Shown piece by piece: positions 1-64,000 of a DNA stretch of 64,000 nucleotides; positions within the stretch are counted from its first letter, which is position 1, and each line of letters starts with the position of its first letter. This DNA is from Xanthobacter dioxanivorans (GTDB lineage Bacteria > Pseudomonadota > Alphaproteobacteria > Rhizobiales > Xanthobacteraceae), in NCBI RefSeq assembly GCF_016807805.1, contig NZ_CP063362.1, forward strand, positions 3,638,501 through 3,702,500, in the 5' to 3' direction. A model generated the notes under the pieces. It made no database searches. It saw only the letters and a list, made by a program, of their open reading frames with translations, and was not told the origin of the DNA. A program made the position numbers and the translations under genes.

Positions 1-168
1 TTCGGCGACTTCCGCCGCTTCTACCTGGTGGTGGACCGGGCCGGGGTGCGGGTGCTGCGCGATCCCTACTCGGCCAAGCCCTACGTGCTGTTCTACACCA
101 CCAAGCGCGTGGGCGGCGGCGTGCAGGACTTCGACGCCGCCAAGCTGATGAAGTTCGCCGCGAGCTGA
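1..168 (+). CDS. Phage/GTA major capsid protein, HK97 family (3' end only)
   Basis: The window opens inside a coding frame of 55 residues plus a TGA stop. The visible tail contains RDPYSAKPYVLFYTTKRVGG and ends in a Lys-Leu-Met-Lys-Phe stretch, which matches the C-terminal strand of HK97-fold capsid proteins of RcGTA-like elements. In that family the protein forms the icosahedral head. The connector gene that normally follows begins only at 2762, because a repeat array and two minus-strand host-type genes lie between. The N-terminus, portal, protease and terminase would lie upstream of the window. Confidence 0.8.
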   Translation, partial: FGDFRRFYLVVDRAGVRVLRDPYSAKPYVLFYTTKRVGGGVQDFDAAKLMKFAAS

Positions 169-190
169 GGGGCCGGCGCTCGCCCATCGC

Positions 191-738
191 CGCCTTTCCC
201 CTCTCCCCGTGCGGGAGAGGGTGGATCGCGGCGCAGCCGCGAGACGGGTGAGGGGGCTGGAACCGCTTGGCGCAATTTCTCCGAACCGGGAGAGAGCCTG
301 CCCCCTCACCCCGACCCTCTCCCGCACGGGGAGAGGGAGCGGGCCGGTGCCAGGCCGTCCGGCGGTGGTGTCTTATGTGGCTCTGCCGCCGCCTTTCCCC
401 TCTCCCCTCGCGGGAGAGGGGAGATCGCGGCGCAGCCGCGAGACGGGTGAGGGGGCTGGTGCCGCTGGGCGCAATTTCTCCGAACCGGGAGAGAGCCTGC
501 CACCCCTCACCCCAACCCTCTCCCGCAAGGGGAGAGGGGGCGGGCCGGTGCCAGGCCGCCCGGCGGTGGTGTCTTATGGGGCTCTGCCGCCGCCTTTCCC
601 CTCTCCCCTCGCGGGAGAGGGTGGATCGCGGCGCAGCCGCGAGACGGGTGAGGGGGCTGGTGCCGCTGGGCGCAATTTCTCCGAACCGGGAGAGAGCCTG
701 CCCCCTCACCCCGACCCTCTCCCGCACGGGGAGAGGGA
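191..738. repeat. Tandem array of three ~200-bp GC-rich repeat units
   Basis: Units begin at 191, 390 and 591 (periods 199 and 201); the third is truncated. Each has two inverted-repeat hairpins of the type cctctccc...gggagagg, a central gcgcagccgcgag palindrome with gacgggtgaggggg, and the shared line ggcgcaatttctccgaaccg. A linker with gtgccaggccg joins the units. Related modules recur at 2478-2696 and 10017-10141. They look like the dispersed, hairpin-forming intergenic repeats common in high-GC Alphaproteobacteria. Apparent reading frames through them are compositional. The rest of the 169-770 gap holds nothing else recognisable. Confidence 0.85.
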
Positions 739-770
739 GGCACCGCGTATGCACAAGCCGCGCGCGCCCC

Positions 771-1661
771 TCAGTTCGGCAGCCAGACGCACGCGCCGCC
801 GGCCTTGCGCAGGCGGTCGCACAGGCCACGCGCCTCCTGCCGGGTCTGCGCCGGCAGGCGGATGCGATAGAAGGTGCGCGGGCCGCGCCCGCCCACCCGC
901 GTCGCCACGATCACCGGCGTGGTGTCGGCGAACACCGAAGGGAAACGGGTCGCCTCGCGCCGGAACGAGGCGAGGGCGATGTCCCTGGAATAATTGCCCG
1001 AGATCTGCACGCCCCACGGCGCGAACAGCGGGTTCGCCGGCTCCCCCGCCGCCGGCGCCGGCGCGCCCTTGCGCAAAGCGGCGACGGTGGCGAGGCACGG
1101 CGCGTCGTCGTGCGCCGGCGCATCCGCGCCCTGTTTCTTCACCGCCACCCAGTCCTCGGCGGTGCGGCCGGTGATGAGGCGCACATAGGTGCGCGTCTCG
1201 TTGGGCAGGCCGCCGCCGGCGAGGAAGCCGTTCACCCGCCCGGGTCCGGCATTGTAGGCCGCCGCGGCGAGGCCGAGATTGCCGAAGCGGCGATTGAGGT
1301 CCGCCAGCAGCGCCGCCGAGGCCGGGATCGCCGCCTCGGGATCGAACGGGTTTTCGAGCCCGCGCTCCTTTGCCGTGCCGGGCATGAACTGGGCGATGCC
1401 CTGCGCCCCCTTGTGGCTCACCACGTCGGCGCGGAACGAGCTTTCCCGCCAGATGAGGCGGGTGAGGAAGGCGGCCGGCAGGCCCTCCCGCGCCGCCGCC
1501 GCGTCGATGATGCGGCAGATGGCCTGGTCCACCGTCTCGCCGCGCCCGGACGGCGTCTGGGCGAGGGCGGGGCCGCCGGCGAGAAGCGCCGCCACGGCCG
1601 CACACAGCAGTGACCGGCGGGTGTCCCTTCGAGAAGGTGACGCTGCCGGCCGCATGCTCAT
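771..1661 (-). CDS. Lytic transglycosylase (SLT domain) with C-terminal SPOR-like domain
   Basis: A 296-residue periplasmic muramidase-type enzyme. Residues 1-35 are a signal peptide ending in ALAQ. The SLT fold follows, with the catalytic Glu near residue 73 in IWRESSF, then GAQGIAQFMPGTA and AAYNAGPGRV, the three hallmark motifs of family 1 transglycosylases. The last ~40 residues (RTFYRIRLPAQT) resemble a peptidoglycan-binding SPOR domain. The ATG at 1661 overlaps the stop of the upstream protease gene as ATGA; an ATG at 1655 with GGGAG six bases upstream is an alternative start. It cleaves glycan strands between MurNAc and GlcNAc. It sits antisense inside a phage head module, so a role in particle release is conceivable but unproven. 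Confidence 0.85.
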   Translation of the reverse strand: MSMRPAASPSRRDTRRSLLCAAVAALLAGGPALAQTPSGRGETVDQAICRIIDAAAAREGLPAAFLTRLIWRESSFRADVVSHKGAQGIAQFMPGTAKERGLENPFDPEAAIPASAALLADLNRRFGNLGLAAAAYNAGPGRVNGFLAGGGLPNETRTYVRLITGRTAEDWVAVKKQGADAPAHDDAPCLATVAALRKGAPAPAAGEPANPLFAPWGVQISGNYSRDIALASFRREATRFPSVFADTTPVIVATRVGGRGPRTFYRIRLPAQTRQEARGLCDRLRKAGGACVWLPN

Positions 1662-2407
1662 CTCCCGAGCGGGCTGCCGAGGCCCCGCGCGGTGGCCTCG
1701 ATCCAGTCGCGATGGAGCGACACCAGGGTGACGCCGGTGACGCCGCCGCAGCCGCGCGCGCCGCCGGGCCCCGTGGCCCAGCCGATCACGCCCGCCACCG
1801 CCGCGTCGCGGAAGGCGGGGCCGCCGGAATCGCCGGTGCAGCCGCCCGCCAGGCCCTCCGGCGGCGACAGGCGCACCATGATGCCGCCCGTGGTGCCGAT
1901 GGACGGCAGGACCACCGTGCGCAGGGTGCCGGCGCTCTTCGGATTGGCTTCGGCGGTGACGCCGTAGCCGGCGAGGAGGAAGGACGTGCCCTTTTCCGGC
2001 AGTCCGTCGGCCGGGGCCAGCCGCGCCGCGCGGAAGCGCGCGGGCAGGGGCTCGGCGAGCCTCACCAAAGCGAGGTCCGGCGTCGGCCGGCGGGTGCGGA
2101 ACTGGTCGCCGTCGAAGCGCGGATGCACCGCGATGCGGGCGACCGGGATCAGCTTCGGCGGGCCGTCGCCCACGATGGCCACCGCATAATCCGCCGCCGG
2201 CGCCACGCAATGGGCGGCGGTGAGCAGCAGGTCCGGCGCCAGCACCGTCCCGGTGCAGGAGGCGCCCCGCGTCGAGACGATGAGCGCCGTCTGCGCCGCC
2301 ACCTCCCCTGACGCCGGCGCGCCGCCCACCATGGCATGCGCCGCGCCGGGACCGGCGAGGAGGACTGCGAGCGCGCAGCCGGCACGGCGAAGTCTCAACG
2401 CAATCAT
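1658..2407 (-). CDS. Secreted trypsin-like serine protease (S1 family)
   Basis: 249 residues. A signal peptide (about residues 1-25, ending AAHA) is followed by a mature end starting MVGG, similar to the IVGG-type N-terminus of activated trypsins. The triad is visible: His ~66 in TAAHC, Asp ~111 in PDLAL and Ser ~194 in GDSGGP. Length and motif spacing are normal for bacterial S1 proteases, so it should be active outside the cytoplasm. It is translationally coupled to the downstream transglycosylase through a 4-base overlap. The pair lies antisense between capsid and connector genes and is bounded by repeats on both sides. The substrate cannot be told from sequence. Confidence 0.88.
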   Translation of the reverse strand: MIALRLRRAGCALAVLLAGPGAAHAMVGGAPASGEVAAQTALIVSTRGASCTGTVLAPDLLLTAAHCVAPAADYAVAIVGDGPPKLIPVARIAVHPRFDGDQFRTRRPTPDLALVRLAEPLPARFRAARLAPADGLPEKGTSFLLAGYGVTAEANPKSAGTLRTVVLPSIGTTGGIMVRLSPPEGLAGGCTGDSGGPAFRDAAVAGVIGWATGPGGARGCGGVTGVTLVSLHRDWIEATARGLGSPLGR

Positions 2408-2477
2408 CCGTCGTTTCTGCCGTCCCCTTGCCGGGGCGTCAATGGTCGCATCGCGCGCGGAACCTCATCACCCGCGC

Positions 2478-2696
2478 GCCCCCTCACCCCAGCCCTCTCC
2501 CGCAAGGGGAGAGAGGGCGCGGCGGTGCCCGGTGCCGGTCGGCTGCTCTCTCGATGCGCCTGAAGGAAACCCGCTCCGCCGCCTTTCCCCTTTCCCCTCT
2601 CCCCTCGCGAGACGGGTGAGGGGGCCGGCGAGCAGCCGCCAATGCCTCGGAGCGGGGAGAGCCCGCCACCCCTCACCCGCGAGGGGAGAGGGAGCG
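2478..2696. repeat. Second copy of the dispersed GC-rich repeat modules
   Basis: This holds the same building blocks as 191-738: ccctcacccc...ccctctcccgcaagggg, cctctcccctcgcgagacggg and gtgagggggccgg, but rearranged and shortened. It fills most of the gap between the protease promoter side (2408) and the phage connector gene (2762). With the array at 191-738 it brackets the two-gene minus-strand cassette. Confidence 0.75.
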
Positions 2697-2761
2697 GGAC
2701 GGCAGCTGGTGCCCTTTCGCTGCCGCCCGAACCCGCCATCACCCCAGCACCGGAGCCCCCC

Positions 2762-3325
2762 ATGGCAGACCTTCTCGCCGGCCCCGCCGCCGAGCCGCTC
2801 ACGCGCGCCGAGGCGAAGGCCTATCTGCGCATCGACGGCGAGGCCGAGGATGCCCTCCTCGATGCCCTGATCCCGGCCGCCCGGCGCCTCGTGGAGGTGG
2901 AGACCGGCCGCGCCCTGATCGACCAGACCTGGCGCTTCTCCCGCGATGCCTGGCCCCTGCGCGGCATCATCCCGGCACCGGTCTCGCCGGTGCGCGAGAT
3001 CCTCGACGCCACCGTGGAGACGCTGGACGGCAGCGCCGTTCCGGTGCCCGCCGGCACGCTCACGCTGGTCTCCGACCGCGCCCCCGCGCTGATCCGGGTG
3101 GACCGGGCGGTGGCGCCCGCGCCGGCACGGCCGCACGGCGGCATCGTCATCACCGTCAAGGCCGGCTACGGCCCCGACGCGGCGGATGTCCCGGCGGACC
3201 TGATCCAGGCCGTGCGCCTCGTGGTGGCGCACTTCTACGAGCACCGCGACGGGCCGGGCGCCGCCACCCAGCTGCCCGCCGCCGCGCTGGCGCTGATGGC
3301 GCCCTATCGCGTGGTGCGGCTGTGA
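2762..3325 (+). CDS. Phage head-tail connector protein (gp6-like)
   Basis: 187 residues. The N-terminal LTRAEAKAYLRIDGEAEDALL and the following helices (AARRLVEVETGRALIDQTW) are typical of gp6/YqbG-type adaptor proteins that ring the portal in HK97-like phages and GTAs. A later segment, IVITVKAGYG, and the C-terminal helix AVRLVVAHFYEHRDG complete the fold. The ATG follows GGAG. The next gene starts inside its stop codon (GTGA), so the two are coupled. Position after the capsid and before head closure fits GTA gene 6. Confidence 0.85.
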   Translation: MADLLAGPAAEPLTRAEAKAYLRIDGEAEDALLDALIPAARRLVEVETGRALIDQTWRFSRDAWPLRGIIPAPVSPVREILDATVETLDGSAVPVPAGTLTLVSDRAPALIRVDRAVAPAPARPHGGIVITVKAGYGPDAADVPADLIQAVRLVVAHFYEHRDGPGAATQLPAAALALMAPYRVVRL

Positions 3326-3645
3326 GCGGCATCGGCGCCCTGCGCCACCGCCTGACGCACCAGACCTCGGTGGACCTGCCGGACGGGGCCGGCGGCATCG
3401 CCCGCACCTTCCTCACCGTGGACGTGCTGTGGGGCGCCATCGAGAGCCTCTCCGCCGACTACGCCATCGCCGAGGAGCGGCCGCGGGCCAGCGCCCTGGT
3501 GCGCATCACCGTGCGGGCGCCCCACACCGTGGCGCCGGGGGACCGACTGGTCCATGCCGGCCGCATCTTCCACGTGGAGCACATCAGCGATCCCGACGGG
3601 CGCGGCCAGTATTCCCGCATCCGCTGCCGGGAGGAGCAGACATGA
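3322..3645 (+). CDS. Phage head closure protein (head-tail adaptor)
   Basis: 107 residues starting with GTG in a GTGA overlap with the connector gene. It has the all-beta signature of the SPP1 gp16/HK97 gp7 head-completion family: an N-terminal LRHRLTHQT, a central VDVLWGAIE and a C-terminal GRIFHVEHISDPDGRG. In the virion this ring plugs the filled head and takes up the tail. It corresponds to GTA gene 7. The next gene starts within its stop (ATGA). Confidence 0.85.
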   Translation: MSGIGALRHRLTHQTSVDLPDGAGGIARTFLTVDVLWGAIESLSADYAIAEERPRASALVRITVRAPHTVAPGDRLVHAGRIFHVEHISDPDGRGQYSRIRCREEQT

Positions 3646-3935
3646 AGGCGCGCCTCCTCACCCGCGGTCTCGACGGCCTCGCCGTGCGCCTCGCCACGCG
3701 CGTCCTGCCGGCCGCCGAAGCCGCCGCCGCCGCACAGGCCGCGGCGGATCTGGCCGCCGAGATCAGAGCCGAGACGGGCGCGCCGGCCGTTGTCGCCGGC
3801 ACTCCCGCGCGGCCGGTGGTCGAGGTCACGCAGCCGGGCTTCGCAGACCGCATCCGCGGCCGCTTCGACCAGCCCGGCGACCCCGTGCTCGACCGCATCC
3901 GGATCGCCTTTTCCCGCCGGCGGAGGCCGTCATGA
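3642..3935 (+). CDS. HK97 gp10-like minor head-tail protein
   Basis: 97 residues, coupled at both ends by ATGA overlaps with the head-closure and DUF3168 genes. The Ala-rich N-terminal helix (residues ~20-45) and a C-terminal basic tail RIAFSRRRRPS resemble short members of the HK97 gp10 family (tail completion or neck). The classic RcGTA cluster lacks a gene here, while many siphophages have one. Family assignment rests mostly on position and size. Confidence 0.6.
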   Translation: MKARLLTRGLDGLAVRLATRVLPAAEAAAAAQAAADLAAEIRAETGAPAVVAGTPARPVVEVTQPGFADRIRGRFDQPGDPVLDRIRIAFSRRRRPS

Positions 3936-4351
3936 GCGTGCCCCTCGACAGCCCGGCGCTGGCGCTGCGGGCCGCCATCCACGCGGCCCTCGCCGACGAT
4001 GGAGCGCTCACCGCGCTCATCGGCGGCGCGCGCATCCACGACGTGCCGCCGGCCGACGCCGCCTTTCCGTTCGTGGCGCTGGGCGAGGCGGTGGTGGCCG
4101 ACTGGTCCACCGCCACCGAGGCCGGCACCGAGCATGCGCTGACCCTGCACGTCTTCTCCCGTTCGGGCGGGCGCGCCGAGGCCTTCGCCATCGCCGCCGC
4201 CATCGGGGAGGCGCTGCACGATGCGCCGCTGGCGCTCGCCGGCCATCGCCTGGCCAACTTGCGCGCCACCACCGCCGAGGTCCGCCGCGACAGCGACGGG
4301 CGCACCTTCCACGCTCTGGTGCGGTTCCGCGCCGTCACCGAGCCCCTGTGA
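3932..4351 (+). CDS. DUF3168 tail terminator protein
   Basis: 139 residues. The N-terminal SPALALRAAIHAALADDGAL and the central FPFVALGEAVVADW followed by HALTLHVFSR are the recognisable features of DUF3168, the tail-terminator family (GTA gene 8, lambda gpU-like role). The protein caps the tail tube at the head-proximal end. The ATG overlaps the previous stop (ATGA). Only 16 bases separate it from the major tail gene. Confidence 0.85.
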   Translation: MSVPLDSPALALRAAIHAALADDGALTALIGGARIHDVPPADAAFPFVALGEAVVADWSTATEAGTEHALTLHVFSRSGGRAEAFAIAAAIGEALHDAPLALAGHRLANLRATTAEVRRDSDGRTFHALVRFRAVTEPL

Positions 4352-4367
4352 CTTTCCGGAGATTCCC

Positions 4368-4775
4368 ATGGCCGCGCAGAAGGGCAAGGACCTGCTCCTC
4401 AAGATGCACGACGGCACGTCGTTCGCCACGGTGGCGGGCTTGCGCTCGCGCACCCTCGCCTTCAACGCCCAGAGCGTGGACGTGACCCACGCCGACAGCG
4501 CCGGCCGCTGGCGCGAGCTGCTGGACGGGGCCGGGGTGAAGCGCGCCAGCGTCTCCGGCTCCGGCGTGTTCAAGGATGCCGCCTCCGACGCGCTGGTGCG
4601 GGCGGCCTTCTTCTCCGGCGCGCTCAGCCAGTGCCAGGTGGTGATCCCGGATTTCGGCACGGTGACCGGGCCGTTCCAGATCACCGCGCTGGAGATCGCC
4701 GCCGAGCACGACCGCGAGGTGACCTTCGACCTGACCCTGGAGAGCGCGGGCGAGCTGGCCTTCGCCGCGCTCTGA
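4368..4775 (+). CDS. Major tail tube protein (TP901-1/GTA gp9 type)
   Basis: 135 residues. MAAQKGKDLLLKMHDGTSF at the start, a Ser/Gly beta hairpin (KRASVSGSGVFKD) and the C-terminal EVTFDLTLESAGELAF match the phage major tail protein TP901-1 family. It polymerises into the tail tube. A GGAG ribosome site lies shortly upstream of the ATG. Size and position after the terminator gene match GTA gene 9. Confidence 0.87.
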   Translation: MAAQKGKDLLLKMHDGTSFATVAGLRSRTLAFNAQSVDVTHADSAGRWRELLDGAGVKRASVSGSGVFKDAASDALVRAAFFSGALSQCQVVIPDFGTVTGPFQITALEIAAEHDREVTFDLTLESAGELAFAAL

Positions 4776-4799
4776 GCCCCATATCCTGCGGAGACGCCC

Positions 4800-5150
4800 A
4801 TGCCCAATCCCCGACGCGGCGAAATCGAGGCGGTGCTCGACGGCACGCCGCGCGTGCTCGTCCTCACCCTCGGCGCCCTCGCCGAGCTGGAGGCCGCCTT
4901 CGGCGCCGACGACCTGCTGGCGCTGGCCGAGCGCTTCGAGCGCGGCCGCCTCTCCGCCCGCGATGCCGCCCGCATCATCGCCGCCGGCCTCAACGGCGCC
5001 GGCGCGAGCGTGACCCTCGACGAGGTGATGCGCATGCGCGCCGACGGCGGGGCGGCGGGGTTCGCGCGCATCGTCGCGCAGCTCCTTTCCGCCACCTTCG
5101 GCACGGACGGCGAGACGCCCGCGTCCCCTTTGCCGCCGCAGCGGGCCTGA
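4800..5150 (+). CDS. GTA gp10-family tail assembly chaperone
   Basis: 116 residues. The opening PNPRRGEIEAVLDGTPRVLVLTLGALAELE, then LARRFERGRLSARDAARIIAAGL-like helices, are characteristic of the gene transfer agent family protein (GTA gene 10; phage tail assembly chaperone clan). Such chaperones bind the tape measure while the tail tube assembles around it. The gene sits between the tube and tape-measure genes as expected. Its last codons contain the heptamer CCCTTTG at 5126-5132, and a second chaperone frame lies in -1 register immediately downstream. Confidence 0.8.
   Translation: MPNPRRGEIEAVLDGTPRVLVLTLGALAELEAAFGADDLLALAERFERGRLSARDAARIIAAGLNGAGASVTLDEVMRMRADGGAAGFARIVAQLLSATFGTDGETPASPLPPQRA
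5126..5132 (+). other. Candidate -1 slippery heptamer in the chaperone gene
   Basis: In the reading frame of the 4800-5150 gene the bases are C CCT TTG, which fits the canonical X XXY YYZ pattern (XXX=CCC, YYY=TTT, Z=G), as lambda G/GT has G GGA AAG. Slipping by -1 reads CCC TTT GCC and enters the frame of the second chaperone, open to 5377. The zero-frame stop is only 16 bases further on. No stimulatory structure was established. A missing base in the adjacent CCCC run would look the same. Confidence 0.4.
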
Positions 5151-5377
5151 GCCCGGCGCCGGCCGCCCGCGCCTTTCCCTGGGCGGCGGCCATGGGTGCC
5201 GGCTTCGGCCTGCTGCGGCTTGCTCCCGACGCCTTCTGGCGCATGACCCCGCGCGAGCTCGCCGCCGCCGTGTCCGCGCTGGTGCCGCCCGAGCACCTGC
5301 TGCCGCCCGAGGCGGGGCGGCTGTCGCGGCCGGGCCTCGAGGCGCTGATGGCGCGCTTTCCCGATTCCTCCCGCTGA
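5147..5377 (+). CDS. Second phage tail assembly chaperone (GTA gp10.1/DUF2376-like)
   Basis: This frame contains FPWAAAMGAGFGLLRLAPDA followed by FWRMTPRELAAAV, the conserved core of the ~60-75-residue rcc01693/DUF2376 chaperones. The first ATG in frame (5192) would remove the conserved FPW block, so translation should begin upstream. The only overlap start is a CTG at 5147 (CTGA with the previous stop), giving 76 residues; the other route is -1 frameshifting at 5126-5132, giving a fusion of about 190 residues. The start is therefore uncertain. The tape-measure gene follows after 10 bases. Confidence 0.65.
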   Translation: MSPAPAARAFPWAAAMGAGFGLLRLAPDAFWRMTPRELAAAVSALVPPEHLLPPEAGRLSRPGLEALMARFPDSSR

Positions 5378-5387
5378 GGCTTCTTTC

Positions 5388-5960
5388 ATGACCGAGACCG
5401 TCGACATCGCCATCGAGGTGGACACCCAGAAGGCCAAGGCGGCCCTCGGCGAGGTGGAGGCTTCCGCGCGCGGCTTCGCCTCCTCCTTGGCCTCGGCCTT
5501 CACCGGGTTGACGGTGCAGGGCAGGGACCTCGGCAGCGTGCTGGAGCAGCTCGCCACCCGCCTCGCGAACCTTGCCCTCACCGCCGCCCTGAAGCCGCTG
5601 GAGAGCGGGCTCACGTCGCTGCTTTCAGGCGCCGCCGGCGGGCTCGGCTTCGCCAAGGGCGGGGTGGTCTCGGACGGGCGGGTGATGCCGTTCGCGCGCG
5701 GCGGGGTGGTGGCCGCCCCCACCTATTTTCCGCTCGGCGCATCGGGCCTCGGCCTGATGGGCGAGAAGGGACCGGAGGCGATCATGCCGCTCGCCCGCGG
5801 CGCCGACGGACGCCTCGGCGTGCGCACGGCGGAGGGGGCGGGGCGCCCTGCCGTGACGGTCAACATCGCGACGCCGGACCTGGCCGGATTCCGCCGCTCC
5901 GACGTCTATCTCTCCGGCCTCGTGGCACGGGCCGTGGCGCGCGGCCAGCGCGGCGCCTGA
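5388..5960 (+). CDS. Short GTA-type tail tape measure protein
   Basis: 190 residues, far shorter than phage tape measures but close to the ~200-residue GTA gene 11 product. It begins VDIAIEVDTQKAKAALGEVE, has a central Ala/Leu helix, and carries the repeated FAKGGVVSDG and FARGGVVAAP motifs followed by GLMGEKGPEAIMPLARG, a hallmark of the tape-measure C-terminal region. Such a short ruler would specify a very short tail. The next GTA gene (DUF2460) begins only at 7973, because about 2 kb of minus-strand sequence intervenes. Confidence 0.85.
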   Translation: MTETVDIAIEVDTQKAKAALGEVEASARGFASSLASAFTGLTVQGRDLGSVLEQLATRLANLALTAALKPLESGLTSLLSGAAGGLGFAKGGVVSDGRVMPFARGGVVAAPTYFPLGASGLGLMGEKGPEAIMPLARGADGRLGVRTAEGAGRPAVTVNIATPDLAGFRRSDVYLSGLVARAVARGQRGA

Positions 5961-6083
5961 GTGGGGTTCGCCACCGGCGGAGCCAGCGACCGGCGGGCCG
6001 CGCGGGATGACCCGCACTCTTCTTCTTGGGGCGCGGGATCGATCTACCGCCCCGCATCTTTCACGCGGGGGCAAACTTCAGCT

Positions 6084-6449
6084 TTACCGGGCGATTTTCC
6101 AGGGATCTACCGCATCCATCGTGGTGCTGGTGCTGCCGGAGGACGGGCTTGAACTGCCCTGGCTGGGCGCGCTGCCGAGGGCGCCGCCTCGATAGGCATC
6201 GGCCCGCACGGACGCGCCCATGCGCACGCAGGCATCGGAACCCGGCGCCTTGCGGAAGTCGGGGCCGTAGATGGCGCAGGACTTGTCCGCCTTCGCCGCG
6301 CCGCCCGCGGACTGGGCCTGCGCGGGGCCGGCCAGCGGCACCCCCGCCAGCAGCGCGCCGAGGAGCGCGACGCGGCCGAGCGCACCGGCGCGCCGCGGCA
6401 GGCCGGCGGTCGCCGGCAACGAGGACTTTGACTGAGGCATGCTGCGCAT
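6084..6449 (-). CDS. Small secreted protein with porin-like N-terminal motif
   Basis: 121 residues. The ATG at 6449 is preceded by GGGGAG; an ATG at 6440 is a possible alternative. A signal peptide of about 40 residues ends PAQAQ. The mature part has CAIYGPDFRKAPGSDACVRM followed by GASVRADAY, closely resembling the conserved start of alphaproteobacterial porins (Cys, Pro-Gly-Ser/Thr-Asp-x-Cys, Gly-x-x-Val-Arg-x-x-x), with no barrel after it. The end is Ser-rich. Function is unknown; short porin-motif proteins of this kind are common in Hyphomicrobiales. It interrupts the GTA tail operon on the opposite strand. Confidence 0.6.
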   Translation of the reverse strand: MRSMPQSKSSLPATAGLPRRAGALGRVALLGALLAGVPLAGPAQAQSAGGAAKADKSCAIYGPDFRKAPGSDACVRMGASVRADAYRGGALGSAPSQGSSSPSSGSTSTTMDAVDPWKIAR

Positions 6450-7203
6450 CCGGACTCCCCGCCTTGGAGCGTTGGCGGCATGAACGCGGGTGCCGAAGCT
6501 TGCGTTCACCCCTCCGGCGCCCGGGCGAATTTGCGGGCGACCATAGCGCGCATCCGGCGGAGCGGAAATCCCAGCCGCGATCGCGGCGGCATCGCGCCGC
6601 GCTGACGCAGGGTCGGGAGCAATTGCGGAGGTCGAGGGAAATAGTCCAGCCGATACCGCACCCGGCGGGGGGCAAGCCTGCCGGTCGAGCCCGCGGGCCG
6701 AGTCCACTAACCAAGTCCGCTAACCAAGCCTGCCGCCAACCCGCGCTGCCTGCAGGACGCGGATCGCACGGGCGCCCACGGTGCGGCTTCACCCGGTCGA
6801 GGGCTCTGAGCGTGGCGGATCCGATGCGTGATCGCGCTTCCTGTCGCCGGCGCCGTCACGCGGCCGCGCAGCGCTGCGGAAAACGCAGAAATCCCGCGTC
6901 GCTGCGTTGCGACGGGGAGAGGACGATGACCCACGAAAGGCCAATGACCCGCAAACGGCCGGCACCCGCGGAAGGTCGAGCGGAAGCGGCATGCCCGAAG
7001 CGTGCGCGCAAGATGCGCCATACGCGAAACACCGGCGCAAACGCCGATGCCGGGAACTCCAGGCCGCAGTCCCGCAACACGGATCACGTCGCCGAGGGCC
7101 GGCCTGTCTCGTCACGCCCGCCGCCCATGGGCGACGCGGAAGCTACGCTCCGATGGCGGCTGCGCAGCCGGTTGGCCACACGCCCGCCATCGGGGAGCGA
7201 AGA
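6450..7203. other. Gene-free region between two minus-strand genes
   Basis: No frame here has a plausible start, ribosome site and family match on either strand; the long frames crossing it are compositional. The sequence is less extreme in GC than its surroundings. It should hold the promoter of the 6084-6449 gene and the 3' end of the H1-like transcript. I saw no convincing terminator or operator. Confidence 0.5.
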
Positions 7204-7863
7204 TCACTTCTTCGCGGTGGCCTTGGCCTTGGGCGCCTTCGGAGCAGCGGCCTTCGGGGCGGCGGCTTTGGGGGCGGCAGCCTTCTTGGCGGCGGGCTTC
7301 GCAGCAGCCTTGGGGGCAGCGGCCTTGACTTCGGGTGCGGGCTCGGCGGCCTTCGGTGCAGCAGCCTTGGGAGCCGCGGCCTTGGGAGCCGCGGCCTTCT
7401 TGGCGGCGGGCTTGGCAGCAGCCTTGGGCGCGACGTCCTTCGCGGCCGGCGCCTTGGCGGCAGCGGCCTTGGGAGCTGCGGCCTTGGGAGCCGCGGCCTT
7501 GGGAGCCGCGGCCTTCTTGGCAGCAGGCTTCGCGGCCGGCTTCTCGGCAGCCTTGGGAGCAGCCTTCGCCGCCGCGGGCTTCGCAGCCTTGGCGGGCTTC
7601 TCGGCGGGTGCTTTCGCGGCGGCCTTCGGGGCCTTCGCGGCGGCCTTGGGGGCAGCGGCCTTCGGGGCAGCCGCCTTGGGAGCCGCAGCCTTGGGGGCGG
7701 CGGCCTTCGGTGCAGCGGCCTTCGGTGCCGCGGTCTTGGCTTCCGCCTTCGGAGCGGCCTTCGCCGCTGCCTTGGGGGCGGGTGCCGCCTTCGCGACGGG
7801 GGCCTTCTTCTCGGCGGGTTTCTCGGCGGCGACGGCCGGTTTCTTGGCGGGCTTGCTGGCCAT
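7204..7863 (-). CDS. Histone H1-like Ala/Lys/Pro-rich nucleoid protein
   Basis: 219 residues made almost wholly of Ala, Lys and Pro, as reiterations of KAAAPKAA and PAAKKAAAP-type units; the only other blocks are short Glu-containing ones. This is the composition of bacterial H1-like/Hc1-type DNA-binding proteins that compact or bridge DNA through lysine tails. The underlying DNA is a degenerate 15-base repeat (gcggccttgggagcc). No folded domain is visible. The gene lies antisense between tape-measure and DUF2460 genes of the GTA locus. Repeat number probably varies between strains. Confidence 0.8.
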   Translation of the reverse strand: MASKPAKKPAVAAEKPAEKKAPVAKAAPAPKAAAKAAPKAEAKTAAPKAAAPKAAAPKAAAPKAAAPKAAAPKAAAKAPKAAAKAPAEKPAKAAKPAAAKAAPKAAEKPAAKPAAKKAAAPKAAAPKAAAPKAAAAKAPAAKDVAPKAAAKPAAKKAAAPKAAAPKAAAPKAAEPAPEVKAAAPKAAAKPAAKKAAAPKAAAPKAAAPKAPKAKATAKK

Positions 7864-7972
7864 GCTTTCGCTCCATGCTCAACGGGGCGGGGCAAAGTCA
7901 AGGCGTGACGTTCAACTATGTCAAGGCCGTCTCTACTGTTTTCGCCTAAGAATTGGGGAAGAGGGGCATCAT

Positions 7973-8614
7973 ATGGCCGCCTTTCATGAGATTTTGTTCC
8001 CTCTGGAGGTCGCGCTGGGCGCTTCCGGCGGTCCCGAGCGTCTCACCGAGGTCATCACGACCGCCTCGGGACGCGAGGAGCGCAACACGCGGCTCGCTGA
8101 TTCGCGGCGCCGATGGGACGCGGGATACGGGGTGAAGACCCTCGCCGCGCTGGCCGAGGTGGTGGCCTTTTTCGAGGAGCGTCGCGGGCGCCTTTTCGGC
8201 TTCCGCTGGCGCGACCGCCTCGACCATTCCTCGGCCCCTCCCGGCGCCGACATCACGCCCTTCGACCAGGTGCTCGGAAGTGGTGACGGAACGCGCGTGC
8301 GCTTCCCCCTGACGAAGACCTACGGCGCGCTCCACGCGCCCTATGCGCGGGCCATCGCCAAGCCTGTCTCCGGCAGCGTGCGCGTTGCCGTGAACGGCAT
8401 CGAAAAGCTTGAAGGCACTCACTTTTCCCTCGACGAGACCTGCGGCGAGATCAGCTTTCTCGCCGGTGCCGTGCCGCCCGTGTCGGGCCTCGTCACGGCC
8501 GGCTTCTCGTTCGATGTCCCGGTGCGTTTCGACACCGATTTCCTCGAGGTGAATCTCTCCGCCTTCGCCGCCGGCGACATCCCGCGCATCCCCGTCATCG
8601 AGATCCGTGTGTGA
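7973..8614 (+). CDS. DUF2460 phage distal tail protein (GTA gp12)
   Basis: 213 residues. AAFHEILFPLEVALGASGGP at the N-terminus, then RRWDAGYGVKTL and FFEERRGRLFGFRWRDRLDH, are the signature of the DUF2460/TIGR02217 family, the distal tail hub protein (GTA gene 12). The C-terminus, PVRFDTDFLEVNLSAF and IPVIEIRV, is also typical. The ATG follows a GAGGGG ribosome site. It resumes the tail operon after the 2-kb minus-strand interruption, and the next three genes are tightly packed. Confidence 0.9.
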   Translation: MAAFHEILFPLEVALGASGGPERLTEVITTASGREERNTRLADSRRRWDAGYGVKTLAALAEVVAFFEERRGRLFGFRWRDRLDHSSAPPGADITPFDQVLGSGDGTRVRFPLTKTYGALHAPYARAIAKPVSGSVRVAVNGIEKLEGTHFSLDETCGEISFLAGAVPPVSGLVTAGFSFDVPVRFDTDFLEVNLSAFAAGDIPRIPVIEIRV

Positions 8615-8621
8615 GGCCCCC

Positions 8622-9512
8622 ATGCGCACCCTCGCTCCCGCCTTGTCCGCCCATCTCGCATCGGGCGCCACGACCCTGTGCCACGGCTGGCGCGTGACCC
8701 GCCGTGACGGCGTCGTGCTCGGCTTCACCGACCATGATCGCGATCTCGTCGTGGACGGCCTCCTGCTGAAAGCCGCGTCCGGCATCTCCGGTTCCGAGAG
8801 CACCAGCGCCGCGGGCCTCTCGGTCACCGGCGCCGAGCTCTCCGGCGCGCTCTCGGCGGACGCGCTCGACGCCGGGGACCTGGCCGCGGGCCTCTATGAC
8901 GGCGCCGCCATCGACCTGCTCCTGGTGAACTGGCAGGAGCCCTCCCAGGCCCTGCTGCTGAGGCGCGGAACCATCGGCGAGGTGCGCTGCGCGGACGGGG
9001 TCTTCACCGCCGAGATCCGGGCGCTTGCCGACGGCCTCAACCAGAGCCGCGGGCGCCTGCTGACCGCCGCCTGCGATGCGGATCTCGGCGATGCGCGCTG
9101 CGGGGTGGACCTCGCCGATCCCGCCCATTGCGCCCTCGCCACGGTGAGCGTGGTGGAAGGCGCGCTGCGCCTGCGGGTCACCGGCCTTTCCGCCTTCGCC
9201 GCGGGGGCGTTCGCGCGGGGGAAGGCCCGCGTCGCATCGGGCGCCTGCGCGGGCTTCGTCACCGAGGTGAAGGCCCATCTCGCCGACGCCGAAGGGGTGG
9301 TGCTGCGCCTGTGGCAGCGCCCGCCCTTCGAGATGGCGGAAGGCGACACCCTCGCCCTCACGGCGGGCTGCGACAAGCGCTTCACCACCTGCCGCGACCG
9401 CTTCGCAAACGCAGTGAATTTCCGCGGGTTCCCGCACATGCCGGGCAACGATTTCATCATCACCGTCGCCATCCCCGGCGAGGGCGGCTACGACGGGAGC
9501 CTCATGGAATGA
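8622..9512 (+). CDS. DUF2163 phage tail hub/baseplate protein (GTA gp13)
   Basis: 296 residues. The start has LSAHLASGATTLCHGWRVTR and GFTDHDRDL, and the C-terminal half has CDKRFTTCRDRFANAVNFRG followed by GFPHMPGNDF, both diagnostic of DUF2163/BR0599 proteins. Conserved Cys residues in the C-terminal part are known to hold an iron-sulfur cluster in RcGTA; the Cys in CDKRFTTC are present here. An in-frame GTG at 8607 is possible, but the ATG at 8622 has GAGG correctly spaced. Confidence 0.9.
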   Translation: MRTLAPALSAHLASGATTLCHGWRVTRRDGVVLGFTDHDRDLVVDGLLLKAASGISGSESTSAAGLSVTGAELSGALSADALDAGDLAAGLYDGAAIDLLLVNWQEPSQALLLRRGTIGEVRCADGVFTAEIRALADGLNQSRGRLLTAACDADLGDARCGVDLADPAHCALATVSVVEGALRLRVTGLSAFAAGAFARGKARVASGACAGFVTEVKAHLADAEGVVLRLWQRPPFEMAEGDTLALTAGCDKRFTTCRDRFANAVNFRGFPHMPGNDFIITVAIPGEGGYDGSLME

Positions 9513-9964
9513 GCGCGCGTCTCACCCGGCCCGCCATCCTCGCCGAGGCGCGGTCCTGGATCGGCACGCCCTATCTGCACCGCGCCTCGCTGAAGGGGCA
9601 CGGGGCGGACTGCCTCGGCCTCGTGCGCGGGGTGTGGCGGACCCTCGTCGGCCCCGAGCCGGAGGCGCTTCCGCCCTATGCGCCCGACTGGGCCGAGGCG
9701 GGCCAGCGCGAGACGCTGGCGGACACCGCCCGGCGCTGCCTTATGCCGGTTCCCGTCGAGGCGGCGCGGCCCGGCGACGTGCTGCTGTTCCGCTTCCGCG
9801 CGCACCTTCCGGCCAAGCATGCGGCGTTCCTCTCCGAGGGGAGCGTTTCGGAGGACGGACGGATGATCCACGCCTATGACGGGGCGCGGGTATGCGAGAG
9901 CCACCTGTCGTCCTGGTGGCGCCGGCGGCTCGCCTTCGCGTTCGCGTTTCCGGGGGTGGACTAA
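9509..9964 (+). CDS. NlpC/P60-family tail peptidase (GTA gp14)
   Basis: 151 residues, coupled to the DUF2163 gene by ATGA. The catalytic Cys lies in GADCLGLVRGVW, with His in PAKHAAFLSEG and MIHAYDGARVCES, the layout of TIGR02219 phage cell-wall peptidases. In GTAs this tail-tip enzyme cuts recipient peptidoglycan so DNA can enter. PGDVLLFRFR is the usual strand before the His. A 269-base gap containing repeats separates it from the tail-tip TIM-barrel gene. Confidence 0.9.
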   Translation: MSARLTRPAILAEARSWIGTPYLHRASLKGHGADCLGLVRGVWRTLVGPEPEALPPYAPDWAEAGQRETLADTARRCLMPVPVEAARPGDVLLFRFRAHLPAKHAAFLSEGSVSEDGRMIHAYDGARVCESHLSSWWRRRLAFAFAFPGVD

Positions 9965-10016
9965 GCGGGGAGAGCAGGGGCGTGCCGGCGCATGCCGGAA
10001 GAGCGAAAAAAGGGCC

Positions 10017-10141
10017 GCCGCTTCTCCCCTCTCCCCTCGCGGGAGAGGGGCTGGGGGTGAGGGGGCTCTCCCTCCGTTTGTCCCCCGCTTCCGGCATGGA
10101 GCCACCCCTCACCCCAACCCTCTCCCACAAGGGGAGAGGGG
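10017..10141. repeat. Third copy of the dispersed GC-rich repeat modules
   Basis: cttctcccctctcccctcgc, a gagggg...ggtgaggggg module, and then ccctcaccccaaccctctcc with an aagggg return arm make two hairpin modules like those at 191-738 and 2478-2696. They lie between GTA genes 14 and 15, which are contiguous in compact GTA clusters. Confidence 0.75.
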
Positions 10142-10233
10142 GCACCCCGGTGCTTGCCACTAGGGCACGCCCTCTCCGTCTCACCCCGTCCCCGACGTAT
10201 CGCGCCCCGCCCCCCAATCCGAAGGACATCCCC

Positions 10234-10413
10234 ATGGCGACCCTGCTTCTCGGCGCGGCCGGCGGCCTCATCGGCGGCGCGCTGTTCGGACCCATCGGCG
10301 CGGTGGCGGGGCGGGCGCTGGGGCGCTCGGCGGCGCGGCTGTCGACAGCGCGCTGTTCGGCGGCAACCGCTCGCGGCACGCGGAAGGCCCGCGCCTCACC
10401 GACCTCGACGTGA
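10234..10413 (+). CDS. Displaced N-terminus of the GTA tail-tip TIM-barrel protein
   Basis: The ATG at 10234 opens MATLLLGAAGGLIGGALFGP and GAVAGRALG, the invariant start of GTA gene 15 proteins, but after codon ~29 it enters a nonsense frame and stops at 10413. In the -1 frame from 10320 the expected continuation GALGGAAVDSALFGG runs straight into the long downstream frame. Adding one G to GGGG (10320-10323) would fuse the two into one gene of about 3.9 kb (10234-14135). A sequencing or assembly deletion is the simplest reading; a real frameshift mutation is the alternative. Confidence 0.75.
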   Translation: MATLLLGAAGGLIGGALFGPIGAVAGRALGRSAARLSTARCSAATARGTRKARASPTST

Positions 10414-13400
10414 TGGCCTCCACCGAGGGCGCGCCGCTGCCGCGCATCTATGGCCGCGCGCGCGTCGCCGGGCAGGTCATCTGGGCGACGAAGCTCAAGG
10501 AGGTGAAGAAGGAGGAGACGCAGTCCGCCGGCGGCAAGGGCGGCAGCCTCTCGGCCTCCACCACCACCTACACCTATTACGGCAATTTCGCCGTGGCGCT
10601 CTGCGAGGGGCCGGTCTCGCGCATCGGCCGCATCTGGGCGGACGGCAAGCTGCTCGACACCCGCCGCCTGCACCTCTCCTTCCATCTCGGCGGCGAGGAC
10701 GAGGCGCCCGATCCGTGGATCGCGGCGAAGCAGGGGGAGGCCGGAACGCCGGCCTATCGCGGCGTCGCCCATGTGGTGTTCCAGAACCTGGAGCTGACCG
10801 ACTACGGCAATCGCCTGCCGCAGATCACCGTGGAGGTGGAGCGCGCGGTGGGCGCCCTGGAGCGGCAGGTGAAGGCGGTGACGCTGATCCCCGGCGCCAC
10901 CGAGTTCGGCTACGACACGCGCAACATCCGGCAGGTCTATGGCGAGGCGAGCTATGGCCCGGAGAACCGCCATGTCACCACCTTCTTCAGCGATTTCGAG
11001 GCCTCCCTCGACCAGCTGCTCGGCGCCTGCCCGAACCTGGAGCGCGTGTCGCTCGTGGTCTCCTGGTTCGGCGACGACCTGCGCGCCGGAACGTGCCAGG
11101 TGCAGCCGAAATGCGAGCGCTTCAACAAGCAGACGGCCCCGGCGCAATGGAGCGTCGCCGGGCAGACGCGCTTCTCCGCCCCCGCCGTCTCCCAATATGA
11201 GGGGCGGGCGGCCTATGGCGGCTCGCCGTCCGACGACAGCGTGGTGCGCGCCATCCAGCGGATGACGGAGGCGGGGCTGAAGGTCACCCTCAACCCCTTC
11301 CTCATGATGGACATCCCCGCCGGCAACGCGCTGGCCGATCCGTGGACGGGCGCGGCCTTCCAGCCGGCCCATCCCTGGCGCGGGCGCATCGTGTGCGATC
11401 CGGCGCCGGGGCGGCCGGGAACGGTGGAGGGCACGCCCGCCTGCCGGACACAGGTCGAGGCCCTGTTCGGGGTCGCGGCGCCCGACGACTTCACCCGGCT
11501 CGGCGGCCTCGTGCTCTATCACGGGCCAGGCGAATGGAGCCTGCGCCGCATGGTGCTCCACTATGCCCATCTCGCCGTGGCGGCGGGGGGCGTGGAGGCG
11601 ATCCTCATCGGCTCGGAACTCGCCGCGCTCACACGCCTCAGGGACGAGACCGGCGCCTTCCCGGCGGCCGAGGCGCTCGCGCAGCTCGCAGCCGACGTGA
11701 AGGCGGTGGTGGGGGAGGCAACCCGCGTGTCCTACGCCGCCGACTGGACCGAATACGGCGCGCAGGCGATGGCCGATGGCGACGTGCGCTTTCCCCTCGA
11801 TGCGGTGTGGAGCGCCCCCGCCGTGGATTTCGTCGGCATCGACTGGTACCCGCCGCTCGCCGACTGGCGCGACGGCGCCGCCCACCTCGATGCGGCGCTG
11901 GCGCAGGACATTCACGACCGCGCCTATCTGAAGGCCAATCTGCGCGGCGGCGAGGCCTTCGACTGGTTCTATGCGGACGATGCCGCCCGCGCCGCGCAGG
12001 ACCGCACCCCCATCACCGACGGTGCCCATGGCGAGCCATGGGTGTATCGGCAGAAGGACCTGTGGTCGTGGTGGGCGAATGCGCATCACGAGCGCATCGG
12101 CGGCACGCGCCTGTCGCTGCCGACCGCCTTCGTGCCCGGCGGCAAGCCGATCCGCCTGATGGAGGCGGGCTGTCCCGCCGTGGACAAGGGCGCCAACCGG
12201 CCGAGCGCCTTCCCCGATGCCAAGTCCGCCGAGACCGCCCTGCCGCCCTTCTCTTCCGGCGCGCGGGACGATCTCATCCAGCGCCGGGCCATCGAGGCGG
12301 TGCTCGCCACCTTCGATCCCGGTGCCGGCGCGAGCACGACCGACAATCCGCCCGCGAGCCTCTACGAGGGCCGCATGGTGGAGGCCGGCTGCGTGTTCCT
12401 GTGGACCTGGGACGCGCGGCCCTATCCGCAGTTTCCCGTGGCCGCCGACGTGTGGGCGGACGGGGCCAACTGGGCCACCGGCCACTGGCTCACCGGCCGC
12501 CTCGGTGGCGCGCCGCTGGATGGCCTGGTGGCGACGTTGTGCGCCGATTTCGGCGTGCCCGACGTGGTCAGCCGCGACCTTTCCGGCGCGGTGGAGGGCT
12601 ATGTGGTGGAGCAGCCCATGCCGGCCCGCGCGGCGCTGGAGCCGCTCGCCCGCGCCTTCGCCTTCGAGGCGGGGGAGGAGGATGGCCACATGGTCTTCCG
12701 CCCGCGCGGGACCGGCGCGGTGACCGACATCGGCGTGGACGATCTCGTCCGCTCCGACGACGGCCCGCTGGTCGCGGTGACGCGGGCGCAGGAGAGCGAG
12801 CTGCCGCTCCAGGTGAGCGTCGGCTACGTGGACGGACTGAAGGACTATCGCCGCGCCACGGTGTCCTCGCGCCGCCTCGCCGGTGCGAGCCGACATGTGA
12901 CGCAGGCCGACCTCGCCGTGGTCGCCTCCGACGCGGTGATGGTGCGCGCCGCCGACGTGTGGCTGCAGGACCTGTGGGCGGGGCGCGAGACGGTGAGCTT
13001 CGCCCTGCCGCCGTCGCGCCTCGTGCTGGTGCCCGGCGACCTCGTGCGCCTCGCCCTCGACGGGCGGGAGCGGCTGCTGGAGATTACCCGCGTGGAGGAG
13101 GCGGAGGCCCTCTCCGTCAGCGCCCGATCGGTGGAGCCGGAGGTGTTCGACGCGGCCCTCGCCGAGGCCTCCGATGGTTCCGTCGCCTTGCCCGGCGCCT
13201 CCGGTCCTCCGGCGGTGATGGTGCTGGACCTGCCGGCCCTGTCGGAGGTGGAGCCTGTGCCGCTCCAGTACCTGGCGGCGGCGACGCCCTGGCCCGGCAC
13301 CCTCGCCATCTGGCGCTCCAGCGATGGGGCGAGCTTCGACGTGGTGGCGCCGGTCACCGCCTCCGCCACCTTCGGCACGCTGCTCTCGGCGCTGTCGCCG

Positions 13401-14135
13401 GGGCCGCTGTGGCGGTTCGACCGGCAGACCACGCTGGACGTGGCGCTGCAATCCTCGCTGCTGGTCTCGGCGAGCGAACAGGAGGTGCTGGGCGGCGCCA
13501 ACCTCCTCGCCCTGGTGGCGGAGGGGCGGCCGCTGGAGGTCATCGCCTTCACTGAGGCGGAGCTCATCGACGCCGCCACCTTCCGCCTCTCCGGCCTGCT
13601 GCGCGGCCTCGCCGGCACCGAGGCGGCGGGGGCCGCCGACTGGCCCGCCGGCACGCGCTGCGTGCGGCTCGACGGCACGCTGGTGGCGGTGGCGAGCGGC
13701 CTCTCGGCGCTGGGACGGTCCTATGTCTACCGTGTCGGCTCGGCGCGGGACGACCATGGCGCGGAGGACATCACGCAAGTCTCCGCCACCGTGGCCGCCA
13801 CCGCCCTGCGCCCGCTCTCGCCGGTGCATGTGCGGGCGCGCCGGACGGGGGCGGGGATCGCCCTCTCCTTCATCCGCCGGACCCGGCTGAGCGGCGACGG
13901 ATGGGAGGCGCTCGAAGTGCCCCTCGGCGAGGCGAGCGAGGCCTATCGCGTGGAGATCCTCTCCGGCGCGAGCGTGGTGCGCAGCTTCGATGTCACGGTG
14001 CCCGAGGCGCTCTACGCGGCGGCCGACGAGATCGCCGATTTCGGCGGGCCGCAGGCGACGCTCGCGGTCCGCGTGGCGCAGCTCTCCGCCACCGTGGGGG
14101 CGGGGGAGGCGAAGACGGCGATCCTCGCCGTCTGA
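10410..14135 (+). CDS. GTA host-specificity/tail-tip protein with TIM-barrel domain (gp15)
   Basis: As it stands this frame encodes 1241 residues from a GTG/ATG pair at 10410; with the displaced N-terminus the gene is 10234-14135. The start, MASTEGAPLPRIYGRARVAG, is family-typical. A glycosidase-like TIM barrel occupies roughly residues 200-530 (IDWYPPLADWRDG, WTEYGAQAMADGDVRFPLD), then tail-hub domains and a C-terminal beta region. The family forms the megatron-like tip fibre of GTAs that contacts the recipient surface. It is the last of the canonical GTA structural genes and is followed by accessory and spike genes. Confidence 0.88.
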   Translation: MMASTEGAPLPRIYGRARVAGQVIWATKLKEVKKEETQSAGGKGGSLSASTTTYTYYGNFAVALCEGPVSRIGRIWADGKLLDTRRLHLSFHLGGEDEAPDPWIAAKQGEAGTPAYRGVAHVVFQNLELTDYGNRLPQITVEVERAVGALERQVKAVTLIPGATEFGYDTRNIRQVYGEASYGPENRHVTTFFSDFEASLDQLLGACPNLERVSLVVSWFGDDLRAGTCQVQPKCERFNKQTAPAQWSVAGQTRFSAPAVSQYEGRAAYGGSPSDDSVVRAIQRMTEAGLKVTLNPFLMMDIPAGNALADPWTGAAFQPAHPWRGRIVCDPAPGRPGTVEGTPACRTQVEALFGVAAPDDFTRLGGLVLYHGPGEWSLRRMVLHYAHLAVAAGGVEAILIGSELAALTRLRDETGAFPAAEALAQLAADVKAVVGEATRVSYAADWTEYGAQAMADGDVRFPLDAVWSAPAVDFVGIDWYPPLADWRDGAAHLDAALAQDIHDRAYLKANLRGGEAFDWFYADDAARAAQDRTPITDGAHGEPWVYRQKDLWSWWANAHHERIGGTRLSLPTAFVPGGKPIRLMEAGCPAVDKGANRPSAFPDAKSAETALPPFSSGARDDLIQRRAIEAVLATFDPGAGASTTDNPPASLYEGRMVEAGCVFLWTWDARPYPQFPVAADVWADGANWATGHWLTGRLGGAPLDGLVATLCADFGVPDVVSRDLSGAVEGYVVEQPMPARAALEPLARAFAFEAGEEDGHMVFRPRGTGAVTDIGVDDLVRSDDGPLVAVTRAQESELPLQVSVGYVDGLKDYRRATVSSRRLAGASRHVTQADLAVVASDAVMVRAADVWLQDLWAGRETVSFALPPSRLVLVPGDLVRLALDGRERLLEITRVEEAEALSVSARSVEPEVFDAALAEASDGSVALPGASGPPAVMVLDLPALSEVEPVPLQYLAAATPWPGTLAIWRSSDGASFDVVAPVTASATFGTLLSALSPGPLWRFDRQTTLDVALQSSLLVSASEQEVLGGANLLALVAEGRPLEVIAFTEAELIDAATFRLSGLLRGLAGTEAAGAADWPAGTRCVRLDGTLVAVASGLSALGRSYVYRVGSARDDHGAEDITQVSATVAATALRPLSPVHVRARRTGAGIALSFIRRTRLSGDGWEALEVPLGEASEAYRVEILSGASVVRSFDVTVPEALYAAADEIADFGGPQATLAVRVAQLSATVGAGEAKTAILAV

Positions 14136-14316
14136 CCCCTCGGCCTCCAGGAACAGGAGGCGTCATCCGCCGCGCTCCTCCTGCACGCGAGCCGGCAGGT
14201 GCTGCTGCGTCATGCAACTTGTGCCGGGGTGGTGGCGGAGCTAAGCCTTGGCTTGGAGGGCGATTCACCGGGCGAATGGATTCAACCTGCTCGGGGAATG
14301 GTCCTCTAACTCTAAG

Positions 14317-16182
14317 ATGGACGCGTTATCCGACCAGCTTGCGACTCAAGCCGGTCGGCGCGCTCCAGCGGAGGGGCGTGACGTGGCGAGATGGGCGGGG
14401 GTGGGGCGCGCCGTGCCGCGCGTGCTGGTGCGGTTTCCGGTTCCTGTCCTCCTCGCCGTGGCCGCGCTGGCGGTGCATTTCGCCACGTCCTATTTGGTGC
14501 TGAAGTTGGCGGCGCGGCTGCCCGCTTTGGCCGAGATTGTCCCACGCATTGCGACCATCGCGGGGGTCGGCGCCCTCTTCGCCACCGCCGCGGCGCTCTT
14601 CGCCGAAGGCCGGGGCTGGTCGGCTCTCGGCCGCCACCTCTTCACCGCGCTCGTCGCCGCCTCGTTCATGGCGCTGGCGGCGTTTCCGGCGGTGACGCAC
14701 TCCTCGTTGTCGCTCCTCCTGATCGCCGGCGCCTGCGCCGTGCTGCTCGCCCCCTCCGGCTTCGCACAAGGGCAGGCCGCCGCCTTCTGGCGACACGGCG
14801 CGCGCACCGTAAGCGGGGCCGGCACGGCCCTCCTCGGCGCGGCCGTGCTGGTCATCGGCATCATGCTGGTGGAAGGCGCGGTGCGGGTGTTGTTCGCCGT
14901 GGGGCCGATGGGATTCGCTCCGTCGTGGGCGACCACCTATGTGATGCCGGTGGCCTTCGGCCTCGTCGCCCCGGTGATCTGGCTGAGCCAGATTCCCCTG
15001 CCAGGAGAGGGCGATCCTTCTCCCTTCGTCGAGGTCAGCGCACCGCTCACTGTGGCGCGGTGGGTGATGGTGCCGCTGCTCTTCGTCTTCGGCGCGGTGC
15101 TCATCGCCTACGCCACGCGCATCGCCTGGCAGGGGGCGGTGCCCGTGGGCCAGATCGGCCGCTACGTGCCGATCTTCGGCGCCATCGGCACGGCGGTGTT
15201 CATGATGCTCCAGCACGAGCGCGGCAAGGGCCGCAGGCTCGTGGACCTGTTCTGCGCGGCGTGGTTCCCGCTGCTGGTGGTGCCCTTGGTCCTGCTCGGC
15301 GCGGCCCTGTGGCTGCGCATCGAGCCGCTGGGCTTCACCGCCCAGCGCGGGCACCTGCTGCTGGTGGCGGCATGGCTCGCGCTGATCACGTTTGTCTTTG
15401 CGCCAAGGCTGGGCCGGGGCGACCTGCGCCTCATCCCCGGCGTGCTGCTGGTGCTATGCCTCGCCTTTGCGGCGGGGCCCTTCGGCATGACGGCCCTCGC
15501 CAACCGCGACCAGGCACACCGGCTCACGGCGCTGCTCGCCTCCGCCGGCGCGGTGGAAAACGGACGGCTGGTGCCGGAGTCGGCCGGCAAGCTCGACATG
15601 ACGCAGCGGGCGCAGGCGCAGTCCATCATCCGCTATCTCGGCCGGCACGACGGGTTCTCAGCCCTCGCGCCGCTGTTCGCCGGCCGCGACGATGATCCCT
15701 TCCGCCAGAAGCAGCACCCGGGCCTTGCGGCCATCGAGATGAAGATCACCGGCTTCCCGCGCGATATGGGCCGTGCCGAGGCGGCGCCCGATCCGCGCCT
15801 CTCCGTCTCGGTGAAGACCGGCCCGGCCCTCATCGCCGAGGCCGGCGGGGTGCGCGTGCTGGGGCCGTTCATGGTGGGCTTCGGCAGGCGCCAGCAGGTG
15901 AGCACGATCGAGGGCATCACCACCAGCGTCGAAGACAACATGGTGCAGGTGGATGCCGCGGACGGCCGCAGCGCGCAAATCGACCTCGCCAGCGCCATCC
16001 AGGCGCGGGAAAAGGAGGCGGTGGGCCGCCCGCCCCGCCTCGATAGCCCGGTGCGGATCGATGTGCCGTTCGGCCGCGGCCGCGTCGGCGTGGTGCTCCA
16101 GGGCGCGACCCTCTCGGTCAGCGCCACCGCGACCACCGTGCGCGGCGGCACCTATTTCCTGGTCCTCAGCCCCGCCGGCTGA
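14317..16182 (+). CDS. DUF4153-type polytopic membrane protein
   Basis: 621 residues from the ATG at 14317; a TTG at 14248 would add 23 residues, and neither has a good ribosome site. About ten hydrophobic segments fill residues ~40-400 (for example LLAVAALAVHFATSYLVLKL, LIAGACAVLLAP). A soluble C-terminal part of about 200 residues follows, with beta-rich segments. This arrangement matches the DUF4153 family of inner-membrane proteins of unknown biochemical function. It is not a known GTA component, yet it lies between the tail-tip and spike genes in the same direction. Confidence 0.65.
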   Translation: MDALSDQLATQAGRRAPAEGRDVARWAGVGRAVPRVLVRFPVPVLLAVAALAVHFATSYLVLKLAARLPALAEIVPRIATIAGVGALFATAAALFAEGRGWSALGRHLFTALVAASFMALAAFPAVTHSSLSLLLIAGACAVLLAPSGFAQGQAAAFWRHGARTVSGAGTALLGAAVLVIGIMLVEGAVRVLFAVGPMGFAPSWATTYVMPVAFGLVAPVIWLSQIPLPGEGDPSPFVEVSAPLTVARWVMVPLLFVFGAVLIAYATRIAWQGAVPVGQIGRYVPIFGAIGTAVFMMLQHERGKGRRLVDLFCAAWFPLLVVPLVLLGAALWLRIEPLGFTAQRGHLLLVAAWLALITFVFAPRLGRGDLRLIPGVLLVLCLAFAAGPFGMTALANRDQAHRLTALLASAGAVENGRLVPESAGKLDMTQRAQAQSIIRYLGRHDGFSALAPLFAGRDDDPFRQKQHPGLAAIEMKITGFPRDMGRAEAAPDPRLSVSVKTGPALIAEAGGVRVLGPFMVGFGRRQQVSTIEGITTSVEDNMVQVDAADGRSAQIDLASAIQAREKEAVGRPPRLDSPVRIDVPFGRGRVGVVLQGATLSVSATATTVRGGTYFLVLSPAG

Positions 16183-16328
16183 CCTTTCGCTTCATCCCCT
16201 GACGGGTGTCTCCGGGCCGGCCTGATGCCGGCGCCGGCGGATGCCGCATGCCTGCTGCGCGACACGCACCACCGGGGCGGGGCGAGGGCGGAGGCGCGCC
16301 TTTCAAGTCCATCCCCGAGGTTCCGAAA

Positions 16329-17030
16329 ATGCCCGACCAGTCGGCCAACCTGGCGCTGCCCTATATGGCGGCGGCCCAGGCGCAGAAGCACGTCACCCAC
16401 AACGAGGCGATCCGCCGCCTCGATGCCTTCGTCCAGCTGGTGCTGGAGAGCGCCAGCGCCACCGCCCCTCCGGCCTCCCCGCCCGAGGGCGGGCGCTGGT
16501 TCGTGCCGGCGGGCGCGAGCGGCGTTTTCGCCGGCCATGCGGGCCGCATCGCCGCCCATGAGGCCGGGGTGTTCGATTTCCTTCCCGTGGCCGCCGGCTT
16601 CCTTGCCTTCATCCGCGACGAGGGGCGGCTCGCCCTGTTCGACGGCGGCGCCTGGGTGTCGCCGCTCGCGGCGAGCCCGCATGGCGGGGGCATCGAGGCG
16701 CGGGTCGCGGAGGAGGACGTGGTCCTCTCCGGCGCCTATGCGGAGACCAGCCTTGCCATCCCCAACCGGGCGATCGTGCTCGGCGTCTCCACCCGCACCC
16801 TGGTCGCGGTGACGGGCGCCACATCCTACGACTGCGGCATCTCTGGCGAGGCCGCGAAGTTCGGCGGCAGCCTCGGCGCCGCGGCGGGCTCCACCAACAT
16901 GGGCGTGATCGGCCCGGCCGCCTTCTACGCGCCGACGCCCGTCCGCCTCACCGCCAACGGCGGCAGCTTCACCGGCGGCACGGTGCGCGTGGCCCTGCAC
17001 CTTCTCCTCTGCGCCGTTCCGGGCGCCTGA
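16329..17030 (+). CDS. DUF2793 domain protein (GTA/phage spike-associated)
   Basis: 233 residues. The N-terminal LALPYMAAAQAQKHVTHNEA followed by IRRLDAFVQL is the DUF2793 signature, with GGRWFVPAGASG and WVSPL further along. The C-terminal ~90 residues are a Gly-rich beta domain of the kind used for receptor or carbohydrate contact. DUF2793 proteins are associated with RcGTA head spikes, and the next gene encodes the matching spike-base family, which supports that role here. The ATG is weakly preceded by a purine-rich stretch. Confidence 0.8.
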   Translation: MPDQSANLALPYMAAAQAQKHVTHNEAIRRLDAFVQLVLESASATAPPASPPEGGRWFVPAGASGVFAGHAGRIAAHEAGVFDFLPVAAGFLAFIRDEGRLALFDGGAWVSPLAASPHGGGIEARVAEEDVVLSGAYAETSLAIPNRAIVLGVSTRTLVAVTGATSYDCGISGEAAKFGGSLGAAAGSTNMGVIGPAAFYAPTPVRLTANGGSFTGGTVRVALHLLLCAVPGA

Positions 17031-17054
17031 GCCTTCCACACCGGAGCACCCTCC

Positions 17055-17378
17055 ATGCCCTACGATCCCGCGCGCGACCCCCTGAAGGGGCTCGCGTCCT
17101 CCCTGTCGTCCCCGGCGCGGCAGCTGCGCCTCGTCGTTCCCTCCGACACCCAGGATCTCGACCCCTACGCCAAGGCGCTGTGGGTCTATGTCGCCGCCTC
17201 GGTCGCCGGCGGCGTCGCCAGCATCCGCATCACCCCCGTGGGCGCCGCCGACGGTGACTTCGTGACCCTCTACGCTCCACCCGGCCTGCTGCCGCTGCCG
17301 CCCTGCCAGGTCCGCCGCGTCTGGGCGACCGGCAGCACCGCCACGGGCCTCAGCGTCTTCGCCCTCGCCGATCGCTGA
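17055..17378 (+). CDS. Spike base protein, RCAP_rcc01079 family
   Basis: 107 residues: PYDPARDPLKGLASSLSSPA, then LRLVVPSDTQDLDPYAKALW and VYVAASVAGGVASIRITPVG, the compact beta fold of the rcc01079 (GhsA) family that anchors spikes on GTA capsids. It sits 24 bases after the DUF2793 gene with a GGAG ribosome site. In R. capsulatus the corresponding pair is unlinked from the main GTA cluster; here it lies directly downstream of it. Confidence 0.8.
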   Translation: MPYDPARDPLKGLASSLSSPARQLRLVVPSDTQDLDPYAKALWVYVAASVAGGVASIRITPVGAADGDFVTLYAPPGLLPLPPCQVRRVWATGSTATGLSVFALADR

Positions 17379-17510
17379 GCCCGCAGGCCAGCCCGCTCCC
17401 CCTTCACCGCTCCCCCTTCACCGCTGCGCCGGCCCCGACCGCCCCGATCCCCGGGGCGGCGAGGGCGGCGCCGTGTCTTCCGCAACCGAGCAAACAGAGA
17501 GGTTTCCGAC

Positions 17511-17672
17511 ATGGAACTCAGTCTCGGCGTGTCGCTCTGCGGGGTGCCCTGCACCTGCATCTGCACGCCCCAGATTCCGCCCGGCTACGCCGTCCTCATC
17601 GACGACGACGGACAACTGGTCCTCGACGATGACGGGCAGTTGATCCTCGTCCCCAACTACTATTTCAATTGA
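17511..17672 (+). CDS. Small acidic Cys-containing protein, function unknown
   Basis: 53 residues, too short for many gene finders, but with an ATG preceded by an AGAGAGG ribosome site and only 7 bases from the next gene. The N-terminal half has a CGVPCTCIC cluster. The C-terminal half is a duplicated unit, LIDDDGQLVL then LDDDGQLILV, ending in PNYYFN. The four Cys are close enough to bind metal or form disulfides. Position between the spike base and SGNH hydrolase suggests a spike accessory, but this is guesswork. Confidence 0.55.
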   Translation: MELSLGVSLCGVPCTCICTPQIPPGYAVLIDDDGQLVLDDDGQLILVPNYYFN

Positions 17673-17679
17673 GGAAACC

Positions 17680-18888
17680 ATGACGAAATACTATCGCGAC
17701 TTCAAATCTTCTTCCCTGCGCAAGCTTCAGGAAACCTTCAGCGGCGCCTCCGGCAAGCGGCCGGCCAATCCCGCGTCCCCGGCGACCATCACGCTGAGCG
17801 CGCCGACGGCCTCCGGCAGCGGCACGTCGCAGATCACCAGCAAGGTGGATCATTTCCTGCCGAGCGGAAATTTTTCCGTCTACAACGGCGCCAGCTGGAC
17901 CACTTTTTTCAACACCGGCGTCCAGTATTATCAGCCGAACGCCTCGAATACCGACAAAGTCAACATGGCCACGCTGGCCTTTCGCTATGAAGGCTCGAAG
18001 TTCGAGCTGATGGCGCGCTCGTCGGACAGCTGGACCATCTTCGCCGACGGCGAGCTGGTGATTGATTCGCCGATCCAGATCCCGCCTGCGGCCGGGTATG
18101 CGGTGGTGCGCCTGACCGTTGATTTCGGCACGCGCGCGGTGCGCAACATCGTCTGCTACGGCATCACCTTCGGCTTCGCCGGGGTCTCCGTCGGACCCAC
18201 CGACAGCATCGCGCCCATCGACCTTGCGCCGCAGGTGAAGATCGCGACGATGAGCGACAGCTACGGGCAGGGCACCTCGTCCAACGCCAACGGCGGACCG
18301 TTCGCGGAAGCCGCGCTGGCGCTCGTGAGCAAGGCCGAATTCCCGCTGCTCTCGTTCTCCGCGGGGGGCGGAAGCGGCTACATCACCGGCGGCACGGGCG
18401 GAAACGCCTTTCTGGCCCGGGTGCCCAACATCGTCGTCGGGAGCCCGGACCTGGTGATCGTCGCGGGCGGCATCAACGACAGCACGACGGGTCTTGCGGC
18501 CGGCGTGAGCGGGGTGCTGTCCTCGATCCGCACGGCACTGCCCAACGCGGTCATCGCCACGGTCGGCGTGTGGACGCCCAGCACCTCCTACTACGGATCG
18601 GGCCTGGCGAAGCACGACATCATTCTCCCCGTCCTCCAGACCATCTCCGGACCCTGGATCGACGTCGACGTGACGCGCGGCGCCTGGACCAACAGCGCCG
18701 GCGGAACCGGGCGTGTCGGACCCGCGCCCTGGGTCACCGGCTCCGGCAAGGTGGGCACCACCACCGGCACCGGCAACGCCGATTTCAATACCTCGGCCGA
18801 TGGCGTGCACCCCTATTCGCCGGATGGCCACGACTACCTCGCCGGCCACCTCTACAGCGCCCTGAGGGCCGGTCTCCTCGACCTGTGA
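17680..18888 (+). CDS. SGNH/GDSL hydrolase, probable spike or tail esterase
   Basis: 402 residues. Residues ~1-170 form a Ser/Thr-rich beta domain. The SGNH hydrolase core follows: block I Ser in TMSDSYGQGT, block III in VAGGINDST, and block V Asp/His in DGVHPYSPDGH. These enzymes deacylate carbohydrates and lipids; phage versions remove O-acetyl groups from surface polysaccharides. The location right after the spike genes, with GAGG six bases before the ATG, supports a receptor-modifying role. There is no signal peptide, as expected of a virion protein. Codon use looks slightly less GC-extreme than its neighbours. Confidence 0.8.
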   Translation: MTKYYRDFKSSSLRKLQETFSGASGKRPANPASPATITLSAPTASGSGTSQITSKVDHFLPSGNFSVYNGASWTTFFNTGVQYYQPNASNTDKVNMATLAFRYEGSKFELMARSSDSWTIFADGELVIDSPIQIPPAAGYAVVRLTVDFGTRAVRNIVCYGITFGFAGVSVGPTDSIAPIDLAPQVKIATMSDSYGQGTSSNANGGPFAEAALALVSKAEFPLLSFSAGGGSGYITGGTGGNAFLARVPNIVVGSPDLVIVAGGINDSTTGLAAGVSGVLSSIRTALPNAVIATVGVWTPSTSYYGSGLAKHDIILPVLQTISGPWIDVDVTRGAWTNSAGGTGRVGPAPWVTGSGKVGTTTGTGNADFNTSADGVHPYSPDGHDYLAGHLYSALRAGLLDL

Positions 18889-18996
18889 CGCCTGCCGGCG
18901 GCCAATGCCGCCGCCTGGTTCCATCCTCCGCCCGGCGCGCCTGCGCGCCGGGCTTCGCCGTCGCTCGACGGCCGGCCTCACGCCATAGAGGAAGCG

Positions 18997-19859
18997 ATGA
19001 AGGACAATTTCGCCCGGGCGCTCTCGCTCGTGCTGGTGCATGAGGGCGGCTATTCCAACCATCCCGCGGACCCCGGCGGCCCGACCATGAAGGGGATCAT
19101 CCAGCGCGTGTATGACGGCTATCGCCGCTCCCGCGGCCTTGCGCTGCGCCCGGTCCGGGAGATCACGCAGGCGGAGCTCGAGGAGATCTACCGCCGCCAG
19201 TACTGGGACGCGGTGCGTGCCGACGACTTGCCGCCGGGCATCGACTACGTGGTGTTCGACGGCGCGGTGAATTCGGGCCCCGCCCAGTCCGCCAAGTGGC
19301 TCCAGCGCGCCCTCGGGCTTCCCGCCGACGGCCAGGTGGGCGAGGTGACGCTGGCGGCGGCCCGCGCCCCCGCTTCCTCCGGCCGGCTCGTGGACGACAT
19401 CTGCGACCGCCGCCTCGCCATGCTGAAGGCGCTGTCCACCTGGCCGGTCTTCGGCCGCGGCTGGGCCCGGCGCGTCGCCGACGTGCGCAAGGCCGGCAAG
19501 GCGTGGACCGCCGGGGCGCGGCCGGCAACCCCGGTGCCCGTGGCGGCGACCGGCGACGGGGAGGGGGCGAAGGCGCCCGTGTCCAGCGCCCGGCCGGCCC
19601 CCAGCCGGCGAAGGGCGCCGGCGCGGTGGCCGGGGGCCTTGCCGCCTCCACCGTCGCCGAGGCGGCGCGGCAGATCGAGCCCTTCGCCGCCGGTTCCTCG
19701 ACCCTCGCCGCCGTGTTCACCACCCTCACGCTGGCCGGCCTCGCCCTCAGCCTCGGCGGCCTTGCTTACGTCTGGTGGAGCACCCGGGCCGATGCGCGCC
19801 GCGCCGCGGTGCTCGACCTTCTGCCCGCTGAGGGCGGCCAGACGGAGGGCGCGGCGTGA
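18997..19859 (+). CDS. GH108 muramidase (endolysin) with C-terminal membrane segment, frameshifted
   Basis: Residues 1-170 are a glycoside hydrolase 108/zliS-type N-acetylmuramidase: catalytic Glu in LVLVHEGGYSNHPADPGGPT, then VFDGAVNSGPAQSAKWLQRA. Past residue ~195 this frame turns into Pro/Arg nonsense. The -1 frame after the CCCCC run at 19598-19602 continues as AVAGGLAASTVAEAARQ, then a hydrophobic segment LAGLALSLGGLAYVWWST, and stops at 19857-19859. Adding one C makes a 287-residue enzyme with a membrane anchor, as in holin-associated muramidases. The next gene starts inside that stop, supporting the corrected end. It would lyse the donor cell wall. Confidence 0.75.
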
Positions 19860-20164
19860 CGACGCTCCTGCACGTGCTCGGCTACGTGATCCCCTGGTGG
19901 ATCTGGGGCCTCTTCGGCCTCGCCGCCGTCGTGCTGCTCGCCCGGTTCGCCGGGGTGCGGGCGGCGCTGGCGGCGGGTGCCGCCCTTGTCCTCGCGCTTG
20001 CCCAGCGCCGGGGCGCCCAGCGGGGCTACGCCCATGCCATCGAGGAAGGAGAAGAGAATGCCCGAAAATCCCTGGATGCGGCACGCGGCGCGCGCGATGC
20101 TGCCCTTGCTCGCGACGGCGATGCTCGCCGGCTGCGCGACGACGACGGGTTCCGGCGCGACTAA
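19856..20164 (+). CDS. Small membrane protein of the lysis cassette (holin/i-spanin-like)
   Basis: 102 residues, coupled to the muramidase by an overlapping start. It has two close hydrophobic stretches, VIPWWIWGLFGLAAVVLLAR and ALAAGAALVLALA, then a charged, probably helical tail (HAIEEGEENARKSLDAARG). The lipoprotein gene at 20058 begins inside it in another frame, the nested architecture of Rz/Rz1 spanin pairs. It could be an inner-membrane spanin or a holin; the sequence does not decide between them. Confidence 0.6.
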   Translation: MTTLLHVLGYVIPWWIWGLFGLAAVVLLARFAGVRAALAAGAALVLALAQRRGAQRGYAHAIEEGEENARKSLDAARGARDAALARDGDARRLRDDDGFRRD

Positions 20165-20279
20165 GGTCTATTGCGGCGCGACCGCTCCCGTCCGCTGGTC
20201 CGTCGCCGACACCGACGACACCATCCGCCAGGCGAAGGCTCACAATGCCGTGGGCCGCCGCCTGTGCGGCTGGCGCTGA
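20058..20279 (+). CDS. Small lipoprotein, o-spanin-like (Rz1-type), nested start
   Basis: 73 residues beginning within the preceding gene in a different frame, with GGAGAAGAG before the ATG. The signal is MLPLLATAMLAGC with the lipobox Cys at about residue 23, so the mature lipoprotein has about 50 residues. The tail, DDTIRQAKAHNAVGRRLCGW, resembles small phage lysis proteins of Hyphomicrobiales prophages. By analogy with Rz1 it would sit in the outer membrane and act in the last lysis step. It ends the GTA/prophage region. Confidence 0.65.
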   Translation: MPENPWMRHAARAMLPLLATAMLAGCATTTGSGATKVYCGATAPVRWSVADTDDTIRQAKAHNAVGRRLCGWR

Positions 20280-20398
20280 GGGGCGGGGAGCGGCGCCGCG
20301 CCGCGTCCCGCATCCGCCACCGGCGCTGACAGGGCCTTGCGCCTCTGTCATTCTTGGTGCTTCTCCCTTAATGGATGCCCAACAGCCGGAGGGGACCC

Positions 20399-21070
20399 GT
20401 GCGCCTTTTGGTGATCGAGGACGATCCCGATCTCAACCGACAGCTCGTCGCCGCCCTGAGCGACGCGGGCTATGCGGTGGATCGTGCCTTCGACGGCGAG
20501 GAGGGCCACTATCTCGGCGAGAACGAGCCCTACGACGCCATCGTCCTCGACATCGGCCTGCCGAAGATGGACGGTATCTCCGTGCTGGAGAACTGGCGGC
20601 GGGCCGGCAAGACCACGCCGGTGCTGATCCTCACCGCCCGCGACCGCTGGAGCGACAAGGTGCAGGGCTTCGATGCCGGCGCCGACGACTACGTGGCCAA
20701 GCCCTTCCACATGGAGGAGGTGCTGGCGCGCCTGCGCGCCTTGCTCCGGCGTGCCACCGGCCATGCCTCGAGCGAGTTCTCCTGCGGGCCGGTCCGGCTC
20801 GATACGCGCTCCGGCCGCGTCTCGGTGGACGGCAATCCGGTGAAGCTCACCTCGCACGAATACCGCCTCCTCTCCTACCTCATGCATCATGCCGGGCGGG
20901 TGGTTTCGCGCGCCGAGTTGGTGGAGCATCTCTACGACCAGGATTTCGATCGCGATTCCAACACCATCGAGGTATTCGTCGGGCGCCTGCGCAAGAAGCT
21001 GGATTGCGACGTGATCCAGACCGTGCGCGGGCTCGGCTATCTGCTCGCCGCGCCCGAAGAGCCGCGCTGA
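20399..21070 (+). CDS. feuP: OmpR-family response regulator, FeuP/PhoP type
   Basis: 223 residues from a GTG at 20399, chosen because GGAGGGG lies 5 bases upstream; an ATG at 20375 lacks a ribosome site. The receiver has the acidic pair in VIEDDPD, phospho-acceptor Asp51 in IVLDIGLP, the Thr of LILTARDRW and Lys in VAKPFHMEE. The winged-helix output domain follows (SHEYRLLSYLMHHAGRVVSR, NTIEVFVGRLRKKL). The sequence closely resembles rhizobial FeuP. The sensor kinase gene starts 16 bases downstream. In rhizobia FeuPQ influences cyclic glucan export and iron-related genes; targets here are unknown. Confidence 0.85.
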   Translation: MRLLVIEDDPDLNRQLVAALSDAGYAVDRAFDGEEGHYLGENEPYDAIVLDIGLPKMDGISVLENWRRAGKTTPVLILTARDRWSDKVQGFDAGADDYVAKPFHMEEVLARLRALLRRATGHASSEFSCGPVRLDTRSGRVSVDGNPVKLTSHEYRLLSYLMHHAGRVVSRAELVEHLYDQDFDRDSNTIEVFVGRLRKKLDCDVIQTVRGLGYLLAAPEEPR

Positions 21071-21086
21071 CCGGCGGGGAGAGCCC

Positions 21087-22514
21087 ATGAACCCGGCGCC
21101 GCGGCCCGCGGAATATTCACCCGGCTCCCTCGCCTTCCGCCTGTTCCTGTCGGCCATGGCCATCACCCTGGTGGTGCTCGTGGCGGTGGGGCTCGTCCTC
21201 TCGTCCCTCTACCGGAACGCGGCGGAGCGCGCGTTCGACCGCCGGCTCGACGTCTACCTGAAGACCATCGTCGCCGAGGTGGCCAATGCCGCCGACGAGG
21301 CGCTTCCAGATCCGGTCGCCTTGGGCGACCCGCTGTTCGCCTTTCCCAATTCCGGCTGGTACTGGCAGATTTCCCTGGTTTCCAAGGGCGAAACGCGCCG
21401 CCGGACCTCGCGGTCGCTGGTGGGCAGCGTGCTGCCCGCGCTCGTGGAGCAGGGCATCACCGCCCGTCCCGGCCTGATGCGCCAGGGCTATGCGCGCGGC
21501 CCGCACGGGGAGACCCTGCGCATGGTCGAGCGGGAGGTCGATCTCGGCGCCAACGAGCGCTACGTGGTCTGCGTGGCGGCGGTGGCCTCGGAGCTCGAGG
21601 AGGAGATCGCCGCCTTCAACCTTGCCCTGGCGGGCACCCTGGTGGTGCTGGCGGCGGCTTTCCTTCTGGTGGTGCTGGTGCAGGTGCGTTTCGGCCTGAA
21701 GCCGCTCTCGCGCATCTCGCAGGTGCTCGCCGACGTGCGCTCCGGCAAGGCGGACCGGCTCGAAGGATCCTATCCCGACGAAATCGTGCCGCTGGTGAAG
21801 GAGGTGAACGCCCTCGTCGACGCCAACAAGGAGATCGTGGAGCGCGCCCGTACCCATGTGGGCAACCTCGCCCATGCGCTGAAGACCCCGCTCTCGGTGC
21901 TGATGAACGAGGCGGGCACCCGCGACGACCCGCTGGCGGTGAAGGTGCGCGACCAGGCCGGCGTCATGCGCGACCAGGTGGCCCACCATCTGGAGCGCGC
22001 CCGCATGGCGGCGCGGGTGTCGGTGGTGGCCAGCGTGTGCGAGGTCACCCCCATCGTCACCTCCCTCGCGCGGACCATGGAGAAGATCCACCGCGGCAAG
22101 GATCTCGCCATCGACGTGCGGATCGCCGACGACGTGCATTTCCGCGGCGAGGAGCAGGACCTCGAGGAGATGGTGGGCAACCTGGTGGACAATGCCTGCA
22201 AGTGGGCCTCCTCCCGCGTCGAGGTGGAGGTCTGCGTGGGGCGGGCGAGGTCTCTCGGCGACCGCGTCTTCTTCCACATCATCATCGACGACGACGGCCC
22301 GGGCCTCGATCCCGCCCGGCGGGTGGACGTGGGCCGGCGCGGCCGCAGGCTGGACGAATCCAAGCCCGGCTCGGGCCTCGGCCTGTCCATCGTGCATGAG
22401 CTGGCGCTGCTTTATGGCGGCCGGTTCGAGCTGAGCTCCGCTCCCATCGGCGGGCTGCGCACCGAGATCGTGCTTCCCGCGGCAGCCGCGCCGCCTCCCG
22501 CTTCCGCACCGTGA
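21087..22514 (+). CDS. feuQ: Sensor histidine kinase, FeuQ/PhoQ type
   Basis: 475 residues. A first membrane segment lies near residues 25-48 (LFLSAMAITLVVLVAVGLVL), a periplasmic sensor of about 130 residues follows, then a second segment (ALAGTLVVLAAAFLLVVLVQ) and a HAMP-like linker. The H-box His is in GNLAHALKTPLSVLMNEAG. The ATPase domain shows NLVDNACKWA, DDGPGLDP and GSGLGLSIVHEL. It pairs with the regulator immediately upstream and presumably phosphorylates it. The signal it senses is not evident. Confidence 0.85.
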   Translation: MNPAPRPAEYSPGSLAFRLFLSAMAITLVVLVAVGLVLSSLYRNAAERAFDRRLDVYLKTIVAEVANAADEALPDPVALGDPLFAFPNSGWYWQISLVSKGETRRRTSRSLVGSVLPALVEQGITARPGLMRQGYARGPHGETLRMVEREVDLGANERYVVCVAAVASELEEEIAAFNLALAGTLVVLAAAFLLVVLVQVRFGLKPLSRISQVLADVRSGKADRLEGSYPDEIVPLVKEVNALVDANKEIVERARTHVGNLAHALKTPLSVLMNEAGTRDDPLAVKVRDQAGVMRDQVAHHLERARMAARVSVVASVCEVTPIVTSLARTMEKIHRGKDLAIDVRIADDVHFRGEEQDLEEMVGNLVDNACKWASSRVEVEVCVGRARSLGDRVFFHIIIDDDGPGLDPARRVDVGRRGRRLDESKPGSGLGLSIVHELALLYGGRFELSSAPIGGLRTEIVLPAAAAPPPASAP

Positions 22515-22694
22515 TGCCGCAGCGCCAGTGGTGCCGTCGGGCCGACGCCGCTGCGGCTCTGTCGCCACAGGAGCCGCACAAAGTCCTCTTTCCCCTCGCC
22601 GCGCCAGCGCCTATGACAGGGCCAGCCTCCTTCTCGCCCCAATTGTTCGCCCGATTCTCGCCTTATTGCAGCTTCCCGCGTGAGACCTGTTCCG

Positions 22695-23135
22695 ATGGCT
22701 GTCCGCATGGTGTCCGCCCGCTTGCCCGCTGCCTTGCTGCTCGCTGTGGGGCTCGCGGGCTGTGCCAGCGATGGCGCGTCCGGCGGCCGCTCGCTCACCG
22801 CCGCTGCGGCGCTGCCCAGCGCACCGGTGATGAGCGGGACGGTCTCGGGCGGCCTCATCAGCGGCGGGATCGGCAACGGGCTGGACGAGGCGGATCGCCG
22901 CCGCGCCTATGACGCCGAGGTATCCGCGCTGGAGACCGGCGGTCCCGGCTACCCGGTCGGGTGGAAGGGCGAGAACGGCGCGCGCGGCACGGTGATCGCC
23001 GGCCCGCCCTACAGCCGGCCCGGCTTCCAGAGCTGCCGCGACTATTCCCACACCATCTACATCGACAACCGGCCGCAGATCGCCCGCGGCGCCGCCTGCC
23101 GCACGCAGGACGGCCGCTGGCAGGCGGTGAGCTGA
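22695..23135 (+). CDS. RT0821/Lpp0805-family surface lipoprotein
   Basis: 146 residues. The lipoprotein signal ends VGLAGCAS. A Gly-rich hairpin, GLISGGIGNGLDEADRRRAY, resembles the 17-kDa surface-antigen glycine zipper. The C-terminal domain has CRDYSHTIYIDNRPQIARGA followed by a second Cys, typical of RT0821/Lpp0805 proteins. They are outer-membrane-associated with no defined activity. The start is uncertain: GTG 22680, ATG 22695 and ATG 22707 are all in frame; 22695 gives the most normal signal peptide. Confidence 0.75.
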   Translation: MAVRMVSARLPAALLLAVGLAGCASDGASGGRSLTAAAALPSAPVMSGTVSGGLISGGIGNGLDEADRRRAYDAEVSALETGGPGYPVGWKGENGARGTVIAGPPYSRPGFQSCRDYSHTIYIDNRPQIARGAACRTQDGRWQAVS

Positions 23136-23205
23136 GGCACGGCTGTCGCTTGTCGGGGGGGGAGCGGGTGTGCCCGCGGCCTGAGGCCGGGCGGGCGCCT
23201 CCTGC

Positions 23206-24045
23206 TCAATAGGACATGAACAAGGGGACCTTGGCGTCCTCGAGCAGCGACTGGGTGACGCCGCCCAGCACCCATTCGCGCATCCGCGAGTGGTTGAAGG
23301 CCCCCATGACGATCAGGTCGGCGCCGATCAGGGTCGCCTGCTCGCGCAGGATGGCGGGGATGCCGTCCGGGCCGACCACCAGGTTCTTCACGCTCACATT
23401 CACCCCGTGCCGGGCGAGATGCGGGGCGATCTCGGCGCCGGGCACTTCGTGCGCCAGCTCCTTTTCGCTGCCGATGGCGAGCACTTCCACCGACGCCGCC
23501 GACTTCAGGATGTCCATGGCATCGTTAACCGCCCGCGTCGCCCGCGCGCTGCCATCCCATGCCACCAGCACCCGGTGGTGCCGGAACGTGTCGAAGCCCG
23601 GCGGCACCACGATGAGCGGGCGGCCGCTCTCGAACAGCAGCGCCTCGATGAGGCCGCGGTCCGCGTTCACCGTGGCCGTCTCCGCGTCGAGCACGGCGAG
23701 GTCGTGGACCCGGGCCTGGGCCACGAAGGTGTCCACGAGCTGGCCGTAGCTGAGCTGCGGCGTTTCCACCGACGCGGCGACGCCGGCCGCGGCCGCATCG
23801 CCCAGCGCCCGCTGCGCCACGTCCGCCGCGAGCTGCCGCAGGCGGCGGTTGTGCGCGGAGACCAGTCCCGCCGCGACATTGCCGACGAACGTGTTGCCCA
23901 TCACCACCTTCAGCGAGGCCGCCTGGATCGTGGCGTGGGCGCCCGACTTCTGCGCCAGCGACAGGCCGTAGGCGAGGGCGGACGAGGGCTCGTCGATTCC
24001 CTCCTCCGTCATGCCGATGAGTACGCTCTTAATGTTCTGGACCAT
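23206..24045 (-). CDS. Universal stress protein with two Usp domains
   Basis: 279 residues, about twice a single Usp domain. The N-terminal half starts IKSVLIGMTEEGIDEPSSAL and looks degenerate for nucleotide binding. The C-terminal half has VLVAWDGSARATRAV and GADLIVMGAFNHSRMREWVL followed by GGVTQSLL, the ATP-binding G-2x-G-9x-G(S/T)-like pattern. The ATG at 24045 has GGAGG eight bases upstream, better than a start at 24072. Cytoplasmic stress response is the family role; the specific trigger is unknown. It is convergent with the lipoprotein gene. Confidence 0.85.
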   Translation of the reverse strand: MVQNIKSVLIGMTEEGIDEPSSALAYGLSLAQKSGAHATIQAASLKVVMGNTFVGNVAAGLVSAHNRRLRQLAADVAQRALGDAAAAGVAASVETPQLSYGQLVDTFVAQARVHDLAVLDAETATVNADRGLIEALLFESGRPLIVVPPGFDTFRHHRVLVAWDGSARATRAVNDAMDILKSAASVEVLAIGSEKELAHEVPGAEIAPHLARHGVNVSVKNLVVGPDGIPAILREQATLIGADLIVMGAFNHSRMREWVLGGVTQSLLEDAKVPLFMSY

Positions 24046-24226
24046 TGGCCGTTCCTCCGTGGGAAACGCCAATCTAGTACCACGTCTGCGGGTCGCGTTG
24101 CGTCAGGTCAACGCGCGATGCCGCACTCATTCCCACAGGTGTATGCGGATGACGGTGCTCGGGCCCGCAAATCGCCGTTTCCCGCCCTCCTCCTCCGACG
24201 CTACAAGGAGGCAAGGGGGTGTGCCG

Positions 24227-24862
24227 ATGATCGATGACCTGAACCTGTTCGCCAGCCAGCTCGTGACCTTGTGGGTGGTGCTTGAACCGTTGAGCCATCT
24301 CAGCCTGTTCCTCAGCACTACCTCTCACCTCGACCGGAAGGAGCGGCACAAGGCGGCGGCCCTGGGGCTCCTCTTCGCCTTTCTCATCCTGGTGGTGTTC
24401 ACCCTGATCGGGCGCCTGCTGCTGGAGGCGATGGGCATCTCGGTCCTCGCCTTCCAGATCTCCGGCGGGCTGATCCTGTTCTATTTCTCCATGACCATGA
24501 TCTTCGGCGATATGACCAGCCACCCGGTCGAGCCCGACGCTGACCGCGGCTTTGCGGCGCTGGCGGTCTATCCCCTGGCGACGCCGATCATCGCCGGACC
24601 CGGCGCGATCCTGGCGATGGTCCTGTTCTCGGACAACAATCGCGGCGCCCCGCTGTACCAGCACATCATCACCGTGGTGGCGCTGACGGCGATGATGACC
24701 CTGCTGTTCGTGATCTTCTGGCTCGGGGACTACATCTCCAAGGCCATCGGCCAGAGCGGCGCGAGCCTGCTGCGCCGGGTGATGGGGATCCTGCTCGCGG
24801 CCTTCTCGGTGAACCTCGTGCTCAATGCCTTCCAGAAATGGCTGGGGCTGCCGGAGATCTGA
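24227..24862 (+). CDS. MarC-family integral membrane protein
   Basis: 211 residues with six hydrophobic segments (for example VTLWVVLEPLSHLSLFLS, ALGLLFAFLILVVFTLIGRL, IITVVALTAMMTLLFVIFW). The family motif LATPIIAGPGAILAMVL lies between the third and fourth segments. MarC proteins are inner-membrane proteins of undefined transport role. The Pro-Leu-Ser-His stretch in the first helix departs slightly from the usual DPVG/DPLG motif. The start is ATG 24227, with AAGGAGG upstream; a GTG two codons earlier is possible. Confidence 0.82.
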   Translation: MIDDLNLFASQLVTLWVVLEPLSHLSLFLSTTSHLDRKERHKAAALGLLFAFLILVVFTLIGRLLLEAMGISVLAFQISGGLILFYFSMTMIFGDMTSHPVEPDADRGFAALAVYPLATPIIAGPGAILAMVLFSDNNRGAPLYQHIITVVALTAMMTLLFVIFWLGDYISKAIGQSGASLLRRVMGILLAAFSVNLVLNAFQKWLGLPEI

Positions 24863-24882
24863 GGGGCGGCACGCCGCCCGTC

Positions 24883-25944
24883 TCACCCCGCCAGAACGTC
24901 CGTGTCCGGCGCGATTCCCTTGGAGGTGGGCGCGCCGTCGTCCAGGGGCGCGAGATAGTCCAGCACCATGGGCCGGAAGCGCGGCAGGCCCTTGTAGCTG
25001 GCGATGTCGGGGTGGAGGTCGCGCAGCACGCGATGCAGCCGGCGCCGCCATTTCGGCACCTTCGCGATGTCGGCGACGCTGGTGAGATAGCAGCGGATGC
25101 CGAACAGGATCGCTCCGGAGCGCGGCAGTCGGAACAGCGTCTGAAGTTCCACCCGCAGGTGCGCCTTCTCGGCCACGTTCTCCGGGGTGACGCTCGCCTT
25201 GTCCGGTCCCCACACGGGGTAATTCTCCGGCGAGGTGTCGAGGCGCGGATTGATGGTCATGGTCCAGTTCAGCCGCCGCACCGGCTGGCCGTACTGGAGG
25301 CGCAGCAGATACTTCAGCGCCCGGTCGAACACGCCCTTTTCGTGGGCCAGCGGCACCGGACCGTGCCATTCGTGGAAGCTCATGCCGATGTCGAATTCCA
25401 GCGACCAGTCGGCCTGGGTGGTCACCATCCCGCCGTCCACGTAGAGGTTGTCGTCCCGCTGGTCCTGCAGGGTGAAGTCGCCCTGCGCCTGCCGGGTGAT
25501 GTACTCGAAGGGCGGGCAGGGCAGGGTTTCCACCTTGCCGAAGGTGAAGCTCTGCTGGATGCCGAGCGGCCGGTTGACCCAGGTCCACAGGTCCCCGGCC
25601 TTGGCCAGGGAGAAGTGCTCGGGATAATCCGCCGCCATGCTCTCCATGATGAGCTCGAGGGTGTCCCACTCGGCGGCCATCATGTGCGGCAGAACCTGGC
25701 AGCGCTTGGGGTCCTCCTTCAGCACCCGCTCGCGCTCGCGGCACTCGGCGATGTAGTGCTCGTCGATGTCGAAGGTGGCACGGAAGGCGGCGGTCGGGCC
25801 GCCGCGCACGTGCGGCTCGATGTTCACCGAGTACATGTACTCGTCCTCGGGGAACGGGAACGGGAAGCGCAGGATGTCCTCCGGCGACTTCCTGTAGGTG
25901 AAGGTGTCGCGGAAGGTTTCGGCGGGCTTGAACTGAAGGGTCAT
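24883..25944 (-). CDS. DUF3445 haem-dependent oxidative N-demethylase (catalytic subunit)
   Basis: 353 residues across the full DUF3445 family length. Recognisable blocks include EHYIAECRERERVL, WTWVNRPLGIQQSFTFGKVE and LNWTMTINPRLDTSPENYPV. The family is the PAS-fold haem subunit of the oxidative N-demethylase described from Pseudomonas mendocina and of bacterial dimethylamine monooxygenase, which release a methyl group as formaldehyde. It is the last gene of a minus-strand series; the PDR/VanB reductase and DmmA-like protein just upstream are the expected electron-transfer and accessory partners. The actual amine substrate is not shown by sequence. Confidence 0.82.
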   Translation of the reverse strand: MTLQFKPAETFRDTFTYRKSPEDILRFPFPFPEDEYMYSVNIEPHVRGGPTAAFRATFDIDEHYIAECRERERVLKEDPKRCQVLPHMMAAEWDTLELIMESMAADYPEHFSLAKAGDLWTWVNRPLGIQQSFTFGKVETLPCPPFEYITRQAQGDFTLQDQRDDNLYVDGGMVTTQADWSLEFDIGMSFHEWHGPVPLAHEKGVFDRALKYLLRLQYGQPVRRLNWTMTINPRLDTSPENYPVWGPDKASVTPENVAEKAHLRVELQTLFRLPRSGAILFGIRCYLTSVADIAKVPKWRRRLHRVLRDLHPDIASYKGLPRFRPMVLDYLAPLDDGAPTSKGIAPDTDVLAG

Positions 25945-25961
25945 ATTCTTCCTCCCACGGG

Positions 25962-26918
25962 TCAGAGGTCGAGCACGAGGCGCGGCCCGCGGGCGCGGGA
26001 CACGCAGGTCATGATCAGCTTGCCGCTGGCCTTCTCCTCGGCCGAGAGGAAGTCGTCGCGATGGTCCGCCTCGCCCTCGATCACGGGCGTGGCGCACTCG
26101 CCGCAGGCGCCGCCCCGGCACAGGCAGGGCGCGGCGACGCCGGCCGCCTCGATGGCCTCCAGCAGGCTCTGGGTCTCGCCGACCTCCACCTCGATCCCCG
26201 ATTTCTTCAGGACGGCGCGGAAGGGCAGGCCGGAGACGTCGCCGCCGAAGCTCTCCTTGTGGATCTTGCCCTTCGGCCAGCCGAGCCCGGCGGCGGTGCC
26301 GGTCACCGCATCCATCAGGCTGTGCGGCCCGCAGACATAGAGGTGCGTGCCGAGCGGCTGGCGCGCCAGCAGCCCGGCGAGGTCGAAGGCGGCGCGGCCG
26401 CCTGAATGCACCCGGATCTCCTCGGCCGCCGCATAGGGGGCGAGGAGACGCTCGAACACCGGGGCTTCCTCGCCGGTGGCGAGCTGGTGCAGCTCGAATC
26501 GGGCGCCGCGCGCCTTCAGCTCCGGCAGGAAGGAGAGGAGCGGCGTGATGCCGATGCCGCCGCCGACCAGAAGGTGCTTCCTCGCCGTGGCGGCGAGGGA
26601 GAAGAGGCTGATGGGGTTCGCCATCTCCAGCACGTCGCCGGGGACGACGCTGCGATGGAGAAAGGACGAGCCGCCGCGGGACTGGGCCACGAGCCGCACG
26701 ATGATGTCGTAGCGGGTGCGCTCGGTGGGCGGCGTGACCAGGGAATAGGCATTTTTCATCACCCGCGCGCCGTCGCGCAGGGTGAGCATCACGTGGCCGC
26801 CCGCCGGCGGGGTGGGGAACTGGCCGCCGTGCGCCGGCTCGAACGAGAAGCGCTTGAGGCTCGGCGCGAGTTCCTCGATCTCGCGGACCCGCACATGCAG
26901 GGGTTCTCCGGCGGTCAT
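25962..26918 (-). CDS. PDR/VanB-family flavin/2Fe-2S oxidoreductase
   Basis: 318 residues. It has an N-terminal flavin-binding barrel (MKNAYSLVTPP), an NAD(P)-binding domain (LLVGGGIGITPLLSFLPEL, LYVCGPHSLMDAV) and a C-terminal plant-type ferredoxin domain with CRGGACGEC and the distant Cys in LIMTCVSRA. This is the phthalate dioxygenase reductase layout. It should pass electrons from NAD(P)H to the haem subunit encoded 17 bases downstream. The ATG overlaps the end of the DmmA-like gene (ATGA), so the three are probably co-translated. Confidence 0.87.
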   Translation of the reverse strand: MTAGEPLHVRVREIEELAPSLKRFSFEPAHGGQFPTPPAGGHVMLTLRDGARVMKNAYSLVTPPTERTRYDIIVRLVAQSRGGSSFLHRSVVPGDVLEMANPISLFSLAATARKHLLVGGGIGITPLLSFLPELKARGARFELHQLATGEEAPVFERLLAPYAAAEEIRVHSGGRAAFDLAGLLARQPLGTHLYVCGPHSLMDAVTGTAAGLGWPKGKIHKESFGGDVSGLPFRAVLKKSGIEVEVGETQSLLEAIEAAGVAAPCLCRGGACGECATPVIEGEADHRDDFLSAEEKASGKLIMTCVSRARGPRLVLDL

Positions 26919-27502
26919 CGATAGAGCTCCTCGGCCGCAGGCACCTCGCCCGGCACTTCGGCGTCGATCTGGACGCCCATGAAGGCGGCGAGCCGCCGCG
27001 AGAAATGATCGCGCACGAACAGCGCGGCGCCACATCCGGTGCAGGTGACGATGGAGGTGGTGACCTTCTCCATCACCTCCCGGCAGTGGACGCAGAAAAT
27101 GCGCCGGGCCTTGGGCCCCACATGGGCAAAGCCCATCTCCTGGCGGCTCAGGCCCGCCCTCTCGCCCATGCCATAGGCATCCCACAAGAAGGGCTCCGGG
27201 CCGACCGCATAGAAGCGCAGGCCCATGGTCTCGCGGGCGAGGCGCTCCTCCAGCGCCGAGAACAGATGCGGGGTGGAGCGGAAGGTGCGCACCGCGCCCG
27301 CCGCTTCCTCCATCATCGGCGCGCCCGGCACCGCGCTCCTGCGGGCCACCGTCCACACCTCGAAGGCGGAGGGGGTGACCCCCTCCGCCAGCGCCTCGGG
27401 CGGGACCTCGGCGCCGTCCACGACCATCAGATGATGCCGGCCCGCCGGGTCCGGCGCGATCGGCTGGTAGCTGGGACGGCTCTTGATGCCTTGATCGCTC
27501 AT
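26915..27502 (-). CDS. DmmA-like dimethylamine monooxygenase subunit
   Basis: 195 residues. An N-terminal alpha/beta region (HHLMVVDGAEV, MGLRFYAVGPEPFLWDAYG) is followed by a zinc-ribbon-like end with CVHC...CTGC separated by about 14 residues (ARRIFCVHCREVMEKVTTS), then SRRLAAFMGVQID. This matches the DmmA family found beside DUF3445 and PDR/VanB genes in methylated-amine degraders. Its exact function in the complex is unsettled. It is overlapped by the reductase gene downstream and lies 11 bases after the permease gene. Confidence 0.75.
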   Translation of the reverse strand: MSDQGIKSRPSYQPIAPDPAGRHHLMVVDGAEVPPEALAEGVTPSAFEVWTVARRSAVPGAPMMEEAAGAVRTFRSTPHLFSALEERLARETMGLRFYAVGPEPFLWDAYGMGERAGLSRQEMGFAHVGPKARRIFCVHCREVMEKVTTSIVTCTGCGAALFVRDHFSRRLAAFMGVQIDAEVPGEVPAAEELYR

Positions 27503-27513
27503 CTCGTCTCCGC

Positions 27514-29196
27514 TCAGTAGACCGCCAGCATGCGGGCCACGATGATCACCACCGCGCCGCCCGCAAGCGCGAGATAGGGCAGCATCCCCGCCTTCACGCC
27601 GGCGCCCGGCTCGGCCTTCAGGTGCATGTCCTCCATCATCGCCGCCGGGAACCGGCCCTTGTCCGTCACGTAGTGGCGGAACAGGAACACCGGGATGATG
27701 GCCGCCGAGACCACGAGGCCGGTGACCAGCGTGCCCGCGCCCCAGATGTCCGCCCCCATGCCGAGCAGGAACAGGTTCACGAAGGCAAGCACCGTGCCCA
27801 TGCCGATCAGCCAGGTGGGCGCCTTGAAGGGGCGTTCCCAGCCCGGCCGGTCGATGCGGTGCATCCAGGCGGCGTTGAGGTTGAGGAAGTTGAACAGGAT
27901 GTAGCAGACGTTGGAGATGGCGAGGATGAACACGTAGTCCGACATCATCAGCAGGATGAGGTTGAAGCCGAGGTCGGTCCACATGGCCTTGGTGGGCGCG
28001 CCGTTCTCGTTCACGTGGCTGAGGTACTTGGGCAGCCAGCCGTCCACCGACGCCTGGTAGAGCGTGCGCGAGGAACCGGCCATGGAGGTGATGATGGCGA
28101 GCATGAGCGCCAGGATCAGCATCACCACGATCACGTTGTGGACGATGGGGCCGCCCTTGATCATGTCGGCCATGGCGCTGGCGACGCCCATGCCGGAATA
28201 GATGTCGGCGGAGAGGATGCCGTCATACACCGCCGGCGTGGTCACCGTCCCGGAGGCATCCACCACCGCCGGTGTCACCAGCTGGCCGAGGCCGAGCACG
28301 CCCTGGAACGAGATGGGCACGATGGTGAACACGAAGATGCACAAAAGGCCGGAATACAGGATCGCCTTGAAGGTGTCGGTCTTCGGGTCCTTGAACTCGC
28401 GCGTGTAGCAGACCGCGGTCTCGAAGCCGTAGGTGGACCAGGCGGCGATGAACAGGCCGCCGGCCATGAGAGTGATGCCGGCCATGTTCCAGGAACCGGC
28501 GATCACCTTGCCCGCCTCGTCCTTGGCCAGCGGCGCGAACGGGCCGAGATTGGCCGCGAGCACGTCGCCGGTGACCAGCGGCACGAGGCCGATGAGCACC
28601 AGCGGCAGCAGCGCCACCACGCCCAGGATCACCTGCACCTTGGCGGTCTGGCTGATGCCGCGATGCTGGATGGCGAAGGCCACCAGCAGCAGGGCCGCGC
28701 CGAGGAAGAAGGTTGCGTTCAGGCGCAGCGCGAGGCCGGTCTTGAGCCAGCCGAGGTCCACCAGCGTGAGCTGCCAGGTGTTGATGGCGGCATCCGCCGG
28801 AAACAGGATGGACAGCACGTAGCCCGCCGCGAGCCCCGAGCCGATGGACAAGACCGGCGACCAGGCCAGCCAGTTGCACCACACGGAGAAGGGCGCGAGC
28901 AGCTTGCCGTAGCGCACCCAGGCGATGGCGCCGTACACCGAGGCGCCGCCCGACTTGTGCGGGAACAGGCCGGCGATCTCCGCATAGGAGAAGGCCTGGA
29001 TGAAGCCGAAGATGATGGACACGATCCACACGAACCAGGCCGGCGCGCCCACCGTGGCGCCGATGGCGCCGATGGAGAAGAGCACGAGCGCGGGCACGCC
29101 GCTCGCGATCCAGAACGCGCCGGTCCAGCTGATCTTGCGTTGAAGCGTGCCGGCCTCGGGCGCGGCGACAGCCTCGGTGGTTGCTGCGATGCTCAT
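27514..29196 (-). CDS. APC-family amino acid/amine permease
   Basis: 560 residues with about 12-13 membrane helices. Family features include IGAIGATVGAPAWFVW early on, GLFPHKSGGASVYGAIAWV, and MAGSSRTLYQASVDGWLPKY in the late loop. The Leu/Val-rich extension between helices 9 and 10 and the long C-terminal segment make it longer than typical 450-residue APC members. The ATG at 29196 has GAGGGG upstream. Co-direction with the N-demethylase genes suggests uptake of the amine or amino compound degraded by them; specificity is unknown. Confidence 0.82.
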   Translation of the reverse strand: MSIAATTEAVAAPEAGTLQRKISWTGAFWIASGVPALVLFSIGAIGATVGAPAWFVWIVSIIFGFIQAFSYAEIAGLFPHKSGGASVYGAIAWVRYGKLLAPFSVWCNWLAWSPVLSIGSGLAAGYVLSILFPADAAINTWQLTLVDLGWLKTGLALRLNATFFLGAALLLVAFAIQHRGISQTAKVQVILGVVALLPLVLIGLVPLVTGDVLAANLGPFAPLAKDEAGKVIAGSWNMAGITLMAGGLFIAAWSTYGFETAVCYTREFKDPKTDTFKAILYSGLLCIFVFTIVPISFQGVLGLGQLVTPAVVDASGTVTTPAVYDGILSADIYSGMGVASAMADMIKGGPIVHNVIVVMLILALMLAIITSMAGSSRTLYQASVDGWLPKYLSHVNENGAPTKAMWTDLGFNLILLMMSDYVFILAISNVCYILFNFLNLNAAWMHRIDRPGWERPFKAPTWLIGMGTVLAFVNLFLLGMGADIWGAGTLVTGLVVSAAIIPVFLFRHYVTDKGRFPAAMMEDMHLKAEPGAGVKAGMLPYLALAGGAVVIIVARMLAVY

Positions 29197-29264
29197 GGTT
29201 TTCCCCTCGATTATGGCGGGGAGTTTCTCCACACGAAAATTTATTGTCAATGAAGATATACATG

Positions 29265-29277
29265 TGCCGTAACGGCA
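29265..29277. promoter_or_regulatory. Palindrome upstream of the permease gene (candidate operator)
   Basis: The 13-base sequence tgccgtaacggca is a perfect inverted repeat with a 3-base centre. It lies in an AT-rich gap, 69 bases before the permease start, with two caattg hexamers at 29310 and 29321. The gap (29197-29433) is unusually AT-rich for the window and probably contains the permease promoter. Operator function is inferred from symmetry only. Confidence 0.35.
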
Positions 29278-29433
29278 TTTCGAGATGAATTTTTAGACGA
29301 TACTCTGCACAATTGTTGTTCAATTGAATTTCATGCAAACAAGATCGGCGCCAGGCGAGATGTCGCCTAGCGTTTGCTGGGCCAATGCCTTGACTTTACC
29401 GTTTCGGATCGCCGCCGCGCGCGAGCTCTACCG

Positions 29434-31736
29434 TCAGGCACGCACCCGCGTCTTCTGCGGATCGAAATGGGGAAGGGCACGATTTCCGCGGCGATGCGCT
29501 TTCTTTGCCCATCCAGCTTGCCGACCTCCACCTGGGTGCCGATCGCCGCGTGGGCCACGTCGATGCGGGCCAGCGCAATCTGTGCCCTCAGGATGGGCGA
29601 ATGGGTGGCCGAGGTGACGACGCCCACCTGCGCCCGGCCCATATGGATCGGATCGCCATGGCCCACGGCGTCGTTGTCCTTCACCTTCAGGCCCACGAGC
29701 GTCTTCGCCGGATTGGCCTTGCGCCGGGCGAGCGCCGCCTTCCCCACGAAATCCTCCGCCTTCTCCGCAACCGTGAAGCCGATGCCGGCCTCGTACGGGT
29801 CGGTCTGGTCGCAGAAGTCGTAGCCGGCGAAGACCAGCCCGGCCTCGATGCGCAGCATGTCGAGGGCGGACAGGCCGAGCGGCTTCATGCCCCTGGGCGC
29901 GCCCGCCGCCCACACGGCGTCGAACGTGGCGCCGGCATCCTTGGGATGGCACCAGATCTCGTAGCCGAGTTCCCCCGTATAGCCGGTGCGCGAGACCACG
30001 ACCGCCGGCCCCATGGGGCCGCCGAGGCGCGCCACCGCGAAGCGGAACCATTTCAGCTCGGCGATGGAGGGCTGCGTCGGCCCGGTCCAGATCACCTGCG
30101 CGAGGATCTCCCGCGACAGCGGCCCCTGCACGGCGATGTTGTGCAACTGGTCCGTGGACGAGCGGACAAAGGCCTTCAGGCCCCATTCGTGCGCCTTGCC
30201 GCGCAGCCAGGCGCCGGTGAACTCCTCGCCGCACACCACCCGGAAGTTGGCGGGGGCGAGCCGGAAGATGGTGGCGTCGTCGAGCATGCCCCCATGCTCA
30301 TAGGTCAGCGCCGTGTAGACCACCTGGCCCACCGCCAGCTTGCGCATGTCCCGCGTCACCGTGCGCTGGAGGAGGAGCTCCGCATCCGGCCCGGTCACCT
30401 CGAACTTGCGCAGCGGCGACAGGTCCATGATCGCCGCCTTCTCGCGGCAGGCCCAGTATTCGGCGATGGGCCCCTCGCCGGTGAAGCAGGTGGGCAGCCA
30501 GAAGCCGCGATACTCGACGAAATTGCGGGTCAGCTGCGACAGGCGCGGCTGGAAGGCGCTCTCGCGCGTCAGGCGCGGCTCGGCGTCGGCACTCATGCGG
30601 AACGCGATCCCCTTGGAGAAGGCCTCGGCGGCGTCGTAGACCCGCACGTGGATGTCGGTGGGCTCCCAGCCGTTGGCCGGATCGATGTCGTCGGCGCAGG
30701 ACGAGGTGGCGCAGACGAGGTCGGTCAGCGCCTTCAAAAGCACGTAGTCGCCGGGCCGCGACCACGGCTCGTCCATGGTGATCGCGTTGGTGTGGTCCAC
30801 GGCGGTATTGTAGAAGAAGTTGATGGCCGGCCAGCCGGCCCGCGTGCGGATACCGTAAGGCTCCAGCACGGCGTTGAAATTGTCCGAGCAGTTGGCGTGG
30901 CCCGGATAGCCTATGTCCTCGTAATATTTGGCCGAGCAGGCGAGGGCGAAGGTGTCGTGCCGGCCCACCGTGTCGCGGATCACCTCCACCAGCGGGACCT
31001 GCCGCTCGTCGTAATATTTCGAGTGCAGTCCCGGCCCCGGATAGGCGGCGCCCATGAGCGTGCGGGTGGTGGTGGCATCGAGGCCGAATTCTTCGCCTTT
31101 TTCCAGCGCCACGGCGTCGAAGGCGAGGAAGTCCGAGCACTGGCGGCCGTCCACGTCGATGATCTGGATATAGTCGCCGGCCTTCACGCGAAAGGCGCGG
31201 GCCTGCGCGGCCGGCACCCGCAAATCGAGCTTGGTCTCCGCCAGAGGCGGGGGGAGGGGGCGTTCGTTCCCGCTGGCCCGGGTGACGGTGACCACGAGGT
31301 CGGTGGGCGCATCCTGCGCATCCGGGGCCATGGGCGCACCGGGCGCGGCGATGACGGCCAGCACGTCCTGCGCCGCCACCAGGCTCACCTCGGTTCCCGC
31401 CGGCTGATCCCCAGGCAGAACCTTCGCGCCGGGAGCATCCTCGCACCCGACGCCGCGCGCCGGCAGGAGGCGCGCCACCTCGGCGGCCGCCTCGCCTCCC
31501 AGCTTCAGACTTTCCGCAAGGCTGCCCGCCGCCGCACCTTGCAGCCCAAGCGCCTCCGCCGGGTCGGCTCCGACCGCGAACACGAGCGCCGGCTGCAGCC
31601 CTTCCGGGTCGAGGATGGTGATGCCATCCCCGGCTCCGAGCCGGATCGCTGCACAGCTGCCGCCCCGCACCACCACCCGCTCGCGCGGGACAAGGGGGCT
31701 GCGGGAGGAGCCGGGCGGCAGGAGGGAAAAGTCCAT
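29434..31736 (-). CDS. DUF1989-GcvT fusion (THF-type aminomethyltransferase), C-terminus frameshifted
   Basis: About 767 residues if corrected. Residues ~1-165 are a divergent DUF1989-like half; ~170-370 are a DUF1989 domain (VKAGDYIQIIDVDGRQCSDF, GHANCSDNFN); ~400-760 are a GcvT-fold folate-binding domain (SPLRKFEVTGPDAELLLQRT, GLSALDMLRIEAGLVFAGYD). Near the end the frame runs into Arg-rich nonsense to 29367. Adding one base in the GGGG run at 29469-29472 restores the family ending PFPHFDPQKTRVRA and a stop at 29434. GcvT enzymes move C1 groups onto tetrahydrofolate. The ATG directly abuts the stop of the flavin reductase gene. Confidence 0.78.
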
Positions 31737-32249
31737 TCAGCCCTCTTCCATCGGGGTCGCGAGCAGCCGGTAGCTGCCACGGTAATAGAGCAGCGGGTCG
31801 CCGTTGCCTTCGGCATGCAGGTGCACCACGCGCCCGACAAAGATCACATGGTCGCCGCCGTCATAATGGGCGTAGGGCACGCACTCGAAGACCGCATGGG
31901 CAGGCACGAGGCGCGGGGCGCCGGACGGGCCGATCTCCCAATGCGTGCCGGAGAACTTGTCCTCGCCGGGACGGGCGAAGCGGTTGGAAATCTCCTGCTG
32001 GTGCCCGAGCAGGATGTTGACCGAATAGGCCTTCGCCTTTTCCAGGCGCTTCAGGGAATGCAGCGAACGGGCCATGCAGAACAGGACGAGGGGCGGATCG
32101 AGCGAGACGGAGGAAAATGAATTCACCGTCACGCCGATGGGGCCGTCCTCGTCCCGCGCCATCACCACGGCAATGCCGGTGGCAAAACGGCCAAGCGCAC
32201 TGCGCAATTCGCGCGGATCGAAACGGGCGTCGATATCGATGGTGGTCAT
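31737..32249 (-). CDS. Flavin reductase domain protein (FMN reductase of a two-component oxygenase)
   Basis: 170 residues: LRSALGRFATGIAVVMARDE, then GVTVNSFSSVSLDPPLVLFC, the split-barrel flavin reductase signature, and GGDHVIFVGRVVHLHAEG near the end. Such proteins supply reduced FMN or FAD to a partner monooxygenase. The ACAD-fold protein encoded 128 bases upstream is the obvious partner. An in-frame start at 32279 would add 10 residues; 32249 gives the conventional N-terminus, but both ribosome sites are weak. Confidence 0.82.
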   Translation of the reverse strand: MTTIDIDARFDPRELRSALGRFATGIAVVMARDEDGPIGVTVNSFSSVSLDPPLVLFCMARSLHSLKRLEKAKAYSVNILLGHQQEISNRFARPGEDKFSGTHWEIGPSGAPRLVPAHAVFECVPYAHYDGGDHVIFVGRVVHLHAEGNGDPLLYYRGSYRLLATPMEEG

Positions 32250-32315
32250 GGAAAGAAACTCGCTGAAAAGATGGTCCACGACCCGGACTATAATCCGTCC
32301 CGCCGGTGAGCGCCT

Positions 32316-32345
32316 TAATCACAAATGCCCACCGGCATTAGATTA
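32316..32345. promoter_or_regulatory. Extended palindrome upstream of the flavin reductase gene
   Basis: Nested inverted repeats: outer arms taatc (32316-32320) and gatta (32341-32345), inner arms aatgcc (32324-32329) and ggcatt (32334-32339) around cacc. There is no T-tract on either strand, so an operator is more likely than a terminator. The inner TGCC...GGCA half-sites resemble the palindrome at 29265 before the permease. Inference from symmetry only. Confidence 0.35.
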
Positions 32346-32377
32346 TGTGATGGTCGGGATCAGCCGGCGCGCCGGCC

Positions 32378-33781
32378 TCAGGCCACCTTGGCCGGCTTGA
32401 TCTCCGCCAGCAGCTTTTCGGCGAGGGCGCGCTTCTCCTCGTCGTCCATCTTCTTGATCTCGTTGTTCAGCACCCGCTCGTTGATGGACTTGTTCCAGTA
32501 GTCCAGCGAGCCGAAGCCGAGCAGCGAGGCCTTGCCCACGAACTGGCGCAGCACCTCGTTGGTGGGGCCCATCACCCATCCGGCCTTGCCGTCGCGCAGG
32601 TAGCGCTCGATCTGCAGGGCGGGGCGGAAGCCGGTGCCGCCGGTGGCGTGGAGCATCTTGTCCACCACATGGGCGACGTTCTTCGCCGCCTCGAACTTCA
32701 CCTGCCACAGCCAGTGCAGCAAGGCGGAGCGGGGCAGGGCGTCCACGTCCTTGTGGATGGACCAGTCGCAATTGTTGGTGACGGAATCCAGCGCCTGCGC
32801 CATCTGGAAGTCGAAGGCACGGCAGGAATTGGTATCCATGATCGCCTCGCCCACATAGTCCTGGATGGTGGGGTAGTCGGCGACGCGCATGCCCACGTCA
32901 TTGTGGGTCTTCCTGGTGGTGTGGCGCTTGGCGATGTCGATGACCGCGAGCGAGATGCCGTTCCAGCAGGCCGACGAGCAGGTGAGGAAGAACGGGTCCA
33001 CCACCTCGTCGTTGGATTTCGCCCCGTCGCCGATGGGGCCGACGAGGGCGTCCTTCGGCAGGATGGCGTTCTCCACCATGATCGGGCCGGACTGGTTGCC
33101 GCGCAGGCCGAGGCCGTCCCACTCGGAGGGATTGGCCTTCACCTCGTCCTTGGTGACGAGGAAGCAGGAGAGGTCCGAATAGTCGCCGGCAAATCCGGGG
33201 CTGGTGGTCTGCACGATGTACCAGTCGGCGAAACCGCCGGAAGTGGTCCAGGACGCCTTCTTGGTCACTTTCCAGCCGTCGCCGTGGGCCTCGGCCTTGG
33301 ACGAGATCGGATACCAGAAGTGCGAGCCGGTCTCCGGGTCCGAATAGGACAGGGTGCCGATGAGCACGTCCCTGTCGAGGCGCTTCAGGATGTCGGTGAG
33401 GATGGGGTTGTCGTGGTGCCGCAGCAGCGCGGCAGCGGTGGCGCCGAGGTGCATGGTGTAGCACATGGCGGTGGAGGGGCAGCCGTAGCGGGCGATGGTC
33501 TCCACCACCATGGCGGCGCACACGTGGTTCTCGCCGAGGCCGCCGAGTTCCTTCGGCACGTTGAGCGACAGCAGGCCGAGCGTGGCGAGCGCCTCGAAAT
33601 TCTTGCGGGGATAGATGTAGCTGGCGTCGCTCTCCACCGCATTGGCGCGCAGGGTGGATTCGCACAGGGCGATGAGCTTGCTTTGAAGCGCCTTCTGGGC
33701 GGGCGACAGCAGCCATTGGGGATCCCACTCGAAGCCGAGACCCCAGAACTCTTCCTTGCCCCACATCTTCACATCGGCCAT
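32378..33781 (-). CDS. Acyl-CoA dehydrogenase-fold flavoprotein, possible monooxygenase
   Basis: 467 residues with ACAD N-terminal, middle and C-terminal domains (LGLLSLNVPKELGGLGENHV, TSGGFADWYIVQTTSPG, LHATGGTGFRPALQIERYLR). At the usual Y-E-G-T catalytic position the sequence reads WVMGPTNEV, so the common catalytic Glu is Met. Together with the flavin reductase gene downstream, this resembles ACAD-fold two-component monooxygenases of the DszC type rather than a CoA dehydrogenase. The ATG at 33781 has GGAG upstream. It is the first gene of the minus-strand series. Substrate unknown; a Glu elsewhere, as in isovaleryl-CoA dehydrogenase, is not excluded. Confidence 0.78.
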   Translation of the reverse strand: MADVKMWGKEEFWGLGFEWDPQWLLSPAQKALQSKLIALCESTLRANAVESDASYIYPRKNFEALATLGLLSLNVPKELGGLGENHVCAAMVVETIARYGCPSTAMCYTMHLGATAAALLRHHDNPILTDILKRLDRDVLIGTLSYSDPETGSHFWYPISSKAEAHGDGWKVTKKASWTTSGGFADWYIVQTTSPGFAGDYSDLSCFLVTKDEVKANPSEWDGLGLRGNQSGPIMVENAILPKDALVGPIGDGAKSNDEVVDPFFLTCSSACWNGISLAVIDIAKRHTTRKTHNDVGMRVADYPTIQDYVGEAIMDTNSCRAFDFQMAQALDSVTNNCDWSIHKDVDALPRSALLHWLWQVKFEAAKNVAHVVDKMLHATGGTGFRPALQIERYLRDGKAGWVMGPTNEVLRQFVGKASLLGFGSLDYWNKSINERVLNNEIKKMDDEEKRALAEKLLAEIKPAKVA

Positions 33782-34163
33782 GACTTCAAGCTCCGCCTGG
33801 GCCGGGGCCCCGACCGGCCCGTCCCGCAGTTGCGATCTCGCTGGGTGGCGACCTGTTCCCCTCAGTGAACTTTTTTGACGCCGTAGAAACACTTTGCCAA
33901 TGGCTGCGCCGTGTGCAAGCCCATTGATTGAGCGGAGGCGGAGGCGATATCGATCTGAAAATGATCAGACGCTGACGCTGCAAGGGTTGTGGCCGCCTAA
34001 TTCCGCGCCAGTCGGCGTGCGGTATTTCTTCTAAGGAAAAGTAATTGACAGTGAAGTGCGGCGCCGATCAGGATGTGCCCGTCGCGGCAGGATCGGCAGG
34101 CACCGCCTTGCCTCCGCCGCCTCTCATTTCAAGACAGGCCGAGAGCCGCAGAGAGGGGACAGG
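33782..34163. promoter_or_regulatory. Divergent promoter region of the catabolic locus
   Basis: These 382 bases separate the ACAD-like gene (minus) from the GcvT gene (plus) and contain no convincing gene. The centre is relatively AT-rich. A TTGACA at 34045-34050 is a candidate -35 for the plus-strand gene, but no good -10 follows at 17 bases. It is the likely control region for both transcripts. No regulator gene lies in the locus. Confidence 0.4.
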
Positions 34164-35294
34164 ATGACGAGCGCAACCATCTGGCGCCAATCGATCCTCA
34201 ACGAGCGCCACAGGGAGCTGGGGTCGAAGCTCGAGGAATCGTGGAACGACATGGCGATTCCCCAGCATTACGCCACCGATCCATACGCGGAGACCGAGGC
34301 CGTGCGCACGCGCGCCGGTCTGTTCGATGTGTCGGCGCTCAAGATCATCAACGTCTCGGGCAAGGATGCCCTCGCCTTCCTCAACCAGCTCGTCACCGCC
34401 GACATTGCCAAGGTCCCGGCCGGCCGCTCCATGATCTCCTCCATCGTCGATGACGAGGGCGGCCTCATCGACGACGTCCTGATCTATGCGGATGGAGACG
34501 GCGCCTACCGTCTCTCCCACGGCGGCGGTGCTCTGGAGGACGCGCTTCCCCTCGTCGCGGAAGGCTTCGACGTGGCCTTCTCCCGCGACAACGACGTGCA
34601 CATCCTGTCGCTCCAGGGGCCGAAGGCCCTCGACATCCTGTCCCCCCACACTCCCATGGACCTGAAGAGCCTGCCCTATTTCGGGCACGGCAGGACCACG
34701 CTGTTCGGCGTGCCGGTCTCGCTGGCGCGCGGCGGCTATTCGGCCGAGCGCGGCTACGAGGTGTTCTGCGCCGCCAAGGACGCGGTGGCCCTATGGGACA
34801 AGATCCTGGAAGCGGGCGCGCCGTTCGGCGCCATGCCGGTGTCGTGGGACTGCCTCGACATCGTGCGGGTGGAAGGCGCGCTGCTCTTCTTTCCCTTCGA
34901 CATGCCCCATAAGGACACGACACCGTTCGAGGTGCTGATGGACTGGTCGGTGGACCTCTCCAAGCCCGACTTCCGCGGCAAGGCGGCCCTTCTCGCCCGT
35001 AAGGGCACCGAGCGCACCCATCAGGCCGGTCTCGAGGTGCTGGCCCCCAGGGCCATCACGCCGGGGGCCAAGATCTTCAAGGATGGCGTCGAGGCGGGCG
35101 TGGTGAATTCCACCACCTACAGCCAGCACCTCATGAAATCGCTGGCCCTCGTCTCGCTCCAGCCCGCCTTCACCGCCCTCGGCACGGTCGTCAGCGTGAC
35201 GGACGGGGACGAGAGCTTCGAGGCGAGCGTGGTGCGCACGCCCTTCTACGATCCCATGCGCCTGCGCACCCATCCGCTGGAGGAGCGCGGCTGA
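34164..35294 (+). CDS. GcvT-family aminomethyltransferase
   Basis: 376 residues, a full-length folate-binding GcvT fold: AVRTRAGLFDVSALKIINVS, then FLNQLVTADIAKVPAGRSM and the C-terminal VVRTPFYDPMRLRTHPLEER. The family includes glycine cleavage T-protein, dimethylglycine/sarcosine demethylating domains and DMSP demethylase; this member has no dehydrogenase domain and no gcvH or gcvP nearby. The ATG follows GAGAGGGGACAGG. Divergent transcription from the seven-gene N-demethylase series suggests it also captures C1 units. It ends at a strong terminator. Confidence 0.83.
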   Translation: MTSATIWRQSILNERHRELGSKLEESWNDMAIPQHYATDPYAETEAVRTRAGLFDVSALKIINVSGKDALAFLNQLVTADIAKVPAGRSMISSIVDDEGGLIDDVLIYADGDGAYRLSHGGGALEDALPLVAEGFDVAFSRDNDVHILSLQGPKALDILSPHTPMDLKSLPYFGHGRTTLFGVPVSLARGGYSAERGYEVFCAAKDAVALWDKILEAGAPFGAMPVSWDCLDIVRVEGALLFFPFDMPHKDTTPFEVLMDWSVDLSKPDFRGKAALLARKGTERTHQAGLEVLAPRAITPGAKIFKDGVEAGVVNSTTYSQHLMKSLALVSLQPAFTALGTVVSVTDGDESFEASVVRTPFYDPMRLRTHPLEERG

Positions 35295-35342
35295 TCGACG
35301 GCGTGGGGCACGCATCGCCGCGGGCACGGCTTTGAGTAAAAC

Positions 35343-35383
35343 GGGCGGCGGGAGGGGGTCTTTCCCTCCCGCCGCCCTTTTTT
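35343..35383 (+). terminator. Rho-independent terminator
   Basis: A 14-base perfect stem (gggcggcgggaggg paired with ccctcccgccgccc), a 7-base loop and six T. It lies 48 bases after the GcvT stop and before the convergent dioxygenase gene. Confidence 0.93.
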
Positions 35384-35402
35384 GCGTTTGACGCGCTTGT
35401 CC

Positions 35403-36344
35403 TCACAGGGCCTTCAGCCCCGCCTCGATCTGCACCCGACGGCCTTCCAGGAAGGGCGGCAGGGCGAGCCGCTCGCCGAGATGCGCGGCGTCCTCGTCGG
35501 CGGCGAAGCCCGGCCCGTCGGTGGCGAGCTCGAACAGGATGCCGTTGGGCTCGCGGAAATAGAGCGAGCGGAAATAGAAGCGGTCCACCTTGCCGCTGTT
35601 GGGTACGCGCAGCTCCTTCAGCCGCTTCGCCCATTCCTCGTATTCGTCGAAGCTGGTGACGCGGAAGGCCACGTGATGCACCGCGCCGGCGCCCTGGCCG
35701 GCGGGGGAGAGGCCGGGCTCCACCTTCACATGGACCTCCGCCGCCGGGCCGCCTTCGCCCATCTCGAACACATGGATCGCACGGCCCTCCTCGCTGGCAT
35801 AGGTGCGGGCCTCCCGCATGCCCATCACATGCATCAGCACCGCCGCCGTGGGGGCGAGATCCGGCACCGACAGCAGGATGGGGCCGAGGCCGCGTATCTG
35901 GCTGCCCTCCGGCACCGGGCTTTTCGCCCACGGCACGCCCGGGCCCTTCCCTTCGTCCACGATCAGGCCGAGGCGCTGGCCTTCGCGGTCCTCGAAGGAC
36001 AATTGGTGGCGGTCGTCGCGGGTTTCGATGCCGGCATGGTCGACGCCTGCATCCGACAGGCGCGCAGCCCAGTATTCGAGGGCGGCTTCGTCCTTGACGC
36101 GGAGGAACGTGCGCACCGCCGCATGGCTACCGCGCCGCTCGCGGGCCACAGGCCAGTCGAAGAAGGTGAGGTCGGTGCCGGGATTGGCCTCGCCGTCCGC
36201 GTAGAACAGGTGATAGGCGGAGGTATCGTCCTGGTTCACCGTCTTCTTCACCAGCCGCATGCCGAGGGTCTGCGTGTAGAAGCGATGGTTGTAGGGGGCG
36301 TCCGCCGTGATGGCGGTCACATGGTGGAGGCCGGTGAGCTGCAT
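35403..36344 (-). CDS. VOC-superfamily ring-cleaving dioxygenase
   Basis: 313 residues with two glyoxalase-like halves. Probable metal ligands are His in [10 protein letters not shown], His in AVHHVAFRV and Glu in [11 protein letters not shown], the His-His-Glu pattern of PcpA/LinE-like extradiol enzymes. [20 protein letters not shown] is a strongly conserved block of this subgroup. Many members are annotated as ring-cleaving dioxygenases, though glyoxalase-like activity is also possible. GGAG lies 8 bases before the ATG. It is single-gene and convergent with the GcvT gene. Confidence 0.83.
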
Positions 36345-36629
36345 GGCGATGTCTCCGGCAGGATGTTCCTGCGCTTTCGTGTCCCGCCTGAGATAAGCCC
36401 GCGTCCCGCGCCGGGCGATGCCCGAAGTCGCAAAGCGAGTTTGCGATACTGCAATAAACTGATCTGCGGTTCGGTATATGGGCTTGCCGTGTTGCACTCA
36501 ATTTGGAGGCGGGCGCCGCAATCCGCCGCCGCCTACCTCCCGCCAAGATGGCGTTCAGCATTCGCCCTGAAATACCGCGCTTCCGGGCCTCGGTTGTGCC
36601 ATGAAGAAAAATTGCGTGGGGGGAACGGC

Positions 36630-37847
36630 GTGCAGATGCTTGAGCGTGGGCGGCGGATGCCGGGTCTGGGGAAAGCGCGTCGCGCGGCGGTGCGCGTGGC
36701 GGTCCTTGCGACGTGCCTCGCACTCCTCGCCGGCTGTGGCTCGCGTCCCGGGCCGGATGCCCTGACCCCCGTCGGCGCCACGGTGCCGGGCACCCATGAG
36801 CACGTCATCCTCGTTGCCTCCACCCGCGAGCGCGATCCACGGCCGGGCGTCCTCTTCAACGGCGAGCGCTCCACCGCCCTCAGCTTCGCCAAGGTCGACC
36901 TCTCGGTGCCGCCCGCCCACAAGCCGGGCGAGATCGAATGGCCCAAGCAGGGTCTCGGCGATCCGAGCACCGACATGGTGGTGCGCGAGGCGCTGTTCCG
37001 CGACACCCAGCAGGAGTTCCTGCGCGACCTCAAGTCGGAGCTGGCGCGCCGGCCGGTGGGACAGAAGAAGGTGTTCATCTTCGTCCACGGCTACAACACC
37101 ATGTTCTCCGAGGCGCTCTACCGCCTGGCGCAGATGGCGCAGGATTCGGACGCCCCCGCCGTGCCGGTGCTGTTCACCTGGGCCTCGCGGGCGACCACGG
37201 AGGCTTATGTCTACGACAACAACAGCGCCACCGCCGCCCGCGACAAGCTGGAGGAGACGATCCGTCTCACCTTCGACAGCGGCGCGGAAGAAGTGAGCAT
37301 CATGGCCCACTCCATGGGCAACTGGGTGACGGTGGAGGCCCTGCGGCAGATCCGCATTTCCGGCAAGGGCCTGCCCGCCAACAAAGTCGGCAACATCATC
37401 CTCGCCGCCCCCGATATCGACGTGGACGTGTTCAAGAGCCAGCTCAAGCGTTTCGGCAAGCCGGCGAAGCCGTTCGTGGTCATCGTTTCGCGCGACGACA
37501 AGGCGCTTGGATTCTCCGATTTCATCGCCGGCAACAAGGTGCGGCTCGGCGCCTTCACCAACGATGCCGAACTGGTGGACCTCGGCGCCATCGTGGTGGA
37601 CATGAGCGACGTGAAGGCGCTGGACAGCTTCAACCACGGCAAGTTCGCCCAGCTCGCCGAGATCGCCCCGCAACTGCGGGGCAGCGTGATGCGGGGGGCC
37701 ACCGCCAATGGCGGGACCGCCCCCGACACCCTCTCCATCGACGGCGTGAAGATCAGCGGCCTGGACCACCTGAGGCTCCAGTCCCAGGCGCTGAACCAGC
37801 CCGCCACGGCCGCTGCGCCCGCGCCCGCCGCCCCGCCCGCGCAGTAG
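36630..37847 (+). CDS. Alpha/beta hydrolase lipoprotein (DUF900)
   Basis: 405 residues from a GTG with a GGGGGG run six bases upstream; the ATG at 36636 is an alternative. The lipobox is LALLAGCGS. The hydrolase core has KVFIFVHGYNTMFSEALYRL, the nucleophile Ser in IMAHSMGNWV, and AAPDIDVDVF with VIVSRDDKALG near the acid. This is the DUF900 esterase family, expected at the periplasmic face. A Pro/Ala-rich tail ends the protein. Its substrate is unknown. The 285-base gap to the divergent dioxygenase holds both promoters. Confidence 0.82.
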   Translation: MQMLERGRRMPGLGKARRAAVRVAVLATCLALLAGCGSRPGPDALTPVGATVPGTHEHVILVASTRERDPRPGVLFNGERSTALSFAKVDLSVPPAHKPGEIEWPKQGLGDPSTDMVVREALFRDTQQEFLRDLKSELARRPVGQKKVFIFVHGYNTMFSEALYRLAQMAQDSDAPAVPVLFTWASRATTEAYVYDNNSATAARDKLEETIRLTFDSGAEEVSIMAHSMGNWVTVEALRQIRISGKGLPANKVGNIILAAPDIDVDVFKSQLKRFGKPAKPFVVIVSRDDKALGFSDFIAGNKVRLGAFTNDAELVDLGAIVVDMSDVKALDSFNHGKFAQLAEIAPQLRGSVMRGATANGGTAPDTLSIDGVKISGLDHLRLQSQALNQPATAAAPAPAAPPAQ

Positions 37848-37914
37848 CCGCCCGCCGGCCGCGATGCCGCGCCGGCTTCCCGAACGCGCGCCTTCGGTCT
37901 AAAGGCATCGGCCC

Positions 37915-38550
37915 ATGGCCTATGCTGTCAAAGAGATGTTCACCACCCTCCAGGGGGAGGGCGCCCAGGCCGGGCGTGCGTCGGTGTTCTGCCGGTTTGC
38001 GGGCTGCAATCTGTGGTCCGGCCGGGAGGAGGACCGCGCCGCCGCCGTCTGTCGCTTCTGCGACACCGACTTCGTCGGCCTCGACGGGGAGGGCGGGGGG
38101 CGCTTTGGCGACGCTGCCGCCCTTGCCGAGGCGATCGCCCGCACCTGGGGTGAGGCCGGAGTCGAGCGCCGCTACGTGGTGTTCACCGGTGGCGAGCCGC
38201 TGCTCCAGCTGGACGCCGCCCTCATCGAGGCGGTGCATGCGCATGGCTTCGAGATCGCGGTGGAGACCAACGGCACCATCGCGGCGCCGCAAGGGCTGGA
38301 CTGGATCTGCGTCAGCCCCAAGGCGGGCAGCGAATTGAAGCAGGCGCGGGGACAGGAGCTCAAGCTCGTCTTCCCGCAGGAGGGGCTTGCCCCCGAGGCC
38401 TTCGCGGACCTCGATTTCACCCATTTCTTCCTGCAGCCCATGGACGGGCCGGACCGGCTGCGCAATACGCAGGCGGCGGTGGCCTATTGCCTCGCACATC
38501 CGCGCTGGCGGCTGTCCGTCCAGACCCACAAGATGATCGGCATTCCATGA
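37915..38550 (+). CDS. queE: 7-carboxy-7-deazaguanine synthase QueE
   Basis: 211 residues, radical SAM. The cluster ligands follow the QueE-specific C-x14-C-x2-C spacing, from FAGCNLW to VCRFCDTDFV. FTGGEPLLQLD and IAVETNGTI are further radical SAM strands. It rearranges 6-carboxytetrahydropterin to CDG in queuosine/7-deazaguanine synthesis. It is coupled to queD by ATGA. The other early pathway genes (queC, folE) are not nearby in this window. Confidence 0.93.
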   Translation: MAYAVKEMFTTLQGEGAQAGRASVFCRFAGCNLWSGREEDRAAAVCRFCDTDFVGLDGEGGGRFGDAAALAEAIARTWGEAGVERRYVVFTGGEPLLQLDAALIEAVHAHGFEIAVETNGTIAAPQGLDWICVSPKAGSELKQARGQELKLVFPQEGLAPEAFADLDFTHFFLQPMDGPDRLRNTQAAVAYCLAHPRWRLSVQTHKMIGIP

Positions 38551-38927
38551 GTATGAGCGTGCCCCGCCGCGTGCGGATCACCCAGGGCTTCACCTTCGAG
38601 GCCGCCCATTTCCTGCCCAACGTGCCGGAGGCCCACCGGTGCCGGCGCATGCACGGGCATTCCTATCGCGTGGACCTGACGCTGGAGGGGCCCGTCGATC
38701 CGGTCACCGGCTTCGTGGTCGACTTCTTCGATGTGGAGACCGCATTCGGGCCGCTGCTGAAGCAGCTGGACCATTATTGCCTCAACGACATCGCAGGCCT
38801 CGAAAATCCCACGGCGGAGATCATCGCGGCCTGGATCTGGGAGCGGACCAAGCCGCTCCTGCCCCTGCTCGCCACGGTGCGGGTCTACGAGACACCCCTG
38901 TCCTTTGCCGAGTACGGGGGCGAATAG
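38547..38927 (+). CDS. queD: 6-carboxytetrahydropterin synthase QueD
   Basis: 126 residues of the PTPS fold: zinc His in EAAHFLP and the HGH of RMHGHSYRVDL, with the catalytic Cys just ahead (HRCRRM). LKQLDHYCLNDIAGLENPTA and the C-terminal Glu in VRVYETPLS are conserved. It makes the substrate of QueE from dihydroneopterin triphosphate. The ATG overlaps the queE stop. Confidence 0.92.
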   Translation: MSMSVPRRVRITQGFTFEAAHFLPNVPEAHRCRRMHGHSYRVDLTLEGPVDPVTGFVVDFFDVETAFGPLLKQLDHYCLNDIAGLENPTAEIIAAWIWERTKPLLPLLATVRVYETPLSFAEYGGE

Positions 38928-38931
38928 CTCA

Positions 38932-39495
38932 TCAGGCTTCCGCTGCCTCGCCGGCCTTAGCCTTGCGCACGAAGGCGTGGAAGGCCGAGAGCTGGCCGGC
39001 GACAAAATCGCGCGTGGCGGGATCGGTGAGGGCCCCGTCCGCGACCTTGGTGTGCGCCTGCGCCACCATCACCTCGGGCACGTTCATCACCAGCGCGTCG
39101 AGGGCCACCAGCACCTGCCGCAGGTGATACTGCGCCCGCGCTCCGCCCATGGTGCTCGGGGAGGCGGACTGGATGAGCGTGGGCTTGCCCTTCAGCGGCC
39201 GCTCCTTGAGGCGGGAGAGCCAGTCGAGCGCGTTCTTGAGGCCGCCGGGGATGGAATAATTGTACTCGGCGGTCACGATGATCAGGGCGTCCGCCGCCAG
39301 GATGCGCGCGCCCACGGCGCTCACCTGCCCGGGAAAGCCCGCCGCCTCGATGTCCCCGTCATAGATGGGCATCTCCGCGACCGAAGGCAGGATTTCGATG
39401 CTCACCCCGTCCGGGGCCAGGCCGCCGAGGGCACGGGCCAACGCCGCGTTGAAGGACCCCTTGCGCACACTACCCACCAGCACGACCCAGTTCAT
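38932..39495 (-). CDS. NADPH-dependent FMN reductase (flavodoxin fold)
   Basis: 187 residues: VVLVGSVRKGSFNAALARAL at the N-terminus is the FMN phosphate loop, MPIYDGDIEA and IVTAEYNYSIPGGLKNALDW are the flavin-edge motifs, and SPSTMGGARAQYHLRQVLVA follows. This is the SsuE/ArsH/YieF-like NAD(P)H:FMN or quinone reductase family. Only four bases separate its stop from queD, which is convergent. Confidence 0.88.
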   Translation of the reverse strand: MNWVVLVGSVRKGSFNAALARALGGLAPDGVSIEILPSVAEMPIYDGDIEAAGFPGQVSAVGARILAADALIIVTAEYNYSIPGGLKNALDWLSRLKERPLKGKPTLIQSASPSTMGGARAQYHLRQVLVALDALVMNVPEVMVAQAHTKVADGALTDPATRDFVAGQLSAFHAFVRKAKAGEAAEA

Positions 39496-39592
39496 GGCTT
39501 CGCCTCTTCTTTTCCGCGCCTCCGCTTCAGGGGGCGTCAGGCAAGACAATAGCGAAGTCCCCGTTCGGGTTGCGCGAGCCCGGCAAAAAAGA

Positions 39593-40723
39593 TCAGCCGA
39601 TCCGCACCATGTGGTTGTCGAAGCGCGGGCCGCCCGTGCGCCGTGCGACGATGCCGACGCCTTCCCCGCCGGCGGCCACCATGATCACTTCCCCATAGCC
39701 CGACGCCGCCACGAAGGTGCCCGCCTCCCGTCCCGGCGCGAGGCCGCAGCCGTCGGTAAGCGGCACGGCGCCGAGATAGCGCCCGTCCGCCTGCCACACC
39801 GCCACGCGGTTGCCGCGCGGCGAGGCGCAGGCGACGAAGCGGCCCGAGGGGTCATGGGCCACCGAGCCCACATAGCCACGCAGCGCCCGCCATTCCGCCT
39901 CCGGCGCATCGAAGGACGAGAGCGCGCCATCGGCGGCGATGCGGAAGAGCAGAGGACGCGCCTCCCCGTCCTTGAGCAGGTCCTGCGCGGCCACCACGGT
40001 GCCTCCGCGTCCGTCGCGGGAGAGATGGCGCAGCGAAAGGCTGGCAAGGTCGCGGGACAGCACGCCGGCGCCGCGCACGTCGCCGCTGGTGGGATCGAGC
40101 AGGGTGATGCCGGAGCCCGTGATCTCCGCATCGCGCGCTTCCGGCGTATTGGGTTCGACGCCGCCATTGGCGATGACCAAGGCGGGGCCGGATTGCATCA
40201 GATCATGCGGGCCGTCGCCGCCGCTGGGCCACTCGGCGGTGATGGCAAAGCTGCCCTTGACCTCGCGCACCGCCACCACCCCACGCCCCATCCCGCCCGC
40301 GCCCTCCTGCGGCCGCTCGATCTCGTTGGTGAGGAAGAGCCCGCCGTCCGCCGCAAAGCGGCCATGGCCGGAAAAAACCCGACCCGCGCCGGGGTCGAAT
40401 GTGGCCACCGCACCGCCCTTCTCCCGGTCGAAGACGATGGCCACGAGCCCCGGCCGCCGCCCCACCGCCACCGCCAGTGGCCCGCGCGGGCTCGCCTCGA
40501 TGCCGTGCAGCCGCACGGTGGAGGGCGCCCTATCCGCCGTCGTGAGGGAGCCGTCGAGGCCCACGGCGGCAAATCCCCCCTCCACGCCGGCGGTCGCCAA
40601 CCAGCCGGCATTGGCACCCGCAAGACCGGCCGCGCGGGACGGACCCATCACCAGCGCCGCCCCAGCCCCCAGAAGGAAGCCGCGCCGGTCCAGAGCGAGG
40701 TGATCGAGGGGGAGCGGCGCCAT
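39593..40723 (-). CDS. DUF1513 protein (Tat-exported, iron-acquisition cluster)
   Basis: 376 residues. It begins with a Tat-type signal, LDRRGFLLGAGAALVMG. The body is a repeated beta-propeller-like pattern (GHGRFAADGGLFLTNEIER, SLSLRHLSRDGRGGTVVAAQ, GSVAHDPSGRFVACASPRGN) typical of DUF1513. These genes are consistently linked to imelysin and di-haem oxidoreductase genes; the biochemical role is undefined. It is the last gene of the five-gene minus-strand series, 2 bases after the imelysin gene. Confidence 0.85.
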   Translation of the reverse strand: MAPLPLDHLALDRRGFLLGAGAALVMGPSRAAGLAGANAGWLATAGVEGGFAAVGLDGSLTTADRAPSTVRLHGIEASPRGPLAVAVGRRPGLVAIVFDREKGGAVATFDPGAGRVFSGHGRFAADGGLFLTNEIERPQEGAGGMGRGVVAVREVKGSFAITAEWPSGGDGPHDLMQSGPALVIANGGVEPNTPEARDAEITGSGITLLDPTSGDVRGAGVLSRDLASLSLRHLSRDGRGGTVVAAQDLLKDGEARPLLFRIAADGALSSFDAPEAEWRALRGYVGSVAHDPSGRFVACASPRGNRVAVWQADGRYLGAVPLTDGCGLAPGREAGTFVAASGYGEVIMVAAGGEGVGIVARRTGGPRFDNHMVRIG

Positions 40724-40725
40724 GG

Positions 40726-41826
40726 TCAGTCCCCGTCCAGCGCGTTGAAGCCGAGCGAGATGCCGAAATAGGACGCGATGGGCTTGTACACGGAGATCTG
40801 CGCGCCCTTGAACGCCTTGATCGCGGCCTGAAGGGCCGCGACGCCCTGCACGGTACCGGCTGCGGCGCCGAGATCGGCCGGCAGCTTCTCGGCCGCCGCA
40901 TCCGCCGTCGCCGCGGCCTTGGTCACCACATATTGCGGCCGGCTCGGCATCTGGCCGCCCACGGCCACGAGGAGCGTGTCGGCGCTGCGGACCATGTTGG
41001 CAACCACCCGGGTGGCGCGGCCGGAGCGCCAGTTGTCGGCGAGGCTGGGCTTGGCGTCAGACGGGCCGGAGCCGAGCACCGGCATGATCTTGGTATCGGT
41101 CACCCGCTGGTAGGCGCCGGAGAGGTCGGTGAGGATCATGCCGGGCAGGGCGCCCGCATCTGGAAAGAGCGCGGGGTCGCCCTTGCCGGAGACGATGGCC
41201 CCGAGGGCGCCGCTGGTCCGGTCGCCCCAGGCGGCGCGCACCTCGCGGGCGATGGTCGAGAGAGTGTTGGCGATGGCGGTGCCGAGGGCACAGCGCCGCG
41301 CGGCCTCCGGCCCTGCCAGGAGGGCGTCGGCGGCTCCCTCCTCGTACAGGAGGCGCTCCAGCGCCGGCAGGCCCTGCACGGCCGCGCTCGACTGGGCGAA
41401 GCGCTCCGGCTCCAGCCGGGCGGGGTCGGGATCGCCGATGATCTCGGCGAGGCCGCGGGAGATGGCGTTGCGCCGGTCCGGGAAGAAGGAGATGCGGTCG
41501 GCGCGCAGCGACAGGCTGATGGGCCCGAACGTGACGAATTCCACCGCGTTCCAAGTATCCGCCGCCTTGCCGTAGGCCTCCTTCAGGCCCGCCACTCCGA
41601 CAGCCTCGGGCTTGGCGCAGAATGCGGTCCAGGCGGAGGCCTGGGCGGCGGTGGTGGCGGCGAGGGCGTCGTAACGTGGCAGCAGCCATGTCTCCAGCAG
41701 CGGAACCGGATCGAGGGCCGGGCTCGCGGCACCGGCGGCGGCAGGCGCGCCGACCGCAAGCGTGGCGAGAAGGCCGATGCGCGCCGCAACGGCTGAAACG
41801 GCGGGGAACGAAACGGAGGAGAACAT
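40726..41826 (-). CDS. Imelysin-family periplasmic protein, degenerate metal motif
   Basis: 366 residues. A signal peptide ends AAAGAAS. Helical imelysin repeats follow (ALAATTAAQASAWTAFCAKP, AYGKAADTWNAVEFVTFGPI). At the usual GxHxxE motif the sequence is GLPALERLLYE, with Pro in place of His, so metal binding is probably altered. The family (M75/EfeO-like) is periplasmic and tied to iron uptake. It sits between the di-haem oxidoreductase and DUF1513 genes. Confidence 0.85.
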   Translation of the reverse strand: MFSSVSFPAVSAVAARIGLLATLAVGAPAAAGAASPALDPVPLLETWLLPRYDALAATTAAQASAWTAFCAKPEAVGVAGLKEAYGKAADTWNAVEFVTFGPISLSLRADRISFFPDRRNAISRGLAEIIGDPDPARLEPERFAQSSAAVQGLPALERLLYEEGAADALLAGPEAARRCALGTAIANTLSTIAREVRAAWGDRTSGALGAIVSGKGDPALFPDAGALPGMILTDLSGAYQRVTDTKIMPVLGSGPSDAKPSLADNWRSGRATRVVANMVRSADTLLVAVGGQMPSRPQYVVTKAAATADAAAEKLPADLGAAAGTVQGVAALQAAIKAFKGAQISVYKPIASYFGISLGFNALDGD

Positions 41827-41850
41827 GGGCTTTCCGCGCAATATGGTGAT

Positions 41851-43125
41851 CTAGAGGCCAGATAGGTAGCGCACCAATGCGGCCTTGTCCGGGTCGGAAA
41901 GCGCGCCGAACCGCCGCGCGGCCGTGGCCGCTTCGCCGCCATGCCAGGCGACCGCCTCCTCGATGCTGCGCGCGCGGCCGTCGTGCAGGAGGCCCGTCCC
42001 CTCGGCGAGGGCCGCGGAGAGGCCGGCAAGCGGAGCCGTGCGCCATTCGGAGGCGCCGGCGCCGGGCTCGGGCATGGTGTCCCCGAGGTCGGGCCCCATG
42101 TCGTGCAGCAGCAGATCGGTGAACATGCGCGCGCCCGCGCCATCCGTTGTGGGCAGGGAGGGCCGGTGGCAGGCGGCGCAACCGGTCGCGGCGAACAGGT
42201 GCGCGCCCGGGCGGCGGGTTTTGGATGCGAGGGGCTCCGGCGCGGGCGCCGGCAGGGACGCCACATAGGCCACCACCCGGTCGAGCAGCGGGCGGCCGAT
42301 CTCCAGCGCGTCGTCGGCCGTGCCCTCGGTGCGGTTCGCCGTTCCGTGCGGAGCGTCGCGGCAGGCGGTCTGCGCGGGGGTGCAATCGCCCCACGGCTCG
42401 GGATGGTAGGGATTGGACAGGCCGAGATCGAGGAAGAAGGCCTCGGCCGACTGGCGCGCGAGATCCGGCTGGGAGGCCTTCCAGCCGAAGCGGCCGAGGA
42501 CGGTGGTGCCGTCCGCCCGCGTGATGCGGCGGGCGCGGCCGGAGACCCCGTCCTTGCCCTTGGCCTGTTCCTGCTCGATCGCGATGAGCGCCGCATCGGG
42601 CACCCGTGCGAGGGCCCCCCGCCCCTTGAGGTCCGGCGCGACGCGCAGCGAGACGCCGCTCGCCGGGTCGATCGGCCCGTAGGCGAGACCCTCCGCATGG
42701 GGCTTGCGGGCCATGCGGCCGTCCGGCCGGGCGGTGTCGGAAATGCCGATCATCCCTTCGGCGGGAATGCCGGGCACCGCATCGATCTGGAAGCGCCGGC
42801 CGTAGACGGGATCCCCGCTGCCGTCCGGGCGCGCGATCATCAGCACGAAGCCGCGCCCCGCCGTGCCATTCTCGACGGTAGCCGGCGCGCGGCCGTCGCG
42901 CGGGTGGCAGGAGGCGCAGGACCGGGCATCGAAGAGCGGGCCGAGGCCGTCGGCCGCACGGGTGGAGGCCGGCGCCGGCACCCAGGGCCGCTTGAACAAT
43001 GATTTGCCGATGGCGAGGTCGAGCCCGCTCATCTCCGGCGCGGCACCGGTCTCCTCCGCCCAGCCCGCGGCCGGCAGTGCAAGGACTGCGAGCGCGGCGA
43101 CGAGGGCGAGGCTCGCCTTGCCCAT
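41851..43125 (-). CDS. Di-haem oxidoreductase (DUF1111/thiol oxidoreductase-like)
   Basis: 424 residues. After a signal peptide (LALPAAGWAEE) come two c-type haem sites, CASCHPRDG and CAACHRPSLP, about 260 residues apart, the layout of the DHOR family related to di-haem peroxidases. LFDARSCASCH and FADLLLHDMGPDLGDTM-like motifs (here FTDLLLHDMGPDLGD) are conserved. It is periplasmic and probably redox-active in handling iron. An in-frame GTG at 43128 overlaps the multicopper oxidase stop (GTGA) and may be the real start. Confidence 0.87.
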   Translation of the reverse strand: MGKASLALVAALAVLALPAAGWAEETGAAPEMSGLDLAIGKSLFKRPWVPAPASTRAADGLGPLFDARSCASCHPRDGRAPATVENGTAGRGFVLMIARPDGSGDPVYGRRFQIDAVPGIPAEGMIGISDTARPDGRMARKPHAEGLAYGPIDPASGVSLRVAPDLKGRGALARVPDAALIAIEQEQAKGKDGVSGRARRITRADGTTVLGRFGWKASQPDLARQSAEAFFLDLGLSNPYHPEPWGDCTPAQTACRDAPHGTANRTEGTADDALEIGRPLLDRVVAYVASLPAPAPEPLASKTRRPGAHLFAATGCAACHRPSLPTTDGAGARMFTDLLLHDMGPDLGDTMPEPGAGASEWRTAPLAGLSAALAEGTGLLHDGRARSIEEAVAWHGGEAATAARRFGALSDPDKAALVRYLSGL

Positions 43126-44594
43126 CACACCACCCTGAACCAGCCCATGAGGCCGGAATCCATGTGCTCCAGGATGTGGCAGTGGAACACCCAGTCGCCG
43201 CTGTTGGCACGGAAGGCGATCTCTACGGTCTCGTTGGGCTCGGTCATCACCGTGTCGGCGAGATAGGGCGGGATGCCGGTCTTCTTGGACGAGGAGAGGA
43301 CGCGGAAGACGTGCCCGTGCAGGTGCATGGGGTGCACGTGCTTGGTCACGTTGGTGATGGAGAGGATATAGCTCTCCCCGTCCTTCAGGATCTGCAGCGG
43401 CGGCGGCAGGCGCAGGTCCGCCCCGGCGCCCCAGGAGTTGCGGTTGATGGCCCAGAAGGCCTTGCTGCCGACGCAGGCGGACTCGATGAGCGCCTTCGCC
43501 AGGGGATCATCCGCCGGCAGGGCCGGCGCGATGATGGTGGGGCCGGCGGCAGTCTGCACCAGGTATTCGAGCCGGGTCGCGCGCTTCATGTCCGGCAGGG
43601 GCACCCTGGCCGCGGGCAGCGCCTTGGGCTTGAACGGGGTCTTGCGCCGGCCTTTGTCCACCGCCACGAGGGTGGTGAGGAGATAGGGTTCGGCGGTGCG
43701 GTAGTCGTAGACCTTCACCTCCTCGCCGGGGCCGGGCATGCGCACGTGCACGTCGATCCGCATGGCGGGGCCCATGCGCCAGATCTCGTCCGGCAGCTTC
43801 GACAGCAGCAGCGGCGGCAGGGCCTGCCCGTCGATGGCGATGATGGCCGCTTCATCCGTCTCGCAGCCGAAATCGATGGTGCGGGTGGAATCGGCGACGA
43901 TCACCCGAAGCCGCACGTCGCCATGAGCCGGCGCCTCGACCCGGGGCGGGACGACCTGACCGTTGGTGGCGCGCACCGTTCCGAACGTGCCGGCGGTGGA
44001 GGCGCCCTCGTCGGTGAACATAGGCAGCCAGCCGCCGCTCTCGTCGAGCCGCCAGTCTTTCACCGCGATGATGTGATCGAGATCGAACCCGAGTTTCGCC
44101 TCGGCCGGGTCATCCACGAAGATGAGCCCCACTAGGCCGCGCCCGACTTGCCCCGTCTCGTCGCAATGGGGGTGGAAGAAATAGAACCCCGGATCGGGCA
44201 GGGGCACGTCATAGGTGAACCGCCCGCCGGCCGGTATGGCGGCCTGGGTGAGGGGGGAAACCCCATCCGAGAGGTACGGCACGCGGACCCCGTGCCAGTG
44301 CACCGTGGTGTAGTCCGGCAGGCGATTGTCGAAATCCACCATCAGCCGCGTGCCCTGCGGCGCGCGCAGGGTGAGGAAGGGCGTGCCGTTGTAGGCGCAG
44401 AAGCCCTTTGTCTTCGGCTTGTCCGGGCCGAGGAGGGCGACCTCCATCTCCGCCGCGGCGAGGGCGAGATGGCGCACCGGGGCGGACCTGGGCAGGGTGT
44501 CGCGGGAGAGCGGCATGCGACCGAGGGCGGAGGGGGCAAACCCTGCCGCCCCCGCCGCCGCGCCGCCGAGCAGGACCGCCCGACGCGAGATCAT
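43125..44594 (-). CDS. Multicopper oxidase (candidate periplasmic ferroxidase)
   Basis: 489 residues with a Tat-type signal (ISRRAVLLGGAAAGAAGF). All four copper motifs are present: HWHG, HPHCD, HPMHLHGHVF and HCHILEHMDSGLM, the last with Cys and a Met axial position. Three cupredoxin domains are implied by length. In an imelysin/di-haem/FTR1 neighbourhood the likeliest job is oxidation of Fe(II) to feed the FTR1 permease, as Fet3 does for yeast Ftr1; this is inference. Copper tolerance or laccase activity is the alternative. Confidence 0.87.
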   Translation of the reverse strand: MISRRAVLLGGAAAGAAGFAPSALGRMPLSRDTLPRSAPVRHLALAAAEMEVALLGPDKPKTKGFCAYNGTPFLTLRAPQGTRLMVDFDNRLPDYTTVHWHGVRVPYLSDGVSPLTQAAIPAGGRFTYDVPLPDPGFYFFHPHCDETGQVGRGLVGLIFVDDPAEAKLGFDLDHIIAVKDWRLDESGGWLPMFTDEGASTAGTFGTVRATNGQVVPPRVEAPAHGDVRLRVIVADSTRTIDFGCETDEAAIIAIDGQALPPLLLSKLPDEIWRMGPAMRIDVHVRMPGPGEEVKVYDYRTAEPYLLTTLVAVDKGRRKTPFKPKALPAARVPLPDMKRATRLEYLVQTAAGPTIIAPALPADDPLAKALIESACVGSKAFWAINRNSWGAGADLRLPPPLQILKDGESYILSITNVTKHVHPMHLHGHVFRVLSSSKKTGIPPYLADTVMTEPNETVEIAFRANSGDWVFHCHILEHMDSGLMGWFRVV

Positions 44595-44604
44595 CCCCTC
44601 AGCC

Positions 44605-45876
44605 TCACTTCTTCTTCACGGCCTTCGGATCGTCGAGGCTCGCGGAGCCCTCGACCTTGATCTGCAGCTTCAGCGCCGAGACGCCGCGCTCGATGGCATG
44701 GGCCTGGGCGACGAGGGCGTCCACGCTGTCCTGGATCAGCTTGGCGCCCTTCTCGTTCCCTTCCACCAGCATCTGATCGTAGAGGATCTCGCCGGAATCG
44801 GCGGTGTCCTTCAGCTTCTTCAGGGCGGCGAGGGCCGCATCCGACTTTGCGTCGATCTCGTCGGCGATCTTGGGGTCGGCGGCGCGCACGAGGTCGGCCA
44901 CGGAGGGACCGGTGACCGCCGAGCCGTCGGGCTTGGTGAAGCGGCCGTAATAGACATCGCGGATGCCCACCTCGTCATAATAATGCGCGTTGTGGGTGTT
45001 GTTGGAGAAGCAGTCGTGGGCTTCCTCCGTGTCGTGGAGGATGAGGCCCAGCTTCATGCGCTCGCCGGCCAGCTCGCCGTAGGAAAGCGAGCCGAGGCCG
45101 GTGAAGATCACGCCGAGGGCCGGCTTGTCCTTCTTCTTCAGCAGATCGGCGCGCGCCTTGCCCTTGGCACCCCAGTCCGCGGTGATCTCGTCGAGGTCGG
45201 CGACCAGCGTCTCGGTGGCGACCTTCAGATACTGGGCCCGGCGCTCGCAATTGCCGCCGGTGCAGTTCTTCACGTCGTAGTCGGTGTAAGGCCGCTGGCC
45301 CTGGCTCGGCGTCGCCTTGTGGAGGTTCTGCCCCCAGAGCAGGAACTCGATGGCGTGCCAGCCGGAGCCCACGTTGGCCTCGACGCCGCCGGCGGAGTTG
45401 AGGTCATGCAGAAGCTTGGGCGTGATCTTGGAAACGTCGATGGTCTTCTTGCCAATGCGGATCGTCTTCGAGGCGATGACATTGGCGGTGTATAGCGGGT
45501 TTTCGTCGGAGGTCTCGCCGTAGCTCTTCTTGTCCACGTAGTCGATGAGGCCTTCGTCGAGCGGCCAGGCATTCACGTTGCCTTCCCACTGGTCGACGAC
45601 CTTGTTGCCGAAGCGGAAGGCTTCGGTCTGCTGGTAGAAGACGCGCGCGGCCTTCCAGGCGTCGCGGGCCTTTGCCTGCGTCTCCGCGCTCGGGGTGGTG
45701 ATGAAGGCCTCGATGGCCTTCTGCATGTCCTTCGCGGTGGCGGCGGAAGAGCCGTACATCACCTCGGCAAGGTCGGCGTAGTGGACGATCACGTCGCGCG
45801 GCTTCGGCGCGTCGGCGAGGGCCGGGCTCCCGAATGCGATGGCCGCGACGACTGCGCCAAGAAATTGCGCGCGCAT
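44605..45876 (-). CDS. Imelysin-family iron-regulated protein (IrpA-like)
   Basis: 423 residues with a short signal peptide ending SPALAD. The conserved motif GSGWHAIEFLLWG carries the GxHxxE site intact, unlike the second imelysin at 40726. HDTEEAHDCFSNNTHNAHYY and the C-terminal heptad-like helices are typical of IrpA proteins, which are periplasmic and iron-responsive. It is the first gene of the minus-strand iron series, with 574 bases of control region upstream shared with the divergent FTR1 gene. Confidence 0.88.
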   Translation of the reverse strand: MRAQFLGAVVAAIAFGSPALADAPKPRDVIVHYADLAEVMYGSSAATAKDMQKAIEAFITTPSAETQAKARDAWKAARVFYQQTEAFRFGNKVVDQWEGNVNAWPLDEGLIDYVDKKSYGETSDENPLYTANVIASKTIRIGKKTIDVSKITPKLLHDLNSAGGVEANVGSGWHAIEFLLWGQNLHKATPSQGQRPYTDYDVKNCTGGNCERRAQYLKVATETLVADLDEITADWGAKGKARADLLKKKDKPALGVIFTGLGSLSYGELAGERMKLGLILHDTEEAHDCFSNNTHNAHYYDEVGIRDVYYGRFTKPDGSAVTGPSVADLVRAADPKIADEIDAKSDAALAALKKLKDTADSGEILYDQMLVEGNEKGAKLIQDSVDALVAQAHAIERGVSALKLQIKVEGSASLDDPKAVKKK

Positions 45877-46450
45877 CGACCTGTTCTCCTCGATTGACGA
45901 CTTGAATTGAATGTGTGGCTGAAAGGGCCGGGCAAACCCACGCGCCGGAGCTTAGGCACGCAGATTGCGGGCAGCAAGCGGCTGGCGAGATTATGGAATT
46001 GTTCCATTGTGTTGATCTGCGCCTCGGCCAGCATGACCAAAGACAAAACGCCGCACACAACAGTTGAATGACCTTAGGGGATGTTCGGAGGATCGTAAAG
46101 GTGCGTCATCGTTGGCCGATGGGGCGCAAATATTTGAACCGGTTGTTCCTCGAGGCTTTGCAGAGGGTGCGGCAGCCGCGTCTGCGACTTTCGCAGCATC
46201 GCCATTCTTTTCATTTGAATAATTATAAATAAATGGCGTTCGGATGACAGTGTGGCGACGGGGGTATAGGGTTTTGCCTGTCGGCGCCTGCCCCACGCCG
46301 TTGGATTTTCAGCTTTTCGGCTTTGCGCATGACCGCCCCGTCCCTCACCTCGCATTCCAGCGGCTTCGCACCCGGAGGGCCGCGCCCCTCTGGCGGCACG
46401 GAACGCGCCATGCGGTGCGGGGAGACACGCGGCGGAGAGGAACAGGGTTC
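45877..46450. promoter_or_regulatory. Divergent control region of the iron-acquisition genes
   Basis: These 574 bases lie between the imelysin (minus) and FTR1 (plus) genes. They are AT-rich compared with the window, notably 46204-46235 with aattataaataaatgg, a plausible promoter. A perfect inverted repeat, atggaa-ttg-ttccat, lies at 45993-46007, about 120 bases before the imelysin start, and an aaccggtt palindrome near 46137-46144. Either could bind an iron regulator (Irr, RirA or Fur type), but neither is a clear consensus match. No gene is visible. Confidence 0.45.
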
Positions 46451-47296
46451 ATGATTGCGGCGCTGCTGATCGTCTTCCGCGAGGTGCTCGAGGCGGGAAT
46501 CGTCATTGGCGTCGTGCTCGCCGCCTCCGAGGGCATCCGTCATCGCGGCCTCTGGATCACCCTGGGCATCGCCGGCGGGCTGGCCGGCTCCGCGGTCCTC
46601 GCCTTCTTCGCCGACCGGATCGCCGGCACGTTCGAGGGTTCCGGCCAGGACATCCTGAACGCCGCCATCCTTTCGGTCGCGGTGGTGATGCTGGTGTGGA
46701 CCGTGGTGTGGATGGCGAGCCACGGCAAGCACATGGTTGCCGAGATGAAGGAGGTCGGTCGCGACGTGAAGGAGGGCCGCAGGCCCCTCGCCGCACTCGC
46801 CATCGTCGTCGGCATGGCGGTGCTGCGCGAGGGCGTCGAGGTCGTGCTGTTCCTCTACGGCATCGCCACCACGGGAGCAGACAGCGCCGGCGACGTGGCG
46901 CTGGGCGGCCTCATCGGACTTGCCGGGGGCGCGGCCATCTCCTTCGTGCTCTATCGTGGCCTCGTGGCCATCCCGCTGAAGTACATGTTCAAGGTCACGT
47001 CCGTGCTCATCATGCTGCTTGCCGCCGGCCTCGCCGCGCAGGCCGTGGGCATCCTGCAGGATGCCGGCTTCATCCAGTCCCTCGCCGATCCGCTGTGGAA
47101 CACCAACTGGCTGCTGGCCGACGACAGCGCCGTGGGCCGCGTGCTGCGCACCCTCGTTGGCTATCGCGCCGAGCCCACGGGCATGCAGCTCGTCGCCTAC
47201 CTCGCGACGGTCGCGATCATCCTGGGGCTGTCCGCGGTCGTGAACGGCCGCGTCAGCCATGCGGGCGCGGCGACCCGTCAGCACATTCGGGCCTGA
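46451..47296 (+). CDS. FTR1-family high-affinity iron permease
   Basis: 281 residues with seven membrane helices. Two REXXE iron-binding motifs are present: REVLE at residues 10-14 and REGVE near residue 125 (GMAVLREGVEVVLFLYG). This matches EfeU/Ftr1 permeases that carry Fe(III) produced by a partner oxidase. The ATG has GGAGAGG upstream. Divergence from the multicopper oxidase/imelysin series suggests one functional unit. Confidence 0.92.
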   Translation: MIAALLIVFREVLEAGIVIGVVLAASEGIRHRGLWITLGIAGGLAGSAVLAFFADRIAGTFEGSGQDILNAAILSVAVVMLVWTVVWMASHGKHMVAEMKEVGRDVKEGRRPLAALAIVVGMAVLREGVEVVLFLYGIATTGADSAGDVALGGLIGLAGGAAISFVLYRGLVAIPLKYMFKVTSVLIMLLAAGLAAQAVGILQDAGFIQSLADPLWNTNWLLADDSAVGRVLRTLVGYRAEPTGMQLVAYLATVAIILGLSAVVNGRVSHAGAATRQHIRA

Positions 47297-47478
47297 CGGG
47301 CGCGGATCATCCTCCGGCGCCTGCACCCCGCCGGGTTGCGATCTGGGCGGGCCCGGACCTCGCTGGCGCGGGTGGTGCGGGAGAGGGTGACGCGCCCCGA
47401 CGTTTCCGCCAGCGGCATGTTCCGGTATGCTTCCCCGTGGGTCGGTCATCGCAGACCGCCGGGCGAGGAGGGAATGCA

Positions 47479-47892
47479 GTGACCAGGAAGGACGGCACCC
47501 GCCTGTTTCTGCGCGTCGATTTTCCTGATGGTCGCCGGCTCGGCCCGGGCAAGATCATGCTGCTGGAGGCGATTCGAGAGCACCGCTCGATTCTCTCGGC
47601 GGCCAAGGCCATCGGCATGAGCTATCGCCGGGCATGGCTGCTGGTGGACGAACTCGACCGCATGTTCGAGCAGCGCGTGATCGTCACCTTTCCCGGCCGG
47701 CGCGGCGCGGGCACCGAGGTGACGGCCTTCGGCGAGCGCATCATCGCCCTCTACCGCGCCATGGAGCGGCAGGCCGCCAAGGCGACGAACGCCGCGCTCG
47801 ACGAGCTTACCCAGTCCCTTGCGGCCGATTTCCACCCGCGATCACACGCAGAGCCGGGGGCGGCGACTGTGGCGCCGGCGAAGGCGGGTTGA
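47479..47892 (+). CDS. ModE-type winged-helix regulator lacking molbindin domains
   Basis: 137 residues from a GTG with GAGGAGGG six bases upstream. The helix-turn-helix region, GPGKIMLLEAIREHRSILSA followed by AAKAIGMSYRRAWLLVDEL, is the ModE N-terminal domain. The protein ends soon after, so the molybdate-binding domains of E. coli ModE are absent. It converges on and overlaps modC by 86 bases (47807-47892). A ModE-like site upstream of modA is a plausible target. Confidence 0.82.
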   Translation: MTRKDGTRLFLRVDFPDGRRLGPGKIMLLEAIREHRSILSAAKAIGMSYRRAWLLVDELDRMFEQRVIVTFPGRRGAGTEVTAFGERIIALYRAMERQAAKATNAALDELTQSLAADFHPRSHAEPGAATVAPAKAG

Positions 47893-48997
47893 TCTCGGCG
47901 CCCGGCGAGGCGAAGCCGGCCGGGCGGCTGTCCACGGTGACCGCCTTGATCATGGCCCACACTGGCATGCCCGGCTCGAGCGCGAGCCGTTGCACGCTTT
48001 CCTGCGTCACCAGCGCATGCAGCCGGCCGTGGGCGAGGCCGACCTCCACGTCGGAAAACGGGCCTTCCGCCCGGATGATGCGGGTGATGGTGCCGGAGAG
48101 CCGGTTCGTCACCGAGACGTCGATGGGGCGCGAGAGGGACAAGGACACGTCGCGCGAGCGGATGCGCGCGCGCGCCGGCGCGCCCACCGGGCGGCCCACG
48201 AGGGGCACCCGCAATTCCCCGTCCGCGAAGGCGACGGTGGACAGGCCAAACTCCTCGTCATGCGCCGTGACGGTGCAGTCGAAGATGGTGCCGAGGTCGA
48301 AGCGGCCGAGGATGGGCAGGAGCTCCGGCCGGGACAGCACATCGGCGAGGGGGCCGCAGGCGATCACGCTGCCATCCGTGACGGCGGCGACCGCATCGGA
48401 CAACCGCAGCACTTCCTCTATCGAATGGCTGACATAGAGGATGGGTAGCTTGAGGTCGTCCCTGAGGCGCTCCAGATAGGGCAGGATCTCGCCCTTGCGC
48501 ATCTCGTCGAGGGAGGCGAGGGGCTCGTCCATGAGCAGCAGGCGCGGCTGGGAGAGCAAGGCGCGGCCGATGGCGACGCGCTGCTTCTCCCCGCCGGACA
48601 GGGTATGCGGCCGGCGTTTCAGCAGGTGGCCGATGCCGAGCATGTCCACCACCACGTCGAAGCGGATGGTGCGCTCCCGCCGCGCGCGGCGCTCGCCATA
48701 GCGCAGGTTGTTCTCCACCGTCATGTGCGGAAACAGGCGAGCGTCCTGGAAGACATAGCCCGTGCCACGCCGTTCCATGGGCAGGTCGATGCCGCGATCG
48801 GCGTCGAAGAACACCTCGTCGCCCACCACGATGCGGCCGCTGTCGGGCCGCACGGAGCCGGCGACGAGCTGGATGATGGTGGTCTTGCCCGACCCCGAGC
48901 GCCCGAACAAGGCGGTGACACCCGCGCCCGGCGCTGTGAAATGCGCTTCCAGGCGAAAGCCGGTGGAGCGGGCGAGGGAGACGTCGATCTCGATCAT
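47807..48997 (-). CDS. modC: Molybdate ABC transporter ATPase ModC
   Basis: 396 residues. The ATPase part has Walker A GRSGSGKTT, the Q-loop in YVFQDARLFPHMTV, signature LSGGEKQRVAIGRAL, Walker B LLLMDEP and the switch His in LYVSHSIEEV. The C-terminal ~140 residues contain a TOBE/molbindin region (GTITRIIRAEGPFSDVEVGL). An extra Pro-rich tail overlaps the convergent regulator gene. The ATG overlaps the modB stop. It energises molybdate import. Confidence 0.93.
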   Translation of the reverse strand: MIEIDVSLARSTGFRLEAHFTAPGAGVTALFGRSGSGKTTIIQLVAGSVRPDSGRIVVGDEVFFDADRGIDLPMERRGTGYVFQDARLFPHMTVENNLRYGERRARRERTIRFDVVVDMLGIGHLLKRRPHTLSGGEKQRVAIGRALLSQPRLLLMDEPLASLDEMRKGEILPYLERLRDDLKLPILYVSHSIEEVLRLSDAVAAVTDGSVIACGPLADVLSRPELLPILGRFDLGTIFDCTVTAHDEEFGLSTVAFADGELRVPLVGRPVGAPARARIRSRDVSLSLSRPIDVSVTNRLSGTITRIIRAEGPFSDVEVGLAHGRLHALVTQESVQRLALEPGMPVWAMIKAVTVDSRPAGFASPGAEINPPSPAPQSPPPALRVIAGGNRPQGTG

Positions 48998-49683
48998 ACC
49001 TGCCCCAGCGCGAACTTGATGCGCCGGTCCGCCATCTCCGCAAGGATGAGGGCTCCGAGGGCAAGGATGACCGAAACCACTGTGAGGCGCAGCGCCATGG
49101 CGTCGCCGTCGGGCATGTGCGTGGCGCTGTAGATGGCAAGGGGGATGGTGCGCGTCTGGCCTTCCACGTTGGAGACGAAGGTAATGGTGGCGCCGAACTC
49201 GCCCAGCGCCGACGCCAGCGAGATGAGGCAGCCGGACAGCACGCCGGGCATCATCAGCGGCAGGGTCACCGTGAAGAAGGCGTCGAGCTTGCTCGCCCCC
49301 AGCGTACGCGCGGCGGTCTCGATGCCCTTGTCGATGCCGCCGATGGCGAGGCGGATGGCGTTGACGGTGAGCGGAAAGCTCACCACCGCTGCCGCCACCG
49401 TCGCGCCGGCCGTGGAGAAGATCAGCGAGATGCCGAACCACTCGTTGAGATACTGGCCGAGATAGCCGCGGTTGCCGAGGGTGATGAGTAGCAGGTATCC
49501 AACAACCACCTTCGGCAGCACCAGCGGCAGGTGGACGATGCCGTCGAAAATGCCCTTGCCGGGAAAGTTGAACCGCGCCAACACCCAGCCGATGAGGATG
49601 GCGGGCGGCAGGCTCCATAGGGTGGCCCAGAAGGCGACGATGAGGCTGAGCCTGACCGCCGTCCATTCTTCAGGTGTGAGCAT
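48994..49683 (-). CDS. modB: Molybdate ABC transporter permease ModB
   Basis: 229 residues with about five to six membrane helices and the permease EAA loop region AARTLGASKLDAFFTVTLPL followed by MMPGVLSGC. RFNFPGKGIFDGIVHLPLVL and GEFGATITFVSN are ModB-typical. It is coupled to modC by ATGA and lies 103 bases downstream of modA. Confidence 0.93.
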   Translation of the reverse strand: MLTPEEWTAVRLSLIVAFWATLWSLPPAILIGWVLARFNFPGKGIFDGIVHLPLVLPKVVVGYLLLITLGNRGYLGQYLNEWFGISLIFSTAGATVAAAVVSFPLTVNAIRLAIGGIDKGIETAARTLGASKLDAFFTVTLPLMMPGVLSGCLISLASALGEFGATITFVSNVEGQTRTIPLAIYSATHMPDGDAMALRLTVVSVILALGALILAEMADRRIKFALGQV

Positions 49684-49786
49684 GGCACGAGATTCCGGAC
49701 AATCACTGAGCCAAGCTTACGCCGGACCCGGGACACAGCGAAATCGCCCGCCCGCGGCAACGCCGGGGAGGGCGTGGCGCCGTCGC

Positions 49787-50599
49787 TCACTTCACCGAGA
49801 AGCCGTACTTCTTGTAGATCTCCTTTGCCGCCGGTCCCTGGAGGAAGGTGAAGAAGGCCTTGGTGGCCGGGGTGTCCTGGCCCTTCACGAGGGCGAAGGG
49901 ATATTCCACAGGCGGGTAGCTGTCGGCCGGGAAGGACGCGACGATCTTCACGTTCTTGGCGATGGCGGCATCGGTGGCGTAGACGACGCCGAAGGACACT
50001 TCGCCGCGCTCCACCAGGGCCAGCGCCGCGCGCACGCTTTCGGTGCCGACAATGCGCGGGCTCACCTTGTCCCAAAGGCCGAGATTGGTGAAAGCGGTCT
50101 TGGCGTAGACGCCCACCGGCACACTGTCCACGAGGCCGGTGGCGATGCGACCGTTGGCGCCGAGCAGGGCGTTGATGTCCATGCCTTTGGCGATGGTCAC
50201 TGGCTTGGCGGTGCCGGCGGGGGCGACGAGCACCAGTTCATTGCCGAGGAGCTTCACGCGCGTGTCGGGGAGGGTGAGGCCCTTGCCGTCGGTGTAATCC
50301 ATCCACTTCAGGTCGGCGGAGGCGAAGATATTGGCCGGGGCGCCGGCCTCGAGCTGCTTGGCCAGTGCGGACGATGCGGTAAAGGAGAACTTCACCTGCG
50401 TCTTCGCGCCCGTGGCCGCGTAGGCCTTGGCGATGTCCTCGAGAGCATTGGTGAGGCTGGCGGCGGCAAACGTGGTCACCGTGGTCTCGGCGCCGGTGGC
50501 GCCAGCCTTCGCGGCCTCCTCTGCGTGGACGGGAGCAAGGCCTGCGGTGGCGAGAAGAAGGCCGAAAAAGAGGCCCTGGCGCAGAACGAATGGCATCAT
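49787..50599 (-). CDS. modA: Molybdate-binding periplasmic protein ModA
   Basis: 270 residues. A signal peptide ends APVHAEE. TVTTFAAASLTNALEDIAKA, then FSFTASSALAKQLEAGAPAN and the later VSFGVVYATDAA are the conserved ModA oxyanion-site segments. It delivers molybdate (or tungstate) to ModBC. A ModE-box-like element lies 16-39 bases upstream of the start. Confidence 0.93.
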   Translation of the reverse strand: MMPFVLRQGLFFGLLLATAGLAPVHAEEAAKAGATGAETTVTTFAAASLTNALEDIAKAYAATGAKTQVKFSFTASSALAKQLEAGAPANIFASADLKWMDYTDGKGLTLPDTRVKLLGNELVLVAPAGTAKPVTIAKGMDINALLGANGRIATGLVDSVPVGVYAKTAFTNLGLWDKVSPRIVGTESVRAALALVERGEVSFGVVYATDAAIAKNVKIVASFPADSYPPVEYPFALVKGQDTPATKAFFTFLQGPAAKEIYKKYGFSVK

Positions 50600-50614
50600 G
50601 GCAAAAATCCCCTG

Positions 50615-50638
50615 TGGTATGTTTTTTCATATATAGCA
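50615..50638 (-). promoter_or_regulatory. ModE-box-like operator upstream of modA
   Basis: On the minus strand the left half reads TGCTATAT and the right half AACATACCA with a 7-base spacer. This aligns over 24 bases with the E. coli modA operator (halves CGTTATAT and TACATAACG). Symmetry and position just before modA, in an otherwise GC-rich stretch, support a molybdate-responsive operator. The ModE-type protein at 47479 is the candidate binder. Confidence 0.6.
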
Positions 50639-50780
50639 TGACGCACAGTGACAAGGGTGCCGTCCCCGTCCGTTCTGGCGAAGGACGGGGTTCGGCTGGC
50701 ACGGGTCGTGGGATAATTGCTGCGCTGCGGCATCGCGCCGCGCCATGGGCGGGCGGTGAAATCGTTCTTCGGCGCCGGAG

Positions 50781-51305
50781 TTACCAGCCCATCAGCTTGA
50801 AGGCGGCGGCTCCCGGCGCGAGCATGGCGAAGGCCCACACCGCCGCGCTGGCGACGTTGGCCACCTGGAAATGGGTCTGCCGCATGGCGAGCACGCCGGC
50901 CACCAGCGGCACCACCGCCCGCACGGGGCCGAAGAAGCGGCCGACGGCGACGCCCCAGACGCCGAAGCGCTGGAAGAAGTCCTCGGCGCGGGCCACGAGG
51001 TCCGGCCGCTTCGACAGGGGCCAGAAGGTCTTGGCGCGCTCCTTGTAGTGGAAGCCGAGCCAGTAGGAGATGGCATCGCCCAGCGCCGCGCCGCTCGCCG
51101 CGGCGAGCCAGATGGGGAAGAAATGCAGCCCGCTCGCCTCGATCAGGGCGCCGATGGCGAGCAGCAGCACCGTCGCCGGAATGAAGAACGAGACCAGCGC
51201 AAGCGATTCGCCAAACGCCAACCCGAACACGACGGGTGCCGCAAGGGTATGATTTTGCTGCACAAAGGCGGTTGTTGCCGCCACGATGGACTGAACGTCG
51301 ATCAT
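50781..51305 (-). CDS. DedA-family membrane protein
   Basis: 174 residues with four to five hydrophobic segments. Family blocks are FGESLALVSFFIPATVLLLA, GAALGDAISYWLGFHYKER and FGVWGVAVGRFFGPVRAVVP. DedA/SNARE-associated proteins act in lipid carrier or membrane homeostasis. GGAGGAG lies just before the ATG. There is no obvious functional link to modABC downstream. Confidence 0.87.
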   Translation of the reverse strand: MIDVQSIVAATTAFVQQNHTLAAPVVFGLAFGESLALVSFFIPATVLLLAIGALIEASGLHFFPIWLAAASGAALGDAISYWLGFHYKERAKTFWPLSKRPDLVARAEDFFQRFGVWGVAVGRFFGPVRAVVPLVAGVLAMRQTHFQVANVASAAVWAFAMLAPGAAAFKLMGW

Positions 51306-51723
51306 ATCTCCTCCAGCCGGGAACATCGGTGGGCCGGCCGATCCGCGCAAGGGGCCCGGCAGCTTGGACCGCCATGCGCCCCGCCGCGCGCCTGTGTCTT
51401 CCCAGGCAAGTCGCCTCCGGCGGCGGGCTTATTGCCGGAGCAGTGCGGCGAAAAAGCTGCCGCTGCCTTGAAATCGTCATGCGGATCGGTCATATGAGCT
51501 GTCGTAGCGCCCCGGAGGGATTCCAATCCCCCCTTGCAGCGCGCTCGGGCCGCGTAGCGGAGACCGCCGAAGCTTCCTTTTCATTGAAGCATTTTGCGCG
51601 GCTTTGCCCGACTTGCACCATCGCCTTTGGACACCCCTGGCCACGCGGGATGTCGAAATCCCCCGCGAACCGCGCCGCGCCAGAACGCTGCGCCAGGTGC
51701 CGTTCGCATATGAAAGTCAGAGC
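51306..51723. other. Gene-free leader between dedA and helicase genes
   Basis: 418 bases between divergent genes with no supported protein gene. A five-codon frame ATG AAA GTC AGA GCT TGA (51710-51727) overlaps the proposed TTG start of the helicase. No riboswitch or terminator was recognised. Confidence 0.4.
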
Positions 51724-53385
51724 TTGACAGCTTTTTCGACCCTCGGCCTCGCCGAGCCCATCGTTCGCGCGCTCACCGAAGCGCAGCACGTCACTCCCAC
51801 CCCCATCCAGTCCGAGGCCATCCCCCACGTCCTCGCCGGCCGCGACCTCATCGGGATCGCGCAGACCGGAACCGGCAAGACCGCCGCCTTCGCCCTTCCC
51901 ATTCTCGACCGCCTCATCCGCCATCCGCGCCGGCCCGATCCGAAGTCGGTGCGCGTGCTGGTCCTCTCCCCCACCCGGGAATTGTCCGGCCAGATCGTGG
52001 ACAATTTCGAGAAGTTCGGTCGCCACGCCAACATTTCGGTCACCCTCGCCATCGGCGGCGTGCCCATGGGCCGGCAGATCCGCGCTCTGTCCCGCGGCGT
52101 CGACGTTCTGGTCGCCACGCCCGGCCGGCTGATCGACCTCGTCGAGAACCATGCGGTGAAGCTCGACCAGGTGGAAGTGCTCGTCCTCGACGAGGCCGAC
52201 CAGATGCTGGACATGGGCTTCGTCCATGCCATCCGCGCCATCGTCCGCCGCCTGCCGCACAAGCGGCATTCCCTGTTCTTCTCCGCCACCATGCCGCATG
52301 CCATCGCCGAGCTGGCGGGTTCCATGCTGCACGATCCGGTGCGTGTCGCGGTGACCCCGGTCGCCAAGACCGCCGACCGCGTCGAGCAGCGGGTGATCCT
52401 GGTGGACAAGGCCAACAAGGGCCAGCTCCTCGCCGAGGTGCTCTCCACCGAGGAGATCGACCGCGCCCTCGTATTCGCCCGCACCAAGCACGGCGCGGAC
52501 AAGGTGGTGCGCGTGCTGGCCAAGGCCGGCATCGCCGCGGAAGCCATCCACGGCAACAAGTCGCAGAACCAGCGGGACCGGGTGCTTCTCGCCTTCCGCG
52601 AGGGCAAGATCCGCACCCTCATCGCCACCGACATCGCCGCCCGCGGCATCGACGTCACCGGCGTGAGCCACGTCATCAACTTCGACCTGCCCAACGTTCC
52701 CGAAAGCTATGTGCACCGCATCGGCCGCACGGCGCGGGCGGGTCGGGAGGGCATCGCCATTTCCTTCTGTGACCAGGAGGAACGGGCGTTCCTGAAGTCC
52801 ATCGAGAAGCTGATCCGGATGCAGCTTCCCGCCACCGACCGGCGCGGCGCCGGCACCCGGTTCGCGGTGCCCGATGCCGCCCCGATCATTCTCGATGAGC
52901 GGGACGAGACGGCCGAGCGCTCGGACTATGTGGGGCGCCGCTCCGGTGGCCAGAGCCATCGAGGGCCGCGTCCGCGTAGCGGCGAAGGTCGGCCCGAGGG
53001 CCGCTCCGGCGAAGGCCGCGGCCGCCACGCCCAAGGCGATGAGGCGCGCTCCGGCGAGGGCCGCTCCCGTCCGCAGCAGCCGCGCGGCGAAGGCCGTCGT
53101 GGTCCGGGTGAAGGTCGCGCCGACGCGCGTCCGGAGGGCCAGGGTCGCGCACAGGGCAAGGGTCCCGCGGCGGCCGGTGGGCATCATGGCGGCGGCCAGC
53201 GCTCCGCTAACGGTGCCGGCCAGCCGGCACGGTCCGAAGCACGGGCCGAGGGGCGCGGCGCGCGCACCGAGCGCGGCCAGCGGCCGACGGGTGAAATGGG
53301 CGGGCTCGGCTTCATGAAGGCGGTGCCGAACCGCGGCCAGGGCTCGGGCGCGGCACCTCAGGGGGCCAAGCGCCCCGTTCGTTGA
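51724..53385 (+). CDS. rhlE: DEAD-box RNA helicase, RhlE type
   Basis: 553 residues from a TTG at 51724, chosen because homologues begin MT(A/S)F.(S/T)LGLAEP; a GTG at 51697 is the alternative and neither has a strong ribosome site. Motifs: Q motif TPTPIQSEAIP, Walker A AQTGTGKT, PTRELSGQ, DEAD as VLDEADQMLDMGF, SAT in FFSATMPH, and HRIGRTARAGREG. After residue ~400 comes a low-complexity Arg/Gly/Glu tail with repeats of SGEGR and PEGR, an RNA-binding extension. A missing T in GCTTGAC would give an ATG start at 51710 instead. Confidence 0.85.
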   Translation: MTAFSTLGLAEPIVRALTEAQHVTPTPIQSEAIPHVLAGRDLIGIAQTGTGKTAAFALPILDRLIRHPRRPDPKSVRVLVLSPTRELSGQIVDNFEKFGRHANISVTLAIGGVPMGRQIRALSRGVDVLVATPGRLIDLVENHAVKLDQVEVLVLDEADQMLDMGFVHAIRAIVRRLPHKRHSLFFSATMPHAIAELAGSMLHDPVRVAVTPVAKTADRVEQRVILVDKANKGQLLAEVLSTEEIDRALVFARTKHGADKVVRVLAKAGIAAEAIHGNKSQNQRDRVLLAFREGKIRTLIATDIAARGIDVTGVSHVINFDLPNVPESYVHRIGRTARAGREGIAISFCDQEERAFLKSIEKLIRMQLPATDRRGAGTRFAVPDAAPIILDERDETAERSDYVGRRSGGQSHRGPRPRSGEGRPEGRSGEGRGRHAQGDEARSGEGRSRPQQPRGEGRRGPGEGRADARPEGQGRAQGKGPAAAGGHHGGGQRSANGAGQPARSEARAEGRGARTERGQRPTGEMGGLGFMKAVPNRGQGSGAAPQGAKRPVR

Positions 53386-53513
53386 TTTTCGGGACTGCGC
53401 GGGGCTGTGCGAAATGCACGGCCCCGCGTATCTCACCTATGGGCGCGCGGGCGATTTCGTGAGATAAGCCCGGCCAATTCAGCTCCGTCAAAGGGGCCGC
53501 TGGAGACGACTAT

Positions 53514-53788
53514 ATGGCGAAGGAAGAACTGCTGGAGTTCGAGGGACGGTGACCGAGGTGCTCCCGGACGGCAATTTCCGGGTGCGACTCGACAACGATC
53601 ATCAAATCCTGGCCTACGCTGCCGGCAAGATGAAGAAGAACCGCATCCGCACCATCGAGGGTGACCGCGTGGTGGTGGAGATGTCGCCCTACGATCTCGA
53701 TCGCGGCCGCATCAATTTCCGCCACAAGGCCGAGGGCAACGCCCCGCCGCCCGGCGCCCGTCGCCAGCAGAACTTCCGCCGCCGCTGA
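53514..53788 (+). CDS. infA: Translation initiation factor IF-1, frame broken by one base
   Basis: The ATG at 53514 reads [11 protein letters not shown], then one frame hits TGA at 53550. In the -1 frame the IF-1 OB fold continues perfectly: [39 protein letters not shown] and [15 protein letters not shown]. Adding one G to GGG (53543-53545) restores an intact factor of about 91 residues with a basic C-terminal tail. IF-1 is essential and normally single-copy, so a base missing from the sequence is far likelier than a mutation. It binds the 30S A site during initiation. Confidence 0.88.
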
Positions 53789-53851
53789 TATCCGGTCCTC
53801 GGTCGCGCGATTGCCGGCCGGGACCGTCGCCTTCCAAGGCTGGGGGACGAC

Positions 53852-54352
53852 ATGGAATTGCGGCTGACGAAGGCTATCCTGGTTGCCGCGTTGTCGGCAT
53901 TCTGCCTGATGGTGGCCTATGGCAACCTGGCGGACTACGGGTCGAACTATACTTTCGTGCGCCATGTGCTGAGCATGGACACGACCTTCCCCGGCAATGG
54001 GCTGATGTCCCGCGCGGTGACCGATCCGCTGGCATGGCAGCTGGCCTATGCCGGCATCATCGCCACCGAGGCGGCGAGCGGCATTTTGCTCGGCATCGGC
54101 GCGCTCACCATGCTGGCGCGACTGAGGGCGCCAACCGCCGATTTCGAGCGCGCCAAGCGGCTCGTGTATCTCGGCGCGACATTGGCCTTCCTGCTCTGGT
54201 TCTTCGGCTTCATGGTGGTGGCCGGGGAATATTTCGCCATGTGGCAGTCCAAGGACTGGAACGGTCAGGAGGCGGCCTTCCGCTTCTACGTGGCCGTGCT
54301 CGGGGTGCTTCTGCTTGTGGCCTTGCCCGAGCCGGACGCCGGGCGGCGCTGA
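53852..54352 (+). CDS. DUF2165 small membrane protein
   Basis: 166 residues with four hydrophobic segments. YTFVRHVLSMDTTFPGN in the first loop and FFGFMVVAGEYFAMWQSKDW near the third helix are the hallmarks of DUF2165. Function is unknown. The ATG has GGGGGA upstream. It lies between infA and an ABC operon, with no clear partner. Confidence 0.8.
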   Translation: MELRLTKAILVAALSAFCLMVAYGNLADYGSNYTFVRHVLSMDTTFPGNGLMSRAVTDPLAWQLAYAGIIATEAASGILLGIGALTMLARLRAPTADFERAKRLVYLGATLAFLLWFFGFMVVAGEYFAMWQSKDWNGQEAAFRFYVAVLGVLLLVALPEPDAGRR

Positions 54353-54454
54353 CCCCGCGCTTGCCTCTTTCTCCTCCACCGCTACCTTTGCTCCTGATCC
54401 GGTCAACCGGACGCGCGACCGGAACCGGCGCGGGCAGGACGCGGGAGGAGTTGA

Positions 54455-55303
54455 GTGTCCCCACCTTTCAGCGTGGTTCAGGGCGGCCGTGACGTGCCGA
54501 GCCCGGCGGTCGCCCTGCGACAGCTGCGCATCGCCTTCCCCTCGCCGCGTCGCGCCGATCCGGCCTTCGTGGCGGTGGAAGGCGTCGACCTCGACGTGGC
54601 GGACGGGGAATTCGTCGCCATCGTCGGACCCACCGGATGCGGCAAGTCCACCTTGCTCAATGCCACTGCCGGACTGCTGGCTCCGGCGTCCGGCACCGTC
54701 TCCATCTTCGGCGTTCCGCTCTCCGGCCTCAATCGGCAGGCGGGCTACCTGTTCCAGGCGGAAGCGCTGTTTCCGTGGAAGACCGCGCTCGAAAACGTTG
54801 CGCTCGGTCTCGAGGTGGCCGGCAGGGCACAGGGCGCGGCGCGGGCGCTGGCCCGCGAATGGCTCACCCGCGTGGGGCTCTCGGCGTTTGCCGACCGCTA
54901 TCCGCACATGCTTTCCGGCGGGCAGCGCAAGCGCGTGGGCCTTGCCCAGGTGCTGATCCGGGATCCGAAGATCCTGCTCATGGACGAGCCGTTCGGGCCG
55001 CTGGACGCCCAGACCCGCCAGATCATGGGCAACCTGCTGCTGGACCTGTGGAGCGCCGACCGCAAGGCGGTGCTGTTCGTGACCCACGATCTGGAGGAGG
55101 CCATCGCGCTCGCTGATCGCGTGGTCATCATGGGGGCTGGGCCGGCCTCGCGCATCATCGGCCAGTGGCAGGTGCCCATAAGCCGCCCGCGCGACATCGA
55201 CGTGCGCCTGGAGCCGGTCTTTCACCAGCTTCATCGGGAGATCTGGACGGCGCTCAAGGACGAGGTGGTCAAGGGCTATCGGCAGTCCGAGGCGGTGGGC
55301 TGA
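54455..55303 (+). CDS. ABC transporter ATPase, nitrate/sulfonate/taurine class
   Basis: 282 residues from a GTG with GGGAGGAG upstream. Walker A is GPTGCGKST, signature LSGGQRKRVGLAQ, Walker B ILLMDEPFGPLDAQTRQ and switch His VTHDLEEAIAL. The LFQAEALFPWKTALENVALG stretch is typical of SsuB/TauB/NrtD-like ATPases. The permease gene begins 3 bases after the stop. Its substrate is undetermined. Confidence 0.88.
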   Translation: MSPPFSVVQGGRDVPSPAVALRQLRIAFPSPRRADPAFVAVEGVDLDVADGEFVAIVGPTGCGKSTLLNATAGLLAPASGTVSIFGVPLSGLNRQAGYLFQAEALFPWKTALENVALGLEVAGRAQGAARALAREWLTRVGLSAFADRYPHMLSGGQRKRVGLAQVLIRDPKILLMDEPFGPLDAQTRQIMGNLLLDLWSADRKAVLFVTHDLEEAIALADRVVIMGAGPASRIIGQWQVPISRPRDIDVRLEPVFHQLHREIWTALKDEVVKGYRQSEAVG

Positions 55304-55306
55304 CCC

Positions 55307-56116
55307 ATGCGCTCGCGCCTCACCCTGCTTGTCCTCCAGCTGCTGGTGGCCGTGGTGCTGATCGCCACCTGGCATTTCGGCTCCACGGTGAAGCTGAACA
55401 TCCCGGCGGTTTCGCCGAAGCCCTTCTATCCGCTCGATCCCTTCTTCTTCTCCACGCCGCTCGCGGTGTTCGAGCGCACGTGGAAGGATTTTTACACCGG
55501 TGTCATCTGGTACCACCTCGGCATCACGCTCCTTGAGACGACGCTGGCCTTCGTCATCGGCGCGGCGGGCGGAGTGCTCATCGGCTTCTGGTTCGCCCGC
55601 AAGGCGGTGCTGGCTGCCGTGTTCGACCCTTATGTGAAGATGGCCAACGCTCTGCCGCGCGTGGTGCTCGCCCCCATCTTCGCCCTGTGGCTGGGGCTCG
55701 GCATCTGGTCCAAGGTGGCGCTGGGGGTCACGCTGGTCTTCTTCATCGTCTTCTTCAACGTCTACCAGGGCGTGAAGGAGGTGAGCCCGACGCTGCTCGC
55801 CAACGCCCGCATGCTGGGCATGAGCGAGCGCCAGCTCATGCGGCACGTGTTCTGGCCATCAGCCCTCACCTGGATGTTCTCCTCGTTGCACACGGCGGTG
55901 GGGTTTGCGCTGGTGGGGGCGGTGGTGGGCGAGTATCTCGGCTCCGCCGCCGGCCTTGGCTACCGCATTCATCAGGCGGAAGGCGTGTTCGACGTGACCG
56001 GCGTGTTCTCCGGCATGCTGGTGCTGGCGATCTTCGTCATCATCATCGACACCGCCGTCAGCGCCATCGAGAATCGCCTGCTCGTCTGGCGCCCGGCGCC
56101 GGTGGGGCAGGGCTGA
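55307..56116 (+). CDS. ABC transporter permease, nitrate/sulfonate/taurine class
   Basis: 269 residues with six helices and the EAA-loop region ANARMLGMSERQLMRHVFWP. An N-terminal helix (LLVLQLLVAVVLIATWHFGS) precedes a long periplasmic stretch of about 45 residues, longer than in SsuC. GEYLGSAAGLGYRIHQAEGV is family-typical. It forms the membrane channel with the adjacent ATPase. Confidence 0.87.
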   Translation: MRSRLTLLVLQLLVAVVLIATWHFGSTVKLNIPAVSPKPFYPLDPFFFSTPLAVFERTWKDFYTGVIWYHLGITLLETTLAFVIGAAGGVLIGFWFARKAVLAAVFDPYVKMANALPRVVLAPIFALWLGLGIWSKVALGVTLVFFIVFFNVYQGVKEVSPTLLANARMLGMSERQLMRHVFWPSALTWMFSSLHTAVGFALVGAVVGEYLGSAAGLGYRIHQAEGVFDVTGVFSGMLVLAIFVIIIDTAVSAIENRLLVWRPAPVGQG

Positions 56117-56139
56117 AAAACAACGATAGGGAGGACCAC

Positions 56140-57162
56140 ATGCGGATGTTCAAGTTCGCGGCGGCGCTCGCCGCCGGCCTTGCCCTCGCCGTCGCGGCGG
56201 TGCCCGCCGGCGCGCAGCAGGCAGAAAAGCCGAAGCTGACCCTCGGCGTCGGCGGCAAGCCGCTGCTCTATTACCTGCCGCTGACCATCGCCGAGCGGAA
56301 GGGCTTCTTCAAGGACGAGGGGCTCGACGTCACCATCAACGATTTCGGCGGCGGCGCGAAGTCGCTGCAGGCACTCATCGGCGGCTCCATCGACGTGGTC
56401 ACCGGCGCCTACGAACATACCATCCGCATGCAGGCCAAGGGGCAGGACATCGTCTCGGTCATCGAGCTCGGGCGCTTCCCCGGCATCGTGCTGGTGGCGC
56501 GCAAGGACCGACCGATCAAGTCGATAAAGGATTTGAAGGGCGCCAAGGTCGGTGTCACCGCGCCCGGCTCCTCCACCAACTTCTTCGTCAACTTCCTCCT
56601 CGCCAAGGAGGGGCTGAAGCCGGATGACGTGGCCTTCGTGGGCGTCGGCGGCGGCGCCTCGGCTGTGGCGCAGATGAAGCGCGGCGAGCTCGATGCCATG
56701 TCCAACCTCGACCCGGTCATCACCAAGCTCGAGGATGACGGAGACGTGGTGGTCCTGGCCGACAGCCGCACCGAGGCGGGCAACGACAAGATATTCGGCG
56801 GCGCCAATCCGGCGGCCGTGCTCTATCTGAAGCGCGACTTCATGGAGCAGAACCCCGTCACCACCCAGAAGCTGGTGAACGCCCTCTACCGCACCCTGGT
56901 CTGGCTGAAGACCGCCACCCCGGAGGACGTGGCCGCCGTGGTGCCGGAGGAGTATCTCCTCGGCGACAAGGCGCTCTATCTGAACGCGGTGAAAAACTCC
57001 CTCCCGGTCTATTCGCGGACCGGCATCATCCCCGAGCAGGGCATGAAGAACGCCTTGGCCATGCTGGTGGAATTCGATCCCGAGCTGAAGGCTACGAAGA
57101 TCGACCTCGCCAAGACCTTCGACGACAGCTTCGTGAAGAAGGCGGCCGCCGCCACCAAGTGA
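56140..57162 (+). CDS. ABC substrate-binding protein (NMT1/SsuA-like)
   Basis: 340 residues. A signal peptide ends PAGAQQ. PLTIAERKGFFKDEGLDVTI, then GGSIDVVTGAYEHTIRMQAK and GAKVGVTAPGSSTNFFVNFL are hallmarks of the NMT1/SsuA group that binds thiamine precursors, sulfonates, nitrate or aromatic acids. GGGAGG lies before the ATG. The three genes form one operon with 23 bases between permease and this gene. No catabolic gene is adjacent to hint at the ligand. Confidence 0.87.
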   Translation: MRMFKFAAALAAGLALAVAAVPAGAQQAEKPKLTLGVGGKPLLYYLPLTIAERKGFFKDEGLDVTINDFGGGAKSLQALIGGSIDVVTGAYEHTIRMQAKGQDIVSVIELGRFPGIVLVARKDRPIKSIKDLKGAKVGVTAPGSSTNFFVNFLLAKEGLKPDDVAFVGVGGGASAVAQMKRGELDAMSNLDPVITKLEDDGDVVVLADSRTEAGNDKIFGGANPAAVLYLKRDFMEQNPVTTQKLVNALYRTLVWLKTATPEDVAAVVPEEYLLGDKALYLNAVKNSLPVYSRTGIIPEQGMKNALAMLVEFDPELKATKIDLAKTFDDSFVKKAAAATK

Positions 57163-57557
57163 CATGGAGGACCGGGGGCAGGGCGGAGCTAATTTTCCGC
57201 AGCGCCCTTGAAACGCCGCAGTCGGCCCTTATATCACATTCAACCCCAGCCGCCGGATGCGGCGCGCGTCATTGCGCGAGCGCTTTTCGGGAGACGGACG
57301 GATGTACTCCGATCCCGCTGCGGCAAAGGGTGTTCGTTCCTCCGCTTTCCATGTTCATGGATGTGCGGAGGGGCGAGCTGAGCGGACAGTTCGTCATCGG
57401 CCTTCTTCTTCGTTTCCTTCGGGCCGCGACGCAAAAGCCTCCCATATCGAACTCGTCCTGAACTGCGTCCCGCCGCGCCGCGACCCCAAAGGTCGTGCGC
57501 CGGGACGATCGGCGCATCGCACGGCAGCGGCCGGCATGCGCGCACCAGGAGGCCACC
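57163..57557 (+). other. Long leader of the cold-shock gene
   Basis: 395 bases with no credible protein gene. The tract around 57225-57245 (cttatatcacattcaacccc) is relatively AT-rich and may carry the promoter. The following ~300 bases would be an untranslated leader, as is common for cspA-type mRNAs. I could not define a thermosensor fold by eye. Confidence 0.4.
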
Positions 57558-57764
57558 ATGGCCACGGGCACCGTCAAGTTTTTCAATTCTCAGAAGGGTT
57601 TCGGCTTCATCCAGCAGGATGAGGGCGGCCCCGATGTCTTCGTGCACATCTCGGATGTGGAGCGCTCCGGCCTCTACAGCCTGAATGACGGGCAGAAGGT
57701 GTCCTTCGATATCGTTGCCGACAACCGCGGCAAGAACAAAGCGGCCAACCTCGCCGCGCTCTGA
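57558..57764 (+). CDS. Cold-shock protein (CspA family)
   Basis: 68 residues, a single [23 protein letters not shown] contains RNP1 (KGFGFI), and [14 protein letters not shown] contains RNP2 (VFVHI). Family function is single-stranded RNA/DNA binding and melting of RNA structure. AGGAGG lies 8 bases before the ATG. A strong terminator follows 16 bases after the stop. Confidence 0.93.
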
Positions 57765-57780
57765 GCCGTTTCGGCCAAGG

Positions 57781-57818
57781 AAAAGCCCCGGGCACCGCAA
57801 GGTGCCCGGGGCTTTTTT
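57781..57818 (+). terminator. Rho-independent terminator after the cold-shock gene
   Basis: A 13-base perfect stem, agccccgggcacc with ggtgcccggggct, a gcaa tetraloop and six T. Flanking A and T runs make it potentially bidirectional, also serving the convergent L,D-transpeptidase gene that ends at 57835. Confidence 0.93.
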
Positions 57819-57834
57819 CGTTCCGGCGCCTGCC

Positions 57835-58422
57835 TCAGCGCATCACATAGACAGTCGCGCCCACGCGGACGCGGTTGTAAAGGTCCACCACGTCATCATT
57901 GGTCATGCGGAAGCACCCCGACGACACCGCCTGGCCGATGGTTTCCGGCTCGTTGGAGCCATGGATGCGGTAGAGTGAGGAGCCCAGATACATGGCGCGG
58001 GCACCGAGAGGGTTGTCGATGCCGCCGGGCATGTAGCGCGGCAGGTCCGGCCGGCGCCGCAGCATCTGCGACGGAGGCGTCCACGACGGCCATTCCCTCT
58101 TCGCGCTCACGGTCTTCACGCCGGACCACTGGAAGCCGTCCCGGCCGACGCCGATGCCATAGCGGATGGCCTGCCCGCGCCCGGTGACGTAATAGAGCCG
58201 CCGCTCCGAGGTGCGGATGACGATGGTGCCAGGCGCATATTTCGGGTCGACCGAAACCATCTGGCGGCCCAGCGGCGAGGAACTGCCCACCGACCCCATG
58301 TTCGAGCCGCCGAACAGCTTGCCGAAATTGAAGAAATCGTAACGGTCATCGGCCCGTGCGGACCCTGCCGTCAGGATCACGGCCGTTGCGGCCGCGAGAG
58401 CGAGGGCTTTCAGGTTCTTCAT
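57835..58422 (-). CDS. L,D-transpeptidase (YkuD domain)
   Basis: 195 residues with a signal peptide ending GSARADD. The YkuD core includes TIVIRTSERRLYYVTGRGQA, RIHGSNEPETIGQAVSSGCF and RMTNDDVVDLYNRV, with catalytic Cys in SSGCFRM and His in IHGSN. It crosslinks peptidoglycan (3-3 links) or attaches proteins to it in the periplasm. It is convergent with the cold-shock gene. Confidence 0.92.
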   Translation of the reverse strand: MKNLKALALAAATAVILTAGSARADDRYDFFNFGKLFGGSNMGSVGSSSPLGRQMVSVDPKYAPGTIVIRTSERRLYYVTGRGQAIRYGIGVGRDGFQWSGVKTVSAKREWPSWTPPSQMLRRRPDLPRYMPGGIDNPLGARAMYLGSSLYRIHGSNEPETIGQAVSSGCFRMTNDDVVDLYNRVRVGATVYVMR

Positions 58423-58598
58423 GATTGCGCGTCTCAGTCGGAACGAAGGGGGATCACACGGCACCAGTGACGTGCACTGGATTGCTGCTTTGTTGTCGCC
58501 GCAAATTGGACATGACTGCAACCGCTTTGTGGCGGCACGGTTCCGCCTGCACGGGACTGTGATGCGGTTTTCCCGAGGCTGCGGCCCTGCCGCAACGT

Positions 58599-59438
58599 TC
58601 AGGCTTGCCTCGCGTCCCGGACGAAGGCCGCGAGGCGGGAATTGAAGCGATCCGAGGCCTCGATGAACGGCGCGTGGCCGGCGCCGGCATAGAGATCCAG
58701 CGTCGCGCCAGGCACCAGGCTGGCCAGATGCTGCGCCATGGCGGGGGCCACCACCTCGTCCTCTTCCCCATGCACCACGAGCACCGGCACGTCGAGCCGG
58801 GAGAGCAGGTCGTCATAGTCCGCCGCCCGGCCGAACAGGGCTGCCCGCACCTCAGCCGGCACCAGCATGTTCACGCCGAACAGGAGCTCGAACAAGGGCT
58901 GCGGCACCGGGGCCGCGAAGCAGCGGCGCAGGAGGGCGCGGGTGGCGGCGATGTTCTCCGCCGGATCGGTGCTGCACATCTGCCGCATCAGGCGGTTGCA
59001 GCGCCCGTAGAAGCGTCGCTCGTTGCTGATTGCGGCATCCACGAACACGATGCCGGAAATGCCCGCGCTGCCATGCCGGCCCAAATAGTCGCAAATGATG
59101 CGCCCGGCATAGGACCAGCCCACCAGAACTGGGCGATCAAGGCCGCAAGCGTCGATCACCGCCGCGACCTCGTCGGCCCAGCGCGCGGGCTCGTTGTAGA
59201 AGGTCGCGCCCCGAGGGCGGTCCGATCCGCCATGGCCGCGAAAGTCGTAGGTGGCCATGCGGAAGCCGGCGAGGACCGGGCTCTCGGTCTGCCGGCTCCA
59301 GCACAGGCCGGACTGGGAAAAGCCATGGATGAAGAGAAGGGAGCGCCCCGCTTCGGCTCCGGACAATTCGGCGGCGATGCCCACTCCGTCGGGGGTGGAA
59401 AGGCGCAGGGTGCGCCGGGCGGGGAGGGGGGAGGTCAT
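58599..59438 (-). CDS. Alpha/beta hydrolase
   Basis: 279 residues. The oxyanion motif is LLFIHGFSQSG, the nucleophile Ser lies in VLVGWSYAGRI, the acid in VHGEEDEVVAP and the His in AGAGHAPFIEAS. The TYDFRGHGGSDRP strand is typical of the general esterase/haloperoxidase-like group. It is cytoplasmic, with no signal peptide. Substrate unknown. The ATG at 59438 has only a weak ribosome site. Confidence 0.85.
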   Translation of the reverse strand: MTSPLPARRTLRLSTPDGVGIAAELSGAEAGRSLLFIHGFSQSGLCWSRQTESPVLAGFRMATYDFRGHGGSDRPRGATFYNEPARWADEVAAVIDACGLDRPVLVGWSYAGRIICDYLGRHGSAGISGIVFVDAAISNERRFYGRCNRLMRQMCSTDPAENIAATRALLRRCFAAPVPQPLFELLFGVNMLVPAEVRAALFGRAADYDDLLSRLDVPVLVVHGEEDEVVAPAMAQHLASLVPGATLDLYAGAGHAPFIEASDRFNSRLAAFVRDARQA

Positions 59439-59621
59439 GGCGCAGCATCCGTTTGGGGAATGCGCCGCCTCTAGCATTTCCCCGTGCACGCTTTAAGTCC
59501 CGCCCGCGTCCCCGCGGTTTTCTTGCGCTTCTCGGCGGGCGAACTTGCGGGCCTTTGGGCCTAGGGAACGCGCGTGCTATTGAGCGCGCCGAACACGGCA
59601 GTCCCAGAGGGAGGCATGCAC

Positions 59622-60917
59622 ATGTCCCGGAAGATCGCACCCCGTGCCGGCTTCACATGCCTCGCGGCCGCCCTCGGCCTCCTCGCGGCCGGCCACGGGG
59701 CGGGCGCGGCGGAGCCGTTCATGGCGACCGGCCTGCCCTTCTTCGAGCCCTACCGCATCGCCATCGTCACCCTCGACATCAGCGGCGGCAAGGTAACCGG
59801 CACGGTTGCGCCACCCGTCGGCGATCCCCGCGCGGCAATCCCGGTGTCCGGCACGCAGGCGGACGGCGTGCTGCGCCTCACGATCGGGGAGGGCACGCAG
59901 GCCTACAGTCTCGCCTTCAGCGAGAACCAGCGCGGTCTGCACCGCATTCTGGAGGAGACGGCGAGCGTCCCGGGTGTCGACGCCGTCACCCTGTTCCGGC
60001 CGGCGGCGGGCTTCTCCGAGGCGGCCCTCGCGCTCCAGCACGACGCGGACAATTGGTGCGGAGCCCTTTATGGCGCCCTCAGCCTGCAACTGCGCGCGGC
60101 CGACCTCACGAGCCTGCCCGCCGCGCCCGCTGTGCTCGCCGACCTCGACGTGATGGTGGAGCCGCAGCAGGGCGGAACGGCCAGGGTGAAGATGAAGGAT
60201 CTCTGGAGCCGGCTGCGCCTCGCCGCGCGCTCGGGCGACGATGTGAACGTGGAGATCGCCGTGCCGGTGGGCAGTGAGGCGAAGACGGCGCAGGAGATCC
60301 GCCGCGTCCCGCAGGTGGTCGCGGTCACGCTGCCGGCGCAGTGCGGGGAAACGGTTCTCGCCGTGATTCCCCGGGCCAAGATCGCTGACGGCGACAAGGT
60401 TTCCGACGCGAAGCTGAAATCCTATGCGGAGGGGACTCTCGCCCGCCTCCTGTCCGGGGGGGCGCCGGAAGGCGGGGCGGCGGGGCAGCGCAAGTTCAAG
60501 ATCCAGAATGCGACCGTCGTGGCGGGTCCCGGCGGCCAGCCGATGTTCCGTGCCACCGTGACCGGCGAGGCGGAGGCGACCCGGCTCGGCAAGGGCGCAT
60601 GGGACCAGTTCACCCTCACGCTCATGCCCCTCGTCACCGCCACCGACGCGGCGGACACCCTTTCCCTGGTCCCGGCCATCAGCGACCTGAAGGGCGCAAG
60701 GAAGAGCGGGCCGCAACTGCCGGCCGACGCAGCCTTCAAGCCGGTGGACGATTCGGAGGTGTCAGCCGGCATCAGCCAGCGCCTCGTTTCCTGGCTCGCG
60801 GCGGCGGAAGGGACGCGGTGCGTGTTCCTGACGCGGGTGCCCTTCGACGAGCCGGAGGACAGCCTCTCCTGCACCAATGTCGCCATGGATGAGGCGCAGC
60901 TTCCGGACGATAACTGA
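59622..60917 (+). CDS. Secreted protein of unknown function
   Basis: 431 residues from the ATG at 59622, with GGAGG seven bases upstream; an ATG at 59616 is too close to that site. A signal peptide ends GAGAAEP. I recognise no family. The mature part is beta-rich, with Asp/Gly turns and three Cys (in NWCGALYG, PAQCGETV and GTRCVFLTR). The C-terminal half has KFKIQNATVVAGPGGQPMFR and a final acidic end. It is divergent from the hydrolase gene. Confidence 0.7.
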   Translation: MSRKIAPRAGFTCLAAALGLLAAGHGAGAAEPFMATGLPFFEPYRIAIVTLDISGGKVTGTVAPPVGDPRAAIPVSGTQADGVLRLTIGEGTQAYSLAFSENQRGLHRILEETASVPGVDAVTLFRPAAGFSEAALALQHDADNWCGALYGALSLQLRAADLTSLPAAPAVLADLDVMVEPQQGGTARVKMKDLWSRLRLAARSGDDVNVEIAVPVGSEAKTAQEIRRVPQVVAVTLPAQCGETVLAVIPRAKIADGDKVSDAKLKSYAEGTLARLLSGGAPEGGAAGQRKFKIQNATVVAGPGGQPMFRATVTGEAEATRLGKGAWDQFTLTLMPLVTATDAADTLSLVPAISDLKGARKSGPQLPADAAFKPVDDSEVSAGISQRLVSWLAAAEGTRCVFLTRVPFDEPEDSLSCTNVAMDEAQLPDDN

Positions 60918-61157
60918 GCTGTAGATCTTCGGCGCCCGCTGCACAGGCGAGGCTTGTCTCGGTAGGCACTGCCATTCGATGTGGATTTATAAAGCTTAAG
61001 CACGAGCTGTGCCGATGTCTTTCCACGGAGAGGCGTCTGCTTATCTCGTCCGCCATCCGGAAAGGGTCGCCAAGCTTGACCTTTTTCTTTCCAAGGGATG
61101 CGGGAACACACCTCGCTGCCCTCCGTTGGTCCACGGGGGCAAACGAGGACGACATCG

Positions 61158-61412
61158 ATGAACAATCGACAGCAGGGTGGTTCAGGCAATCCCACCAACG
61201 ATCGCGCCTCCGAGGCCGAGCGCAAGCGTGCGGAGGAGCACCAGCAGCAGCAAGACCATGGCCGTGGCCAGCAGGGTGGCGGGTTCGAAGGCGAGCGCGA
61301 GCGGGCTTCGGAAGCCGGCCGCAAGAGCGGCCAGGGCGGGGCGGACGACAAGCACGCAGCGCGCGAGCGGAATCCTGCCTCCGAGCCTGTCCGCAAGAGC
61401 ACCGGGCGCTGA
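61158..61412 (+). CDS. Small hydrophilic stress-type protein
   Basis: 84 residues, nearly all Gly, Gln, Glu, Arg and Lys, with no hydrophobic core. ASEAGRKSGQGG and the recurrent RASEAERKR-type segments resemble KGG-repeat/general stress proteins. It is probably intrinsically disordered. The YciE-like gene 48 bases downstream is a common companion of such stress genes. Confidence 0.6.
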   Translation: MNNRQQGGSGNPTNDRASEAERKRAEEHQQQQDHGRGQQGGGFEGERERASEAGRKSGQGGADDKHAARERNPASEPVRKSTGR

Positions 61413-61460
61413 GGCGCCGGGCTTCGCCTGACTGCCGACCCCATAGCACAGGAGACGACC

Positions 61461-61967
61461 ATGGGCTTCTTCTCAAAAGACATCCATTCGATGGACGACC
61501 TGTTCGTCCACACTCTTCGAGACATCTATTACGCCGAGAAGCGCATCCTGAAGGCGCTTCCCACCATGATCGAGAAGGCCTCGAGTTCGAGCCTCAAGCA
61601 GGCATTTCAGACCCATCTCGGGGAGACGGAGGGCCATGTGACGCGCCTCGAAGAGGTGTTCCGCATGCATGGCGTCGAGGCGAAGACGGTCAAATGTCCC
61701 GCCATCGACGGCATCATCGAGGAGGCTGAGGACGTGGCCAGCGAAGTGGCCGACGAGGAGGTGCTGGACGCCGCCCTCGCCGCGGCCGCCCAGGCGGTGG
61801 AGCATTACGAGATCACGCGCTACGGCACGCTGATCGCGTGGGCCAAGCGGCTGGGGCGCAATGACTGCGCCACCGTGCTCCAGCGCACCCTGGACGAGGA
61901 AAAGGCGGCCGACGCCAAGCTCACCGGCCTCGCTGAGGCGAGGCTCAACATGCGCGCGGCGGAGTAG
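61461..61967 (+). CDS. YciE/YciF-family ferritin-like protein (DUF892)
   Basis: 168 residues. DLFVHTLRDIYYAEKRILKA opens the four-helix bundle, and candidate di-metal ligands are Glu in YYAEKR, Glu/His in GETEGHVTRLE and Glu/His in AVEHYEITRYG. The family is stress-inducible, dimeric and ferritin-like with unproven activity. The ATG has GGAGACG upstream. It ends at a terminator. Confidence 0.87.
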   Translation: MGFFSKDIHSMDDLFVHTLRDIYYAEKRILKALPTMIEKASSSSLKQAFQTHLGETEGHVTRLEEVFRMHGVEAKTVKCPAIDGIIEEAEDVASEVADEEVLDAALAAAAQAVEHYEITRYGTLIAWAKRLGRNDCATVLQRTLDEEKAADAKLTGLAEARLNMRAAE

Positions 61968-62040
61968 CCGTTCGTCCTGCAGCTTCCGGGATCGGGCCTG
62001 AAAGCCTGCAAGACGCGCGAGCAAAGAAACCCACGAACCT

Positions 62041-62069
62041 GGCCCTCGCCCGCGCGGCGGGGGCCTTTT
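62041..62069 (+). terminator. Rho-independent terminator after the YciE-like gene
   Basis: A 10-base-pair GC stem with one G-T wobble (ggccctcgcc with ggcgggggcc), a 5-base loop and four T. It lies 73 bases after the stop. Confidence 0.75.
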
Positions 62070-62120
62070 CATGCCGGCGCCGCGCTGCTCGTGCCCAAAC
62101 TGCCGCCCCTTCGTAAGACC

Positions 62121-63521
62121 TCACACCGTAACGTTCACGGCAAACCCCGGACAGTTGAGGGACCCGATGGCCAGTTGCCCTTGGCGAATCGTCAGGCGAG
62201 CCGGCTGTCCCGGAGCGCGGTGGTAGAGGTCCGGATGCATCGCCACGAAACGGTCCTGCTCGTCATCAGGCGCGAACGACATGCCGTCGACATAGTGGTG
62301 GCCATTGCGCTCCACGTGGGCGAGGCCCAGCAGCGAGACGAGCGCGAGGTCCTGCTGCGTGCTGACGCCCGCCCAGGTGCACAGGTCCTCGGCGGAGAGG
62401 AAAAACCGCGCGCCGCCGTCTTCCCCGTTGCGCCGCGCCACCCGGGCCGCATTCAGGATGGACTTGTAGAAACCCTTGCAGTTCTTGCTGGAAACGCCCT
62501 GGTAGCCGAGCGCCAAGGCGCGCGGGAAGGCATCCAGATTGCCGTCCGATTCGTCGATCATCATGGGCTTGAGAGCGGAGAGCGAGCGCACGTCGCGCTC
62601 CAGGGCGACGGCGCGCTTGATCGGCTGCTCGATGCACAGCACCGAGGCCGCAAGCTGCCGGAGCGACGACCGCTCGCCGATGCGGCGCCAGAGCTCGGTG
62701 ATCCCTTCCACGTCGCCATATTGCTCGTTGCCATCGAGCGTGGAGAGATAGGGCCCGGCGGATGTGTCGAGCACGGCGGCGATGCGCTCCAGCCGGTCGA
62801 GATCCGCGGCGGGATCACCGGCGACCTTGATCTTGAAATAGCGACAGCCATAGGCCCGCACGACTTCCTCCAGCGTGCGCGGCAGCCCGTCGTGCGGCGC
62901 GCTCGCATCGAGATCGTCCTCGCCGAGGGCGTCCACCAGCCCCACCGTATGGCGCACCGCGATGCTCGGCCGGGGCGCGAGGCTGGCAAGGAAGGCGTCG
63001 AGGTCGAAGCCCGCAAGGTCCGGCGTCAGTGCGGTGACGGCGAGGCCGGGCACGTTGCGGGTGACCATCTGCGCAAACGAGAGGCCGAGCATGCGGCCCA
63101 CCGCATCGATCACCGCCCGGTCCACGAGGGCCGGCCCGTAGGAGGCGACGAGGGGATTGAGCTGGAAGGCGGCGCAGCGGGCCTGCTGCTGCGGATAGAC
63201 GCTGGCCGATAGGCCGAAAGGCGTGTCGGCGCCGGCCTGCCGGTAGAGGTCGAGGGCGATGGCGAGCGACGTGCGCAACTGCTCCACATTGTCGGCGTCG
63301 CTCAGGTCGGGGCTCTTGTCGAACCATTTCGGCAGCAGGCATTCCGCCGCGATCCCCGCCGCGGACGCGCCGTCGGAGCGCTCGACGCGTACGCGCAGCA
63401 CGGCCTGACGCGCCTGCGTCATGGTGGTGATGCCGAAGCGGAACGGCAGGCGCAGGCGCACCGTGCGCTCCATCAGCTCGGCGTCGACGAGGCGCACGCG
63501 CACGCCTTCCCCTTGGCTCAT
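62121..63521 (-). CDS. Enolase-superfamily protein (mandelate racemase/glucarate dehydratase-like)
   Basis: 466 residues. An N-terminal capping domain (RLRLPFRFGITTMTQARQAV) precedes a TIM barrel. The catalytic Lys pair is in YFKIKVAGDP, and metal ligands are Asp in LDGNEQYG, Glu in CIEQPIK and Asp/Glu in IDESDGN. These are the acid-sugar dehydratase/racemase signatures. At 466 residues it is longer than most MR members, with an extra C-terminal segment (DLYHRAPGQPARLTIRQGQ). Substrate unknown. The IclR regulator 48 bases upstream in the same direction may control it. Confidence 0.82.
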   Translation of the reverse strand: MSQGEGVRVRLVDAELMERTVRLRLPFRFGITTMTQARQAVLRVRVERSDGASAAGIAAECLLPKWFDKSPDLSDADNVEQLRTSLAIALDLYRQAGADTPFGLSASVYPQQQARCAAFQLNPLVASYGPALVDRAVIDAVGRMLGLSFAQMVTRNVPGLAVTALTPDLAGFDLDAFLASLAPRPSIAVRHTVGLVDALGEDDLDASAPHDGLPRTLEEVVRAYGCRYFKIKVAGDPAADLDRLERIAAVLDTSAGPYLSTLDGNEQYGDVEGITELWRRIGERSSLRQLAASVLCIEQPIKRAVALERDVRSLSALKPMMIDESDGNLDAFPRALALGYQGVSSKNCKGFYKSILNAARVARRNGEDGGARFFLSAEDLCTWAGVSTQQDLALVSLLGLAHVERNGHHYVDGMSFAPDDEQDRFVAMHPDLYHRAPGQPARLTIRQGQLAIGSLNCPGFAVNVTV

Positions 63522-63569
63522 GTGAGGGACCTTCTGGCAGATCTGTTTTGGGAAGGGTGGGTGCCGGCT

Positions 63570-64000
63570 CTATTCCACCATGCGGGGAAAGGCCCCACTG
63601 CGCGCCCGCGCCTCCAGCGGCCAGGTTTCGCCGAGCCGCGTGGTGGTGGAGACGACGATAGAGCCGCAGCTTTCGAGATCCGTCCGGCTCATGCGATTGG
63701 TCGGGGCGGCAAGACTCACCACCCCCACGCATTCGGAGGCCCCGCCCAGGGTCGATGCCTTGATGGGCGCGGCCACCGCCCCCACGCCCAGCTCGTTTTC
63801 CTCATAGCTCAGCGCAAAGCCACGTCGCGCCGCCTCTTCCAGCTCCGCCCGGATCTCGGAGATGGACGTCTTGGAATGGGCCGTCGCCGGCTCAAGCCCG
63901 TGCTGAAGCAGCAGCTTCAGGGCGGCATCAAAGGGTAACGTCGATAGCCATGCCTTGCCGGTGGCGTGGGTGTGGAGGCCGATTTCGAGGGTGTAGTTCG
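63570..64000 (-). CDS. IclR-family transcriptional regulator (C-terminal part)
   Basis: The gene runs off the window; 143 codons plus the stop are visible. They cover the effector-binding domain: HATGKAWLSTLPFDAALKLL, RRGFALSYEENELGVGAVAA and VGVVSLAAPTNRM, all characteristic of IclR. The DNA-binding N-terminus lies beyond 64000. It is probably a regulator of the adjacent enolase-superfamily gene, as in sugar-acid pathways. Confidence 0.85.
   Translation of the reverse strand, partial: NYTLEIGLHTHATGKAWLSTLPFDAALKLLLQHGLEPATAHSKTSISEIRAELEEAARRGFALSYEENELGVGAVAAPIKASTLGGASECVGVVSLAAPTNRMSRTDLESCGSIVVSTTTRLGETWPLEARARSGAFPRMVE

What the first reader, a model, noticed from the sequence alone, without database searches (positions are those of the whole stretch)
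24883..35294. Candidate undescribed amine-catabolic system combining haem N-demethylase with folate-linked C1 capture
Eight genes combine the DUF3445/PDR-VanB/DmmA set known from oxidative N-demethylation with an APC permease, two GcvT proteins (one fused to DUF1989), a flavin reductase and an ACAD-fold protein without the usual catalytic Glu. The known set frees methyl groups; GcvT domains can load C1 onto tetrahydrofolate. The extra flavin pair suggests an oxygenation step on a larger substrate than dimethylamine, for example an N-methylated amino acid or betaine. I know of no described pathway with this combination.
Basis: partly seen in the sequence, partly recalled or inferred. Interest (0 to 1): 0.75.

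Follow-up and report, generated by a model that had tools for sequence, protein, structure and literature searches.

The report
Trimethylamine pathway with unusual first enzyme
This gene cluster is largely a known bacterial route for using trimethylamine N-oxide and dimethylamine, but it seems to carry an unrecognised kind of enzyme, built like a fatty-acid dehydrogenase, in the place where other bacteria keep their standard trimethylamine-oxidising enzyme.

Summary
Six match described proteins: the DUF1989-GcvT fusion passes the curated TMAO demethylase (Tdm) model and has the published metal-site residues, the permease passes the TMAO permease model, three genes are dimethylamine monooxygenase DmmABC, and the lone GcvT is probably DmmD. 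So the substrate is most likely trimethylamine/TMAO, not an N-methyl amino acid or betaine. The unexplained pair is an ACAD-fold protein with a flavin reductase. I propose a two-component trimethylamine N-monooxygenase standing in for the FMO-type Tmm. Evidence: Tdm lies within 10 kb in 39 of 43 well-flanked ACAD loci; of 49 Tdm genomes 9 have an ACAD relative, 30 have Tmm, none both; a flavin reductase lies near Tdm in 34 of 62 ACAD-linked loci and 0 of 33 others; the Tdm tree needs five or six ACAD/Tmm changes. Against: 5 of 79 ACAD genomes have Tmm, in two beside the ACAD; many loci lack a nearby reductase; the tree-aware test lacks power. Activity and substrate are untested. Likely a new variant of a known pathway.

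The parts
24883..25944 (-). DmmC, haem-dependent oxidative N-demethylase alpha subunit (dimethylamine monooxygenase)
   Evidence: PF11927 248.7 bits; start at the Met of MTLQFKPAETF chosen from the translation
25962..26918 (-). DmmB, flavin/2Fe-2S reductase subunit
   Evidence: PF00970, PF22290, PF00111
26915..27502 (-). DmmA
   Evidence: PF22289, PF22290; NF041259 107.9 bits, cut-off 60
27514..29196 (-). TmoP, TMAO permease
   Evidence: NF053774 851.9 bits, cut-off 690
29367..31736 (-). Tdm, TMAO demethylase (DUF1989 + GcvT)
   Evidence: NF053776 1258.2 bits, cut-off 1100; 882 bits to PDB 9q59; metal-site residues present
31737..32249 (-). flavin reductase, proposed partner of the ACAD-fold protein
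   Evidence: PF01613 147.5 bits; a flavin reductase is near Tdm in 34 of 62 ACAD-linked loci, 0 of 33 controls
32378..33781 (-). ACAD-fold flavoprotein, proposed trimethylamine N-monooxygenase (group D type)
   Evidence: PF02771 and PF00441; no catalytic Glu at the MCAD position; model mean pLDDT 84.3 with full ACAD fold
33782..34163 (.). intergenic stretch between the divergent ACAD and GcvT genes, probably holding their promoters
   Evidence: sequence read; promoter role inferred, not tested
34164..35294 (+). stand-alone GcvT protein, probably DmmD
   Evidence: PF01571 212.9 bits; a 36% relative lies directly before dmmABC in Labrys loci L032, L037, L040

Best explanation
A trimethylamine/TMAO catabolic cluster. 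Proposed route: trimethylamine is N-oxygenated to TMAO by the ACAD-fold flavoprotein, using reduced flavin from the adjacent reductase and O2 (inferred); TmoP imports TMAO; Tdm splits TMAO into dimethylamine and formaldehyde; DmmABC turns dimethylamine into methylamine and formaldehyde; DmmD helps pass formaldehyde to tetrahydrofolate (these four by homology to described proteins). The ACAD-fold pair would be a non-homologous stand-in for the FMO-type Tmm.
For: Tdm and TmoP pass curated models; Asp202, Cys267, His280, Cys283 and Cys347 match published metal-site residues of M. silvestris Tdm (PMC12560246, passages) and are invariant in 57 of 57 ACAD-linked Tdms of the 81-row set. Own genome: no Tmm; the one long OYE-like frame compared with solved structures is NCR-like, not trimethylamine dehydrogenase. 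ACAD-Tdm linkage 39 of 43. Of 49 Tdm genomes: ACAD 9, Tmm 30, both 0 (Fisher p 4.5e-5, or 3.1e-4 without the chosen centres G000 and G401; leaving out G289 too, which has only a paralogue, 1.2e-3). Flavin reductase near Tdm: 34 of 62 ACAD-linked loci versus 0 of 33 Tdm loci without ACAD; Tmm lies in 21 of those 33 stretches. Tdm tree: six ACAD/Tmm changes, five without the unlinked row L153; well-supported branches force at least four changes of either label. Precedent: ACAD-fold group D two-component enzymes oxidise dimethyl sulfide to DMSO, which Tmm also does (PMC13352529, passages).
Against: 5 of 79 ACAD genomes also have Tmm (L020, L041 and three Labrys); in L020 and L041 it lies about 0.2 and 1.6 kb from the ACAD, so strict replacement is not the rule. 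28 of 62 ACAD-linked loci with Tdm have no flavin reductase found within 8 kb, and none of the 23 cyanobacterial loci, some of them short, shows one. Closest folds are ordinary acyl-CoA dehydrogenases; group D oxygenases are among the hits but not ahead. The contrast with Dmm is weak: DmmC is in 2 of 9 ACAD genomes versus 8 of 40 others, but both of the two are the chosen centres; without them 0 of 7 versus 8 of 40, p 0.33. Four of the nine ACAD genomes belong to one family (f36). The tree-aware pair test has two well-supported pairs and cannot reach significance. Some absences are in incomplete bins. No direct evidence on substrate or activity.
Confidence: 0.6

Rival explanations
1. The ACAD-fold/flavin reductase pair N-oxygenates a different methylated amine (dimethylamine, or a larger N,N-dimethyl compound whose N-oxide Tdm then cleaves), adding substrate range rather than replacing Tmm.
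For: ACAD and Tmm sit together in L020 and L041, whose genomes lack DmmC; 25 distinct ACAD genomes lack both Tmm and DmmC; among the 49 Tdm genomes, none of the 7 ACAD genomes other than the two centres has DmmC; M. silvestris Tmm itself also acts on dimethylamine (PMC3915288, passage).
Against: No ACAD genome among the 49 has Tmm, while DmmC lies in the same neighbourhood as the ACAD in 22 of 43 loci, many of them Xanthobacter and Zoogloea kin, and in 25 of 53 ACAD genome handles. Most Tmm genomes lack DmmC too (7 of 30 have it), so its absence is not special.
Confidence: 0.2
2. The ACAD-fold protein is an amine dehydrogenase or oxidase (iminium formation, no oxygen insertion), and the flavin reductase serves something else.
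For: Closest folds are dehydrogenases; 28 of 62 loci show no nearby reductase; two diverged paralogues lie in neighbourhoods that hold histamine/trimethylamine dehydrogenase-like proteins.
Against: A dehydrogenase would bypass TMAO, yet the gene is tied to a TMAO-cleaving enzyme; the reductase is frequent in ACAD loci and was not found in 33 control Tdm loci.
Confidence: 0.1
3. The ACAD-fold protein is an ordinary acyl-CoA dehydrogenase that happens to sit in the cluster.
For: Pfam and fold; the source names shown say acyl-CoA dehydrogenase.
Against: Gly in place of the MCAD-type Glu in 88 of 88; below the cut-off of every curated family listed; linked to Tdm in loci labelled with several phyla.
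Confidence: 0.04
4. One reading: an undescribed system for an N-methyl amino acid or betaine.
For: Combination of GcvT, permease and N-demethylase.
Against: Tdm and TmoP pass curated TMAO models and the Tdm metal site is intact.
Confidence: 0.03

Closest known systems
Methylocella silvestris TMAO/dimethylamine genes (tdm, TMAO permease, dmmABC Msil_3607-3609, GcvT protein Msil_3605); seen through PMC5520151 and PMC4543880
   Same: Tdm, TMAO permease, DmmABC and a stand-alone GcvT
   Different: M. silvestris has a functional FMO-type Tmm (PMC13390433, passage); here an ACAD-fold protein and a flavin reductase are in the cluster and no Tmm was found in the genome
Ruegeria pomeroyi and Paracoccus aminophilus methylated-amine genes (tmm, tdm, dmmDABC)
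   Same: tdm and dmmDABC
   Different: tmm present; no ACAD-fold pair mentioned in what I read (terms flavin reductase and acyl-CoA dehydrogenase occur 0 times in PMC4543880)
Group D two-component monooxygenases of ACAD fold: Dms1-3 of Acinetobacter baylyi (PMC13352529, passages), DszC and MsuC (structures)
   Same: Fold and separate flavin reductase; small substrate in the case of Dms1-3
   Different: They act on sulfur compounds; this family is linked to a TMAO-cleaving enzyme and shares only 18-19% identity with DszC and MsuC
ACAD-fold sugar N-oxygenases (DnmZ 4zxv, nitrososynthase 3mxl, and 3m9v, recalled as KijD3)
   Same: N-oxygenation on the ACAD fold (function recalled); found by sequence
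   Different: Substrates are nucleotide-linked amino sugars (recalled)

Membership tests
TMAO demethylase (Tdm) | passes curated NCBIfam model NF053776 | tested here: met
   1258.2 bits, cut-off 1100
TMAO demethylase (Tdm) | Zn/Fe site residues C263, C279, C343, H276, D198 of M. silvestris Tdm | tested here: met
   C267, C283, C347, H280, D202 in the window protein; constant offset of 4
TMAO demethylase (Tdm) | converts TMAO to dimethylamine and formaldehyde | not testable with these tools
   needs enzyme assay
TMAO permease (TmoP) | passes NF053774 | tested here: met
   851.9 bits, cut-off 690
Dimethylamine monooxygenase DmmABC | HODM alpha, FAD/2Fe-2S reductase and DmmA encoded together | tested here: met
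DmmD | stand-alone GcvT protein beside dmmABC | tested here: inconclusive
   domain and place fit; only about 36% identity to the GcvT before dmmABC in Labrys, and no curated DmmD model was hit
FMO-type trimethylamine monooxygenase (Tmm) | homologous to Tmm (PF00743; PDB 5ipy) | tested here: not met
   the ACAD-fold protein has ACAD domains only; no Tmm in the own genome
Acyl-CoA dehydrogenase | ACAD fold | tested here: met
Acyl-CoA dehydrogenase | catalytic Glu at the MCAD position | tested here: not met
   Gly405 in 88 of 88; the alternative IVD position was not checked systematically
Group D two-component flavin monooxygenase | ACAD fold without the MCAD-type Glu (loss of the Glu as a mark of the group is recalled) | tested here: met
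Group D two-component flavin monooxygenase | separate flavin reductase partner | tested here: inconclusive
   encoded next to it here and near Tdm in 34 of 62 ACAD-linked loci, not found in 28 of 62
Group D two-component flavin monooxygenase | O2- and reduced-flavin-dependent oxygenation | not testable with these tools
   needs enzyme assay

The most novel reading that the evidence does not exclude
A whole family of ACAD-fold, two-component flavoproteins is an independently evolved trimethylamine N-monooxygenase that has repeatedly exchanged with FMO-type Tmm beside the same TMAO demethylase. It carries aerobic trimethylamine oxidation into Xanthobacter, Zoogloea, Azoarcus and Caballeronia, into cyanobacteria and into uncultivated Gemmatimonadota and Latescibacterota, which surveys that use tmm as marker gene miss.
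Probability: 0.56. Interest if true: 0.75.

Novelty: new variant of a known kind. Interest (0 to 1): 0.6.

Why it matters
Trimethylamine oxidation in nature is surveyed by counting tmm genes (as in PMC5520151). If a second, unrelated enzyme type does the same step in soil, freshwater and cyanobacterial lineages, the capacity for trimethylamine turnover is being undercounted, and a family now named only as acyl-CoA dehydrogenase (often 'AidB-like') gets a testable function. It would also be a clear case of one reaction invented twice on two flavoprotein folds, parallel to dimethyl sulfide oxidation by Tmm and by group D enzymes.

Tried and rejected
Trimethylamine dehydrogenase in the own genome: of 10 PF00724 matches, only the 720-residue open frame (L145) was compared with solved structures; it scores 258 bits to NCR and 168 to trimethylamine dehydrogenase, so judged not to be one; the other matches were not compared. 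The two FMO-like proteins of the own genome (L001, L002; 639 and 591 aa) give only 63 and 49 bits to PF00743, and no match to Tmm reaches E 1e-40. ACAD as dimethylamine oxidiser instead of Dmm: not favoured, but the Dmm contrast turned out weak once the two chosen centres are left out; I lowered the main confidence from 0.62 to 0.60 and raised that rival to 0.20 for this. Tree-aware pair test: too few pairs. Growth of Xanthobacter on trimethylamine: searches (no paper; one listing; 24 listings; two papers looked at in passages, the rest only as listing) gave nothing usable; Starkeya novella, a family member, is reported negative on trimethylamine (PMC3570799, passage), and I did not check whether it has the cluster. 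Novelty searches: no paper; two papers in all; PMC13352529 read in passages, PMC11446756 seen only as listing; neither listing nor passages describe this. That library holds no preprints and few subscription papers. Fold comparison did not separate oxygenase from dehydrogenase. A recount for this report corrected the reductase count to linked, distinct loci and the tree count without an unlinked row.
Full report
Observation. The eight genes exist as described. On the minus strand, in transcription order, they are the ACAD-fold gene, flavin reductase, DUF1989-GcvT fusion, permease, DmmA, reductase and HODM alpha; a second GcvT gene faces the other way. Start sites were chosen from the translations. 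The window lies in a 6.65 Mb genome; the ACAD gene's nearest named relatives are Xanthobacter and Aquabacter species (best 96% to X. oligotrophicus).

The described part. The fusion passes the NCBIfam equivalog for TMAO demethylase (1258 bits, cut-off 1100) and the permease that for TMAO permease (852, cut-off 690). The fusion aligns along most of its length with the solved TMAO demethylase 9q59 (882 bits, residues 11-757 of 789). The residues reported for the Zn/Fe site of M. silvestris Tdm (C263, C279, C343, H276, D198; PMC12560246, passages) are present at a constant offset of four and invariant in all 81 Tdms of the first tree set (57 ACAD, 17 Tmm, 2 both, 5 neither); D346, proposed there as an iron ligand, is Asp in 50 of 57 ACAD rows, with 6 Ala and 1 Glu. 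DmmA passes NF041259, and the other two subunits carry the expected domains. DmmABC is an experimentally shown dimethylamine monooxygenase, and DmmD, a GcvT protein, is thought to capture formaldehyde on tetrahydrofolate (PMC5520151, Results and Discussion). The stand-alone GcvT here is probably DmmD: in three Labrys loci a 36% relative precedes DmmA, DmmB and DmmC in that order. That assignment is inconclusive.

Linkage. A scan of one genome per species returned 116 relatives, of which the best 80 were kept. Of 43 loci with at least 9 kb on both sides, 39 have Tdm within 10 kb, 27 a flavin reductase, 22 DmmC, 18 TmoP and 2 Tmm; the four without Tdm (L057, L062, L066, L068) are cyanobacterial, and two of them, L062 and L066, show a piece of Tdm under the threshold. 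Many of the 43 are Xanthobacter or Zoogloea kin. Loci with Tdm nearby come from alpha- and betaproteobacteria, cyanobacteria, and bins labelled Gemmatimonadota, Latescibacterota, Armatimonadetes and Obscuribacterales; bins may be contaminated. Neighbours in loci without Dmm include a GmaS-like glutamate ligase, ammonium transporters, N-methylglutamate synthase-like parts (names by my reading of weak or generic hits) and, in cyanobacteria, a primary-amine oxidase: methylamine metabolism.

Exchange with Tmm. In 385 genomes of the window's class, 34 have Tdm over 1000 bits; two more, G088 and G079, have only pieces and were not counted. Seven of the 34 have an ACAD relative of 60% identity or more, four of them from one family, f36. 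One of the seven, G289, has only the diverged paralogue L152 (61%), which lies on another contig than its Tdm. Twenty-one of the 34 have a Tmm match at E 1e-40 or better, one of them (G077) a broken piece. In 369 genomes of the class of a Zoogloea genome, 15 have Tdm at E 1e-150, 2 the ACAD and 9 Tmm. Together: 49 Tdm genomes, ACAD 9, Tmm 30, both 0, neither 10. Fisher p is 4.5e-5; without the two centres G000 and G401, chosen because they carry the ACAD, 3.1e-4; without G289, 1.7e-4, and without all three, 1.2e-3. These values treat related genomes as independent. DmmC is in 10 of the 49: 2 of 9 ACAD genomes (exactly the two centres) and 7 of 30 Tmm genomes, one in neither; ACAD versus DmmC p 1.0, without the centres 0 of 7 versus 8 of 40, p 0.33. 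So exclusion with Dmm is not shown, but the contrast is weaker than it first looks. Starting from the other side, 5 of 79 ACAD genomes have Tmm (5 of 50; 0 of 29, where the same query rang nowhere but had rung). In L020 and L041 Tmm lies beside the ACAD; in Labrys KNU-23 it is about 0.9 Mb away. Four genomes occur in both approaches (G163 with L038, G071 with L043 and G338 with L060, judged from equal contig lengths; G401 with L021). DmmC was found in 25 of 53 ACAD genome handles, which are 52 distinct genomes.

Control for the reductase. Within 8 kb on each side of Tdm, a flavin reductase profile built from ACAD loci hits 34 of 64 test loci and 0 of 33 Tdm loci without ACAD (31 of 46 versus 0 of 31 with at least 10 kb of flank). 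The 64 include L150, a second copy of the place in L038, and L153, where the ACAD is on another contig; neither has a hit, so the count for linked, distinct loci is 34 of 62 (p 9e-9). The 33 controls are 33 of the 40 Tdm genomes without ACAD (27 with Tmm, 6 with neither); seven were not fetched. Tmm is in 21 of the 33 stretches, in one (L185) about 10 kb from Tdm. The profile was trained on ACAD loci, which may favour them, and loci are not independent.

Tree. On a quick Tdm tree of 86 rows (58 ACAD, 18 Tmm, 5 both, 5 neither; L014 dropped as too short, nine duplicate loci left out) the fewest ACAD/Tmm changes are six, five without L153; labels are clustered (shuffles need 12 or more), yet well-supported branches alone force at least four changes of the ACAD label and four of the Tmm label. 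On the earlier 81-row tree, which had lost three 'both' rows and two others, four are needed. Many forks are weakly supported and several long branches are unsure. The tree-aware pair test had two supported pairs; in neither did Tmm go the same way as ACAD, and it cannot reach significance.

Reading. The ACAD-reductase pair fills the gene place that Tmm fills elsewhere, next to the same TMAO-cleaving enzyme. ACAD-fold two-component enzymes that oxidise dimethyl sulfide to DMSO were reported in 2026, and Tmm also oxidises dimethyl sulfide (PMC13352529, passages), so the chemistry is plausible for this fold. I therefore propose trimethylamine N-oxygenation, at 0.6. Shown: gene content, linkage, absence of Tmm in most ACAD genomes, absence of the Glu, Tdm site. 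By homology: TMAO uptake and cleavage, dimethylamine oxidation. Inferred: the N-oxygenation, the pairing with this reductase, DmmD's role. Not explained: loci with both ACAD and Tmm, loci without a nearby reductase, and the 25 distinct genomes with the ACAD but with neither Tmm nor DmmC.

Noticed in passing
L152:9533-11608 and L157:10490-12532: Diverged paralogues of the ACAD-fold protein (61% and 47%) have neighbours of the histamine/trimethylamine dehydrogenase family (727 and 792 bits to histamine dehydrogenase, 584 and 551 to trimethylamine dehydrogenase), in L157 with a glutamate synthase-like protein too; they may serve other amines.
   Followed up: partly
L050, L057, L062, L064, L066-L069, L072, L082: These ten cyanobacterial ACAD loci share a gene whose L050 copy is a primary-amine oxidase (991 bits to NF008559), suggesting methylated-amine breakdown in cyanobacteria.
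   Followed up: partly
L020 and L041: ACAD-fold gene and a full FMO-type Tmm lie in the same neighbourhood, in genomes without DmmC; a natural place to ask whether the two act on different amines.
   Followed up: partly
Tdm of L017, L019, L021, L022, L025, L026, L028, L029, L031, L036, L045, L051, L054 and 12 cyanobacterial loci: The alignment with the window Tdm begins only at residue 125-174, so the N-terminal DUF1989-like domain is absent or strongly diverged there, although a paper calls it ubiquitous (PMC12560246, passage).
   Followed up: no
window 35382-37847: The next plus-strand frame holds a DUF900 alpha/beta hydrolase domain; no sign that it belongs to the cluster.
   Followed up: no
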